This document shows, piece after piece, positions 1 through 64,000 of a stretch of DNA of 64,000 nucleotides. The number at the start of each line of letters is the position of its first letter. Within the stretch, counting starts at the first letter, position 1. Source of the stretch: Trachythela sp. YZ-2020 (taxonomy: Eukaryota > Cnidaria > Anthozoa > Malacalcyonacea > Clavulariidae); assembly GCA_016169945.1 (NCBI GenBank), contig JADLSH010000073.1:124001-188000 (forward strand), read 5' to 3'. The translations under genes were made by a program, and so were the position numbers. The notes beneath the pieces are model-generated. The model was not told the DNA's origin, did no database searches, and saw only the letters and a list, made by a program, of their open reading frames with translations.

Positions 1-784
1 ATCTAGAGGAAATTATTGTTTTGATGGCTTTGAAAAGAAAAAATCTTGAGGCAGTTCGAAATATGGAAAATGTAGGCGAAGTAAACTTATTGTTTGTGGA
101 AATACCATTGTTATTTGATTTTGAAAATTCAGACACTGGACAGCAAATAATTCCAATTTTAATATAAATTTTGAGCTCGAAAGTCGAAACTACCCAACTG
201 GCACTCAACTGTTAAGAGTCGATAAGAGGTATGTTAATCACTGTAAGAAACATGTGAGAACATAGGATATTTTTTATTCTTCGTGGGGAGGAATAATGAA
301 TTAATATCGACAAAAATTGCTTGTGTGTATGTTTCCGAGTCGGTCAGGTTGGGTGCCTGGGTGCCATCTTGAATAATAATTGTAATAAGTTAATACATGT
401 GGTAGATAATAATTTTGGGTTGAGTGCACGACAATAATTTTGTACTAAATTTCTGGCCACAATGCTTTTATTCTTCGGTGTATTGAAATGTAGCCCTATA
501 GTGAGACAACTTTAAAATATATTTTTTACTACAATTGGAACGATTTGATCTATAAGGGATTCTGGAATTCAGACACCCATTTGATGTTACAGTCAAACTG
601 GATGTTCTCTTGCGAGCAACATTGTAATATTGCAATTTTGATTAGGAGATTGCTTTGAACAATTTGCAACCAGGGGGAACACATTGAAAATTGAAATTCA
701 CAATCAATTTAGTAAACAAAACCTCTGATTGGCTACTAGCAAAAAAGAACCTCCAATCCAATTGCTCGGAACATTTGACTGTAA

Positions 785-1300
785 TATTTATGTGGAAATT
801 GAAACACTTGAGCTGTATTAGGGAGTCCGAAATTCGGGTTCCTGCATGTTTGATGTCGATATTTATGTGAGATTTGGAAACATCTGGCCTGTAAAGGAGT
901 CCGAAATTCGGATACCTATCTGATGTTGATATTTATGTGAGATTTGGAAACATCTGGCCTGTAAAGGAGTCCGAAATTCGGACAACTTTTTGATGTTGAT
1001 ATTTATGTGAGATTTGGAAACATTCGACCTCTAAAGGAGTCCGAAATTCGGATACCTATCTGATGTTGATATTTATGTGAGATTTGGAAACATTCGGCCT
1101 GTAAAGGAGTCCGAAATTCGGACACCTGTTTCATGTTGATATTTATGTGAGATTTGGAAACATTTGGCCTGTAAAGGAGTCCGAAATTCGGATCCTGTCT
1201 GATGTTGATATTTATGTGAGATTTGGAATCATTCGCCCTATAAAGGAGTCCGAAATTCGGACACCTGTTTGATGTTGAAATTTATGTGAGATTTTAAACA
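785..1300. repeat. 70-bp tandem satellite, about 7 units
   Basis: The phrase GAGTCCGAAATTCGG recurs with its CCGAAATTCGG core beginning at 827, 901, 971, 1041, 1111, 1181 and 1250, so the period is 70 bases (first spacing 74, last 69). Each unit also carries GATGTTGATATTTATGTGAG and a variable AACAT(C/T)(T/C)GGCC segment. The core CCGAAATTCGG is itself a perfect 11-base palindrome around its central base. A degenerate relative lies near 551-600. No coding potential is seen. Confidence 0.93.
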
Positions 1301-1770
1301 CTCAAAACATTTTCAATGACCATATCTATTTTGCTTGCTGACCATCTCACAGTTATTACCATATCCAATTATCCATTGGTGCCAAAATGCAATTTTCTAT
1401 GAACACCTTTTTGGCAGTGCCTAGTTTTTATATAAAAAATGCTGTTTGTGCGGATTGCAATTAATTGTCTGCAAAAATAGCACATTTCTTTTGATAAAAT
1501 AAACAATTTCCGTTTTTTGGGGTTTTTATCTTTATTTTGCGGAAAAATTTTACTTTGGAATTATTCAAAATTGTTTGGAACGCGTTCTGATTAAATATTG
1601 TAATTATTATTATTAAATAGCTCAATGCCATCACAGCATCTTCCACTCCCTCTCTCTCTCTAGTACATATATATTCTGTTTTATTGTTTTTATATATATA
1701 AACATTTTTCCAATCAGTTATATATCGCATATTTCACTCCTATATGTTTTCTGTTTTTAATACATATGTA

Positions 1771-1892
1771 CACTGTAAAAACAAATTGGTTAAAATGCAT
1801 CTGAGACAACCAGTTTAAATTGGTCATTTTAAAGAATGACCAATTTAAATTGGTTGTCTGAGATGCATTTTAACCAATTTGTTTTTACAGTG
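1771..1892. mobile_element. Foldback MITE, near-perfect 58-bp inverted arms
   Basis: The element starts CACTGTAAAAACAAATTGG and ends with the reverse complement, CAATTTGTTTTTACAGTG. The arms run almost to the centre, leaving a loop of about six bases. TA lies on both sides (1769-1770 and 1893-1894), which fits a 2-base target duplication as in Tc1/mariner-type MITEs. The superfamily is inferred. The near absence of mismatches between the arms suggests a recent insertion. Confidence 0.88.
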
Positions 1893-2562
1893 TATAAATA
1901 ATTTACATTATAGTTCATGAAACGACTATACGCTGCCTAGTCTATAAACTTTACTTATACTTCACGGCACGGTCTATTTCTCAGACCCTGTGAACAACAC
2001 AAACCTAATTAATCACCATCTGTATCATATACGTACAGAAATAATACACCGCTAATTCCAAAGTAGGTTGAACTAGACCTATGTTACTAGTGAATCTGAT
2101 CTAGTTTATGTATTTCACAGCATGGTCAATATTTTGGGCCCTGTGAATAAAGTATATATTAACCAAACAAACCACACATACAAGATATAAGACCTGTTAT
2201 TTTAAGGCTGTATGATATACAGTGCAGGCTATTCACATGCCTTTTGGACTTTCTACAGCACGGTCTAGTTTTCAGACCCTCATGCATGATTGTTTAAAAG
2301 CCATTTACACCATTCATTATATAATATGGTACATACATACATGCATGCATATACACAATTACATAAAGGACATAACATACCAATTATTTAACGCCAGTGG
2401 AGGTTCTATTACCTATTCTTATAATACAATATGCGCATTCTTAGTGAAACTCAGCTGCATCCCTTAGTTAATTGTGAAGTCTTTTACATCAAAAGACTGA
2501 AACAAAATACGCTTAACTAAAACATTTTTTTTAAAAGTATTCACCACGTATCATTAAAGAAT
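1893..2562. other. Noncoding gap upstream of the multi-membrane gene
   Basis: AT-rich sequence with short repeats such as CATGCATGCATA near 2340 and three occurrences of a CACGGTCTA/CATGGTCAA-like phrase followed by CAGACCCT or GGGCCCT (about 1966, 2120 and 2257). No convincing exon was found, although an upstream signal-peptide exon for the following gene could be hidden here. Confidence 0.5.
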
Positions 2563-3425
2563 GTGTTCGTCAGTCATCATGGACAAGCAATAGATAATTG
2601 CGGCAACTGGACATTACCGTGTAGCAGTGTGAGACAGGCTGTCAAGATTTCCAGTGCTAATGATGTCATATATATTGATTACGCGGAGGGGAGACCCTAT
2701 AAAGAATGTGAAAACCTTATCCCAAACGAAAACCACACGATTATGCTGGATAAATCACTATCGTTTTGCGGCTTTAACGGAAGAGCGATAATACATTGTG
2801 AACAAACGTACTCATTTTTTGGTATATTAAAGAATCTTGAGCATACAACCTCAAAAATTGTATTTTCTAACATTTCACTAAGTTGCCGTGGAAATTTGAT
2901 TGACGCTATCTATAACATTTCTAGTAGGTTTGAACTGGAAATTAATTTCTGCGACATAGTGAGATCGTCGTATTTTGCTAATCTTTGTCTTGCTCAATTC
3001 AAGTGCTCAATTCCAGCATACGAAGCTATCGAGATCCAATAATCGCGGAATGCACTAATCTGACAGCTCGTCTGAATGGATCGAATTTTTTCTCGTGTCA
3101 AATTAAACTGTCTTCTTGGACATTTAATTTAAGTAATTTTGATGAAAAATCAATATCAGAAGTTCATATTTATAACTGCACTTTTAATACGACGAAAAAA
3201 CAGCTATTTTCTGATTCGCTTGTCACTATTATTCCCGGGATTAGATGTAACGTCATAATTACGTATTCTGTATTTATGAACTTTAATGATCTTGTTGCAA
3301 CACCAAAATCCAAATCATCGGCACTTAGTATATCATCTTCCCTTCGGCGAATTGAAACAACCATAGTTTTGGATGGATTACATTTTGAAAACATTAACTG
3401 TGACTCTGCGGTGGTCTATATGTAA
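2563..3425 (+). pseudogene. Extracellular beta-helix-like N-terminal part of a multi-membrane protein, frame-broken
   Basis: Two overlapping frames (2563-3042 and 2985-3425) read as one domain. The first has a Cys-Gly-Asn...Pro-Cys start, a VRQAVKISSANDVIYID segment typical of parallel beta-helix (pectate-lyase-like) starts, then repeated Asn/Cys-rich strands with many N-glycosylation sequons. The second continues the same style (CTNLTARLNGSN, YNCTFNTT). A one-base shift is needed at about 2985-3040 to join them, so the gene is damaged or the assembly has an indel. No signal peptide is visible, so an upstream exon is probably missing. The stretch belongs with the membrane part downstream. In known relatives the ectodomain, Cys-rich linker and helices form one protein of unknown function. 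The family call rests on pattern recognition. Confidence 0.6.
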
Positions 3426-3427
3426 TA

Positions 3428-3524
3428 TATACAAACCGCGCGAAAGGTCTTTATCTGATTTAAAACATCGAGGCGCAGCCGAGTGTTTTAGATCTGATAA
3501 AGGCCGAACTGCAAGGTTTGTATA
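3428..3524. mobile_element. Small MITE inside the multi-membrane gene
   Basis: The segment begins TATACAAACC and ends GGTTTGTATA, and the inside is also partly self-complementary (TAAAACA...TGTTTTA; TTTATC...GATAAA). It sits directly after the frame ends at 3425 and before the next coding block. It lies within a probable intron (acceptor TTTTAG at 3697-3702) or interrupts the coding sequence. Confidence 0.7.
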
Positions 3525-3702
3525 TGACTTCTAAAATGACTCGTTTTGTACTCTCACTGGTGTTGGAATTTTGAAGATTGATGTTATCTACGCTGTAAAA
3601 ATTGAAGGAGAAAATTTGAGCAAGTCTATAACAAATATATAGATCCGCTACGGGTCATGAGTTTCCTTTGTATTTTGCTTATGAATAATTAATGAATTTT
3701 AG

Positions 3703-5433
3703 AAGTATTTATACAAAAATTATGAAGCCAAACTATTTAATGTTGGAATTTTCAACTCTATGTTCGTAAATACCACCAGAGCATTCGAGTGTTATATCGA
3801 CAGGCAAAGTGTTATTCCCCTCTTTAGTGATTTAGTTAAGCTGTACAATAATACGTTTAACAACACACATGGTATACTTGGAAAAGAAGGTCTGATATAT
3901 CTTGTCAGTGGTTTATATCATTTCTCATCATGCCGATTTTTTCACAATGTCCCCGTATACAACCCTGATTTTCCACTTATTCGCGTTGAAAGTTCTGTCA
4001 CGGTGAAGTTTGAAAACTTTTCCTACGAAAGTTATCCAATTGTAGGAACTAGTTCCAATGGTAATTTGTTGAACAGCAATATGTTTTACATTATATCATA
4101 CCAGTCCCATGCAGAAATACTTCTTATGGAGGGATATTTTACAATCCTTTGTCCCCAAGGTTATAAAATGAATTTAAACACCCACTGTCATAAATCTGGA
4201 AATTTAACTGTTTGTGACTTTTTTCTTGCCTCTTGTGAGCAATGCGGCCGAAAGAAATACTCTTTAGACAAAGGAACGGCTCATATTAACAGGTCCAACC
4301 ACATTACATGCCAAGACTGCCCTGTTGGTGGGAACTGCCTTGAAGGCCAAGTGAGATCCAAGAAAAATTTCTGGGGATACAAGTCAAACCAGACAGTCAT
4401 GTTTCTACAATGTCCTCCGAAATACTGCTGCGATACAGATGACTGCAAACACTACAACAGTTGCCATGGTAACAGAATAGGTACCCTGTGTGGTCAATGT
4501 CCCAGTGGGATGTCTGATTCTCTATTCGACGCAAAATGTAAACCAAACAAACATTGCACAAGTGTCTCATTCTGGCCTGGGATCTTTGCTTACTTAATGA
4601 TTTATCTCTTATTCTTTTTGTATCAGGAAGATATCATCAATGTTTTGCAAAAACATATTATTCCCAGAACCATTTTGTCTTCCAGAAGTGGTCGAAACTC
4701 CAAACCCGGTGGCTTGATGAAAATAATATTCTACTATTATCAGGTTGTTCATTTGTTGAGAAACTCTGTTGGTTCAGATGAAAAAGTTCAATTATTTGAT
4801 GACCTGGAAAATTTTTTATCCAGACTATTTAATTTTATGATCATTGCCATTCCTTCGTTTGATTGTCCATTCAAAGATCTTAGTCCTGTCCCAAAGGCGA
4901 TCATTGTTAATTCTGCAGGATATAGCCTGTTAGTACTCCTATGCTTGGTGTATATTTCTTCTATTATAGTCAAGATGTTGCAAAAACGAATGACAAGATC
5001 TACTCAGCAGACGGTTTCCTCTAGTGAAACAATGGATGACAGTCAAACCCGGAAAGAGAATCCCTTTTTGGGTCGTATTACAGGCGCGTTTGCTAATATT
5101 TCACTTCTAATGTACGCTTCGTCCACTCAGTTGTGTCTCTCCCTTCTTTACTGTGTACCAGTTCGTGACAGTCAAGTTCTATTTCTTGATGGCAACATAA
5201 AATGTTACAAAAAATTTCAAAAGGATCTTTTTGCTTACATGATTTCTTGCATACTTCCATTTTGTCTTGTTCCTGTTCTCGGCTCGTATCTTTTGAAGTT
5301 AAATCGTATTTCTGTCGCACAGTTTTTCCTTGGTTGTATCTTCCCACTGCCAGTTTGCTGTTATTGGACGTATTTGTTGATACGGAATTCTGCATGTTGG
5401 AGGAGATATTTTTGCCGTGTTCAAAGAAAATAA
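3703..5433 (+). CDS. Cys-rich linker and multi-pass membrane region of a beta-helix/membrane family protein
   Basis: The frame is open from a possible splice acceptor at 3702; the first ATG is 3760. It encodes about 115 residues of Asn-rich ectodomain and then a Cys-rich block (CPQGYKMNL, CPVGGNCLEG, CPPKYCC, CHGNRIGTLCGQCPSG). Six or so hydrophobic helices follow, including FWPGIFAYLMIYLLFFLY, SLLVLLCLVYISSIIV and MISCILPFCLVPVLGSYLL. The layout matches a large family of uncharacterised membrane proteins expanded in cnidarians and other invertebrates. The function is unknown; a receptor or adhesion role is only a guess. The frame ends at a TAA (5431-5433) that is in frame with the next open frame, which carries the rest of the conserved domain. 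Confidence 0.75.
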   Translation, partial: KYLYKNYEAKLFNVGIFNSMFVNTTRAFECYIDRQSVIPLFSDLVKLYNNTFNNTHGILGKEGLIYLVSGLYHFSSCRFFHNVPVYNPDFPLIRVESSVTVKFENFSYESYPIVGTSSNGNLLNSNMFYIISYQSHAEILLMEGYFTILCPQGYKMNLNTHCHKSGNLTVCDFFLASCEQCGRKKYSLDKGTAHINRSNHITCQDCPVGGNCLEGQVRSKKNFWGYKSNQTVMFLQCPPKYCCDTDDCKHYNSCHGNRIGTLCGQCPSGMSDSLFDAKCKPNKHCTSVSFWPGIFAYLMIYLLFFLYQEDIINVLQKHIIPRTILSSRSGRNSKPGGLMKIIFYYYQVVHLLRNSVGSDEKVQLFDDLENFLSRLFNFMIIAIPSFDCPFKDLSPVPKAIIVNSAGYSLLVLLCLVYISSIIVKMLQKRMTRSTQQTVSSSETMDDSQTRKENPFLGRITGAFANISLLMYASSTQLCLSLLYCVPVRDSQVLFLDGNIKCYKKFQKDLFAYMISCILPFCLVPVLGSYLLKLNRISVAQFFLGCIFPLPVCCYWTYLLIRNSACWRRYFCRVQRK

Positions 5434-5448
5434 ATCGTAGCACCAAAG

Positions 5449-6120
5449 ATGGAAGATGATCGAATGCAAGATAACGAAATTGATGAAAACTCAGACCAAG
5501 CTACATTTCAAGGCAGGGAAATTGTGAATGGAAATTTGAGTTCAGAACTTGAGTTCCAGTGCAGTAAATCCGCCGTTCTTCGAGTTCTTTTGGGCCCATT
5601 CAGAGCGCACAAGGCAACTCTTATTTTTCCCGCCTCAAGTCTTCCCTGGGAAGGTTTTCTTATACATCGTCGATTGGTCCTGATTTTGATCCTTACGTTT
5701 GTGTACGACAATCGTTTGAGGGCAACACTATTCTCGATGCTTTGTGTTGTTATTTTATTGCCTCATGTGTTTGTTAAGCCTTTCAAAACTGCCAGTGATA
5801 ATGTGCTTGAAACGTTATCCCTTGTAAGTCTGATAATAATATCTCTGTTCAGTTTGGTTAAAAGTATATATTATGGTGAAGATTTAGACTCCGGTGGCTC
5901 GTCTTTGCTATACATGATAAACATAATCGAAAACATTCTTATAATTTCTCCCATTGCTCTCATACTTTCGTTGATAATGCTTTCCATTATTTTTAAATTG
6001 GCAATGATGTTTCGCTTTTGCTTTCAAGCTTTACTCAAACGATTGAAAGTTTTTAAATATAGGCCGTCTGACGACTGTACCACAGATGAGAATAAGTCTA
6101 TTTTATCATCGAAAGAGTAA
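5449..6120 (+). CDS. C-terminal membrane part of the same protein, after an in-frame stop
   Basis: The 223-residue frame opens with an acidic stretch, then the conserved-looking block LGPFRAHKATLIFPASSLPW and GFLIHRRLVLILILTFVYDN, followed by three further hydrophobic helices and a basic/acidic tail. It is in the same frame as the preceding block and separated from it only by TAA plus four codons (5431-5448). In intact relatives I expect the two blocks to be one polypeptide. The stop is therefore a nonsense mutation, a readthrough site, an undetected small intron or a sequence error. Independent translation from the ATG at 5449 is less likely, because this part alone would be only the end of a membrane domain. 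Confidence 0.65.
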   Translation: MEDDRMQDNEIDENSDQATFQGREIVNGNLSSELEFQCSKSAVLRVLLGPFRAHKATLIFPASSLPWEGFLIHRRLVLILILTFVYDNRLRATLFSMLCVVILLPHVFVKPFKTASDNVLETLSLVSLIIISLFSLVKSIYYGEDLDSGGSSLLYMINIIENILIISPIALILSLIMLSIIFKLAMMFRFCFQALLKRLKVFKYRPSDDCTTDENKSILSSKE

Positions 6121-6780
6121 AAATGGGTACGCTAAGCGTGCATGTGTTTTGACCATATTTCAACCATAGTATTCATTACAGTAGGTGCTGTTGTTACTGT
6201 TGTTGTTATTCGAGTTGCTACGGATTTTGTAATTTGTGGTGTTATTGCCCAATTGGCGAGTGGACAGGGCCGTACTATTGATCGGATAAAGTCAGATAAA
6301 GGAGTAAGCAACTTTAGTCACCATTTAAGGAAACGAACAGACTTAGTTGGTGTTTACTATTGAGTGTATAATCATCCGTTTCTGGTCCCAAAGTAATGAT
6401 ACAATATTTCATGTTAAAAACGTTATATAGTATCACTATAATTTACTAAATATAATTTACTGATAATATGTAATCATGTAATGTGTAGTTTATATATGTC
6501 TGACAGTACAATCAGACTGTTAAAATAGCATTTATGCGAGTATACATTATATGGTCGGCGAAGAAATGCTGAGCTAGTACAATCAATACGCTGTCTGAAG
6601 ATCAAAATATGGTTACAAATTCTAAATAAATTACAAATTCTAAGTATGAAAGCGACTGGCCAGCCGCCACAACATTACTCCCAGCCCACATTTTAAATTC
6701 TATAGAAAAATATTCTTCCCCAAATCAGCCGCCTCGAGAATATTGAATATTTGGTACCTTTAATTTGAACGCATTTGTCA
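6121..6780. other. 3' flank of the multi-membrane gene
   Basis: AT-rich noncoding sequence. A phrase GGGTACGCTAAGCGTGCATGTG at about 6124 is a diverged relative of the GGTACGCAAAGCGTACATGT motif that recurs at 6787, 7697 and 8921. No gene is seen. Confidence 0.4.
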
Positions 6781-9060
6781 AAAATAGGTACGCAAAGCGT
6801 ACATGTATCTGCTCATGCATATTTGCATAATTGTATAATTAAATAGCGTAATTGAATGATGTCAATGCATGAGGTCAATGTCACTCAATGAGTGTATGAA
6901 CGTTTATATTGCTTTTGAAAAACTGTGCATAAAGGGGACGATGGCCTATAGCCCATGGGAGCAATTTTTAAAACAATTGTGAAACCTTAAGATTTTAGTC
7001 TCTTATACTTGAGAATAAAGGTTGTATATAACAGCACTATTTACACCCCACATATAAATATTACATATCATCAACTCATTTAGTCCCCCTAGTCACAGCA
7101 GTTTGGGAAAGAAATGTCAAACTGTGCTTATATCTTTATACCAATCAAATATCAAAAGTATAAGGTATGTTGACTATCGAAATGCATGACAATTCGACCG
7201 AAATAGTGTTGAGAATAAATATTGCATTATTTTAACACTTTTATGAGTGAACTTGGTATAAATAGAAGCTCGAATAATGCAGGATATTCGTACAATTTTT
7301 AAAAAGGCTTACCTTGTTTCCTGATTCGAATGATATTGATATATTACAGGTCTAGTCAAGTCAATAGTTTGTGTAAATTGGGGATCATTTCCACAGGGTA
7401 AAATGTTATCAAACCACTTCCAATACTTACTGAAAATACTCCCTCGACTCTTGCTATGTTCAAAATAATACAGAAAATTAAAAATATCGTTGATTTGATG
7501 GATAATTTTACAATTCGCGCCCTTCAGTAGTCAGCCATCTTGAAATAATCAATATCAATCCAGTTGTACATCGAGATCAAAGAGTATAATTATAATTACG
7601 TCATTTTAATCTAGGCTGTCGCTGATTGGCTACAAGCACAGCACGGTACGGTATGGAGGCGACAGCAATGTATCTCCATTCGCAGATACAAAAATAGGTA
7701 CGCAAAGCGTACATGTATCTGCTTATGCGTATTTGCATAGATGTCAATGCATGAGGTCAATGTCACTCAATGAGTGGATGAACGTTCATGTTGCTTTTAA
7801 AAAACTATGCATAAAGGGACGAGGGCCTATAGCCCATGGGAGCAATTTTTAAAACAATTGTGAAACCTTAAGATTTTAGTCTCTTATACTTGAGAAAAAG
7901 GTTATGTTAGCAGCACTATTTACACCCCACATATAAATATTACATACCATCAACTCATTTAGTCCCCCTAGTCACAGCAGTTTGGGAAAGAAATGCCAAA
8001 CTGTGCTTAATATATCTTTATACCAATCAAAGGTGACGTTGACTATTGAAATGACAAATAATTACCATGAAGGCATGAACTATTGTCGATTTGACCCAAA
8101 TAGTGTTGAGAATAAATATGGCTTTATTTTAACAGTTTTGTGAGTGAACTTTGTGGAAATGTCATGTTGACTATTGAAATGAGAAACAATGGCCATTAAA
8201 TATTGTCGATTTGACCCCAATGGGGTTGAGAATAAATATGGCATTATTTTAACACTTTTATAAGTGAACTTTGTCGAAATAGAAGCTCGAATAATGCAGG
8301 ATATTCGTACAATATTTACAAAGGCACACCACAATCACATATAAATATTACATACTGTACCATCAACTCGTTTCGTCCCCCTAGTCACAGCAGTTTGGGA
8401 AAGAAATGCCAAACTGTGCTCATGTCTTTATACCAATTAAAAATCTCAAAAGTATAAGGTGATGTTGACTATCGAAATGACAATTCGATTTGACGATTTT
8501 GACACAAATAGTGTTGAGAATAAATATGGCATTATTTTAACACTTTTATGAGTGAACTTTGTCGAAATAGAAGCTCGAATAATGCATGATATTCGTACAA
8601 TATTTAAAAAGGCACACCACATATAAATATTTAATACCATCAACTCATTTCGTCCTCCTCGTCACAGCAGTTTGGGAAAGAAATGCCAAACTGTGCTCAT
8701 GTCTTTATACCAATTAAAAATCTCAAAAGTATAAGGTGATGTTGACTATCGAAATGACAATTCGATTTGACACAAATTAGTAGTGTTTGAGAATAAATAT
8801 TGCATTATTTTAACACTTTTGTGAGTGAACTTTGTCGAAATAGAAGCTCGAATAATGCAGGATATTCGTCCAATTTACAAGACGATAGCAATATATCTGC
8901 ATTCGCAGATACAAAAATAGGTACGCAAAGCGTACATGTATCTGCGCATGTGTATTTGCATAGATGTCAATGGATGAGGTCAATATCACTCAAAGAGTGG
9001 ATGAACGTTTGTTGCTTTGGCAAGCGAATAGGGATTCATCTTCTATGTCTTTTTGTTATG
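6780..9060. repeat. Mosaic of locally repeated noncoding segments
   Basis: Two repeat types alternate. One contains GGTACGCAAAGCGTACATGT (6787, 7697, 8921) followed by ATCTGC, ATTTGCATA and a GTCAATGCATGAGGTCAATG phrase. The other contains CAGCAGTTTGGGAAAGAAATG (7096, 7975, 8389, 8664), whose CAGTTTGG...CCAAACTG ends can fold. It is followed by TTTATACCAAT and a GTTGACTATCGAAATG / GTGAACTTTGTCGAAATAGA block of about 275 bases. The short open frames on both strands here are by-products of the repetition. Confidence 0.8.
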
Positions 9061-9522
9061 TAGTTATCAGGCACACTGCGGGGGAGATGGGTTGATATTA
9101 TTCACTTCCGTTTTTGCCCCTGCATAATTTTGCCGGGGGTTTTACTATAAATTGGATTCACATGTGTTCATCGATCTTTTCAGCATCGTGTTCACCGACT
9201 ACAGTAGTCCACTTAACACTTTTTGAAATCATTTTATTAATCTGTTCTACCTGATCCTTTCTACGCGATCCTTTCTACGTTTTACAAGCTATTTGAACAT
9301 TTTCATTTCCTTAATATACTAACTTTTATCGATATACTTGCTTATTATATAATTTTAATTGTGTGCGCTTTGGCGGTCTAGACATTCAATCGATTTGTGA
9401 GTGTTCATTGTTTCGTCGCATCCCTCCTCGTGTGATTTATTTTGTCTTATAATATAGGTATAATGACTAGTGCTCCCCCTACAGTTTTTAATGCTCCCCC
9501 TACAAATTCTGGTTGTTCATTA

Positions 9523-10533
9523 TGGCGGTAGCACTTGATTCGTGTAGCTCTTCAAATTCACAAATTTTACAAAGTTTTTCTGATTCTATCAGCGAAGAGA
9601 ACACACAAAAATCTCTGGTAACCTCAAGGTTACATTTTAACAGCAACGAATTTGTCTGGGATGGAAATTTAAACGAGTTAAAGCAATTTGTTCAGGATGA
9701 CCTTCAGCTAAACGGGAAATGGTCGTCACCAGGTGGCGATGTGAAATTGTTCACAAATCCTACCTTCGTGTTCAAATGGTATGGCCCTACCAAGAAGAAA
9801 ATTGTCATTATAACTGACAACGAAGAGTTATACCTAGCCGAAATGCTTAGAGAACATGCTAACGAGGATAGCGGAGAGAGTGATAACGAACATATTGCGG
9901 TAGAATTTGAGAATGCCAACGACGAGACTGTAAATCAATCCGACATGTCATCGAATTGCAATAATTGCCAAAAACACAGAGAAGAATTGGATGAAATTAA
10001 ACTTAAGCTAGATACATTATTGTCGCTTTATAACGTAGTTGAAATGAAGCAAAACGAACTCGAAAGTGATAGAAATAGATACGAATTAATCGAAGGCGAA
10101 GATGGCGTTATCGAAATGCTCATAAACAAAAACAGGAAATTGGATAGTGAACTTGATAACATGAAAGTGACCCTAGAGCAGGTGAAGCTTGACAATGAAC
10201 TAATCCAAAAGGCATTTGACATGAAACAGAATATCTGGATAAAGGCGAAATCTTCAAACCATTATAACCACATGCCAGTTTCTGACTCTCCAGTACAGGG
10301 GCCCTGTTGAAGATGACAACATACCAGTCAATATTTCAGACAGTGGCTCAGACCGTGGCTTTCAAGGGCAGATTAAAGAATACCGTAGTACGCAGACATC
10401 TAAATTTGTCAAAAAATGTCGAAAAACAAAACACAATATGTCAAATGTTGCTAGTCATAGTGAAGGTACCACAAATAAACAGTCACCATACTCATCATTG
10501 ATGACTCCATTGTCAAGAACATTGACAATTTAA
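9523..10533 (+). pseudogene. LINE ORF1: coiled-coil part
   Basis: From ATG 9523 the frame encodes an acidic Ser/Asn-rich N-terminus, then a region with KWYGPTKKKIVIITD. A Cys pair follows in SSNCNNCQKH, then a long Glu/Lys/Leu-rich coiled coil (about residues 155-245, with heptad-like ELDEIKLKLDTLL and LDSELDNMKVTLEQVKL). The frame ends at 10310. Shifting to the next frame at about 10300 continues a low-complexity Ser/Lys-rich stretch (PVEDDNIPVNISDSGSDRG) to a stop at 10531-10533. The role in such elements is RNA binding and multimerisation. Confidence 0.65.
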
Positions 10534-11026
10534 AAATATCCAGAGCGGCCAAAACTGAATCGACTCGGTGTCACTCTTATAGTGGAGCAAGAATACGGCA
10601 TCTTGAAGAAAAGATCAAGGAACATTGGTCAGAAGATCGTCAAAATTATGAAGCAGTAATTATCCATGCGGGGACCAATAACTTAGTCAACGTATGGAAA
10701 GCCTCATACAAGTGGTAAAAGTCCATTCAAGTGATGTCGCGGTGTCAAGTGTGGTAAAAAGGTATGATAGTAAAGTATCCCACCAAACAATTCAAGAAGC
10801 AAACAACCTATTACTCAGCTTGTGTCAGAGGTATGAAGTAGCATTTTTAGACAACAGTGAGATATATCAATCCCATCTCAATAGATCCAACGTCCATTTG
10901 AACAGAAATGGAGACAAATTGTTGGGCAAGCAATTTTGCTCTTACTTAAAGTTAGTTAAAATTAGTCGCAATGCTGTTGATCATTCATCAAAGCTGCATG
11001 GCAAAAATAAGCGTTTTTTCGGCTAG
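10495..11026 (+). pseudogene. LINE ORF1: SGNH/esterase-like domain
   Basis: Read across two frames, this gives a TRCHSYSGARIRHLEE start, the hallmark IIHAGTNNLV (the GTNNL block of SGNH esterases in CR1-like ORF1 proteins), and an end with SNVHLNRNGDKLLGKQFCSYL carrying the H-L-N catalytic-region motif. A frame change lies near 10690, where the open frame 10694-11026 begins. The domain's biochemical role in CR1 elements is a lipase/esterase-like activity reported for related elements. This copy is not translatable as one product. Confidence 0.65.
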
Positions 11027-11099
11027 CACTGAGCCATCGAATGAAGGAATGGTCAGATCACCTGAAGCTAGTAACCGATATAATGAATAATTAAATACT

Positions 11100-11966
11100 A
11101 TTGATAGTTGCTCTCTAGCACAAAACATGAAGAGCAATTTTTTCAATGAAATTAAATCTATTCCTAAAGAAAGAGGCTTTAAAATGGCCTTTTTATATAT
11201 TGTTAGCTTGCCAAAACGATATGATGATATTAGCTTTTCCTTGTCAAACAAATTCGTCGATAATTGCATTTAATGAAACAAGGCTTGATTCATGAATATC
11301 AGATAATCAAGTGTATATTGATGGATATGATATTATTCGAAAAGATAGATCAAGAAATGGAGGTGGTGTTTGTATGTATTTGCGTAGCTCCATTAATTAT
11401 CGTATTAGGCATGATCTAGTGCCTAATAATCTTGAGGCTGTTTGTATTGAAATCATTAAGCCTCAAAGTCAGCCATTTGTCGTAGTAACAGCTTATAGAC
11501 CTCCAAATTCTCCATTGATTTAGAAAATCTTGTGAAAGAAATAGATGATGAAAGCAAAGAAATTCACATTCTTGGTGATTTAAACTGTGATTTACTTAAA
11601 ACAAATCCAGACCAATTGTCACATATCATTGATGAAGCTACGCGCGTAACATCAACAACATCCACCTTTATTGATCATTTTAGTACAAATAGACCAGAGA
11701 AAATCTCTGACTCTGGGGTAATACACACTGGAATTAGTGATCATTGTATGATTTTCGCAATTAGAAAAATCAATTTTTCAGTAAAACGTCATGAAAATAT
11801 TGTTGAAATTAGAAACATGAAGAAATTCAATGATCAAAAATTTCTTAAGGATTTGCAGAATCAGCCCTGGGATCATATCTATTATTTTCCTGATAATCCA
11901 AATCAAAAAATGTCCCTTGGATTACAAGCAAAATTAAAATGCTCATTACCGAAAGAGATAAATTGA
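11100..11966 (+). pseudogene. LINE endonuclease domain, interrupted
   Basis: Recognisable endonuclease-exonuclease-phosphatase blocks include FNETRLD (about 11269), DGYDIIRKDRSRNGGGVCMY (11320-11380), VTAYRPPNSP (11485-11515), ILGDLNCDLL (11565-11600) and ISDHCMIFA (11735-11760). The order and spacing fit the APE-type EN of LINEs, with the GDLN aspartate/asparagine and terminal SDH intact. Stops at 11521-11523 and elsewhere break the frame. Confidence 0.8.
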
Positions 11967-13361
11967 AAAGAAAAGCAATTATTACAAAACAAGAATCTGA
12001 TCCGCTCAATTATAAAAAAGCCAGAAATCAAACAAATACCGAAATAAGAAAAGCCAAAACAGACTATTATTCTAAAAAGATTGCTAACCAAAAGTGCAAC
12101 CCAAAACAGGCTTGGAAAACTATAAATAGTTTGATTGGAAAGGGAAAGAAACCCATAATTTTAAATGAACTAATTATCAATGAATCTAAATTAACAAAAA
12201 CCCTACAGACATTGCAGAAGGGTTAAATGAATTATTTGCAAATGTTGGACCAAACTTGGCAAGTAATTTGGATGAACCCAGCTGTGATTTTCAAAATTAT
12301 ACTAAAGGTTCTGAATCCGAGTTCACTGCATTTACACCAATTGTGGTCAACAAAATTTCTGATGTTTTAAGAGGGCTGTCTTGCAACAAAGCATGTGGTG
12401 CTGACAAAATTTCCAGTAAAATTCTTAAATTAGCATCACCAGCTATTTCTACTACACTTACATTTATTTTTAATCAAAGTATTACTCTTTGCAGCTTTCC
12501 AGATGAATGGAAAGTAGCTAGAGTTTTACCTCTTTATAAAAGTGGTCATCGTAATATTCCTGGTAATTACAGGCCAATATCGATACTACCAGTCATAAGC
12601 AAAACCAGCTGTATGAATATTTAACTAAAAACGAAATTCTTTCTGATAACCAGTTTGGCTTTCGTAAGTTTCACTCCACCGCTACGTCCCTATTAGAGTC
12701 AACAAATAGTTGGTACGTTAACATGGATAGAAAAATGTTTAACTTAGTAGTTTTTATAGATCTGAAAAAAGCATTTGACACCGTAGATCATCAAATTCTA
12801 CTTGAGAAGATGAGAATTTATGGTATTAAGGATAAGGCACTTTCGTTGTTGAGATCATATCTTACTGATCGCACCCAAAAATGCCAAGTAAATGGTGTCG
12901 TCTCGTCTGAACACAAAGTTAAATGTGGTGTTCCTCAATGCTCCATTTTAGGTCCTTTATTTTTGCTAATATACATAAATGATTTATCTGAATGCCTAAA
13001 TAGGATAAAACCAAGACTTTTTGCCGATGACACAAACCTAACTGCTTCCGGTGGATCAATAAATGATGTTGAAAATGCAATGAACTCTGATTTGGAAAAC
13101 CTCAGAATGTGCCTAAACGCAAACAAACTGAGCCTAAACATTGCTAAAACTGAATTTATGCTTATTGGAACAAGATCTCTAGTGCATACTGTTTCAGATT
13201 CACATTTAAACATAATATTTGAAAACAAACCAATTAAACAAGTGCAGGAATATAAGACACTAGGAGTAATAGTTGATCAGCATCTATCTTGGAAAAGCAA
13301 CACTGAGAGTATCTGTAAGAAAATCACATCAGGCATTTCTGTTATTAGAAAACTAAAATAA
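11939..13361 (+). pseudogene. LINE reverse transcriptase domain, interrupted
   Basis: The linker (11939-12226) is rich in Lys and ends in a TWKTIN-like block. The RT follows in two main frames (12256-12624 and 12723-13361). Motifs seen are KACGADKISSKIL, WKVARVLPLYKSG, NYRPISILPVISK, VFIDLKKAFDTVDHQILLEK, GVPQCSILGPLFLLIYINDL and the catalytic FADDTNLTASG, then LGVIVDQHLSW. The FADD aspartates are intact. Frame breaks lie at about 12225-12255 and 12625-12720. Motif spelling matches the CR1/L2/Jockey side of the non-LTR elements. Confidence 0.9.
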
Positions 13362-13362
13362 T

Positions 13363-13843
13363 TTGTTGACCGTGATACACTTGTTTCTATATTTAATGCA
13401 ATTGTACAACCATACTTTACTTATTGTTGGGATATTTTTGGTGAAACTCAATCACAACGATTACAAAAGCTCCAAAATAGATGCGCTCGAATTATTATGG
13501 ACATGGGAAATGAGGTTAATGCTCAAATTGCATTAAATTCGTTAGGTTGGGAGACACTAAAAGTACAGAGAACTAAAGCAAGGCAAAATTAATGTTCAAA
13601 ATTTTAAATAAATCTGGGCCGAAAAGTCTAACAGACCTTTTTAGCTACAAGAATGAGAATACACATTACTGTCTCCGTGACAATGAAACAACACTCGTTT
13701 TGCCACAGCCTCGCACAAATAGCATGAAAAAGAGTTTCATGTTTGATGGGGCAAAAATATGGAACTCAGTTCATAAAGAAATCAGAGGAATTGGGTCCCA
13801 GTCTCTATTTGAAAGAAAAATTGCTGCTCATGTTGCTAAATAA
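13363..13843 (+). pseudogene. LINE C-terminal region
   Basis: Past the stop at 13359-13361 the sequence continues with IFNAIVQPYFTYCWDIFG, LQKLQNRCARIIM and LGWETLKVQR. In a new frame from 13592 it gives MFKILNKSGPKSLTDLF, the LRDNETTLVLPQPRTNSMKK block and a final FERKIAAHV. This is the usual tail of CR1/L2 ORF2 proteins. The stop at 13841-13843 is followed by about 180 bases of 3' UTR. Confidence 0.85.
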
Positions 13844-14019
13844 TATATTTATATATATAAATCCTTTATTGTAAATAGTTAACTATATGTTTTGTTAGTT
13901 GTCTATATTGTCAATTTTGTCAATTGGAACAGTTACATTATTTCTATAATAACTTTAGAACACACGCCCTTCGTGGAAATCAATATTTTTAATTGACGTA
14001 GTTAGCGTGTCAAAATAAA

Positions 14020-14021
<2 letters not shown>

Positions 14022-14059
<38 letters not shown>
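14022..14059 (+). repeat. TATC microsatellite at LINE 3' end
   Basis: Nine or so uninterrupted TATC units follow the LINE's AATAAAATTA end. Tetranucleotide tails of this kind are the normal 3' terminus of several LINE families, so this marks the insertion junction with the DIRS-like sequence that starts immediately afterwards. Confidence 0.92.
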
Positions 14060-14634
14060 CAGTTTTAGTGTTAGGACATTCCTTTATTCGTCGTCTTCGC
14101 GACGATCTTTCGAACCAATTTGATCCGCGCACTCGTGTTGATTTCAACCTTGCTGAACGCGCTATTGTTTCCATGTTTGGCATTGGGGGTCGCACTATTA
14201 GAAAATTACAACGATTTGATTTACATGTTATCAATCGACTTAAACCACATATCATTATTCTTGAGATTGGAAGTAACGATCTTTCAAACACAACACCCAA
14301 CATTGTCGTTAAGAATTTGGTTAAGCTAGTGCGGCTATTGTTTGACGAATTTTCCACACATGTGGTGGGGGTTTGTCATGTGATACCTCGTCGTGATTCC
14401 TTCCCGAATGCTGACAGTTTCAATGAGTCAGCCCATATTTTCAATTGTTTGTCTAAGCCTGCCTTAGAGTCTATACCTAATGTTTTTTGTTGGACACACA
14501 GGGGTTTTTCTAACCCTTCTATTAATTTATACTTGCCTGATGGCGTTCATGTTAATACCCAAGGTCAGTACTCGCTATATATATATAGAAGTTATAGGGG
14601 AGCCATTTTGAAGGCCCTTCGTATGCTTAAATAA
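14060..14634 (+). pseudogene. SGNH-hydrolase-like ORF of a DIRS-like retroelement, 5' end missing
   Basis: The open frame runs straight out of the LINE tail with no ATG at the family start (V-L-G-H-S-F at 14068). It contains LGHSFIRRLRDDL (nucleophile Ser block), GIGGRTIRKL, IIILEIGSNDLSNTTP (the GxND block), VVGVCHVIPRRD and DGVHVNTQGQY (catalytic D-x-x-H). This is an SGNH fold and is often seen next to Gag/RT in cnidarian DIRS-like elements. The missing start, and the LINE tail joined to it, indicate that the LINE inserted into or truncated this gene. Whether it still has any esterase activity cannot be told. Confidence 0.75.
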
Positions 14635-14727
14635 TCTTATTTTATAATTAACTCATCAGTTATTGTCTACTGACTTATTATTGATAATTTTCAATCGATA
14701 ATATATCATATTTTGTTATTCAAATAA

Positions 14728-15253
14728 GGGAGAAGCTATGTATCCCTTAATCACTGCATGAATTTACTATACATTACTGAATGTTTCACCTTGTTGGGAG
14801 AAGTTATGTATCCCAGGTGGTTAAGTTATCACTAGTTTTTTATGGCAGTAAAGGCCTTGTTTTGCGGCGACAACTTGTCAGCCATGCTTGGCCAGCCACA
14901 CCATGTCTGATTACGCCATCTTGTTTGGGAGAAGTTATGTATCCCAGGTGGTTAGGTTATCACTGGTTCACGTATGTTTATACCACTTTGTTTGGGAGAA
15001 GTTATGTATCCCAGGTGGTACCATCTTGTTTGGGAGAAGTTATGTATCCCAGGTGGTTAGGTTATCACTGGTTCACATATATTTATACCATCTTGTTTGG
15101 GAGAAGTTATGTATCCCAGGTGGTTAGGTTATCACTGGTTCACATATATTTATACCACCTTGTTTGGGAGAAGTTATGTATCCCAGGTGGTTACGTTAAC
15201 ACTGGTTCATGTATGCTTCCACCATCTTATTTGGGAGAAGTTATGTATCCCTA
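14728..15253 (+). repeat. 67-bp tandem array with palindromic GGGAGAAGTTATGTATCCC cores
   Basis: The core GGGAGAAG(T/C)TATGTATCCC occurs at 14728, 14796, 14927, 14994, 15032, 15099, 15166 and 15233, with a dominant spacing of 67 bases. It is usually followed by AGGTGGTTAGGTTATCACTG. The outer GGGA...TCCC bases pair. The array lies between the SGNH frame and the Gag-like frame, and the last core ends just before 15255. It may be the 5' control region of the element or an expanded minisatellite. The apparent open frames through it are repeat by-products. Confidence 0.9.
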
Positions 15254-15383
15254 GATGGTAAATATTTTGCCTCTTGTTTTTTGCAGCATCTTTCTCATAT
15301 TTTCATTTATATATTTGTATGCCATACCGGGTATATTTCTTATGCCAACAATGCTGCTTTTCTGGGGGTTTTTTAATTCCAGT

Positions 15384-16184
15384 ATGAGACGTTCATCCCG
15401 TCAAAAACGGCCAACGAGAAAGGCTGGTGAAACGACTCCGGATAGGGGGGAGCCGCCACGCCGTAGACCGCGTCGGGAGCCTGAACCACTGCCAGTTCCA
15501 GTCGTCCAACCAGTGCCAGTCGTCCAACCAGTGCCAGTCGTCCAACAAGAGATGCCTGCAGTTACAAATGGCCTCCCTGATGGTATGCTCGAGAGGATCG
15601 TGGCAACTGTGACCGAGCAAGTGACGCAGCGCCTAGCTCCATTACTGCAGCCAGTACCAGTCGTCCAGCCAGTGCCAGTCGTCCAGCCAGTGCCTGTCCA
15701 GCCAGTGCCAGTAGAGCAGTCAGCCATACAAGTGCAACCACCAATCATGCCAACAATACAGCCGACCAGTCTTCCAGCTATGCCATTACAGCAGCCAGGG
15801 GTTTGGGGTTTTTATGATGAAAATTTCCGTTTTCTGAAGCAAAGCCATAAGCAGGTATTACAATGGGGTGAAATTCATTGGGAACTATGGCTTCGTTCCC
15901 AGCCTGTTCAACACAAGAAATCACCATCCTTTTCTAATAGCCGGGGGCACTCGTTTAATTCCAATGGTATGTCTCGGCATGTCCCTGGCGGTTTTTGTTT
16001 TAAGTACCATAAAGGAGGTGACTGTGATGGATGTGATCACAAACATTCATGTTTTAAATGTGAAGGGAATCATAGAGGATTCCAATGTAATTTTCGTCCC
16101 CAAAGTAATTTTCGCCCATTCCAACGAAATGCCAAAATGTCCCCAGCTTCCTGTGTCTCCCCTGCCAACCCCAATAAGATATGA
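15384..16184 (+). CDS. Gag-like zinc-knuckle ORF of DIRS-like element
   Basis: I prefer the ATG at 15384 (MRRSSRQKRPTRK). The open frame extends upstream to 15255 but adds only a hydrophobic stretch. Order: Arg-rich basic N-terminus, two blocks of VVQPVP repeats from an 18-base CCAGTGCCAGTCGTCCAA unit (15490-15545 and 15650-15720), a short helix-like LERIVATVTEQVTQRLAPL, a Pro/Gln linker, a GFYDENFRFLKQ segment and a Cys/His cluster near 15995-16090 (CFKYHKGGDC, C-x2-H, C-x2-C-x3-H-x4-C). Nucleic-acid binding and particle assembly are inferred. Its 3' part overlaps the RT frame in another register, as expected for a Gag/Pol pair. Confidence 0.7.
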   Translation: MRRSSRQKRPTRKAGETTPDRGEPPRRRPRREPEPLPVPVVQPVPVVQPVPVVQQEMPAVTNGLPDGMLERIVATVTEQVTQRLAPLLQPVPVVQPVPVVQPVPVQPVPVEQSAIQVQPPIMPTIQPTSLPAMPLQQPGVWGFYDENFRFLKQSHKQVLQWGEIHWELWLRSQPVQHKKSPSFSNSRGHSFNSNGMSRHVPGGFCFKYHKGGDCDGCDHKHSCFKCEGNHRGFQCNFRPQSNFRPFQRNAKMSPASCVSPANPNKI

Positions 16185-17165
16185 TAGGCTTGCATTTTTC
16201 TTAAATGGTTATCCACTTGACAAATTTAATTATTTAATGTCTGGGTTCAAGTTTGGGTTTTCTTTACACTTTGAAGGACTTAAACAGTACTTTGAAGCTA
16301 ATAATTTATCATCATGTATCGATCATGCAGATGTTGTTGACAAAAAGTTAGCTAAAGAGTTAGATGCCCATAGGCTGGCCGGTCCTTTTTCTGCACCACC
16401 GTTCTCCAATTTTCGGATTTCCCCTTTGGGGGTTGTACCAAAAAAGACTCGTTTAATTCACCACCTTTCTTTTCCAAAAGGTACGTCTGTTAATGACGGT
16501 ATTTCATCAGAAAACACAACTGTTAGTTATGCTACTATTGCTCATGCTATCAAATTAATTAAGAAGGTCGGTCGTGGCTGTTTCCTTGCCAAGACAGACA
16601 TTCGCAATGCCTTTCGTCTCATTCCCATACGCCCAGAGGATTATGACCTTCTTGGACCTTATTATGACCGGTGTATGCCTATGGGTTGTTCTAGCTCTTG
16701 CAAAACTTTTGAGGCTTTTAGCACAGCAATTTTTAGCAAAATTGCTCATAGATTGGATCCTTCATCTGTTGGATGATTTCTTAATTCTGGCATCCCTTCA
16801 TCAGCTGTGTAAGAAGCAGCTCGAACTGTTTCTTAAAGTATGTGATTATTTGGGCATCCCCATGGCATCAGATAAAACTGTTGGCCCGTCTACCACTCTT
16901 TCATTTGCTGGCATCGAGCTTGACACCATTGAAATGGAAGCTCGCCTCCCCTTGGATAAATTAGAGAAAGCTACTAATTTAATTTCAGAATTTTTGCGTC
17001 GTAAAAAGGTCACACTTAAAGAGGTGCAATCACTTTGTGGGTTGCTCAATTTTGCATGTGCTGTAGTTTCACCAGGTCGAGCGTTCCTACATCGTCTCAT
17101 TGACCTTACAATAGGTTTGCGTGCTCCCCACCATTTTGTTCGCCTGAATAAAGAAGTTAAAGCAG
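16150..17165 (+). pseudogene. DIRS-like reverse transcriptase, frameshifted and truncated
   Basis: The frame 15868-16776 carries PIRYDRLAFFLNGYPL, FRISPLGVVPKKTRLIHHLS, AKTDIRNAFRLIPIRPEDYD and CMPMGCSSSCKTFEAFSTAI. The catalytic LLDDFLILA block is in the next frame (16574-17185), so a one-base shift lies at about 16740-16770. After it come FAGIELDTIEMEARLPLDKL and LQSLCGLLNFAC-like sequence. The ARNAFRLIPI/PMGCSSSC spelling is diagnostic of DIRS-type tyrosine-recombinase retrotransposons. No RNase H, methyltransferase or tyrosine recombinase follows. The sequence is cut at about 17166 by an element with inverted ends. Confidence 0.85.
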
Positions 17166-18970
17166 ATTACACCGGTTATATTTAGGCGGGAGAGGCTTTT
17201 ATAATGGCGTGAAAGCAAATTGATTTCATGCTATATATTTTCTATTATTACGGTTCCACTTCAAGGCTATGACTGATTGAGGACATCATGTAAAGTCCGA
17301 CGAAAGTCGATCTGCCATAACCTTTCAAAGAACCGAAGGGTTAAACATTGGTTTCTTTTTAAAGACGGAAACGGCGGAGTTCACAGCTGGGAACCAATCT
17401 CGTATACAGTCGTAAGAATATATAAGTGCATCTTCTGTTGAGTAAGCCGACATTGGAGTTTGGTCACGTCATATTTATTACTTCCTGACATAGAGGCGGC
17501 GATGGGCTTAGCCCTGCCCCCTCAAAAAAGTGTTCAGACTGGAGAACTTAAGCAGATTCTTTGCTGCCTGAAATGCAAATGAACAACATAACACTGCACG
17601 TCAAATTTATATTTCAATAGTTTCCGAGGGAGCATGCCCCCGGACCCCCTAGAGTTCGTCTATCCCCAAACCAAACCAATCTTCCGCGCTTATATCCTGA
17701 CCCATCTTCGTTTCCTGGGTTTCTCGGCTTAGTCGAGGAGTCCTGGGAGCAAGGATGTTCCTAACCTCGATAAACTCGTCCCTATGTCCCCACATCTACA
17801 CATCTACACACTGAAACCAGAGAAACTAGCTAGAATAATGCGATATATACCGGTAATGGTTCTGATAACAAGCCATATCTGTTATTTTCTTGTCTGGTAG
17901 TTTGTATAATGCCGTATTAATGCAAAAGGCTGATTTTTTGTCAAGACGAACGTTAACTACGCGTACAAGTTCATCTGAGTAGACATACTACACAGATAGA
18001 CTGTCTTGACGGGTGATCTGATCTGTTTACTGTATTTATACACAGACGAATTATTATAGACGAACTGTATTTAATGGAAATTAAAACTGTATTTAATGGA
18101 CGCGCAATAATGGAAATCGCTAGTTTTGCTAATTCGAGAAAATTAAAATGCAGTTAAAGTTCAATGTTCGGTTTATCAACATGATGGTCACATTATGGTG
18201 GTCTTATACATTGAAAACTATTTTTCCTAATTTAATACTTTTTCCTCATTTTTTACTCTGATATTATAGAATATGGGTGGCTGACACAAAATCACTCAGT
18301 TACAATTTGTGGATTAGTGTTACAATTTTTAGTGATAGGTAGTTGATTATAGTTATATTCGGTATATAAATGTGCCCATATAGATATTTGGAAATGATGT
18401 AAAAGTTATACTTGTATATGCCAGTTTAAATAAGCAACATATTTGCAAGTGTATGCGCCTTACATTGGAAAACCTTTTATTTACTTATATTACAAGCGCA
18501 AATGAAAAATTCGACATGGAGCTCCCCTATATTTTAATATGCAAATGAAAAATTCGACATGGAGCTCCCTATATTTTCATATGCTTACAAAATATACGTT
18601 GACTAATTAGGGGTCGAAATCACATAGCCAAATATATCCTAAACGGGAGAGGTAGGCATATATATCATGAAAATGCCATGCTAGATTTTTAAAAAAATCT
18701 TTAACACGTACTATTTCAACACCTAAGTTTGGTTCCCAGCTGTGACCTCTGCCGTTGCCGTCTTTAAAAAGACACCAATGTTTAACCCTTCGGTTCTTTG
18801 AAAGGTTATGGCAGATCGACTTTCGTCGGACTTTACATGATGTCCTCAATCAGCCATAGCCTTGAAGTGGAACCGTAATTATACAAAATATATAGCACGA
18901 AAACAATTTGCTTTCACGCCATTATAACGCCTCTCCCGCCTAAATATAACCGAATTGTACTTGGTGTAAT
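17166..18970. mobile_element. 1.8-kb element with ~230-bp inverted ends truncating the DIRS RT
   Basis: The left end (17166-17395) and right end (about 18735-18970) are inverted copies. Left ATTACACC then GGTTATATTTAGGCGGGAGA matches right TCTCCCGCCTAAATATAACC then GGTGTAAT. They share long tracts such as GGACATCATGTAAAGTCCGA, AGATCGACTTTCGTCGGACT (on the opposite strand) and CACAGCTGGGAACCA. The right copy has 11 extra bases near its tip. The interior (17396-18080) is related to the starts of the two tandem duplication units downstream. There is also a direct repeat of AAATGAAAAATTCGACATGG at 18500 and 18543. No transposase was found, so it is non-autonomous; the superfamily is unknown. Confidence 0.8.
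17396..18080. repeat. Dispersed repeat, also at 22645-23255 and 27850-28590
   Basis: The sequence from AATCTCGTATACAG through CTTCCTGACATA, CTGCCTGAAATGCAAATGAA, GGTTTCTCGG(C/A)TTAGTCGAGGAG and ATATACCGGTAATGGTTCTG to ACACAGACGAATTATTATAG is present three times in the window in the same orientation. The copies differ by scattered substitutions and small indels, including purine/C-run length changes near the GGGCTTAGCCCC motif. The copy here is inside the inverted-end element; the other two start the tandem units. Confidence 0.9.
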
Positions 18971-19264
18971 TTGAAAAAAATCGTTTAAAATCACTATATA
19001 GCTAGGGAGGGGTAGGTGGGTACTCATTTGGAGAAAAAAACTTTTTCGTAAATGCTCCAATGCTCGCGATTTTCCAATAACATATCGTTGCTATGGTGGT
19101 TGCTACGGGACAAAATTTCAAACAAGCTGTTATTTTCCCCTATTTATCCATTTTACGCCAAACAAATACAAAAATTAACACCGAAAAACGAAAAAGGGAT
19201 CATCATTATGATGCATAATATGGATAATTTCAAAATAGGATTTTCTTTTAAAATTTGGTATAGG
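18971..19264. other. Noncoding spacer
   Basis: AT-rich sequence between the inverted-end element and the dispersed duplication. It may contain the displaced 3' portion of the DIRS-like element, but no RNase H or recombinase motif is visible. Confidence 0.4.
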
Positions 19265-21047
19265 ACCACCTTAAGGTTAATATGCAGTCAAAAAACGTTT
19301 TTTTAAAAGACAAACACGAATGGCTAATACACAATCGCAAACAACACCAATGAAAAAGAACAATGGCGTACATATATTAGATTTAAGGATAAATCATGAT
19401 TCGCCAAAAATATATCAGACGTATATTGATCAATTTTGCGTCAAATTTTTTATTGATTATTGAATATTCAGATGCTGAATGTTCCTTGACAGTCGTGAAA
19501 TAGACTTTCCGGTCTTTCAATGAACGCGCACTCATGCTTGCCAAACGTTGATGTAATAATATTTGAGATACAGACAAAAGATACCCCACTATGTTTTGTG
19601 ATATTACCACCTTAGCGTTTTTTTTGACAATATAGGAGTTTAATGAGAAAAATGAAAGAGAGCCTAAATTTTAAGCCGGCCGCATAAATTTGTCAGTTGC
19701 CTCCATATCTAAAATTCATTGTTATGTAGTCTAAACTTCAATTCCTGCGAATATGGTGTTTTTATCACAAAATGCACAATTCTTACAATGACTATCATAT
19801 TCTTACAATTCAATGATATTTGACTGATTATATAATAACCCACCGTGTGCATTTTAGAATTACTGAAGGCGATACCAATTAAAGGTGTGCGAATTCGACA
19901 AAAATTCACGCGCTCGGATCGGATGGGATTTTGTTGCTCTTCTGTCGGATCGGATTTTGTTGGTTTTTGTCTGATCAGATCGGATTTGTTTTTCTTCGCA
20001 TTGGGTAACCTTGGGTCAGATTTTGTCATTAAAAATCATTGCAAACAATTAATTAAGGTATTTTCAGTGTTTTCACTCTGTAAACTGAAGGTGTTTATTT
20101 ATTTATCAATTAAGTTTTGCCAACATTATGAGTATATACAGTACAATATATTTAAGCAAGCAACACAATGTGTGACAGGGAGGCCACAAGATCTTATATA
20201 AAGACAATTACTGCGGTCCCAAAACTTGCTTTACTTGTTTACTTGCTTTGTCGGAACAGACAATTTACTGCATGTTCCAACTATAATTAAGAGGTATATT
20301 TTCATGTCTACAAAATAACGGAAGTGAAAACTTGTAAGTCGAAGCAAATAAGCAACTTATCATTTGTCGTCTGTAACGGACGTTTCCTGAAGTAATGTAA
20401 GTAAAGGCATGCGGATAATTGGTGAATGCAGGCGGGGAATGAATTACCCGCATGCCTTACATTTTCCTGGTTTTAAGGAGAGAGAGTGTAGACCACTGGA
20501 GTGGACAGAGAGTTGGACCACAATTGAATCGATTTGTCCTTCCATACAAACACAGGGAGAAAATAACATCCTGGCGGAAGTAATGAGCCTGGCAAAAAGT
20601 ATGCCGAAATCGCCAGTGGAAAATGTGCACAAATTTTGTCGGAAGTAGCCGCAAATTTTCGGAGCCTGGTGACGAATATAAGCCCCGTTTACACGACAAG
20701 CGCTTTGGGTACGGCACTCTTAAATTTGGGCACGCGGACCATTGCTTATAAAACGGCCCGCTTGGTTTACAGGACAAATTTCAAGCGGACTTGTTTTAGC
20801 AACAGGCACCCCAAATCATAAAAACGGTCCGCCTAAAAAGTGAGCCTTCATAAACTATCGCTAGCGGTTAAGAACAAAAACAAATAAATTTTGCGTGTTT
20901 TCACTGGTTTTTTAGACATGGCGAACATAAGCAATGATAATATGAGAAAAAATTGGCTCATGCCTGGTTTATGAAGATAAAGAGAAAAAGGGATATCGTG
21001 CAGAATATGTGGCCAGAATGTACTTCTTCATCACGAATACCTAGGGG
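19265..21047. repeat. Dispersed duplication copy 1 (partner 34055-36404)
   Basis: Collinear, nearly identical sequence starts at AAGGTTAATATGC in both places and ends at the phrase ATCACGAATACCT(A/C)GGGGTAA. Copy 2 has a 566-base insertion at 34341-34906 that is absent here, at the point GATGTAAT/AATATTTGAG. Past 21047 the two copies diverge abruptly: copy 2 continues with transposase coding sequence. The shared block therefore includes host-like flank plus the first ~370 bases of a Harbinger element. Confidence 0.92.
20682..21047 (+). mobile_element. Truncated left end of Harbinger element
   Basis: It begins with the same GCCCCGTTTACACGACAAGC tip as the full element at 36039 and reaches only the first codons of the transposase region (TTGGCTCATGCCTGGTTTATG). 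It stops at 21047, where the partner continues. It is a dead relic. Confidence 0.8.
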
Positions 21048-21629
21048 TAATTAAGGTATTACGTGAGGAATTTTGTGGTAAAATAGTAATTTTTCCAAAA
21101 ACGAATAAGTAACAGAATTGGATGACATTTGCATGGAAAATGAAGAATTACAATAGGCGTTCATCTGCAAAAGATTTGTATAAATGTGAAATCGTATTTT
21201 AAAGGGTACATGTTCTGAACAATCTCGGAGGGTCTTGAATGGAGGTGCAAGTAAATATTGTATTTTTAAATGAAATTTTAGGTTATATCTTTCAAAGTCA
21301 TTTAACTGTAGAGACCATATGTGGAAATTCAAATCCAGAGTTTCAATTTATTTTTAATCCATAAGTACAGGGCGCTTAATTTTTACCAACAATCACGAAA
21401 CATCTTTATGCAGGGCTAATCCTATTCCAATGTTCAAAAATTTCAGACACTCTTAGTCAAAAACGAGGAAAGTCCCAACAATTTCCCACAACTGCCTGGA
21501 CTGCTCTAATAACATGAGGACGACGAAAATCTTTATGTGAACAAAGGAAATAGATGCGATGTCATCGGTATTGGAAATGAGGTTAGTGGTGGAATGTGTA
21601 AATATCAAGATTCTTGTTCGATAGAACTA

Positions 21630-21950
21630 ATAGTAGAAGGTGTTTTGTAGATGGAATATTCGAACGAAAATTTATATACATTTTTAGACCTAACCAGGAG
21701 CAGTTGCGAAAAATGAGGCCCTCTGGCAGGAATCGAACTTGCGGCCCGGCGGAAGTTGCGGTTGATGCTCAGCAACTGGACTCTGTAGCTCAATTTGTTA
21801 GAGCGTTGCACCGCAATCGCATGCAGGGCCGCAGGTTCGATTCCTTGCAGAGTGCCATTCGCAACTGCTCCTGGTAAGGTCTAAAAATGTACAGGTGTAT
21901 AAATTTCCGTTCGAATATTCCATCTACACAACACTCTCTACTTCTCTTGG
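21630..21950. mobile_element. Foldback element with a tRNA-like core
   Basis: The left arm (about 21640-21746) and right arm (about 21832-21935) are inverted copies. Left TGTAGATGGAATATTCGAAC pairs with right GTTCGAATATTCCATCTACA. The shared CAGGAGCAGTTGCGAA and ACATTTTTAGACCT segments follow. The arms run into tRNA-derived sequence at the centre: the left arm contains a reversed tRNA 3' half (GCAGGAATCGAACTTGCGGC). The right side holds a nearly complete tRNA-like unit. Such palindromes can arise when a tRNA-headed SINE inserts head to head. Confidence 0.75.
21780..21853 (+). tRNA. tRNA-like sequence or pseudogene (SINE head)
   Basis: The sequence has an acceptor-like pair ACTCTGT/GCAGAGT, a D-arm GCTC...GAGC with the usual TAGCTCA start, and a T-arm with the GGTTCGATTCC box B. 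The anticodon arm is irregular (TTGCACCGCAATCGCATGCAG gives no clean 5-bp stem and 7-base loop), and the T-stem has an extra T. A functional tRNA is unlikely. It resembles tRNA-derived SINE heads, and box A and box B could still bind TFIIIC. Confidence 0.5.
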
Positions 21951-22480
21951 AATGTGTCTTGCCATAACATGAATTAACAGTATGACCATAACATAAATAC
22001 TAACTAGATCTCAGGTATTTCCCGACAGGCAGGGCATTGTCGACCGTGAAGAGGCAAATACACTGCTCTTGATCTTTGCTGTTGTTTAAAATCAATATAC
22101 TCCAGCTAGAATTTTTTATTTCTCTTCAGTTCAAAAAGTGGGAGCCGTCGCCATACCCCCTAAGATTGATATTTCTATTTTACTATAAGAAAACAGTGTC
22201 ACATAGACAAGTTTGGCTAACGCTTGTTTATACCCAATTCACAACTTTGGATAACTCACATGCCTACTTACTATTGTTCTAGTTTGTGAAAAAATAGAAT
22301 AGAACAAAGGTAACTAAGCATTAGAATGATCTACTTGAATGAATAGCTCTAAAACATAATTCAAATGCTTACCTTAATTTCTTCTGTTGCATGTTTTCGC
22401 TATTATGTTTATCTTCTCTGGAAACCAACTTATGCATTCAGTAGTTTGTTTTATAGAACACATTCACTTGATATAAAACA
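21951..22480. other. Intergenic sequence before the gene-tail relic
   Basis: AT-rich and noncoding. No exon or repeat with a partner in this window was recognised. Confidence 0.35.
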
Positions 22481-22610
22481 CATCACAAGAAATAGAAAAC
22501 ATTTAGCATTGGTGTTAACATTAATATATTAGTAATCGGGAATTAAACTTCAATTTTTTGCAGTTTAAATCTATTTGAGTAATCCAGGCACGTCACGCAG
22601 CGTAAATTTT
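22480..22610 (+). pseudogene. 3' tail relic of a third secreted-protein gene copy
   Basis: The string ACATTTAGCATTGGTGTTAAC, an ATTAGTAATCGGGAATTAAACTTC stretch and TTTTGCAGTTTAAATCTATTTG match the 3' UTR end of the two intact units (27425-27510 and 32655-32740) at most positions. The poly(A) hexamer is mutated (AATTAA instead of AATAAA). It sits directly upstream of unit 1, where the end of a preceding unit would fall, so the array probably once had at least three members. Confidence 0.7.
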
Positions 22611-24159
22611 TGATTGGGGGTAGCTAGTTTCAATTTATATTTTCTAAAGCAATCTCGTATACAGGCATAAGAACAAATAAGTGCATTTCCGGTTGAGTAA
22701 GCTGGCATTGGAGTTGGTTCACGTCATATTTGTTACTTCCTGACATATAGGGGGCGGAACCGGAGGGGCTAGGGGGGCTATAGCCCACATAGCCCCCTCC
22801 CCCCTAAAGTAGAATTGATGGGCTTAGCCCCCCCCCCCTCAAGACTGGGAGAACTTAAGCAGATTCTTTGCTGCCTGAAATGCAAATGAACAACATAACA
22901 CAGGGTTTCTCGGCCTAGTCGAGGAGTCCTGGGAACGAAGATGTTCCTAACCTCGATAAACTCGTCCCTATGTCCCCACATCTACACACTGAAACCAGAG
23001 GAACTAGCTAGAATAATGTGATATATACCGGTAATGGTTCTGATAACAAGCCATATCTGTCATTTTCTTGGCTGGTAGTTTGTATAATGCCGTATAATAA
23101 TTCAAAAGGCTGATCTTTTGTCAAGACGAACGTTAACTACGCGTACAAGTTCATCTGAGTAGACATACTACACAGATAGACTGTCTTGACGGGTGATCTG
23201 ATCTGTTTACTGTATTTATACACAGACGAATTATTATAGACAAACTGTATTTTTTTGCACAAGTTCGTGCGGATGGATAATCCGCCACTGGTATTAGCCG
23301 GACTTTTACTCATCTCCTGTCAAGACGAACCAAATTTGTCTGAGTAGACTACGCAAAGAGATGATCCGTGTCTGCGAGGCTTTTATACACAGACGAATTA
23401 TCAAACGCAATACCTTTATCAGTTACAGACTTGGTATACAGTTGGTCCCAAAGTTTCAATTCACTCCCTTTAAAGCCGTTGCATGCAGAGGACGGACTTA
23501 TACCTAACGGATACGTTTGCGTAAAACACCATTTGCAGGAATTTGCCTATGTCTGGGCACGATATATATGGGACTTGTTAAAAATATTCCGACGCAATTC
23601 TAAAAGGATATCTTAAAGTTGAAAATTGCATTGTACAAATATACAGAACAAAACGTTCATTACCTCGAGGTTATATCTTCACCTCTGTCTGCCGGTTTGT
23701 GAGTTTGAGTGTGTGTGTTTGTCTGTCAGTAAGATAACTCAATTTACTATCAAGCAGTTTAGTCCAAAAATTTGGGAACTAGTGGCCATATGCCAAGAAC
23801 GAATCGATAATTTTTGGTTCAATTTGTATGAAAATTGAATTTGAAATTTACAAAGGTTTGTCTTGCTTTTCCAGACTAAAAAATACTGAATGCTTTTATA
23901 ATTTATGCATGAATACTTGACTTCCTGGCTGAGGTATACAGACTCTGAGTGCCGTGTAGATCTAGTTCATGTGAGTGTGGGAGCATGTTTGTGGTTTCAA
24001 TAAAGTCAAACCTCTCCAATATATACGGACACCTAGAGCAAAGTGTCCGAATAACAATGCTTTCTTACAATAACATATTGCAAAAACAATGCTTTGTCTG
24101 GAGTGAACAAGAAACATATTTTGGCAAAGTGGACATACAACTCAGTATTTGATGTTAGT

Positions 24160-24470
24160 ATATATACAATATATTTAAACAAGCAACATCAATGTGTGAC
24201 AGGGAAGCCACAACAGCTTATACAGAGGCAATTACTGCGGTCGCGAAACTTGCATTACTTGCTTTGTTGGAAACAGACAATTTATTGCATGTTCCAACTA
24301 TGACGAAGAGGTATATTTTCATGTACACAAAGCAAGGCAAGTGAAAACTTGTCAAGCGAAGCAAGAAAACAACTTATCATTTGTCGTTTTTAACGGAAGT
24401 TTCCCGAAGTAATGTAAGTAAAGGCTGCATGGGTGTAATTGGTGAATGCAGGCGGGGTGTGGACCAAAAT
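24160..24470. repeat. 300-base repeat present four times in the window
   Basis: Related copies lie at about 20140-20450, 29470-29720 and 35490-35800. Common phrases are ACAATATATTTAA(A/G)CAAGCAAC, ATGTGTGACAGGGA(A/G)GCCAC, ACAATTACTGCGGTC and AATTGGTGAATGCAGGCGGGG. The two copies inside the tandem units form one subgroup and the two in the dispersed duplication another. It is preceded in the tandem units by CAGTCAAACCTCTCCAATAT(A), which resembles the tip of pogo/Tigger-type elements, although no transposase is present. Confidence 0.8.
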
Positions 24471-24705
24471 TTAATCGATTTGTTCTTGGCCTATGGCCAT
24501 CAGCTTCAAAAATTTTCTTATTAAGTCATCCCGTTGACAGATAAACACACACACACAAAATACTACCTGGCGGAGGAAATTAGTGTATGTATATTTTATG
24601 TATATTGAGTGCCCTCTCTAGTACGGTAACCGTCGAGACAGAGCAAAGTGTCCTTATTGAGGCTCATTCACGCGATTCTAAGTGGCCTTCCGCCATCGTT
24701 TCGTC

Positions 24706-24804
24706 ATGGCTGATTTTCGTGGCTATGTTGATAGCACAGACGTAAGTGATATTGGTGCCATCAGTGAAGATGAAATTGACGTACGGGAAAGTGCTGCTTG
24801 TTAG
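24706..24804 (+). CDS. Conserved 32-codon open frame, status uncertain
   Basis: The frame from ATG 24706 to TAG 24804 encodes an acidic peptide starting MADFRGYVDSTD and ending RESAAC. The partner at 29956-30054 differs by one silent and one Ala-to-Val change. A GTAAGT within it (after GAC) could be a splice donor, so this may be the first exon of something longer or a transposase fragment. Conservation between recent duplicates is weak evidence for coding. Confidence 0.3.
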   Translation: MADFRGYVDSTDVSDIGAISEDEIDVRESAAC

Positions 24805-25420
24805 TTGAGTGTAGAAAACACGCCCGCTACGAAGGTGCGAATAACATAGCTTTGTTAAAATAACATGTTGCAACTATGAATGCTGTGTCTCGGGTGAAAA
24901 AGAACGACATACTACCAGGTATTTGATACTCTAGAGACTAGTCTCAGGATACTAGATTTGGTATATAGTGTTATGTCAATTTGAGTTCAGTCCTGTCAAA
25001 CACCGGTAAAAACGGATTGTATGAACAGGCGTCCAATGATAGGATCCGACAGATCGAATCGTGCGCATGAGCCCTTAGACAGATAGCTCTCTAATGTTTC
25101 TTGGGGGTTCAAGTATTTGGCAGCAGCAAATTCGAAATATGTTTTACCCTAGATTATTGTCTGCAGTTTAGGAATTTCTAATAATGTTCCGTCAAGATGA
25201 AGTCGCTGCCGCACTTAGATGCGTTATGTATTTCCTTTACGTAATCTATATATACAACGTTTTTGCATCTCTTGAGTCTGCTATGAAGTCATGTCCGTTT
25301 TAAATCTTAACAGCTTAAGACGTTTCCCTTGTGCGTCGTTTAAACATTTCCCACGCAAGTAAGTTGCCGATGCATGTCTAATTATTTGCAAACATGCTAT
25401 CAAGTTACAATGTGACAGTA
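24805..25420. other. Upstream region of secreted-protein gene copy 1
   Basis: No coding sequence is recognised. The region is highly conserved with its duplicate (30055-30675) and probably includes regulatory sequence. The short GATACTCTAGAGACTAGTCTCA block near 24926 is partly self-complementary. Confidence 0.4.
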
Positions 25421-25423
25421 GGA

Positions 25424-25431
25424 TATAAATA
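25424..25431 (+). promoter_or_regulatory. TATA box of secreted-protein gene copy 1
   Basis: TATAAATA lies 73 bases before the exon 1 ATG. About 30 bases downstream is TCACTCGGTCTCACACA, a plausible start-site region with an initiator-like TCA. The same arrangement is kept in copy 2. Confidence 0.7.
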
Positions 25432-25503
25432 TGAAGACGCCTCACTCGGTCTCACACATACTAAGAGAAAGAAGCAACGAAAAAAACACGCTAAGAGAAG
25501 CGA

Positions 25504-27235
25504 ATGATGATTTCTCTACGATCTGGACTTCGCGTTCTGGTTCTACTGCTGATATTTACGCAATGGTTGACATCTACTGAAGCGGTAATTTAAAATTATG
25601 GGTAACATTTTTAAAATAATGACTAATGTTAATTCAAAATGCGACTTTCTACTTCTTAACGAGATCGAGGTGTATCACTCTAAAACAACGCACGAGGATT
25701 TGGGGGATTTGGGACTTCATTACTGTATATATCTGAGGATTGAAGGATCTTTTTAATTTGAGATATTTTTCGATCCTTTGTGATTTTGAAAAGGTCTTTA
25801 GGATTTTGAGACGAGTTTTTAGATTTACAAAATCCTAGGATTTTTAATTTTGCAACGATTTTGGGATTTCTACAGGTATGATTTTCCAGTTTGTCGGGAC
25901 AATGTAGTCAAACAGATTTAATTAATGGAAATTTATTTTTTGTTTACTATTAAGAAAACCCTTTCACGATGAAAATCTATATTTCTTCGGGTATCGTCTA
26001 CTCCACAATTCTTGCAGGATTTCTTTACGAAAACAGATCTGACCATACTATAAGAGCAGTGTGGGAATTCCATATTGCTATTAGTTATCATAAATGAGTT
26101 CATAGCCAAAAACCCCATTGTAATTTTGTTACATCTGCCGAGGGTAATAACGCGCATAGAATATCTAAACTGATTTTAGACTGAGGATATAGCAGAAGCA
26201 GGTGAACATTTCCTAGAGGCCCGTGACGAAACCTTACAAAACAAATACTCTCAGCAAGACGTTGGCACTGAAGACCAGATAGCAATGTTAACAGCAAGAC
26301 TTGACAAGATTGACGAAAAATTGATTGGTAAGCCGGCTCAGCAGACCATATGATATTGTATTGAGTATTGTGAATTTTATTTCCTGCCAATATTACAAAC
26401 TATCCACAAACGTCTTTTAACTATAGCCTCAGCGTTGTTCTTGTTTCTGAATAAAGCAAACCCTATTTTGAAACCGTGCCAACAGGTTTTCAACTATTAT
26501 CACTTGTGTTCTACACACTTAAAAGTTACTTTATCGTTGTGTATTTCAGAGATTTTAGATTGTTGTCCCGCAAAGAAAAACGCAGGAAAATCTTGTAAAG
26601 ATATCCTAGCAGCAAATGAATTCGCAAGTTCAGGAATTTACTGGATTAAACCTGCATACAATAAACCGGTATTTCAAGTTTACTGTGACATGGCAACTCA
26701 CGACGGAGGCTGGACATTGGTTTACAGTTACAACTTCACAGATTACAACAGTTTTAGCTCGGCAAGCAATGCCATAATCCCCCGTCCAAACTGGCCTGCC
26801 AGTGACGCCGATGTCCCAATCGCAACCAATCCTCCAATTACTGAGTCATCACAGGGAGCGGTTGACTGGAATCTTTGGAAGAACATTGGGGAAGAGATAA
26901 TGATTAAGTCTAATATCAATGATTGGATTGTGTGTCAACCAAGTGGTGGAAGTCTGGTCAGCGTACGACAAGGAGGAATGAGCTGTCAAAATATAAAGAA
27001 CGTGGCAACTGCTTGTAGTGGTGTGGTACCAGATGCCATTTCTTGGCATACTTACAAAACAAATACAGCAGGTTTTTGGTCTTATGGACCATCCTTCAAG
27101 ATTGGTCCCTCGGATTATTATAATTTTAATGCCGGGCGGAAGTATGGCTGGCCAACACATGACCCTTGTGGCAACGGAGGCACAAACCAAAAGAAAGGAG
27201 TTTCTCACCCTAAAGGACAAATCTATCTTCGCTAG
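25504..27235 (+). CDS. Secreted fibrinogen-C/COLFI-like protein (skeletal organic matrix protein 5-like), intact copy
   Basis: Three exons join with GT-AG introns: 25504-25584, 26180-26327 and 26550-27235 (81, 148 and 686 bases; 304 residues). Exon 1 encodes a signal peptide, MMISLRSGLRVLVLLLIFTQ then WLTSTEA. Exon 2 gives an acidic amphipathic helix with coiled-coil character (QIAMLTARLDKIDEKL). Exon 3 encodes the globular domain: CCPAKKNAGKSCKDILAAN, SGIYWIKPAYNKPVFQVYCD, GGWTLVYSYNFTDYNSF, then Cys pairs (CQPSGGS, MSCQNIKNVATACSG) and the end PTHDPCGNGGTNQKKG. The start resembles fibrinogen-C and fibrillar-collagen C-propeptide domains. The whole resembles coral skeletal-matrix proteins of this type. 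It is secreted; ligand binding or matrix function is inferred. The two adjacent ATGs at 25504 and 25507 give the same signal peptide. Confidence 0.85.
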
Positions 27236-27472
27236 AAGCAAAATCTTTACATTCAGTAGTTTAGTAGTGTATGACATATACATCTGATATAACACAAGTA
27301 ATCACGACACAGATATAAATTTTATATTAACCCTAACTTCCAAGACGATATGATATTTAATATTGCATGTAAAGCGCTTGTATTTTCCAGAACGTAGCAA
27401 AAACACTTCATAACAACTAGACATTTTAACATTGGTGTTAACTTTGTATTAATAATTGGGTTGTAATCGGGA

Positions 27473-27478
27473 AATAAA
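27473..27478 (+). terminator. Poly(A) signal, secreted-protein gene copy 1
   Basis: AATAAA lies 238 bases after the stop codon in the context GGGAAATAAACTTCAATC, followed by a T-rich stretch. The same hexamer is kept in copy 2 at 32703-32708. Confidence 0.7.
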
Positions 27479-30400
27479 CTTCAATCTTTTGCAGTCTATT
27501 CAGCATGTCAGGTACATCATCACAAAAGTACTGATGAGCGCCGTCGTCGTATAAGCACCGCAAAAGAGATATTCACAACGAAACACCGTTACATGTACAT
27601 GGAATTGTCCGAACTGAAAAAAACTATAGTACATCTAAATCTCTAACCAGCCTCGGACATTTATTGTCCTGTACTACATTGTTTAAATGTTTTGTTGTTT
27701 AATTTTCTTCCCCAGAACATTGAAAATGTGCAATTCCGTTGTGAAGTATCGAATAGTACGCTGAGAGTTAGTCTTGACCGATGATCCGCCTGTGTGCGGA
27801 TGCAGTGGCCGATTTTTTATTGGGGGTAGCTAGTTTCAATTTATATTTTCTAAAGCAATCTCGTATACAGGTATAAGAACATATAAGTGCATTTCCGGTT
27901 GAGTAAGCTGGCATTGGAGTTAGTTCACGTCATATTTATTACTTCCTGACCTATAGGCAGCGGAACTGGAGGGGCTAGGGGGGCTATTGCCCACATAGCC
28001 CCCTCCCCCAAAAAGTAGAATTGATGGGCTTAGCCCCCCCCCCTCAAAAAGTGTTCAGACTGGGAGAACTTAAGCAGATTCTTTGCTGCCTGAAATGCAA
28101 ATGAACAACATAACACTACACTATATTTCAAAATTTTCCGAGGGAGCATGTGCCCGGGCCCCCCTAGAGTTCGTCTATCCCCAAACCAAACCAATTTTCC
28201 GCGCTTATATCCTGACGCATCTTCGTTTCCAGGGTTTCTCGGCTTAGTCGAGGAGTCCTTGGAACGAAGATGTTCCTAACCTCGATAAACTCGTCCCTAT
28301 GTCCCCACATCTACACACTGAAACCAGAGGAACTAGCTAGAATAATGGGATATATACCGGTAATGGTTCTGATAACAAGCCATATCTGTTATTTTCTTGG
28401 CTGGTAGTTTGTATAATGCCGTATAATAATTCAAAAGGCTGATCTTTTGTCAAGACGAACGTTAACTACGCGTACAAGTTCATCTGAGTAGACATACTAC
28501 ACAGATAGACTGTCTTGACGGGTGATCTGATCTGTTTACTGTATTTATACACAGACGAATTATTATAGACGAACTGTATTTTTTTGCACAAGTTCGTGCG
28601 GATGGATAATCCGCCTCTGGTATTAGCCGGACTTTTACTCATCTCCTGTCAAGACGAACCAAATTTGTCTGAGTAGACGACTACGCAAAGAGATGATCCG
28701 TGTGTGCGAGGCTTTTATACACAGAGGAATTATCAGACGCAATACGTTTATCAGTTACAGACTTGGCATACAGCAGGTCCCAAAGTTTCAATTCACTCCC
28801 TTTAAAGCCGTTGCATGCAGAGGACGGACTTATACCTAGCGGATACGTTTGCGTAAAACACAATTTGCAGGAATTTGCCTATGTCTAGGCACGATATATA
28901 TGGGACTTGTTAAAAATATTCCGACGCAATTCTAAAAGGATATCTTAAAGTTGGAAATTGCATTGTACAAATATACAGAACAAAACGTTCATTACCTCGA
29001 GGTTACAGTATATCTTCACCTCTGTCTGTTTGTTTGTCTGTCAGTAAGATAATTCAATTTACTATCAAGCAGTTTATTCCAAAAATTTGGGAACTAGTGG
29101 CCATATGCCAAGAACGAATCGATAATTTTTGGTTCAATTTGTATGAACATTGAATTTGAAATTTACAAAGGTTTGTCTTGCCTTTCCAGTCTAAAAAAAT
29201 ACTGAATGCGTTTATATTTTATGCATGAATACTTGACTTCCTGGCTGAGGTATACAGACTCTGAGTGCCGTGTAGATCTAGTTCAGGTGAGTGTGGGAGC
29301 ATGTTTGTGGTTTAATTGCAGTCAAACCTCTCCAATATATACGGACACGGAAGAGACACCTAGAGCAAAGTGTCCGAATAACAATGCTTTCTTACAATAA
29401 CATATTGTTTTGCAAAAACAATGCTTTTTCTGGAGTGAACAATTAAGAAACATACAACTCAGTATTTGATGCCAGTATATATACAATATATTTAAACAAG
29501 CAACATCAATGTGTGACAGGGAAGCCACAACAGCTTATACAGAGACAATTACTGCGGTCGCGAAACTTGTTTTGTTCATGTACACAAAGCAACGCAAGTG
29601 AAACCTTGTCAAACGAAGCAAGAAAACAACTTATAATTTGTCGTTTTTAACGGAAGTTTCCCGACGTAATGTAAGTAAAGGCTGCATGGGTGTAATTGGT
29701 GAATGCAGGCGGGGTGTGGACCAAAATTTAATCGATTTGTTCTTGCCTATGACCATCAGCTTCAAAAATTTTCTTATTAAGTCATCCCGTTGACAGATAA
29801 ACACACACACAAAATACTACCTGGCGGAGGAAATTAGTGTATGTATATTTTATGCTGAGTGCCATCTCTAGTACGGAAGCCGTCGAGACAGAGCAAAGTG
29901 TCCGTATTGAGGCTCATTCACGCGATTCTAAGTGGCCTTCCGCCATCGTTTCGTCATGGCTGATTTTCGTGGCTATGTCGATAGCACAGACGTAAGTGAT
30001 ATTGGTGTCATCAGTGAAGATGAAATTGACGTACGGGAAAGTGCTGCTTGTTAGTTGAGTGTAGAAACACGCCCGGTACGAAGGTGCAATAACATAGCTT
30101 TGTTAAAATAACATGTTGCAACTATCAATGCTGTGTCTCGGGTGAAAAAGAACGACACACTACCCTGTATTTGATACTCTAGAGACTAGTCTCATGATAC
30201 TAGATTTGATACTATAGTGTTATGTTTGAGTTCAGTCCTGTCAAACACCGGTAAAAACGGATTGTATGAACAGGCGTCCAATGATAGGATCCGACAAATC
30301 GGACCGTACGCATGAGCCCTTAGACAGATGCCCTTATAGCTAGCTCTCTAATGTTTCTTGGGAGTTCAAGTATTTGGCAGCAGCAAATTCGAAAGATGTT

Positions 30401-30677
30401 TTACCCTAGATTACTGTCTGCAGTTTAGGAATTTCTAATAATGTTCTGTCAAGATGAAGTCGCTGCCGCACTTAGATGCGTTATGTATTTCCTTTACGTA
30501 ATCTATACAACGTTTTTGCATCTCTTGAGTCTGCTATGAAGTCATGTCCGTTTTAAATCTTAACAGACTTAAGACGTTTCCCTTGTGCGTCGTTTAAACA
30601 TTTCCCACGCAAGTAAGTTGCCGATGCATGTCTAATTATTTGCAAACATGCAATCAAGTTACAATGTGACAGTAGGA

Positions 30678-30685
30678 TATAAATA
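30678..30685 (+). promoter_or_regulatory. TATA box of secreted-protein gene copy 2
   Basis: TATAAATA in the same context as copy 1 (AGTAGGATATAAATATGAAG), 79 bases before the ATG at 30764. The leader differs from copy 1 by small indels just before the ATG. Confidence 0.65.
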
Positions 30686-30763
30686 TGAAGACGCCTCACT
30701 CGGTCTCACACATACTAAAAGAAAGAAGCAACGAAAAAAACACTAAGAGAAGCGAAATTTGAA

Positions 30764-32465
30764 ATGATGATTTCTCTACGATCTGGACTTCGCGTTCTGG
30801 TTCTACTGCTGATATTTACGCAATGGTTGACATCTACTGAAGCGGTAATTTAAAATTATGGGTAACATTTTTAAAATAATGACTAATGTTAATTCAAAAT
30901 GCGACTTTCTACTTCTTAACGAGATTGAGGTGTATCACTCTAAAACAACGCACGAGGATTTGGGGGATTTTGGGGAATTCGTTATATATCTGAGGTTTTG
31001 GGGATCTTTTTAGTTTGAGATATTTTTCGATCCTTTGTGATTTTGAAAAGGATCTTTAGGATTTTGAGACGATTTTTTTTGATTTTGTAATCCTACGATT
31101 TTTAATTTTGCAACGATTTTGGGATTTCTACAGGTATGATTTTCCAGTTTGTCCGGACAATGTAGTCAAACAGATTTAATTAATGGAAATTTATTTTTTG
31201 TTTACTATTAAGAAAACCCTTTCACGATGAAAATCTATATATCTTCGGGTATCGTCTACTCCACATTTCTTGCAGGATTTCTTTACGAAAACAGATCTGC
31301 CCTTACTATAAGAGCAGTGTGGGAATTCCATATTACTATTAGTTATCATAAATGAGTTCATAGTAATTTTGTAATTTTGTTACATCTGCCGAGGATAATA
31401 ACGCGCATACAGTATCTAAACTGTTTTTAATTTAGACTGAGGAGATAGCAGAAGCAGGTGAACATTTCCTAGAGGCCCGTGAAGAAACCTTACAAAACAA
31501 ATACTCTCAGCAAGACGTTGGCACTGAAGACCAGATAGCAGTGTTAACAGCAAGACTTGACAAGATTGACGAAAAATTGATTGGTAAGCCAGGTCAGCAG
31601 ATCATATGATATTGTATTGAGTATTGTGAATTTTATTACCCGCCAATATTACAAACTATCCACAAACGTCTTTTAACTATAGCCTACATCGTTGTTCTTT
31701 CAAACCGTGCCAACAGGTTTTCAACTATCATCACTTGTGTTCTACACACTTAAAAGTTACTTTATCGTTGTGTATTTCAGAGATTTTAGATTGTTGTCCT
31801 GCAAAGAAAAACGCAGGAAAATCTTGTAAAGATATCCTAGCAGCAAATGAATTCGCAAGTTCAGGAATTTACTGGATTAAACCTGCATACAATAAACCGG
31901 TATTTCAAGTTTACTGTGACATGGCAACTCACGAGGGAGGCTGGACATTGGTTTACAGTTACAACTTCACAGATTACAACAGTTTTAGCTCGGCAAGCAA
32001 TGCCATAATCCCCCGTCCAAACTGGCCTGCCAGTGACGCCGATGTCCCAATCGCAACCAATCCTCCAATTACTGAGTCATCACAGGAGCGGTTGACTGGA
32101 ATCTTTGGAAGAACATTGGGGAAGAGATAATGATTAAGTCTAATATCAATGATTGGATTGTGTGTCAACCAAGTGGTGGAAGTCTGGTCAGCGTACGACA
32201 AGGAGGAATGAGCTGTCAAAATATAAAGAACGTGGCAACTGCTTGTAGTGGTGTGGTACCAGATGCCATTTCTTGGCATACTTACAAAACAAATACAGCA
32301 GGTTTTTGGTCTTATGGACCATCCTTCAAGATTGGTTCCTCGGATTATTATAATTTTAATGCCGGGCGGAAGTATGGCTGGCCAACACATGACCCTTGTG
32401 GCAACGGAGGCACAAACCAAAAGAAAGGAGTTTCTCACCCTAAAGGACAAATCTATCTTCGCTAG
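30764..32465 (+). pseudogene. Secreted fibrinogen-C/COLFI-like protein, copy 2 with 1-base deletion
   Basis: The exon structure is the same as copy 1 (30764-30844, 31436-31583, 31781-32465), with all splice sites kept. In exon 3 the GGG of TCACAGGGAGCGG in copy 1 is GG at 32085-32086. The frame therefore shifts after Pro-Ile-Thr-Glu-Ser-Ser-Gln and ends at 32130 with about 17 foreign residues. The downstream sequence keeps the original protein in the other frame to the stop at 32463-32465 with almost no further change. The loss is therefore recent, or a sequencing error in a G run. A truncated product would keep signal peptide, helix and the first third of the domain. Confidence 0.85.
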
Positions 32466-32702
32466 AAGCAAAATCTTTACATTCAGTAGTTTAGTAGTGT
32501 ATGACATATACATCTGATATAACACAAGTAATCACGACACAGATATAAATTTTATATTAACCCTAATTTCCAAGACGATATGATATTTAATATTGCATGT
32601 AAAGCGCTTGTATTTTCCAGAACGTAGCAAAAACACTTCATAACAACTAGACATTTTAACATTGGTGTTAACTTTGTATTAATAATTTGGTTGTAATCGG
32701 GA

Positions 32703-32708
32703 AATAAA
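32703..32708 (+). terminator. Poly(A) signal, secreted-protein gene copy 2
   Basis: AATAAA in the same context as copy 1, 238 bases after the original stop codon. Confidence 0.65.
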
Positions 32709-33030
32709 CTTCAATCTTTTGCAGTCTATTCAGCATGTCAGGTACATCATCACAAAAGTACTGATGAGCGCCGTCGTCGTATAAGCACCGCAAAAGAGAT
32801 ATTCACAACAAAACACCGTTACATGTACATGGAATTGTCCGAACTGAAAAAAACTATAGTACATCTAAATCTCTAACCAGCCTCGGACATTTATTGTCCT
32901 GTACTACATTGTTTAAATGTTTTGTTGTTTAATTTTATTCCCCAGAACATTGAAAATGTGCAATTCCGTTGTGAAGAATCGAATAGTACGCTGAGAGTTA
33001 GTCTTGACCGATGATCCGCCTGTGTGCGGA

Positions 33031-34054
33031 ATTAATACACAGACGAATTACCAGGCGAAACATCTTGATTAGTCTGTACACAGCAAGTTTTAAAGTTTCA
33101 ATCTTTCGTTAACAAATTTCATCATGATTCCCTTAAAAAGCCTCTACAGAGGAACGACTTATACCTAACGTTTGCCAAAAGCACCATTTGCCAGAAATTA
33201 GTATATGTTACGATCTGTATATGGGACTGCTAGAAGTGAGATCTTTTTAACAATTCAAATAATAGAAAATTAGAAAAGTTCTAGAAGAACATCTTAAAGT
33301 TAAAAATTACACGGTAATAACCGCGGTTAGCTTATGTCATGATATTTACATTTGGGGGGCTGCGCCTCCACCATAATTATGTCGAATTCAATCAAATGAT
33401 CTTACTCTCGTTACCATAAATTTCAAACAAGATGGAAATGATTCATTCCATGGACAATACATAGTCATAGTTCATACAATATAATCCTTTTAAGATTAAT
33501 GTTTTCGAACTCCAAGCATTATTAGGATAGGCAAATTTAATTAAATACAACTACGTTTTTCAGACAAGTTCACACGAATGACACAAGCAGAAGGATGTTA
33601 GTGCAATGAAATATCCGACATAAACTTTCATGCACATTGGTACAAGAATAACTCCAACCTCTATGTTTGAAAATATTTCACACTGGATAGGCAAATTTAT
33701 GGAATATCCGACATAAACTTCCATATTGGTACAAGTATAACAATTTTCGAAATTCACTAGCTAATATTACTGGTATAAGTTGGGGTAGCGCAACGATATG
33801 CGAATTTCTTCATGTGCTTTCGATAGATTCTACATTACTATGCTATTTCTATTTCGCCATATAACGCGGATAATATATACGTTCTGTACATCTCTCCATT
33901 TCTGACTGTATGTAAAATATGACGTTATAAGCATCAAAGTAGGCCTTTTGCAAAGTTCTTCTTTATGCGAAACTAGACGTTGTTAATTTGGCCACATGAA
34001 AAGTACATGCAGCTGTTCCGACAAGCAGAATGGAGAGAAATTAAAACTGTAAAC
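33031..34054. other. Unique spacer after the tandem units
   Basis: Noncoding. A short direct repeat, ATATCCGACATAAACTT(T/C)CAT followed by TTGGTACAAG, appears at 33610 and 33704, 94 bases apart. No gene is seen. Confidence 0.4.
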
Positions 34055-36404
34055 TTAAGGTTAATATGCCTGTCAAAAAACCTTTTAAAGACAAAAACGA
34101 ATGGCTAATATACAATGAGCAACAACACCAATGAAAAAGAACAATGGTGTACATATATTAGATTTAAGGATAAATCATGATTCGCCAAAAATATATCAGA
34201 CGTATATTGATCAATTTTGCGTCAATATTTTATTGATTATTGAATATTCAGATGCTGGATGTTCTTTGACAGTCATAAAATAGACTTTCCGGTCTTTCAA
34301 TGAACGCGCACTCATGCTTGTCAAACGTTGATGTAATTATAGCTGTATTTATACTACAGACGTTAAAGTCGTCTGGACGACTTTAACGTCTAAGACGTTA
34401 AAGTCGTCTAGTGTAAAGGCGAGACGCATAAAACTAGACGGCCAAACCGTCTGGCAATTAAAAGAGAGTCGGAAAGAGTCGGTTAAATATCGGAAGAGAC
34501 TGGACACGAGCATCTCCTCTGCACAAAACCTGGGTACGAGATTGCAAAAACGCGGGAAATAAAAAATATAAGGAAGAAAGAAGAAATCATGGCAGGCAGT
34601 TTGTGTGGCATGGCATGGCAGGTATGAAACGCTAAATTTGTCGCATAAATCATGGCATGGCAGGCATGAAACGCTAAATTTGTCGCAGTTAATGGCGTCC
34701 CGTCTTTATACTAGACTGCTTTAACTGCTTAGACGTTAAAGTCGTCTGTAAGAGCGTCTTCCCAGACGCTCTTAACCCAAGACGTTAATGTCGTCTGACG
34801 TTAAAGTCGTCTGTCTTATTGACCGTATTTATGCTGGACGTTAAAGTCGTCTTAAGACGTTAATGTCGTCTCAGACGACTTTAACGTCTGTAGCATAAAT
34901 ACGGCTAATATTTGAGATATAGACAAAAGATACCCCACTATGTTTTGTGATATTACCACCTTCGCGTTTTTTTTGACAACATAGGAATTTAATAAGGAAA
35001 ATGAAAGAGAGCCTAAATTTTAAGCCGGCAGCATAAATTTGTCAGTTGCCTCCATATCTAAAATTCATTGTTATGTTGTCTAAACTTCAATTCCTGCGAA
35101 TATGGTGTTTTTATCACAAAATGCACAATTCTTACAATGACTATCATATTCTTACAATTCAATGATATTTGACTGATCATAATAACCCACCGTTTGCATT
35201 TTAAATTACTAAAGGCGATACCAATTAAAGTTGTGCGAATTCGGACAAAAATTCACGCGCTCGGATCGGATCGGATGGGATTTTGTTGCTCTTCTGTCGA
35301 ATCGGATCGGATTTTGTTGGTTTTTGTCGGATCAGATCGGATTTGTTTTTCTTCGCATTGGGTAACCTTGGGTCAGATTTTGTCATTAAAAATCATTGCA
35401 AACAATTAATTAAGGTATTTTCAGTGTTTTCACTCTGTAAACTGAAGGTGTTTATTTATTTATCAATTAAGTTTTGCCAACATTATAGTAGAGTATATAC
35501 AGTACAATATATTTAAGCAAGCAACACAATGTGTGACAGGGAGGCCACAAGATCTTATATAAAGACAATTACTGCGGTCCCAAAACTTGCTTTACTTGTT
35601 TACTTGCTTTGTCGGAACAGACAATTTACTGCATGTTCCAACTATAATTAAGAGGTATATTTTCATGTCTACAAAGTAACGGAAGTGAAACTTGTAAGTC
35701 GAAGCAAATAAGCAACTTATCATTTATCGTCTGTAACGGACGTTTCCTGAAGTAATGTAAGTAAAGGCATGCGGATAATTGGTGAATGCAGGCGGGGAAT
35801 GAATTGCACGCATGCCTTACATTTTCCGGGTTTTAAGGAGAGAGAGTGTGGACCACTGGTGTGGACAGAGAGTTGGACCACAATTTAATCGATTTGTCCT
35901 TCCATACAAACACAGTATAATAACATCCTGGCGGAAGTAATGAGCCTGGCAAAAAGTATGCCGAAATCGCCAGTGAAAAATGTGCACAAATTTTGTCGGA
36001 AGTAGCAGCAAATTTTGGGAGCCTGGTGACGAATATAAGCCCCGTTTACACGACAAGCGCTTTGGGTACGGCGCTCTTAAATTTAGGCACGCGGACCATT
36101 GCTTATAAAGCGGCCCGCTTGGTTTACACGACAAATTTCAAGCGGACTTGTTTTAGCAACAGGCACCCCAAATCATAAAAACGGTCCGCCTAAAAAGTGA
36201 GCCTTCATAAACTATCCCTAGCGGTTATGAACAAAAACAAATAAATTTCGCTTGTTTTCGCTGGTTTTTTAAACATGGCGAACCTAAGCAATGATAATAT
36301 GAGAAAAAATTGGCTTATGCCTGGTTTATGAAGATAAAGACAAAAAGGGATATCGTGCAGAATATGTGGTCAGAATGTGCTTCTTCATCACGAATACCTC
36401 GGGG
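34055..36404. repeat. Dispersed duplication copy 2 (partner 19265-21047)
   Basis: It is nearly identical to copy 1 apart from the 566-base insertion at 34341-34906 and small indels. It includes the left end of the Harbinger element, which here continues into coding sequence. Confidence 0.92.
34341..34906. mobile_element. Non-autonomous element built on an AGACGTTAAAGTCGTCT motif
   Basis: The tips are AGCTGTATTTATACTACAGA on the left and the inverted TCTGTAGCATAAATACGGCT on the right. The insertion is defined by comparison with the empty site in copy 1 (19560 region). Inside are nine copies of a 16-17-base core, AGACGTTAA(A/T)GTCGTCT, in both orientations, each itself partly palindromic. There is also a direct repeat of GGCATGGCAGG(T/C)ATGAAACG (34610-34685). 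A target duplication could not be fixed exactly. The superfamily is unknown. Confidence 0.85.
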
Positions 36405-37512
36405 TAAAATACACAAACGTAGAATTTTGTTTGTTGAAGCTGTATTAGCATATTTACATCGTCCACGGGTCAGGGATTTGTGGATGCACCCGCGATCGTT
36501 AATATGGTTTGACATGGTTGATGAAACTTTTGTGACGAACTATGGTACGCTAATTTTCGAGTGAGGAAAGAAACTTTTTCATTAATACCCGAGCAAGTTG
36601 AGCTAGGCATATGTCGTAACAGTACACCTATGCGTGAAGCTATTTCTGCCAGGCGACGACTTGCCATAACATTATATTACCTGGCCTCCACTTCCGAGTA
36701 TCGGACGATTGGGAATCTATTTGGTGTATCGCGATCACTTACGTGCCAGTGTGTTAAAGAAGTGTGCTGTGCGATAATAGAGCAGTTTCCAAAAGCTATC
36801 ACTTTCCCGAAGGGAGATGAATTACATCAAGTTGTTCAGGGTTATGAAGAAAGGTGGGGATTTCCCATGTGTGCCGGTGCAATCGATGGCACACACATAC
36901 CAATATTTGCACCTGCGGATGATGTAGAATATGTCAATCGTAAAGGTTTTCACAGCATTATCATGCAAGCAGTGACCGATTGCAATTATTGATATCGGGA
37001 TGTTGTAATTGGGTGGCAGGGAAGCGTGCATGATGCTCGAGTTTTTTCAAACTCCACAATTTTTAGAAGGGGAAATGAGCAACACCTTTTCCCTCGCGAT
37101 GTTGCACAGGAAATTTGTGGAGTGGATGTACCACCGTTTCTTGTGACTGATCCAGCGTACCCCCTCCTTCCATGGTTACTTAAGGGATATTCTAGAAACG
37201 AGGCTGCCGAAAACAGCGAGAATTTAATTACCAACTTAGCCGCGCACGAATGACAGTGGAAAATACATTCGGTCGATGGAAAGGACGTTCCCCAGGTTTC
37301 ATAAACAAGTAGATATGGAAGTATCTTCATTAATATATGTTGTTCTTGCATCTTGCATTTTACAGAACATTTGTGAAAATCGGAAAGATGACTTTTTTCC
37401 CAATTGGGAGGAGCCCAACGATTTTGAAGAGCAAATTGTAGCATTTGATGGGATTGATGCACCTGATGCCGAGGGAATTCGCAGTGCTTTGACCAAGCAT
37501 TACATGCTTTAA
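36310..37512 (+). pseudogene. Harbinger transposase (DDE_Tnp_4 type), broken frame
   Basis: Reading through breaks gives an N-terminal helix region (KRRILFVEAVLAYLHRPRVR) and a helix-turn-helix (YRTIGNLFGVSRSLTCQCVK). The catalytic blocks are CAGAIDGTHIPI (first Asp), WQGSVHDARVFSNS (second Asp, preceded by an in-frame TGA at 36990-36992) and TVENTFGRWKGR (Glu). The C-terminal part has SLIYVVLASCILQNICENRK. Frame changes occur at about 36560 and 37250-37280. The three acidic residues are intact, but no continuous product is possible. It would cut and paste the element together with its Myb-like partner. Confidence 0.9.
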
Positions 37513-39388
37513 CATAAACTATACATTGCAATCTACAATCAAGATGACAAGAAAGACATGACTTTTTTTGTGTGATGAAACTTGCCTTTTTACAGCCATA
37601 AAAACGTTAACTTCCCCCATTAATAATGTACCTTCCCATATTAATAATGTAATGTTTGAGATCCTTCATATAAAGTTTTACTCCTGTATATAAATACAGT
37701 ATAGATGTACAAAACTCAACTATGTCCACAAATTCATTTATATAGCTAGTTTCAACTTAAAATAACTCATATAAAAATATAAAAATTAGTATTTTTGTCA
37801 CTCTGGTATTCAAGTTTGTTTCAAAGTTTAAAATACGTTGCGTCGCCACTTGTGTAAGTACTATCGTTGTCAGGATCAACATTATTGTATGTTGGATGGT
37901 AGAAAACAGGACTGTTGAACGAATGACCAGTTGAAACACCGTTTGGAGGTTGTTTAGGGGATAAAATTTTACGTAACATGTTCATTTCATGTTGCCGTTC
38001 TTCTTTCCTCGTTCGCTTTCTATCTGCATCTGTTTAATCCGAAACTCGTGTTCTCTTTTAACACGCTTTTCTTCAATTTTCTGATACCTAAAACAAAAAA
38101 TGCGGAAGGAAGTAATTACTGTAAAATGCATTATTAAACTGACCATATTTTTGGTATTTATTCAAAAGTAATACGTTCACGCTTGTGGTGCACTTGTTTT
38201 GCGCATGCTCCAGGTCACCGCACTCTGTAGTATTATGTCTGGTTAACAATTACAGTCAAAACGATCCATCATGTTTGTTGACGATTTCTCCCAACGTGCT
38301 CAACTATTCAGTTCAAATTATGTTAAATTATCATTAAAAATGGATACAAAAAGCATTCACATTACTATTTTATATTATTATTTTATATTATTATTTTATA
38401 TTATTATTTTAAATTATTATTTTATATTATTATTTTATATTATTATTTTAGCAATTACGAATCAATTTTCAAATTCTTTCGCTGAATCATTGCTGCAGAT
38501 TGTTTAAATTTGTCGAAAGCAAGCTCCAAACTCTTTTATACTTTGATTTTTTTCCTCTGGTACCTTTGGCGTTTTCTCTTTCCGTGTCTCGTTCCCTTCG
38601 TTATTTAATTGCTCTCCACATGTACCTGGATCACCTTCATGAGAACGGTCATGCTCACTTCCTTTAAAAGAATAAGGACTGATCTTTATAGGCAGTTCAA
38701 AAGTATTTTTATCAGTTTCGGTTCTGAAAAATCAGGGTTTCTGCCATATCTTGCATGTGCCAGAACGTTATCAGTCCAGGAAATAAGTATGTATATTACA
38801 ATATTACTTTATTTTTGCCGAAGATATCTGGACATCTCTTACCAGAACATTTGTTTGCTAGCTAATCATTCTCATTTGAAACACATTTAGGGCAATGGAA
38901 TTTATCTTCACTGGAAAAAACCATAACTGATCCACCTTCCGAAACATAACACCACCAGATCTTATTTCCTGTTCATAATCACAGCTTCTATACTTGTAGA
39001 CACTAGTTTCTCCTTGACCATATTTATCAACCATATTGTCAATTTTAAAATTAAGAGAAACTATAAGTAAAACTTATATCATGGCATGTAACTTCTTATG
39101 GCAAAGTGTCCCTAAGTTGCAACAATTCGTTCACCAACTTGGTACGATTCATATGAACTGTTCGATTCGTAAATGCTCTGTTGAAATGGTTATTGCTATT
39201 TTGGTCTGCTCTGGTCAAAGGGATTTTACTACTTTTAAAAACCACATTAAAAATGACTTCCTCACAAAAATGAAAAGTTTGAAACGCAATTTGAAATCAT
39301 AGGATGCAAGTCTGAAAGGTGTTTTGTGAACTATCAAAGTACTAAACAATTTGATGTATATTAAGATCACTGCCTGACCTCTAAAACT
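37513..39388. other. Interior of Harbinger element, mostly noncoding
   Basis: It includes an AT microsatellite at 38370-38450 (TTATATTATTATT-type units, about six). On - near 37950-38090 there is a Lys/Arg/Glu-rich reading (revcomp of GTTGCCGTTCTTCTTTCCTC) ending at a CTAAAACAAA acceptor-like site. This may be part of the second transposon gene's C-terminal exon. No complete gene is seen. Confidence 0.45.
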
Positions 39389-39788
39389 CAGTGGTGTAAC
39401 TTTGGGCTAGGGGGGCCCCGGCCTAAACTTCAAAGGACACGCTGGCCCCTGGGTATCTTGGGCGCGAAGCCATTGGAAGCTCTGGCACCATCTAACTTTG
39501 CACAGAGTTACTCCATGATGGACTGGGTGTGCACAAAAACGGTAATTCGACCGTGAGCAAAAGGGCTTGGAGAAACAGAATAGAGATCCACGTCGAAATA
39601 ATATTTAAATGTTGGAAAGCCATATCCAGTTCAAAGACAACTGATGATATCCTAATAAATACGCGAGGATTATGGAATCTCGAGAAAGACTGGACATCCA
39701 ACATCCCGGCTCAGGGCCCTCCAGGGGCCATCCCTGACAAGGGGCTCCCGGCTTTTGCCGTGCGGTGCCCAAAGGAGTTACGCCACTG
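39389..39788. mobile_element. hAT-like MITE, 400 bp, nested in Harbinger
   Basis: The tips CAGTGGTGTAACTTTGGGC and GCCCAAAGGAGTTACGCCACTG are inverted. Flanking 8-base copies are CTAAAACT (39381-39388) and GTAAAACT (39789-39796), 7 of 8 identical, as expected for hAT. Inner GGGCCCC/GGGGCC runs also pair. It has no transposase. Confidence 0.85.
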
Positions 39789-40240
39789 GTAAAACTTGGA
39801 TTGTTTGCAATTTTAGCTTTTTGCGCATAATCTATTTAACACACGACTGATTTCATGCATGATTGATTTTATGCATGATTTGTGTTCTTATCTATTCTTT
39901 TCAAAAAGTTAAAAAATTATGTGTGGAAGATTAATATGGCAAAATGACTAAAAGACTAATATGGCGATCTGTAGCCTGGATTCTTCAGGGACATCGTCGT
40001 TTTGACAGACAAAACAATATACTTGCTTCGTCTCCGACTTAAAGACCTGGGCTTACGGATCAAAAGCTTTGCAATAACTATAGGTGGTGTTCTTCACAAG
40101 CCCAGGAGATATGAATGATTTACTTTCAGGATATCTTTCAGGTCTAGTTGTCTAAGGTGCAAATTTTTGGACATTTAAAGTTCGCAATTTCTGTTTTCAA
40201 AAGGGAAAGTAGTATGCCTACTGTACATTGTGTTGTTTAA

Positions 40241-40525
40241 TCAAACACCTGCATCAGATCTGTTATCCAGCTCCTCTACCTGACCATTCTCACTCTCAGA
40301 CTTATCTTCTGCCATTGTTTCAACAACAACTGGTGGAGTGACATTGTGTCTTGTTGTAAAAAATACGTCAATATCATAAAAAAACTTCCACTTTTTACAT
40401 GCACCATTTCCTGATCTCCTTGCTTTATCTTTTTCTTGTTTATATTTCTGACGTACCTTTTTAATTTTGTTGATAACTTCTTCTAGAGTATAACCTTCAT
40501 ATCCCTCTCCTCTAGTTGGTGATGC
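40241..40525 (-). CDS. Myb/SANT-like DNA-binding protein of the Harbinger element, 3' exon
   Basis: On - the frame reads GYEGYTLEEVINKIKKVRQK, then KYKQEKDKARRSGNGACKKW and KFFYDIDVFF, ending in an acidic tail and stop at 40241-40243. This is the second and third helix of the Myb/SANT-like domain (Myb_DNA-bind_4 type) found in Harbinger partner proteins. The exon probably starts after the CCAACTAG acceptor-like site, near 40519. The first Trp-containing helix would be on an upstream exon. The KKWKFF core is well kept. Confidence 0.7.
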   Translation of the reverse strand, partial: ASPTRGEGYEGYTLEEVINKIKKVRQKYKQEKDKARRSGNGACKKWKFFYDIDVFFTTRHNVTPPVVVETMAEDKSESENGQVEELDNRSDAGV

Positions 40526-41059
40526 ATATTATAAATTAAAATTAAATTAAAGTATAAATTAAACATTACATACTATAGGTCTTCTATTTAGCCTGCAGCC
40601 TCTTTTTAGCTACCCCCCCTCCCCCCCGAGGGCTTGAAATTTGCAGTATCCTCAGTGATATCCATGAGATCCCAGATTTTAAAATTGGATACTGAACATC
40701 ACAAGCTCATTCATGCTCGCAATTTCTCTGTGACTACTTCTTTTTTGATAACATGGCTCTGTATCTGAAATTGCATTGCAAGTAGCAAACATTGCCTAGT
40801 GAACAACAGTAAACATGGCTTATTATAGAGGAAATACGATAGTTAACTATATATAACTGTCCGGCTATTTATACATGGACTATTTATTAGGTGCATTTAA
40901 TAGTTCAACACCAATGAATAACATGATAAATATGATAAATTTTTGATATCTGAACTGATTATGTTTATATAGATTGATAGATAGGATTGCTAGTAGTAGT
41001 AGGAAATAAAACTTTAATAGTTCAATTCAAAACTTTCATGAATACTCACCAGTAATACT

Positions 41060-41215
41060 AAATAAATATTTGATAGTCATTGGAAGTATGACGAGATGTT
41101 TTACAGGCATCTAAAGATACCTGAATAGTTTCCTCCGACCACAACTGTATCAGGCATTTGTCGCATTATCAGACCATAACTTGCCTCTCGTTTTGTTTTC
41201 AGTAGCAGACGCCAT
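41060..41215 (-). pseudogene. Possible first exon of the Harbinger Myb-like gene
   Basis: On - an ATG at 41213-41215 opens MASATENKTRGKLWSDNATN and then a stop. In the next frame LWSEETIQVSLDAC follows, which looks like the first Myb helix (W-S-x-E). A frame shift would join the two. The position just inside the right terminal inverted repeat suits the start of the minus-strand gene. Confidence 0.45.
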
Positions 41216-41452
41216 GTTGAATAGTTACTTCGAAGCATATGCGCATACGTAATTTTGGGTCCGCGTGCTGCTTTTTTGGCGGGACGAGACTACCTCTGGA
41301 GATGGTCTCGGCCCGCCAATTTTTTTTGGCACGCGGACCTATTTTGCCACCGTTTACACGACAAAATTTAAGAGTGCCGTGCCGAATTTTATAGGTCCAC
41401 GTGCCTAAATTTAAGAGTGCCGTATTCAAAACGCTTGTCGTGTAAACGGAGC

Positions 41453-42761
41453 TATAGTGCGGTGAAAATTGGGTGTTTTTAGTGCAATGCGGTACAACGT
41501 GGGTTGTAGAAAGACATATGTCGTCTAGATGGGGAAATAGAGGATAAAGCTAGCTTTCTATAGATACCTATAATACACCTAGCTATCCGTTATGATACAG
41601 GTATTTCACTTTGGACTGTTTCGAAACAATAGCGGGCTTTTGCCCGCCGCGCGAAAATGCTAATTTTCGGACTTTATTTAATTTTTTGGTTTTGGGCTTT
41701 TGTTTACCTTTTATTATATCAGAAGAACCTAAAAGCTTATTCTATAATGCTATGATTTTTGTTTTTGGACTTTCGTCCTAATTTTCGAGAAATATGGCTT
41801 CGCGTATGAACAAGTTTGACATCGAAAGACCAAGCCAAACAATTACTGTTGGCTAAGAAGAAAAAGAAGGAAAACGTGCTAAGAATGAAGCTCTCTCGTT
41901 TTGATAAGCGAGGAAGTTCTACTTTGGCAAAAATATGACTTCAATTAGATTTACCATTATTTTCGGATTTTTTTGTGGTCTATGTGCGTTGTTATTGAAT
42001 ATAGCCAAACAGACTGTATTTCTATATTTGCAGTAGTTTATATGAAGGACTAAAGGCAAATATATATATCGCATTATTTTCTTTTTAAAATTTCAGTGAC
42101 AGGTTTATATATTGCAGTCACTCTACTGAACTCAGCTGTTGTCCCTTCAATGCATTTATAAAAGAAATTGTGGGTAATAAAGGAAAAGAAATGTATTGCA
42201 ACCTTTAGTTTAGAAAATAAATGTATTGCAACCTCAACTGAATGTTAACCCGGGATGGCTCAAGCCTAGCCAAGTGGCCGAATTGAAATTTGGATAAAAC
42301 ATGGACGAGTGCTTTTTCAGGTCTATGAAAAGTGCTTGCATGAGAAACAATTCATCAGTTATTTATGATAGACCAGAAACTGTTCGAGACAACTATACTT
42401 TGCCAATGCGCCCAGAAAAATGAAAAAATATATTTAAGGAATAATATCTTATACTGTAACCTGATCTAACCCCCTCTCTATAACGTGCAGTATCAAGCAA
42501 CATGCAGGTGTGGAACACTGCAGCATATAAAATAGGATAGCTTCGGCTGCCAATCTCAAACCAGGTTGGAGAAAATTCGCTATCAAAGCAAAGGAACGTT
42601 TTCATAGTAACAAAGCAAGCAGATTCACAGCGACGTGAGGAATTAGACCTGATTAAGTTCAAATTCAATCACAAAACAATAGGGTGAGTCTTCGTCAAAA
42701 TTTCATCAAGTCCTCTGCAAATCAGATTCCCTCTTTTGTCATTGCAAACACAGAAAAATGT
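41453..42761. other. Spacer between Harbinger and the 3' end of the SLC6 gene
   Basis: AT-rich and noncoding. A small direct repeat, AAATGTATTGCAACCT, occurs near 42190 and 42220. It presumably includes the 3' UTR of the SLC6 gene, which is transcribed leftwards. Confidence 0.4.
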
Positions 42762-43025
42762 TTAAGTACTGTATTTATGTTTATACAACCTGCTGTCAAA
42801 ATTTCCACCTGCAGCATCAAGCGGAGGTTTTTCGTCATTACCATTTGTGAGCTCGAGTCTTGAAGCGGTTTTCTGGACATTATTATCCATCGTCTTGCCT
42901 TGATACGTACACAGTCCGAAGTAGCGAAGAATCGCCAGCAGAGGGATCCAAATTAGCGCCAAACAGACAAATATGATGACTAATGCGTCACCCCAGGCTG
43001 GAAAATCAGTTCGTTTTGACTTACC
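42762..43025 (-). CDS. SLC6 exon: TM12 and C-terminal tail
   Basis: 87 codons plus stop, after TTATTTTCAG. It encodes FPAWGDALVIIFVCLALIWI then PLLAILRYFGLC, and a hydrophilic cytoplasmic tail. The tail end is not conserved enough to exclude a further 3' exon, but a stop is present in frame. Confidence 0.88.
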   Translation of the reverse strand, partial: GKSKRTDFPAWGDALVIIFVCLALIWIPLLAILRYFGLCTYQGKTMDNNVQKTASRLELTNGNDEKPPLDAAGGNFDSRLYKHKYST

Positions 43026-46000
43026 CTGAAAATAATGTACATATACAGTGTGTATAAAAAAGGTAATCCAACTTTGGCATGTTGTCGTGCGTATAATATT
43101 AGTTAATAAACAGCATTTAATTTCACAAAAAGAAATATCAGGCTTTTAGCTGTCAAATGACACCTCTTTTGTATCACTGCGACCAATAATGGCCCAAAAC
43201 GATCCGATGAAAAGAGTGTTCGAAATCACATTTTTCCACCTTTGGGAATTAGACGTCCTTCGAATTTTCAACCATTTGCCCAAATGATGGTTGCCTATTT
43301 GTGAAACGTTCAGCATTGTCAGTTGAGACTGCGAATTTTCTGTTTCGTAAATGTTCTAACCATCAAATTTCGTTGTAAAATCCCGATTTTAACCTTTCTT
43401 AAATTTAACAAAACTTGATAAATAGCTCATGCGTTACGCCATCTTTATATCAAAAATTTTAAATATGAATCCAAATTTAGAAACTATTCTCAATAGGCAG
43501 ACAATAGCTTTTCGCTCAACTCCCAATTGTGGAAAGATGCATTTTCGACCGTCAATTCTTAGTCGTATCGTATTTGGCCATTTTTGATCGCAATGATGCA
43601 AAAGGGTATCATTTGACAGCTAAAAGGTTGATCTTCTTGACTGATTGATTCAGTGTAAACACTGGTGTATTTTTTTGCGCAGAGGCTCGCATGAAGTTTC
43701 CCGAAAAAGGAAAAGTGTTTCAATCTTACCATCACTCCCCGCTCCCTCATTTCGCTCTTTTATTAAACGAACTTGGTATATTTGTAAATATTTAAGGTGG
43801 CTCTGCGGAGGAGAGAGCTGGATAGTGATTAGAGTATAGTTTTCAAGTTTCAACCAACTTAACTGGCGCTTTTGAAAAAGTAATAAGAGTTCACCAGCTA
43901 AAAACAGACTGTATAGTTTCATAGTAAGCACCTGTTACATAAGAATAGCGGTTCTTCTATTCGGATATTCATTGTAGTTATTCTTGCAAGCGAATTTTAC
44001 TCTGTAACATGAAGTTTCCTACCTCTTCTTTAACCCAAGCATAGTACCCAATCCCCTCTCGACCCATGTCATACACGCCAGCAATGAAGAGAAGTAAGGC
44101 AAGGACTGGACCTAGGTATCGCCACGTGATCACCCAATACCATCCAGGCCTCACTCCAGTCATGTATTCAACGTCGTCTCTAAACCTAAAGTACAGTAAA
44201 TTATGATGATCAAAACATTTCTGTATTTTGAACAAATGAACAAATACATGTTTCATTTTTTGTGGCATTCATGAATAACTAATGAGCATAGCTTCTAATC
44301 AAATCTCAAAGCTTACGTCACATGTGTACGATTCACTGATCTGAAAACTAGAACTGGATAGAGCATCCTATTGAATTCAATGAGCCAATTTTGAAGCCAG
44401 AATATTTTTAATGAGAATAGATTTATAAATTCTTGACTATAGTCAAATCGTTAGCTGTTTTAAATTAGTTATACTGTGAAGCAAATATCTTTTGAAGCAA
44501 CTTGAGAAATATAACTTCCAACATCTTTTCTAATGAGTTTTAAAACGTTTTAAACACCACATTATGAGGCTTATGGTGGCCATATTGGTGTGACCTCATT
44601 AGTTATTCACAGGCAAATTTAGGAAGAAAGAGAGGCCACCGATGATAAATTCTTATCTAGACAATATTTGTCCTTTCCCACCAATAACGAGAAACTTATA
44701 GAATCTCTTTAAACATGTCCCCAACAACACAGTATATAGATTTGTGGTGGTCACACCAATATTGCCGCCATTGGCTTCATTTATGCATAGCAGATGCACT
44801 ATCCAGTCCTTGTTTTCCGATCAGTGATACGATTGTATACCCCCATGCAAACAGAAGATGAAATAGGCCGTAGGATGAGGGTCGAAAATATGCTTAGAAA
44901 ACAGATTCCGTAGCACCCCTCGTGCAACTACATACTTTTTACATGAATCGATAGATTAGAACTTACTTAGTTAGAACCCACTTCCCCCCAAGCGAAATAG
45001 TTGCCCAAATTGAAGTACAACCTCTCCAAAGTTCGGGCTTCCTCGTGTTTCAAAATCCATGAACGGCCATTGTTGTGTTGCAACTACGCATGCGCTTGAC
45101 CACAAAACACTCAATGCGCACGCGCAGGAAAAACTGATCTCAATAAAACACGCATATTCAAGATGCTACTAATGACGACATGTCGAAATTTCGAATATCC
45201 TCATTTTTTATGCATTTTGAAGGCGTAACCGAGCAACTTTCCAAAGTTTCTCGTCAAAAGCTTAAGAAATTTGTCGATTGCAGGACTAAATGGGCGAAAC
45301 TTAATTGCCTGCAAGCTGAGATAGCGAAGGATTCGTATGATAAATTTGATGACGAATTCGTCAATTCATACTTGGCAGAGAACACAAACGAAAGTTTTGA
45401 TTTAGAATGGTACCACCACATGAAATGCTACAAGAAATTTAGCGATGAAGAAAAGTTCCATAGAAAACGGAGCTAGTACAAGCACGGAAAAGGTCGCTAA
45501 TACCATAGACCAGTAGACCACACATGCCACATGGAACCAGCCGTGGAACCCAGAAGAAAGATTACACGCAATTCAGTTAAGGAACCAAGTAAGACCTTGC
45601 CTCAAAGAAACAAGCATGTACTACCAGAATGCTGCATTATTTGTGGAAGAGATTCGTCTTGGTTTTCAAGAGACGTGGTATGATTATGTACAATTTCTTG
45701 TGCACAGTATCTTTATATTCTATGGACCACCTTTTGTTGGAAAAGTTGTCATATTGTGCCTTACTGCCTTGTGCATATACCTATATGATATTTTAGAGTA
45801 CCTATTGCCTATTGGGTGCGTTGGATCTTAATGGGTTAATTATCCAGAAAATAAGTTTATAAATTAAACAGACATAATATAAGCTACTCTGGTTTGTAAA
45901 GTTTATGAGCACAACACAATGTTCATAAACTTTACAAACCAGAGTAGCTTTATTTTAATACCTGGTTGCTGTGAATTTGTATCTTACTGAAGTTGGGTAA

Positions 46001-49000
46001 TTTGTCAAATTCACCCTGCTTTAGTTGGTAAATGCCATTTTTAAACAGGCATTCTAAAGTTGTATGTTTTGTGTAGAAAACACAAAAGAGAAGAAGAACA
46101 CCACTAGTGTTGGCAAGTACAATTGATGCTGGCTTATTACATACAGCTGCTGAGAGATGAGCGGATACTTGTGCAGATTAGATATAAAGACTGTGTTGCA
46201 TTGGAGGTCCGCTACCACAAAGTTTGCTATAGCAACTATACCATATTCCTTGCAGGGGAGGCAAAGACGACCACAACATGTGCACCAGTGTATGAAATAT
46301 GTTACAACGTATTCTCTAAAGAAGTCGTCGAAACTGAAATCATCAAGGGAAAAGCAATAAAGTACATGATGGACTTACTTGAGAAATTTGTTGTCATTGC
46401 TAAGGAAACTGAGAATGTGGATGCGTCGAAATACAGGTCTTCCAAGCTCAAGCAACGGCTAATTAACAGTTATCCCCAGCTGGTATTCTATTTGCCTAAA
46501 TCTAGAAATGTTAGTGAAATTGTGTATGCTGAGAACTTGGATACTTTTATTTAGTTGAGGAACATATGTTGAATAAAGCCGAAAATATACTGATGAAGAA
46601 TTTGATGAAGGCGACTGCATCGGTGAAGGTGAGGTACATGATGACAATTTTTATACAGAAACAGCTGCGAATTCTCAAATTAACGAGTTGCAAGTGTTAT
46701 ACAATGCAGCATTAATTCCTAAACAAAAGGTTCAAGAAATCCCCAAGTTTGATCTACCTTGGCCTCCATTAGCATCAGATCTGACAATGACTAATGTCAA
46801 GAAAGTGGTTCCATGTGAGCTTTTCAACACACTGGCTTGGGTCTGTGGATTCTCGTCAGAACCCACTTTAAACAATTATGAGGAAATAGACCATAAAGAG
46901 AGTGACAAACTGATGTCAATCACACAAGACCTAGTAAACATAGCATCTAATTAAAGGAATCCCACTCCAAAGAACATAGTACTTGCCATGGCACTTAGGA
47001 AACTGACAGGATCAGCCTCAGTTATATCTTTGTTAAGTGGCTTGGGACATTGCATGTCTCACTCATTCGTATTGTCTCATGAAACAGAACTAGCACAGTT
47101 GAATATATCTAAGGACTCTACTGTTCCTCCAGGTTTATTGGTAATGTACCAACTACACTTGCATAGGATAACGATGACTTTTCTGAAGAAACTAGATCTG
47201 GAAAGGGAACAACTCATATAACTGGAGGAATTATCATTCAAAGGGATGCTGCTGTATCTTCTGATTCAGAGAGAGTATTTCCCGAAAAAATCAGTCTTAG
47301 CACCATCAAAGGATATTGAACCTTATTTTCTTGGAAAAAGAAAGACTGTTAGCTTGAGTGATGTCATTTCTCTATTAAGAATACCCCCCCCCTCTCCAGT
47401 AAGCAATTCAATATTGTATTTTAAAGATAATTATGATATTTTACAGATACTTTGATACGTAACATCACTGTACCCGATGTTGCATATTTATAAAGAGAAT
47501 CAAACGTGCAAACAGACTCTTTGTATATATATTAGAGATAACCCCCCACCCTTCCCCCCAAAAAAAATTAATAGAGAAATTACGGTATGCGTGTTCTAGA
47601 ATGTTTAGGATTATGGTAATATTTAAAGCCTGAAAAGCAGATTTGCTTGCAAACGTCATGCAATTGTTGTAGTATAAAATAACATATTTTTAATAAGTTA
47701 TTATTGTAATGTTGGCTTGGAAGTGTTCCTGAGAAGGGCTTGACACGGTACATTGTTTGGCGAACTCCATTAAAATGTACAGAACATAAAAATATCATAT
47801 ATATTTAAAACACTCCGATGTCATCTTGTTTTACTTCAGCCCTGCTTTCGCACATTTCATAATTTTGTTCTTGTCCAGTTCTGAGTAGAGATCAGTTTTT
47901 CCTATCTGCGCGTGCGCATTAAGTGTTTTATGGTCAAGCGCATGCGTAGTTGCAACACAACAATGGCCGTTCATGGATTTCGAAACACGAGGAAGCCCGA
48001 ACTTTGGAGAGGTTGTAGGCCTACTTCAATTTGTGCAACTATTTCGCTTGGGGAGAAGTGGATTCTAACTAAGTAAGTTCTAATCTATCGATTCATGTAA
48101 AAATTATGTAGTTACACGAGGGGTGCTACGGAATTGAACATTTTCGACCCTCATCCCACGGCCTAAAAATGCTGCAATAAGTTACAAGCACAAGTGGTTG
48201 TTACTCGCTTTTTAACTAGTTTGTATACATAGAATTGATTGTTTATGTTTACCGCACGGCTTCTCATATTATGAGTAATGTTTATCGCCGACACAATCAA
48301 ATCCTAAAAGTGCAAACGAATTAAATATTCAATAGATATAATGACAACAAACAAATACCTCTCTGTTCCATAAACAAAGTTCATGCCGATAAGGTGGAAA
48401 AAGGCGACCCACAATAGCGCAAGGTTTAATGAATAGGAATCGAAGAGTTGAAGCCAATATTCACCGGAATTCTGGCACAGCAATAGACCGATTAAGAATG
48501 ATACTGTAGACATTATTGCTAAAAATTGAAGAAAATACAGCCTCAACAATTGGCAAGAGCTTTTTTCTCGACTGTGCAGAAACCATTAAACAATATTTTA
48601 TCCAACTTATACTCAACTAATTTATCTTCGCTCCAACCCCGGAATAATTAATGACTGTCCCTTCATAGGTTTTGAAATTTTCTTGTATGTATGCACGGGA
48701 CATAGAAGAATGCCTACGCAGAAAGGAAAATATATACATACCGGTGAGATATTCCCTTTTTATCTTCACTAAACCCATGTCAAAGATCGGTGTGATAATT
48801 CCAGCCATATTTCCAAACATACTTCCCATGCCCAGTGTGATTAACATAAAGAAGAATAACACAGACCACACTTGCGGGGCTGGCATCTTCTTTATGGCTT
48901 CAGTGAACGCGATAAACGACAATCCAGGACCTTGGGCAACCTATTGTTAAACGCGAAATTTATCTTACTGTACGGCGATTATAAAGTGCCTATCACGCAT

Positions 49001-52000
49001 AATAGAATCATTTTCGCACTGATCCAATATCTGGTAAATAGACTAATGAAAAATACAATCGTCAGTATTTTTCATTAGTCTATTTACCAGATATTGGATA
49101 TTTACAGCTACAACATTGAAATAAGCCAATTCATAGACTTGCTCCAAGTCTGTCTGTTATAGGGGGAGTATATTAGGCCCAATAAAAACTCCTATAAGAG
49201 ACAGACTTGGAGCAAGTCTAGCCAATTCATAGCGTCGACTGCGCATACAAATGACATGCTTTGGGTCTAAATCTAATTGCATGCATTTGCATCATAACAT
49301 GTATAGCTAATGACTGGAAAAATTAAAATGTGCATATCAAAGTATTCAACTGTTCAAACATTCTTTGAATATGCAAACACTTGCTGGAGGAATACTTAAT
49401 TTCCGCAATAAAGTTAATAACTTTCTTTAAAATAGAAAATATATTCCCGGCCCATTTAATGGCAGTTGTTTAATGGCAGTTCTATTGTGGCTATTGTATA
49501 TGAAAAAGATAGATAGACAGATTGAACAGTTCACTACTTTTATATGCATATTTTAATCCTCCCAATCTCCAGTTGCGTACCAAGCGGAGGGTGTAGGGGG
49601 TGTTACACCCCCAATTAAAAAAAAACTGTCGGGAAATTAACCTTCGTCGGTTAAAACGTAGAATTTGAAAGTAAGTTGGTCGGTAAATTTTAAAATTTCA
49701 AACAATAATAAGTAATTCGCTCATCCAGGATTGTACTTCTTTTCATACCTTATCTATTTCTTGCAGAACCAACTATAATCAATTCGATCTGTAATAGTTT
49801 GTGGTTACTTTCACATGTGTATCACACCATTGCTCAACAGTCTGGAACGATGGATCTTGTACTATAATTAATAAACTCTCAAAATTGCAAAGGAGAGCTG
49901 CGCGTGCGATAACTTCAAGCACATACGATATTCGTTCCACTCAAATTTTGGAAGACCTCAATTGGCTTCCAATTGAACTTGATTTAAAAAACAGGGAAGC
50001 AATTATGCCATTTAAAGCGCTAACCAGACAAGCGCCGGATCATCTTAGAGAATTATTTACTGAGTGTAAAAACGATTTCTATTGTCTAAGAAGTAACCAC
50101 ACTAAACTAGCACTCCCAAAACCAAGGACCAATTTCCTAAAAAGAAGTTTTTCGTATAGAGCGGCAAAGTCGTGGAACGAATTATCGAGTGACATAACCA
50201 ACGATTACCGAGAGCTATCAATCAATGCTTTTAAAGAGCGACTTGAAATAACCAAATGATTCCATGTATATAGTTGTTTAAGTTTTTCATATTAATATTT
50301 TGTTATTTCCTTTGTAATACAGTATATTGTAACACCATTTTGTATATACACGGCCCTTTTAAAATCAGTATTGTATATAGTAAAATGTTAACACTGAATA
50401 GGCTACCGTGTTAAAATAATTTTAATAAAGTATAAAGTAAAGTGTATAATATCAAAAGAACAAAACTAATTCACTGACACTTGTAACTGTACACGGAGCA
50501 AATAATATTTCAAAACTTGGGGATGGGATTCTTAAATGCAAAAACTTCACAATTTTCATTAAAGATCCTCTCGGAAGCAAGGGAAAATGCACTTTTGAGG
50601 CTTCAAAAATGCAAAATGCGGGAACATGCGGGAACAATTTGCTACAGTGACCAAAATGCAACTAACATCACTTTTTTCCCTTTCTCGTCGGTAAATTTTG
50701 GAATGAGCACACACCCTCCCCCCCCCCCCCCCAACAGTGGAAATGTTCTCGGTACGCCACTGCCGATCTCAGCTTTTATCCCGACGCAGAACCAGAACGT
50801 GTCATATGGATGCGCAGTCGACACTTCGAATTGGCTTATTTCAATGTTATGGCTGTAAAACGGTGAACCAAATACTGCCGCGACTGGCAAACAAATTAAT
50901 TTACACATGCACACACCATAAATCATAATTACGATATGGATATTGCTTTCTAGTGATATGAATATTTGTGCATTAAGCGATGCCTCCTATATATGAATAT
51001 ATTTATTATGCAATCATAAAATTCGGTACAACTTAAAAACAAATCGCTCAAATTGAGAAATGTTTTACCATTGGACTGTCTAGCAGCGTCATGTGCAACG
51101 AATATAATCTAATTTGATACATGATAGTTACTTCAAAAACCTATACTTGCTCCAAGGCTGTCCTTCATTGTCTTTCTGTATCGAACCACTATAGTGTAAA
51201 TAACATGACGTAGCGAGTGGTGGCGGAGCGAGAAAGAGAGACTTGTCAACTTCGGAGCGGCTAGACTTGCTTCAAGTCTCTCTTTAATTGTTTCTATGTA
51301 TCGACCCACTATAGTGTAATAACATGAGTGACGCCATAGTGGATCGATACATAAAGACAACGAAAGAGAGACTTGGAGCTAGTCTATCATAAACCACGGC
51401 AATATGCTAAACTGATACTTACATCACTTAAGTAAACATCCAGACTTTTACATGTGAAGTTTGCTGTGAGATTTTTTGCTTCTTCTTCTAAACATTCATC
51501 ACGTGCAGTCTTGGCCTGAAAGAAAATTAAGGAATATTATACACCCAGACAGCACGGCAGTGACTCGAGAGACCAAGAGATTAAATGTTAGCCTGCGTGG
51601 CAGACGGTCTACCCACGTCGGAACACAAGCAAGGCGGGCGAGGCGAGGGAGGCGAAAGACCGTCTGCCGTGTTTGGCAGTGTATTTTAGCAACCGCCACC
51701 TATCATGAATTAACTATTAGAGCAAAATGTTGGGTTGCTTACGTAAACACACATAACAATGAAGGCAATTAATGTGAAAATATAATGATAGCATTTACTA
51801 TATATATAGGTTTAAGTGCAGTTAATATTTATAGGCCAATGAATACGGCCACTAGCACTTTGTCTGAAAATATCACAGTTTTTAAAAATATAATAGAGCG
51901 AAACCTTCAATCTCGCGGCTAGACTGTTGGAGTTATTTGGGACATTACTCGCAATATGATAAACAAATTAATATTCTGGACATTTCATCTAGGCCAGAAC

Positions 52001-55000
52001 AACTAAAACATGTTTTCCAACAAGTAATTCTCTAACCATGATCTTTTATTAACGATTCAGAGTTACATCGCGTCTTGTATACTGAGAAATATATAATTTG
52101 CAAACATGCGACCACAGCGGCACAGACCATACAGCCAATCATTAATTCCCGTCCACTGGTGGACGGGTATTTAAAATACACTGCCAAACCCGGCAGACGG
52201 TCTTTCGCCTCCTTTCGTGTCCTTTTCTCACGCGACAATATTACGTCATGCTAAATATTTCGCTATTTTGGGTGGCACCATCGAAGTGACGTTTTCGCTT
52301 ATATCTTGCGAAATACTGAATCCTTGAACAACGAGGAGCATTTTGGTGTATAGTTTGTCGTTTTACCATGTCTAAAACTGGAGATATTAAGCAAAGTTGG
52401 CGTACGTTTAATGTCAGTCGACTCAGCCATGTTGGATTTCATTTTAATGAGTTTAAATTTTCCCTGTCAAATTTGCCACCCAAAGTGGCGGAAGCCAAAA
52501 TTGACGAGTTGTGACGTCACTTGCACGAGCCGAATATACTGTTGGGTTAATAATCCCCGAGTCGGCGCGAAGCGCCGTGCGAGGGTACTAATTCCGCTCG
52601 GAGATTTACACCCGGGTATGTGAAAACATTGTGGAATGCAAAGTCGTCCGCCATATTTTTTTGTCATGGACGGGACGGGACCAGTGAACTCAATTTGGTT
52701 ACCTGGAACGATAACTGGCGGTGAAAAGTGAAGCCAAAATAACAGTGCCTACGCCATCAAACGTGATTGATTTCACAACGGCCAAAGTTCAAAATAAGTT
52801 CACGAAAATAGAAAAAAAACTTGAAAAGCTGTTAAAACCTGCACGATAACTTATTTTATCCCATATTTTTATGGCTTTCATAAACTTTTTGCACAAACTA
52901 ACTTATACGGCTTATACGACTGACAAAAAACAAAATATGTTCGCTGTTTGAACAAAAACAGTGAGAAAACTAACTTACTTCAGTCACTCAGTGACAAAGA
53001 TATGTTTTCCTCCTAGTTTTCCTTCTGTAATCTTTTTTAGCCAGTTACAAAGTAGAAACTACTTCGATTTGCAAAAAAACTGTTGTTTTTTTTCCAAAAA
53101 ATAACACAAAAATAGAGTTTACGTACGGACCGCGCAGTAAATAAGTTGTGGGGGACTGAAACTGACGTACGGACCGCGTGAAATTGACTTTTGAGGGACT
53201 GAGACTGACGTACGGACCGCGTAAAAGGACTGGGATTTAGGCTTCACTTTTTTCCGCCTGAATGATTGAATGTTATCGTTCCAGATATTAGAAATTTATG
53301 GAGTTCACTGGACGGGACTCGACCTTTTCGTAAGTTATGCGCATGCGCAAGTTCAAGCCGAGAAGACTTCCATTTTGCAAACTTGTTTCAAAAATAGTTT
53401 TGCACTCATGTTATAAGTAAGTCTCTATGTACGTAAGTTTATATGTTAAATCTGTAAACAAGATAAATGAAAATTATTTAGAGGACGAATTAACAAGAGG
53501 AAAAACAGTCGAAAGACCGAAAAAGGAGCGTTTTAAACAGGCAAGTGTCTATTTTGCATGCTTGCTTTGCCGATTTTTTAACATAGCATGCAGTATAGTT
53601 TGTGAATTTGAAAATGTGTTGCGTGTTAGCATGGTTACATTCGTCGACTCAGTACTTCATGGGGAGTAAATTGTTTGGTTCAAATGGGCGAGGGGATTCT
53701 GCATGCATGTATTTCTAGTATACTATTAAACAAGGGGGGATGATTGCAAATACAGTCATTAACCTAACAGGCAAACTTTCCTGACAGATGTTTCCTGTTT
53801 TGCCTATACCTTTTCGAAACATTAGCTAAGATTAGAATCATGGCTAAGAAACAATGTTTCCGCAACAATGCTTTTGTCCTTGGCCTTACCTTAAATCCAA
53901 GAACACTGAAAACGACAATGCTTGCGAAAACGGATGTTCCACAGTTGATGAGAGAAACCATAATGACGTCTTTCTTGCAGTTACTTTTCACCGGATTATA
54001 ACTTGCCATAGCAATCAGGCCACCAAATGATAAACTTAGTGAAAAGAAGATCTGCGTTGCAGCCTCCAACCATACTCTAGGATTACCCAGGGTATCGAAC
54101 TAGGAAAGATATTTAGGTTATTATTATTATTATTATTATTAATCTTATTTTGCCAGTGCCTTGAGTTAACGACAACCAGATATCAGACATATTTTCGCTA
54201 GCTCACTTGGATTAAGTATTAACTAACTGAATTCAAACCCCTATTAAATTACATTTACGATCCAACGTATCGACATTGCTGCCTAGTGTCTTCATCAAGG
54301 GTAATCTAAAGTCGCAACTTGCCACCAGGGATGAACATACGAATCATTACTACCAACAATCCTGTTGCCCAGAGACATTGCCTAGAGAATCATCTAGAAG
54401 CGTGGCACATAAAGTTCTCAAGTGTTTAATGTAAAATAAGGAGGCAAGATGCTGAAGAAAATATAGACTACGGTGTCAGCATACATCAAAACAGTGGCGC
54501 GCACCTCCTTACTTTGCTTTGATGTGTATATAATAAATTGCAGCTCAGATTTTAAAGTCTGAAAAAATGCTTGAAATAATTTAGTAGTCCCCCTCATTGG
54601 TAATTCAGAACAACTCATGACAACTTTGTCATATACATTCTACACATGTTCAGTTAATACAGATTGAAATGAATCAGGTGTCAATTATGCCCTCAATTTG
54701 CGGTCATGACTGTATGGCATTCGTTGTATAATGTTAAATTGGTTTAGCCAATCGATTTAAAGCAGACTTCCAAAGTAGATAATATTTTCTCAGACATGAA
54801 ACCAATTAGAACAGGTGTGCCACAAAGTTCTAACTTAGGACCAATACTATTTCTTATGTATGTCAACGATTTACCCAATTGCCTAAATAATTCTAGTGCA
54901 TTCATAGTTTGCTGATGATACAAATGTTACAGCAACAATACAACAACCCCAAAAAAAACCTGAATAATAATTTAGAAAATATTCACCAATGGCTTCTTGC

Positions 55001-56975
55001 AAATAAACTAACTCTTAGCAAAGAAAAAACAGAGTATATGATAATTGGTTCAAGACAAAAAATTACTGATATCCAAGAAAAACCAGTTATTAGTATAGGC
55101 AGTGAACCGATAAGGAAAATTAATAAATGTAAGACACTTGGTGTTGTAATTGTGACAAATTGCTGTGGAAAGACCAATGTAAATGAAACAAATACTAAAT
55201 TTTCTAAAGGCTTAGGAATAATGAAAAGGATTACACCGTTTGTAACTGAACCAGTTTTACACACCATTTATAAAAGTTTAGTACTTCCGTACTTCGATTA
55301 TTGTAGCATAGTATGGGACAATGCACCTGACTATAAACTTAGAAACTACAAAAAAATGCAAAATAGAGCGGCAAGAATTTTAACAGGGAGCAGTTACGAT
55401 GTTCCTATAAAGGATTTATTGAACAAACTTCATTGGGAAACGCTAAAAGACCGCAGGGGAACTAAAAAAGCATTAGTTGGATATGGGATTGCACCTGAAT
55501 CAATAGAAAATTTGTTTAGCATTTCCAATAATCAAAATTACTCCTTAAGAAGTAATTTGAACAATTTTATATTGGATAAGTCAAAGACAAATTTCATGAA
55601 GAAAAGCACAAAATGTTGGAACGATCAGATCTTCCAAGTGATCTTAAGAGTAAAACAATGAGACTAAATAAGTTTAGAGCTATTCTTGAGGGTACAGAGT
55701 AGCTTTGTATATATATTTGGTATTCTTGTAAATAGTAATTAGTGGCATGAATAGTAGTTATAGATTAATTTGTAGTTATATATAATTTGTTTTGTAAATA
55801 CAGGTTTAGTTTAGGAACGGTCCCTTGGGAAACAGTTTGTCATAATGACTGATAGGGCTACCGTTGTAAAATATTTTAAAATAAATAAATGAAATAAATA
55901 TAGCTCGGTGATGTGGACAGGAGTCGGAAACCCAGGGCGTGAAGAATGGTTTGCTACCCCTCACTAACCAAGAATAAGGGTATAACGCCCAATAGTTTAC
56001 TAAGCACCATGCAACAATCACGTGAATATTTTTACCTTAGGCGTGAACATTCGTTTGAGGCCATCTCCAGCACCATCCAGTGTCACGGCGCGGAAGAAGA
56101 ATATGACCAGAACAAGATATGGGAATAATGCAGTGACGTAAACAGCCTGGAGAAAAATAAAACAGATCATCACATTAGTTTCACGTAAACTGATAGGCGT
56201 TTGCCAATAAAGCTTCGCAACCTCTTTTCATGTACATTTTCAAAATTGTGTTAGAAAACCCTGTCAAGATATCCGGAGCAATGTTTTGGTTTAAAAAAAA
56301 ATATTTGTACGTTTATTGTGATCCTTACTATAGACAATACTTTTGCTGTGTTAACCATTCTGATAGTAAAAAGACGTTATTCTAAACGTCGATATCTTCT
56401 CCAGGCTAGCGAGTATATCCCCAACGTTCCCTTCCCTATCTTTACACTGCCTTCGACACTGAAGCCCCAATATTTTACCCATTATAATATTATAGTATTT
56501 CATAAAAAGAAATTTACCTTTCCTGTGGACTTGACACCTTTCATAGTACACAGAAACACGACTATCCAAGCTAACAGTAAGACTAGCGCCAAATGCCACT
56601 GTATCTCGCCACCTTCATTGATCGAGGGGGAAAGATTCAAGGCCTTTCTATACCAATAGTACGAAGTCTCCCCAGAGATCGCACACTCTGGCTCGGTCAG
56701 GTTACCATCTATGGTGGGGCAATCTTGGTACGGTAAGGGATCTTGGAAGGATATGAAGAAATAATAAATACACCAAGCTACAATCATGGTGTAGTATATG
56801 CTGATGAAACAGGTTGCAACTAATGACGTCACACCAATTCCACCCAAATATGGACTGACTTGATTCCAGACTCCGATTGAGCCCTGCTGTAGCCGCTGAC
56901 CCATTCCAATCTCAATGAGGAACAGTGGGATACCGAGGACAAACAGGGATATGAAGTATGGTATGAGGAAAGCAC
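42762..56975 (-). CDS. SLC6 family Na+/Cl--dependent amino-acid/neurotransmitter transporter, eight 3' exons
   Basis: Eight exons on - with GT-AG introns and consistent phases: 56975-56518, 56146-56036, 54099-53890, 51515-51423, 48940-48742, 48518-48359, 44185-44023 and 43025-42762. Together they give about 552 residues, covering TM2 to TM12 and the cytoplasmic tail. Hallmarks are LFVLGIPLFLIEIGMGQ, the VYVTALFPYLVLVIFF and LDGAGDGL region of TM5-6, QIFFSLSLSFGGLIAMASYN, SLINCGTSVFASIVVFSVLG, FMLITLGMGSMFGNM and WRYLGPVLALLLFIAGVY. The SMFGNM and GLIAMASYN spellings lean to the amino-acid transporter clade (SLC6A15-20-like). It is a plasma-membrane symporter. The exon with TM1 and the NSS signature (GxxWRFPY) is missing from the window. 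Introns are loaded with transposons. Confidence 0.93.
43071..43630. mobile_element. Intronic inverted-repeat element
   Basis: Left GCTTTTAGCTGTCAAATGAC near 43142 pairs with right ATTTGACAGCTAAAAG near 43610. The adjacent left TATCACTGCGACCAATAATGG pairs more loosely with right CCATTTTTGATCGCAATGAT. There is no coding sequence. The outer limits are approximate. Confidence 0.65.
44023..44185 (-). CDS. SLC6 exon: TM11
   Basis: After TACTTTAG and before gtagga. It encodes FRDDVEYMTGVRPGWYWVIT, WRYLGPVLALLLFIAGVYDM and YYAWVKEE. A 3.3-kb transposon sits in the preceding intron. Confidence 0.9.
45180..45476 (+). pseudogene. Transposon-encoded protein fragment 1
   Basis: The frame starts at ATG 45180 just inside the left inverted repeat. 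It encodes a Lys-rich helix (VSRQKLKKFVDCRTKWAKL) and ends in EWYHHMKCYKKFSDEEK, where H-x2-K-C-Y-K-x-F is a pattern I associate with proteins of large invertebrate DNA transposons. A stop at 45474-45476 ends it. Downstream sequence may continue the protein in other frames. The function is not known. Confidence 0.6.
45881..45950. repeat. Perfect 28-bp hairpin inside the transposon
   Basis: Arms of 28 bases (AAGCTACTCTGGTTTGTAAA... and its exact complement) are separated by 14 bases. It may be a nested MITE or a terminator-like hairpin. Confidence 0.85.
46123..46954 (+). pseudogene. Transposon-encoded protein fragments 2 and 3
   Basis: Frame 46123-46554 has LLRDERILVQIRYKDCVALE and then VRYHKVCYSNYTIF. 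This Y-H-x2-C-Y-x2-Y-T motif recurs in related invertebrate transposon proteins after an E-x-L-x(A)-x-E block. A stop at 46552-46554 and a frame change precede 46688-46954, which contains FDLPWPPLASDLTMTNVKKV and VPCELFNTLAWVCG. A third frame (46988-47221) with KLTGSASVISLLSGLGHCMS continues it. Together with fragment 1 this is one decayed gene of unknown biochemical role. No DDE triad could be identified by eye. Confidence 0.55.
48359..48518 (-). CDS. SLC6 exon: TM9-TM10
   Basis: After CAATTTTTAG and before gtattt. It encodes AIMSTVSFLIGLLLCQNSGE and LALLWVAFFHLIGMNFVYGT, ending in the family's VYGxxRF motif, which is split across the intron. Confidence 0.9.
48742..48940 (-). CDS. SLC6 exon: TM8-TM9
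   Basis: After TTAACAATAG and before gtatgt. It encodes VAQGPGLSFIAFTEAIKKMP, WSVLFFFMLITLGMGSMFGN and GIITPIFDMGL, with the conserved TEA and the Gly-rich TM8 that lines the Na+ sites. It ends in phase 1. Confidence 0.92.
49023..49098. repeat. Perfect 34-bp foldback in SLC6 intron
   Basis: The left arm TCCAATATCTGGTAAATAGA... and its exact reverse complement flank an 8-base loop, AATCGTCA. The identity of the arms suggests a recent origin, either a MITE or an inverted duplication at a replication fork. Confidence 0.88.
49134..49222. mobile_element. 89-bp MITE with perfect 9-bp target duplication
   Basis: The tips TAGACTTGCTCCAAGTCTGT and ACAGACTTGGAGCAAGTCTA are inverted. GCCAATTCA is present on both sides (49125-49133 and 49223-49231). 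Nine-base duplications point to Mutator-type mobilisation. A longer relative is at 51142-51386. Confidence 0.88.
49800..50440 (+). pseudogene. CR1/L2-type LINE 3' fragment in SLC6 intron
   Basis: The 152-residue frame (49801-50259) matches the C-terminal end of such ORF2 proteins: STVWNDGSC, KLQRRAARAITSSTYDIRS, LEDLNWLPIELDLKNREA, CLRSNHTKLALPKPRTNFLK and SFSYRAAKSWNELSSDI. It is followed by a 3' UTR ending ATTTTAATAAAGTATAAAG. It is 5'-truncated, inserted opposite to the direction of SLC6 transcription. Confidence 0.88.
51142..51386. mobile_element. 245-bp MITE, same family as 49134, 9-bp target duplication
   Basis: Tips TATACTTGCTCCAAGGCTGT and GACTTGGAGCTAGTCTA are inverted. Flanks TCAAAAACC (51133-51141) and TCATAAACC (51387-51395) match at 8 of 9 positions. 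Inside are further inverted copies of CCACTATAGTG(T)AA. It lies close to the SLC6 exon at 51423. Confidence 0.82.
51423..51515 (-). CDS. SLC6 exon: extracellular loop 4 start
   Basis: 31 codons, phase 0 (AKTARDECLEEEAKNLTANF then TCKSLDVYLSD), after TTTCTTTCAG and before gtaagt. It has two Cys and NLT/NFT sequons. Its short, variable sequence is expected for this loop. Confidence 0.85.
51590..52215. repeat. Inverted-repeat pair with GCAGACGGTCT motif
   Basis: GGCGAAAGACCGTCTGCCG then TTTGGCAGTGTATTTTA at about 51650-51696 pairs with TAAAATACACTGCCAAAC then CGGCAGACGGTCTTTCGCC at about 52168-52210. A third copy of GGCAGACGGTCTACC is at 51599, in the opposite sense to the first. These look like MITE ends; the full limits are unclear. 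Confidence 0.65.
52682..53310. mobile_element. hAT-like MITE, 629 bp, with perfect 8-bp target duplication
   Basis: Tips CAGTGAACTC and GAGTTCACTG are inverted, with inner paired CTGGAACGATAAC/GTTATCGTTCCAG and GTGAAAAGTGAAGCC/GGCTTCACTTTTTTCC. GACGGGAC is found on both sides (52674-52681 and 53311-53318). Three direct copies of CTGACGTACGGACCGCGT or close variants (53120-53225) lie inside. There is no coding sequence. Confidence 0.88.
53319..53763. other. Intron sequence with a small open frame
   Basis: An 80-codon frame at 53427-53669 + has no recognised domain and runs against the SLC6 gene. I regard it as noncoding intron. Confidence 0.4.
53890..54099 (-). CDS. SLC6 exon: TM6-TM7
   Basis: 70 codons, phase 0, after TTTCCTAG and before gtaagg. 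It contains FDTLGNPRVWLEAATQIFFS and the Na+/substrate-site region SLSFGGLIAMASYN, then NCGTSVFASIVVFSVLGFK. Confidence 0.93.
54772..55905 (+). pseudogene. 5'-truncated CR1/L2-type LINE in SLC6 intron
   Basis: It begins within the RT (IRTGVPQSSNLGPILFLMYV then NDLPNCLNN). After a frame break at about 54900 it continues in the frame 54909-55661 with the residual ADD region, WLLANKLTLSKEKTEYMIIG, CKTLGVVIV, FDYCSIVWDN and MQNRAARILTGSSYDV, then NYSLRSNLNNF. The 3' end has AAATAAATAAATGAAATAAA at about 55880, a typical simple tail. It is on +, opposite to the SLC6 gene. Confidence 0.9.
56036..56146 (-). CDS. SLC6 exon: TM5-TM6a
   Basis: 37 codons, phase 0, flanked by ...TTCTCCAG and gtaaaaat. 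It encodes VYVTALFPYLVLVIFFFRAV, then LDGAGDGLKRMFTPK, a standard block before the unwound TM6 region. Confidence 0.92.
56518..56975 (-). CDS. SLC6 exon: TM2-TM5
   Basis: It starts after TTTTAG with GT GCT TTC (Gly-Ala-Phe-Leu, phase 1 from the missing exon) and ends ACAGGAAAG before gtaaat. It contains the large extracellular loop with a Cys pair (DCPTIDG...EPECAISG) and an N-glycosylation sequon (GNLT). It ends at the conserved KSTGK before TM5. Confidence 0.93.
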
Positions 56976-57060
56976 CTAAAATATATTCCATAGAAAATAG
57001 AAAGTTAAAACGAAAACATTTTACAGATAAATACTCGAACAAATATTGTAAATAATTCAC

Positions 57061-57728
57061 TTAGATTGGGGCAAACTAAAAATATTCATGCGAAAACATT
57101 GCTTTCTTTAACATGTTTTCAAAAAGTAGGCAAATCAGGAAACCGATTGGCAATGGACTTAATTTATACTTCTGGGTAAATTGGTCGATTACAACGATGT
57201 TATGTGTGTGCAACATTTCCATACGTACAGGTTGAAAGTTAAAATGACAATATTTGGAAAACAATAAGCCAGTTCGGAGTTTCGACTGCGCATCCAAATG
57301 ACGCGTTCTGCATCGGGATAAAATTTCAGTTGAATCGTAACATGTGGCTGAGACTGGAAGATTTATAATAATTATGCAAATCGAAGTATTCAACTGTTCT
57401 ATCATTATTGAATATGCAAAAAGTTGCTATTAGTCAATCACAAGACACGATGTATAATGCTTTATAGAGCAACTCTGAATAATCGGGAATGCAACAAAGC
57501 TATTGATTACTTATGATCTTGCTAGTCAAATGGTAGTAATGGTAAAATATTTGTTGACTTGGCCGATTCCCTTTAAAGTTATTCCGAAATTTATTAATGT
57601 TGACGCCACAAGAGGAAACACTTAAAGGGACTACAATAAAAAAAATACTGTTTCGATTATTTGAAAGAACTTCTAAAATTATGTCGAAAATGATTTTACA
57701 TTTTTCACTGAAATCATTATAAATCTGT
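57061..57728. other. Upstream intron of SLC6, no exon seen
   Basis: I looked on - for the TM1 exon (coding for a GxxWRFPY motif) from here to the end of the window and did not find it. The sequence is AT-rich and noncoding. Confidence 0.5.
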
Positions 57729-57982
57729 GAGCTGTCCGCCATCTTGGATTATTGTGGATGTGTCGAGGATATGCGAGTTAAGTCACAAGCAAGGTTACAT
57801 AAATTGTTTACCCAGATATACAATGGTCATTCTGAACACTAAATTGTACTCCGACTACTTCGGTCACTATTTCAAATTGTCATTTGCTCACCTAGGAGTA
57901 GTTCTACGGCTAACCCTGCTCTTGACGTAAACAAAATCACTGTTAATGAGATCAAAAATTAATTCAAGATGGCGGACAGCTC
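57729..57982. mobile_element. MITE with GAGCTGTCCGCCATCTTG tips
   Basis: GAGCTGTCCGCCATCTTGGA and its inverse, CAAGATGGCGGACAGCTC, are 254 bases apart. No clear target duplication was found, and the outer sequences remain partly complementary, so the true ends may lie further out. Confidence 0.75.
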
Positions 57983-58343
57983 ATTGTTTTCAGTTAAAAC
58001 ATTTCAAGAACTAAGCGTAATCATAGTTAAGGCTAGCCTGCTCGCAGACGTTGTTAAAAATTACAAACGTCTGCTGAACCGAGCAGCAGAACGAGTTCTG
58101 CTATTTTTCCCTCAACCAATCAGAATTTACCTTCCAAATTCTGGAAAGTGACGTTTTGCGGTACGTTGAGCATAATTAGCATAATTTTAAATTCAATATG
58201 CATATGGAGTTCAACGAAGCTGTGAGCAAGGTTCGCGAGCTATTTCGTATCAACAATATACCATAATTATTCCTTTAGTATACTAAACTTATATGATGAC
58301 AAAGGTTCAAAGCAACATTTTTTCAACAACCTATGGCTATGTC

Positions 58344-58712
58344 CAGGGCCGTCCCTACGGGGGGGTTTGGGGGGTTGTCACACCCCCCCAGAAATTATAT
58401 TTGGAGATTCAGTCAGTAGTAACACATAAAACAGAAATTGTGCCTGCAAAACGAGGAATAGAAAACGAAATGTTTTAAGAAGGTAATTTATAGGCAGGGA
58501 AAATGTTTTGTACCTTAAATTAAAAGTTTGGAGTGGGTAAATAGCATTAGAACAATGTTTATAGTCCGGGAAAATTTTTAACCCCCCCCGTCGACAATAA
58601 AAAAAAGAATTTTATAGAACTAAACTACAGCCAGTAGTCGGTACAAGTTCGTTTGGCAGTCGGTTGAAAGGACCTTACACCCCCCTTGAAAAAAATTCTG
58701 AGGACGGCCCTG
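58344..58712. mobile_element. hAT-like MITE, 369 bp
   Basis: Tips CAGGGCCGTCC and GGACGGCCCTG are inverted, with adjoining C/G-rich runs. The flanks GCTATGTC (58336-58343) and GCTATGAA (58713-58720) match at 6 of 8 positions, consistent with an aged 8-base duplication. Confidence 0.75.
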
Positions 58713-60489
58713 GCTATGAAGTGTAAATTTGTTTTCCAGTGACGTACAACAACTGGTTCAGTGTTTTTCAGTGAAATTCCTCCAAATATTAAGAACTATT
58801 TTATCCATAATAGTTGGAAATATTTTCTGAAATTATTGAAGTATGGGTGATTTGAAAATTGACACTTTAATAATAGAAAGAGAGTGGACATGGATCAAAT
58901 GAAATATTGACGACCCCCAATAAGTTGGTGTTATATTGAACAGCCTCGATCTTCAATAAACCCAGTCTTAATCATTCAGGGCAACTTTGAGTCATGAATT
59001 CGTTTATCCCCGGACAAATATATATAAAAACTGTTACTTATATCGTTATAACTAGGTGTCTTAAATAAAAACATGTTTCTAAGGTTTCTGGTAGGACCCT
59101 GGCCATATTATATAACTAGGTATTAACAAGAATGTAAATATAGTATGTTACGATATGTTGGCAAATAAAAAATAAAAAAAAGAATAATTTCTCAAAGAAC
59201 AACGCATGCAGATCGGTAAACCAGTAGCCTATAAGTGGTCGTGTAGTTCAATTGATCCATGCAGGTACATAATGCAATTTATTTTTTATCTATGGAAATA
59301 AAGAAATCTGATTTGCTAGCGAGCGTTTCAGAGCGGTCCGGATTTTTGCATTTGGCCCGCTCTGAAACTCATTCGGCCCGCTCTGGATTACGCAACAAAA
59401 CACAGGAGTGAAACAATTTTTAGATTAAAAAATCTACACAAAAAGTTCAAAAAGCTAGTCTAAGGATATTTAGAGTACAAAAATGAATTGCATCAACTCT
59501 AAAGGCTTCGTACTAAGCACGATGCGCCGAGAAAACTAATACATTTGTTTTAAATGCTCATGTATCTCAGTATTTGGCCACATTAAAGTTAAAAAAATAC
59601 AGTTTCAACAGATATCATAGAAGAAAAAACTTTTCTCCATACATAAAACTTAAAAACATGGACCAACTGTAGTGAAAACTTTTTAGAAAAGTGCAGTGAG
59701 CCACAGTTAAGCACTCGAGCTACTTTACCCAGATATATCTTATTGTGCTTAAATATAAATTTCTGTTTTTCACAGTTGACTCGATAGATCAATTGTCATG
59801 AATATGAATATGATGTGATCAGTGATGTTTTGCAAACTATGGAAGTGGGGAAACGGTCATGACAATCAATGGGTGTGGCCACTGGGCGTGGAAGTAAATT
59901 GGGCGTGGCCTCTGGTCATAAAATTAATAGGCTTGTCCTAGACATAGCTAGCCTGCTCGCAGCCGGAAATTTGGTTACATGTAAACGGAAATTCAGGCTA
60001 CGAGAATGACTAAGACATAGCATGTAACGGCATAGGTATGTAACGGCATTGAACTCAAAATCTTAGGACCGTTTCAGACGTCGCTCCACTCATGCGCCGA
60101 ACTTAATTGTATTAGGTGCGACGCTGGAGCGACACAAGAGCGACAGTACGTGATTCAAACGGCGTATAAAATATGATGTTGTTGACGAGAGAGGAGGGTA
60201 ATTCGCGGGGGAATTTCAAATACAATTCAAAAATATGTAAAAGTGGCTAATCTAATCCTAACAAATTACAGTAAATTTTGATTTAGGTTCGGCACATGAG
60301 TGGAGCGGCGTATGAATCAATGTCGCTCTAACATCGCATAATGCGACAGGCTCTGTCGAACTTCTGCCAAACTTATGTCGCTCCAAATCTGCCGTACCTA
60401 ATTGATTCATACGTCGCTCTTCTGTAGCACCTAAGGTGATACTGCTGCTACGTCTTTCACGGCTTCGAGTTATTCGATTTGGTCATCTT
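58713..60489. other. Noncoding region with MITE debris
   Basis: It contains a GCTAGCCTGCTCGCAG phrase at about 59948 that also occurs at 58031. A self-complementary cluster of GAGCGACA/TGTCGCTC-type words (60070-60420) looks like the ends of another MITE. No gene is seen. Confidence 0.45.
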
Positions 60490-60774
60490 GAGTTTGAATA
60501 ATGGTCGCGTGTCGCGGGTTTTAAGTCGCGGGTCGCGGGTAAAAGGTCGCGGGTAAAAGGTCGCGGGTAAAAAGTCGCGGGTCGTAATAAAACTTCAAAA
60601 TGTATTTTCTTGAGTCGCGGGTGGAAAAAATCATTTTATTACTTATTTATTAGTATTATTTCGAAGCGAGTATTATTACAACGCGTCGTTAATACTAACA
60701 TCTAGTTTTGTAATGCAAATTATACAAAATATTCCATACAATTTATTTCCGCGAAGATGGTTTAAAATACTTAC

Positions 60775-60931
60775 CAGTCTTCCTGGGATTTGACTTCCAA
60801 ATACTCGTAGGTGACGATGTCTCGAAATTTACAGGCAGTTCGGACACATTTTGCGACGCATTTTCTTGATGCCGAAACGACTCATTTCGCAAATCGCTTT
60901 TTGAACTTAAACGAAAGACCTTGTGCTTCAA
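60775..60931 (-). other. Possible exon on - inside the MULE
   Basis: An ATG at 60931 opens a Ser/Asn-rich frame (RNESFRHQENASQNVSELPV). It runs to AGGAAGACTG followed by GTAAGTAT, a strong donor consensus at about 60774. If real, this is a captured or element-encoded first exon; no partner exon was found. Confidence 0.3.
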
Positions 60932-61126
60932 TTCAGTTTCGTTTCACAAATTGTTATTTACATCCGCGATTTGGTATTTATTGAGTATGGAGAGAATTTG
61001 AATATATGAGAGTGCAGACGCATAAATTGTTTTTGCAGAATTCATGAAACCTAGCACCAGAAAATGATGCTAAATTGCATATGTTAAGCGCGGTATAGTG
61101 CGATATCTTATTAATAGTATTATTTA

Positions 61127-61486
61127 ATGCAAAATGATTATATCGTTATGACAAGACCAATATTCCCACAACTGCCTTACATTCGGGCTCAGCTTCCCTC
61201 CACCTCTACTTCTCCTTCCCCAATATGGCATTCAGGTCTGTCGCCGCACCACTACGAACTTATTGTTTTACCAACAAATGTTCGAAGATGTTATGGCTGC
61301 AACTGCGAGTTGGTAGATAAATATAGACAAGAACCATATAACATTATCGTGAAGCACGTTGATAGACGGATAGTGCAAAAGAATCCTGTTACACATTCCT
61401 ATATTTATAGTGTTGATTTCAGTAATACATATTACCACCCAATTTCTGACCATATCAGGCGCAAAAATCCGCTATTCACTGTTTAG
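61127..61486 (+). CDS. 119-residue Cys-containing protein fragment within the MULE
   Basis: After a Pro/Ser-rich start (LPSTSTSPSPIWHSG) it reads YELIVLPTNVRRCYGCNCEL, then YRQEPYNIIVKHVDRRIVQK and a Tyr/His-rich end. A C-x2-C unit followed by a (P)YxIIVKHxxRR block resembles a short C-terminal module I have seen in invertebrate transposon proteins, near zinc-binding domains. It may be the last part of a deleted transposase, or of a captured host gene. The identification is tentative. Confidence 0.5.
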   Translation: MQNDYIVMTRPIFPQLPYIRAQLPSTSTSPSPIWHSGLSPHHYELIVLPTNVRRCYGCNCELVDKYRQEPYNIIVKHVDRRIVQKNPVTHSYIYSVDFSNTYYHPISDHIRRKNPLFTV

Positions 61487-62335
61487 TGAATTTAGCGACT
61501 CTGCGCGTCGCTCAGTGCTCTCCAAAAACACGTGTTAGAGAACAAAAACTTAAATATTCAGGTTGTTGGTTAGTTACAGTACTTAAAATGTTCCAGCATG
61601 TATCTATTATTTGCGATAATATGGTTGTTCTAAAATATTAAATTGGTGCATAACTAATTATAATAGTAGAAGTACAATCTATTTTAACCAAAGTCTTGTT
61701 TGAGTCTTTCAGAACTTTTTGACTGTTTACGCTTATAGTTCAGTATAACCACACATATTTTGATTAGAGGATTTTTGTCATGGTATAATTGTTGGTTTAA
61801 TATATTGAGATTATACTTTCATTTACGTTGTAGGCTTGTGGCGCTTTTATATAGAACCATTATATCACGACAAAAGGACCTTGGACAATGTTTCAAATTG
61901 AAGCAATCAACATCAAGTTGTTTATATACATGTACAACCCATCTCGCGTACATTGTTTTCTTGCCCGCTAATTGCCTATCATCAATTCATCATACAAATA
62001 AGGTTGCCCTGATTTTTTAAAAAAGAATTTTGAATAAATTTAAGAAAAAATGCACTGAATTCCTTTTTTTGGATCTGTCAGTGCCGCATTTTTTTGGATC
62101 TGTCATACCAATTTTAGCGTTGCCACTAAAGAATGAATGCTCGCTTCGAAATAATACTAATAAATAACTAATAAAATGATTTTTTCCACCCGCGACTCAA
62201 GAAAATACATTTTGAAGTTTTTTACGACCCGCGACTTTTTACCCGCGACCTTTTACCCGCGACCCGCGACCTTTTACCCGCGACCCGCGACTTAAAACCC
62301 GCGACACGCGACCATTATTCAAACTCGGTCATCTT

Positions 62336-62440
62336 TATCGGTTTCGCTCAATTTGTTGGCGTCGACATGTTCGTCAGCTTCGTCAATTTTGTCTGATAGG
62401 AGTTCTGTCTCTTGTTCGCCTTCTGAAATAGAATCATCAG
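62336..62440 (-). other. Candidate acidic C-terminal exon interrupted by the MULE
   Basis: On - the sequence after the splice-like CTATTTCAG (about 62427) reads acidic residues, SDKIDEADEHVDANKLSETD. It originally ended a few codons across the MULE target site (KDDQIE then stop, in 60480-60470). With the MULE present the frame reads into the TIR and stops after three codons. The coding status rests only on composition and the acceptor-like site. Confidence 0.3.
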
Positions 62441-62885
62441 GAAATCTCGTAAAAAATCCAATGATTTTTGTTTGGACATCTCTTCCGAGTTCCGACAACG
62501 GTCGAAAAGTTTAAAATTTATGGCTCAAGCTCGAGTTTTATACCTATCATGGATATTCACAGTAGCATTACATCATAATTTGACAAGACCTCAAGCAGAG
62601 CGCGTTGACAGATATAAACATGCTGCCTACAATACCAGGCATAACTCTCAATGACGCAATTTATAATGCAGGTTGAATGATATGATATATGATATTATCC
62701 CCAAAGAGGCTTTTCAAAGATAATTACATTAGGCCTATATGAATTAATATTATATATATATGCAAAAAGCTAACTTCCCTTGTGGTCGTTTGAGCCCTCT
62801 GGCCCCAAGACACTTCACGCATGTCTGGATGCGCATGTGTCTGAGTATTGTACCACATGCGCTTGGTGTGGGCAAGAGTATGGTG

Positions 62886-62893
62886 TATAAATA
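62886..62893 (+). promoter_or_regulatory. TATA-like motif upstream of each hammerhead
   Basis: TATAAATA lies 45 bases before the hammerhead core here and at the same place in units 2 (63169-63176) and 3 (63466-63473). It could be a Pol II core promoter inside the repeat. No Pol III box A/B pair was identified with confidence. Confidence 0.4.
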
Positions 62894-62925
62894 CGAAGTC
62901 ACTCGCATCTAGACTGCGTTACAAG

Positions 62926-62969
62926 CTGCACTGACGAGCCGTTGAACGGCGAAACATGCATGTCTGCAG
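62926..62969 (+). ncRNA. Type I hammerhead ribozyme, unit 1
   Basis: Stem I 5' strand CTGCA (62926-62930), core CTGACGA (62931-62937), stem II GCCG/CGGC with loop TTGAA (62938-62950), and GAAA (62951-62954). Stem III is CAT/ATG closed by GC (62955-62962), followed by TC. Stem I 3' strand TGCAG is 62965-62969. All conserved core bases (CUGANGA, GAAA, UH) are present. Predicted self-cleavage is after C62964 (GUC). Confidence 0.88.
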
Positions 62970-63208
62970 AATTGACTATATATGCTCCTTCACTTGTGTT
63001 GTTGAGCACTCTTTGAGGTTAATTGGTGGCTAATAAGCTATAATGCAAAAAGCTCACTTCCCTTGTGGTCGTTTGAGCATTCTGGCCCCAAGACACTTTA
63101 CGCATGTCTGGATGCGCATGTGTCTGAGTATTGTACCACATGCGCTTGGTGTGGGCAAGAGTATGGTGTATAAATACGAAGTCACTCGCATCTAGACTGC
63201 GTTACAAG

Positions 63209-63256
63209 CTGCACTGACGAGCCGTTGAACGGCGAAACATGCATGCATGTCTGCAG
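63209..63256 (+). ncRNA. Type I hammerhead ribozyme, unit 2, longer stem III
   Basis: The architecture is the same as unit 1: CTGACGA 63214-63220, stem II 63221-63233, GAAA 63234-63237. A 4-base insertion makes stem III CATGC/GCATG with an AT loop (63238-63249), a 5-bp stem instead of 3 bp, so pairing is preserved. Predicted cleavage is after C63251; stem I closes with TGCAG (63252-63256). Confidence 0.88.
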
Positions 63257-63505
63257 ATTTGACTATATATGCTCCTTCACTTGTGTTGTTGAGCACTCTG
63301 TGAGGTTAATTGGTGGCTAATAAGCTATAATGCAAAAAGCTCACACTTCCCTTGTGGTCGTTTGAGCACTCTGGCCCCAAGACACTTCACGCATGTCTGG
63401 ATGCGCATGTGTCTGAGACTCTGAGTATTGTACCACATGCGCTTGGTGAGGGCAAGAGTATGGTGTATAAATACGAAGTCACTCGCATCTAGACTGCGTT
63501 ACAAG

Positions 63506-63549
63506 CTGCACTGACGAGCCGTTGAACGGCGAAACATGCATGTCTGCAG
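63506..63549 (+). ncRNA. Type I hammerhead ribozyme, unit 3
   Basis: Identical in core and stems to unit 1: CTGCA 63506-63510, CTGACGA 63511-63517, stem II 63518-63530, GAAA 63531-63534, cleavage after C63544, TGCAG 63545-63549. Confidence 0.88.
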
Positions 63550-63782
63550 ATTTGACTATATATGCTCCTTCACTTGTGTTGAGACATGCGTGAAGTGTCT
63601 TCGGGCCAGAGTGCTCAAACGACCACAAGGGAAGTGAGCTTTTGCATTATAGCTTATAGCCATATATATGTAACTATAACTGTTAAAAATAACTAACTGA
63701 TCAACTAATATTACAAATATAAAATAATTAATGTATGAGTAGAAAAACTACTTGTTCAAAAACTCTTTCAGTAACTTTTGTC

Positions 63783-64000
63783 TCAAACAACGTTTGAACG
63801 AATGAACTGACTGACTAAGATCTTGTAATAAAAAGTTCGTTGCCCAGTGGTCGTTTTGAATAGCGTAATATTAAGTTTTTGAGCGTTCTTAGTGGTGCGG
63901 TTGGATACATCCTGACGTTTAATAAATTGGGAGGAAATATATGTGGGGACAAGGCCAGTCATACACTTGAAAGCCATAGTTGCGTTACGGTAGTACAGTT
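63783..64000 (-). pseudogene. CR1/L2-type LINE 3' end on -, cut by the window edge
   Basis: On - the frame reads LYYRNATMAFKCMTGLVPTY, then ISSQFIKRQDVSNRTTKNAQ and a C-terminal TTTGQRTFYYKILVSQF. The AxMAFKCMTGLxPxY block is a hallmark of the C-terminal tail of LINE ORF2 proteins. The element continues beyond base 64,000. Confidence 0.8.

What the first reader, a model, noticed from the sequence alone, without database searches (positions are those of the whole stretch)
62757..63660. Tandem hammerhead-ribozyme array (retrozyme-like)
Each of three ~285-bp direct repeats holds a complete type I hammerhead: CTGACGA, GCCG-TTGAA-CGGC stem II, GAAA, a short stem III, GTC cleavage site, and stem I CTGCA/TGCAG. 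The repeats lack protein-coding frames, contain a TATA-like motif and have the size of reported metazoan retrozymes, which produce small circular RNAs. Transcripts of this array should self-cleave into unit-length RNAs with 5'-OH and cyclic-phosphate ends. The core is seen directly; mobility and circularisation are inferred.
Basis: partly seen in the sequence, partly recalled or inferred. Interest (0 to 1): 0.9.

Follow-up and report, generated by a model that had tools for sequence, protein, structure and literature searches.

The report
Octocoral retrozyme inserted in TA repeats
A short non-coding DNA repeat carrying a self-cutting hammerhead RNA turns out to be one of thousands of copies of a mobile element in an octocoral genome, and the shared end of those copies, lying in TA repeats, suggests how such RNAs are written back into DNA.

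Summary
Three direct repeats (62757-63581) each carry a complete type I hammerhead; a strict descriptor finds only these three in the window and none in 100 simulated windows. The host is an octocoral.

The unit is a high-copy, dispersed, non-coding element of the metazoan non-LTR retrozyme kind. Genome-wide, 2,289 sites show one 3' terminus, TGCAG-ATTTGACTATATAT, running into (AT)n; reversed control 0. 5' ends vary. All 83 junctions read directly continue past the hammerhead cut site, so the reverse-transcribed RNA was continuous there: a ligated circle or an uncleaved multimer, not the linear cleaved monomer.

Penelope-like elements of the same genome carry RT, GIY-YIG and hammerheads. In five of eleven such loci TATAAATA precedes the hammerhead by 36-44 nt (45 nt here), and one family also ends in TA-rich DNA. 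Stem III is a palindrome predicting cleavage as a dimer.

Best reading: a retrozyme copied by target-primed, internally initiated reverse transcription at TA tracts, probably by a Penelope-like enzyme. Transcription, cleavage, circles and helper are inferred. The window's copy is atypical and lacks the standard terminus.

The parts
62757..63581 (+). direct tandem array, 2.9 units of the retrozyme
62926..62969 (+). type I hammerhead, unit 1 (cleavage predicted after C62964)
63209..63256 (+). type I hammerhead, unit 2 (14-nt palindromic stem III region; cleavage predicted after C63251)
63506..63549 (+). type I hammerhead, unit 3 (cleavage predicted after C63544)
62886..62893 (+). TATAAATA, 45 nt before CTGACGA, unit 1
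   Evidence: similar arrangement in five Penelope-like loci
63169..63176 (+). TATAAATA, 45 nt before CTGACGA, unit 2
63466..63473 (+). TATAAATA, 45 nt before CTGACGA, unit 3
62965..63251 (+). predicted unit-length RNA 1 (287 nt)
   Evidence: sequence; folds
63252..63544 (+). predicted unit-length RNA 2 (293 nt)
   Evidence: sequence; folds
63252..63270 (+). TGCAGATTTGACTATATAT: arrays elsewhere in the genome end at the last base of this stretch and run into (AT)n; inferred priming site. The equivalent points of units 1 and 3 are 62983 and 63563
62751..62760 (.). TATATATATA at the 5' junction of the array, running into TGCAAAA
   Evidence: the equivalent unit position (ref 55) starts 8 of 101 array starts
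63564..63581 (+). 18-nt overrun of the last unit past the usual 3' terminus
63582..63662 (-). inverted partial copy of a unit, joined to the 3' side of the direct array; its outer end abuts CATATATATG

Best explanation
The array is a copy of a high-copy non-autonomous retrozyme of an octocoral. Inferred cycle: a TATA box in each unit starts transcription a little upstream of the hammerhead; multimeric transcripts cut themselves at the hammerheads, probably as dimers through the palindromic stem III; unit RNAs are ligated into circles; a reverse transcriptase in trans, most likely of a Penelope-like element (PLE), opens a (TA)n tract, primes on the internal UAUAUAU 19 nt past the cut site and copies the circle (or an uncleaved multimer) backwards for a fraction of a lap up to many laps, stopping at variable points. 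Shown by sequence: the hammerhead, high copy number, the shared 3' terminus in TA tracts, variable 5' ends, continuity across the cut site, and co-resident PLEs with hammerheads, some with similar TATA spacing and TA-rich 3' flanks. Inferred: transcription, cleavage, circles, helper identity. The window copy arose by an atypical event that joined a direct array to an inverted piece at their 3' sides.
For: Copies: 593 candidate regions, 40 scored, 179 matches, mostly 92-98% identical. Shared 3' end: 1131+1158 sites with at most 1 mismatch, reversed control 0 (the pattern itself demands (AT)n, and duplicated loci count more than once). In loci chosen by unit similarity alone, 29 of 40 visible 3' ends sit at this point, 22 of them with a near-perfect 12-nt TA flank. 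Continuity across the cut: 83 of 83 distinct junctions in fetched loci. Genome-wide 2,221 sites match the pattern extended over the cut; with one mismatch allowed this is a looser test. 5' ends: 60 mapped positions among 101 array starts; 33 of 101 5' flanks are near-pure TA against 1.2% of random 12-mers in the same loci. Adjacent laps share private variants at 0.45 per 100 bp against 0.11 between arrays. Five tail-to-tail pairs across one TA tract among 100 listed ends. PLEs: GIY-YIG hits, GIY-YIG by Pfam in six loci and RT in one, TATAAATA 36-44 nt before the hammerhead in L090, L091, L094, L097, L098, TA-rich 3' flanks at 9 of 10 sites of one family tag. An anole PLE initiates reverse transcription internally, on AT-rich DNA, extending both strands (PMC11167929, main text read).
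Against: No RNA evidence exists here. Rfam's hammerhead models stay below gathering. As a single motif the active fold is not the predicted minimum (-9.1 against -11.6 kcal/mol, units 1 and 3). The window's own array lacks the canonical 3' terminus, as do others among the 11 of 40 in the unit-similarity sample that end elsewhere. Few starts suit whole laps of a circle: of 11 mapped to position 1, six begin in TA that cannot be told from the target (one of these, L022, looks like an internal unit beside an expanded TA run), and five begin further upstream; four of the latter (265-268) lie 2-5 nt past the cut, as run-off at a cleaved 5' end might give (about 2 of 100 expected by chance). Variant sharing is uneven: without L062 the 0.45 falls to 0.37, and in several short arrays one unit differs by 5-15 changes. 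The PLE tag has only 10 exact hits, one unrelated and four within 20 kb on C95, and only three of the nine flanks reach 0.9 TA alternation. Its 3' end lies 67-77 nt or more, not 19 nt, past the predicted cut. In the anole PLE the priming site is not homologous to the target and cleavage is dispensable (PMC11167929). L088, L089, L092, L093 and L096 have no TATAAATA before the hammerhead, and L095 gave no hammerhead match.
Confidence: 0.8

Rival explanations
1. Template is the uncleaved multimeric transcript, not a circle: cleavage is incidental, as reported for an anole Penelope-like element in vitro.
For: Continuity across the cut (83 of 83) suits an uncleaved transcript as well as a circle; PMC11167929 found hammerhead mutants inserted normally. 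Heterogeneous units in some short arrays and in the window; few starts at whole laps.
Against: Private variants shared by neighbouring laps and three copies of exactly one unit bounded by TA (L050, L067, L075) suit a circle, though TA microhomology and homogeneous parents could imitate both.
Confidence: 0.45
2. Ordinary satellite DNA spread by unequal crossing-over, with the hammerhead a relic.
For: Long near-identical arrays exist (L024, L032, L045), and L024 and L032 share internal structure, so some amplification is by duplication.
Against: Many dispersed sites; 55 of 111 arrays are a single BLAST hit of a unit or less; one shared 3' end with variable 5' ends.
Confidence: 0.06
3. Mobilised by a LINE-type reverse transcriptase that likes TA tracts rather than by a Penelope-like element.
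For: LINE-like RT is present, for instance in this window (12567-13361; RVT_1). 15-bp duplications around Nematostella repeats were read as LINE-like (PMC4918200, passages).
Against: Hammerhead, TATA-hammerhead spacing and TA-rich 3' ends shared with co-resident PLEs. LINE 3' ends in this genome were not surveyed.
Confidence: 0.3
4. The window element is a terminal-inverted-repeat DNA transposon (MITE) that captured a hammerhead.
For: Its two outer ends are inverted copies of each other over 62 nt, 95% complementary.
Against: The inverted ends are not in register (the right one runs about 20 nt further); most other mapped copies have no such arrangement and share a 3' end instead.
Confidence: 0.03

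Closest known systems
Metazoan non-LTR retrozymes (Cervera and de la Pena 2020, PMC7229834; parts 1-4 of 6 read)
   Same: Type I hammerhead per unit, about 280-nt non-coding units in short to long arrays, GC below 50%, many copies, co-resident hammerhead-bearing PLEs.
   Different: Octocoral host; a shared 3' terminus 19 nt past the cut site in TA tracts, and a TATA box at fixed spacing. A review by the same group says retrozymes do not seem to harbour promoters (PMC7761336, passages).
Penelope-like elements with minimal type I hammerheads in pseudo-LTRs
   Same: Tandem habit, inverted partial copies, hammerhead near the end, AT-rich target, defined 'tail' end (PMC11167929, main text; PMC3846280, passages); TATA-hammerhead arrangement in five PLE loci of two families here.
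   Different: The unit here codes for no RT or GIY-YIG; its hammerhead has a fuller stem III; its 3' end lies 19 nt past the cut, that of the PLE family tagged here 67-77 nt or more.
Newt satellite 2 / axolotl retrozymes
   Same: Palindromic stem III region suited to dimeric cleavage; unit of about 300 nt (PMC7229834, parts read).
   Different: Vertebrate hosts; sequences were not compared here.
Plant LTR retrozymes
   Same: Hammerhead-flanked non-coding unit, proposed circular RNA (PMC4918200, passages).
   Different: Type III hammerhead, LTRs, primer-binding site, 4-bp target duplications according to that paper; this unit has a type I hammerhead; LTR features were not searched for.

Membership tests
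Hammerhead ribozyme, type I | CUGANGA ... GAAA ... NUH core with three helices, open at helix I | tested here: met
   three of three units
Hammerhead ribozyme, type I | Rfam covariance model at gathering score | tested here: not met
   best 26.2 bits (HH9) against 52
Hammerhead ribozyme, type I | self-cleavage in Mg2+ | not testable with these tools
   bench assay needed; predicts a dimer
Metazoan non-LTR retrozyme | non-coding tandem repeats of 150-450 bp with type I hammerheads | tested here: met
   (consensus 281 bp)
Metazoan non-LTR retrozyme | GC below 50% | tested here: met
   46% and 47%
Metazoan non-LTR retrozyme | many dispersed genomic copies | tested here: met
Metazoan non-LTR retrozyme | absence of LTR, primer-binding site and polypurine tract | not tested
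   no dedicated search
Metazoan non-LTR retrozyme | highly self-paired unit RNA | tested here: inconclusive
   z -2.51 and -1.93; 60% paired as circles against above 70% stated in PMC4918200
Metazoan non-LTR retrozyme | linear and circular unit-length RNA in tissue | not testable with these tools
   no RNA data at hand
Metazoan non-LTR retrozyme | target-site duplications longer than 4 bp when present | tested here: inconclusive
   flanks are often TA repeats on both sides, so a duplication cannot be told
Penelope-like element | ORF with RT and GIY-YIG endonuclease | tested here: not met
   no ORF of 110 aa or more in the array; such ORFs exist in other loci of the genome
TIR DNA transposon | inverted ends in register across copies | tested here: not met

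The most novel reading that the evidence does not exclude
The thousands of shared 3' ends are the genomic record of Penelope-type reverse transcription on RNA circles: target-primed in TA microsatellites at an internal UAUAUAU, crossing the ligated hammerhead junction within 19 nt and running for part of a lap to many laps. Retrozyme and helper PLE would share a TATA-hammerhead promoter-processing module, so the retrozyme would be a stripped PLE pseudo-LTR living as a circular RNA.
Probability: 0.35. Interest if true: 0.85.

Novelty: new member of a known kind. Interest (0 to 1): 0.6.

Why it matters
How retrozyme RNA returns to DNA, and by which enzyme, is put as a hypothesis in the paper I read (PMC7229834: the circle must be 'properly primed'). 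This genome supplies over two thousand candidate insertion ends with one predicted priming base, a target (TA tracts) and a candidate enzyme family, so the question becomes testable with one protein, one RNA and one target DNA.

Tried and rejected
Satellite by crossing-over only: rejected as the main process by the shared 3' end with variable 5' ends, though long arrays show some duplication. DNA transposon with inverted ends: suggested by the window copy, rejected because most other mapped copies do not share it. Linear hammerhead-cleaved monomer as template: rejected, since reverse transcription from the shared end would run off after 19 nt, yet 83 of 83 junctions read go on. 'Eleven of 101 starts at whole laps': withdrawn on re-reading; six begin in TA that cannot be told from the target and five further upstream.

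Led nowhere: scans of viral contigs, prokaryote genomes and phages gave no match, as expected for an animal repeat. A PDB search with the PLE RT piece found nothing. One paper id was not held and one paper query was malformed. Passages of PMC8490949 on schistosome repeats gave nothing used. Paper searches for hammerhead with octocoral, for Penelope with microsatellite or TA repeat and for retrozyme with target-primed listed no paper whose title or abstract start is about this family or TA-tract ends; that is all I can say about print, and supplements were not read. snRNA-type promoter elements (octamer-like ATGCAAAA; newt satellite 2 recalled) were considered and left as speculation.

Unfinished for want of an answer: the genome tool was often busy. 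So the counts of internal units and of hammerhead strings, a hammerhead-family search of the genome, a direct TA count behind the PLE tag, a stricter count of ends crossing the cut and a search for empty sites of host repeats were not obtained.

Full report
What is there. The window ends with three direct repeats of about 285 bp (62757-63581), each with a complete type I hammerhead: stem I CTGCA/TGCAG, CTGACGA, stem II GCCG...CGGC, GAAA, a stem III made of the palindrome ACATGCATGT (four nt longer in unit 2) and a GTC cleavage site. A strict descriptor finds these three and no other on both strands, and none in 100 simulated windows. Rfam's models do not reach gathering; the best is Hammerhead_HH9 at 26.2 bits against 52. 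There is no frame of 110 aa or more over the array. Each unit has TATAAATA 45 nt before the ribozyme core.

Host. Paramuricea is an octocoral (Dendronephthya recalled as one). The genome held has 578 Mb in 396 contigs.

Copies. A unit query gave 593 candidate regions, of which 40 were scored, with 179 matches. I fetched 38 stretches covering the places listed there and 40 stretches covering the first 47 of the 100 places listed by a 3'-end pattern. In the first set 119 full units had 62 distinct sequences; 105 of 119 carry the identical hammerhead core string, and the majority unit is 281 bp. Over both sets a stricter test counts 229 intact hammerheads against 255 unit copies that span it. The first set was chosen for similarity to the window, so integrity is biased upwards.

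A shared 3' end. Mapping showed that arrays tend to end at one place...TGCAG ATTTGAC TATATAT, 19 nt past the predicted cut, and run on into (AT)n. The pattern GCAGATTTGACTATATATATATAT with at most one mismatch occurs 1131 + 1158 times; its reversed control 0 times. That pattern demands the TA flank, and duplicated loci count more than once. In the loci picked by unit similarity alone, 29 of 40 visible 3' ends are at this point and 22 of those have a near-perfect 12-nt TA flank. The other 11 end elsewhere, the window's array among them.

Variable 5' ends. Among 101 array starts (identical junctions counted once) 60 mapped positions occur. 33 of 101 5' flanks are near-pure TA over 12 nt, against 1.2% of random 12-mers in the same loci. 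Eight starts are at TATAATGC, the site that the window array also uses, though a TA flank can be drawn into such an alignment. Eleven were first mapped to position 1, a whole number of laps; re-reading shows that six begin in TA that cannot be told from the target (one, L022, is probably internal to a longer array) and five begin 8-17 nt earlier, four of them 2-5 nt past the cut site. Fifty-five of 111 arrays are one BLAST hit (a unit or less); the longest has 17 hits. Among the 100 listed 3' ends, five pairs face each other across one TA tract and three pairs lie back to back (the three are all on one contig and may be duplicates).

Template. Reverse transcription starting at the shared end would meet the hammerhead cut site after 19 nt. 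All 83 distinct junctions in fetched loci go past it by at least 5 nt. Genome-wide, 2,221 sites match the pattern extended by three bases over the cut, against 2,289 for the shorter one. With one mismatch allowed, a random upstream pair would still pass about 7 times in 16, so this bounds the non-continuing share at roughly 5% rather than measuring it. The copied RNA was thus continuous across the cut: a ligated circle, or a transcript that had not cut itself there. Starts within 1 nt of the cut are 0 of 101, where about one is expected by chance; 4 of 100 lie 2-5 nt past it, about twice chance, and could be run-off at a cleaved 5' end of a longer RNA. Neighbouring laps share private variants at 0.45 per 100 bp, between arrays 0.11; without the diverged locus L062, 0.37. 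That leans to a circle, but homogeneous parents would do the same, and several arrays have one odd unit.

Helper. The genome has GIY-YIG frames (46 matches, 150 of 921 candidates scored). Twelve came as loci; one (L087) looks bacterial by its neighbouring frame (not tested) and was left out. Of the eleven others I submitted frames of six (L088, L089, L091, L093, L094, L097): Pfam finds GIY-YIG in all six and RT in the one RT frame submitted (L093). Hammerhead-like motifs follow the frame by about 120-200 bp where the frame end is clear, with a second, inverted one in L089, L093, L097 and L098. TATAAATA precedes the hammerhead at 36 nt (L097, L098), 40 nt (L090) and 44 nt (L091, L094); L088, L089, L092, L093 and L096 have none there and L095 gave no hammerhead match. 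These five loci fall into two families by sequence. One PLE family ends TTTAAACCAACACTA and then TA-rich DNA: 9 of 10 genome hits of this tag (best 12-nt TA alternation 0.73-1.00, three of them at 0.9 or more; four of the nine within 20 kb on C95; the tenth is unrelated). One of these (L104) meets a retrozyme 3' end across the same tract. An anole PLE starts reverse transcription inside its RNA, prefers AT-rich DNA and extends both strands (PMC11167929, main text read). PLEs with inverted pseudo-LTRs are described in PMC3846280 (passages). Differences remain: in the anole element priming is at a site not homologous to the target and cleavage is dispensable.

Folding. As a single motif the hammerhead fold scores -9.1 against an MFE of -11.6 kcal/mol in units 1 and 3, and -13.3 against -14.0 in unit 2. 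Two copies of the unit-1 motif cofold into a double hammerhead through the 10-bp palindrome at -34.9. Published axolotl retrozymes cleave poorly alone and better as dimers (PMC7229834, parts 1-4 of 6 read). Unit RNAs are more stable than shuffles by 2.5 and 1.9 standard deviations and 60% paired as circles.

The window copy. Its left end joins a TA tract in the common way. Its last unit overruns the usual terminus by 18 nt and is fused to the inverted piece, whose outer end also meets ATATATAT. Both outer ends are of the 5' type and the two parts meet at their 3' sides. I read this as a rearranged insertion rather than a DNA transposon, because most other mapped copies do not share it.

Verdict. 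A new member of the metazoan retrozyme kind, in an octocoral, with an unusually informative set of insertion ends. The element itself is of a known kind; the priming site, the TA target and the arrangement shared with PLEs are what I did not find described in the listings of my searches or in the parts of papers read.

Noticed in passing
L009, L010, L036, L038, L049, L052, L055, L056, L073, L074 flanks: Many retrozyme insertions abut, across their TA tract, pieces of one other repeat (GAGGTAAGCGAAAATCTATATA or its complement), which looks palindromic around TA and could give empty sites; the pattern search for them did not complete.
   Followed up: partly
L097, 1066-1767 +: A GIY-YIG frame of a Penelope-like element carries a long run of asparagines; its relative L098 lacks most of it. 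N-rich inserts were described in rotifer Penelope (PMC3846280, passages).
   Followed up: no
window 26354-27235 and 31630-32465: Two fibrinogen-C-like frames, nearly identical by eye, the second broken into two overlapping frames: probably a recent tandem duplication.
   Followed up: no
window 60503-60582 and 62227-62313: Two minisatellites that are reverse complements of each other (GGTCGCGGGTAAAA / ACCCGCGACCTTTT), about 1.6 kb apart, just upstream of the array.
   Followed up: no
window 53764-57060, - strand: Pieces of a sodium:neurotransmitter symporter (SNF) gene.
   Followed up: no
L024 and L032: Two long arrays on contigs C350 and C194 share the same internal rearrangement and the same 5' flank, so one is probably a duplicate or allele of the other.
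   Followed up: no
L091, L096: Full retrozyme units lie within the same 3.2 kb as Penelope-like GIY-YIG frames in 2 of 11 loci (a 24-nt stub in L093), more than the copy density suggests; not tested statistically.
   Followed up: partly
L022, 1408-1433: Inside an array the unit's TATATAT is expanded to a long TA run, either a microsatellite growing within the element or one array inserted behind another.
   Followed up: no
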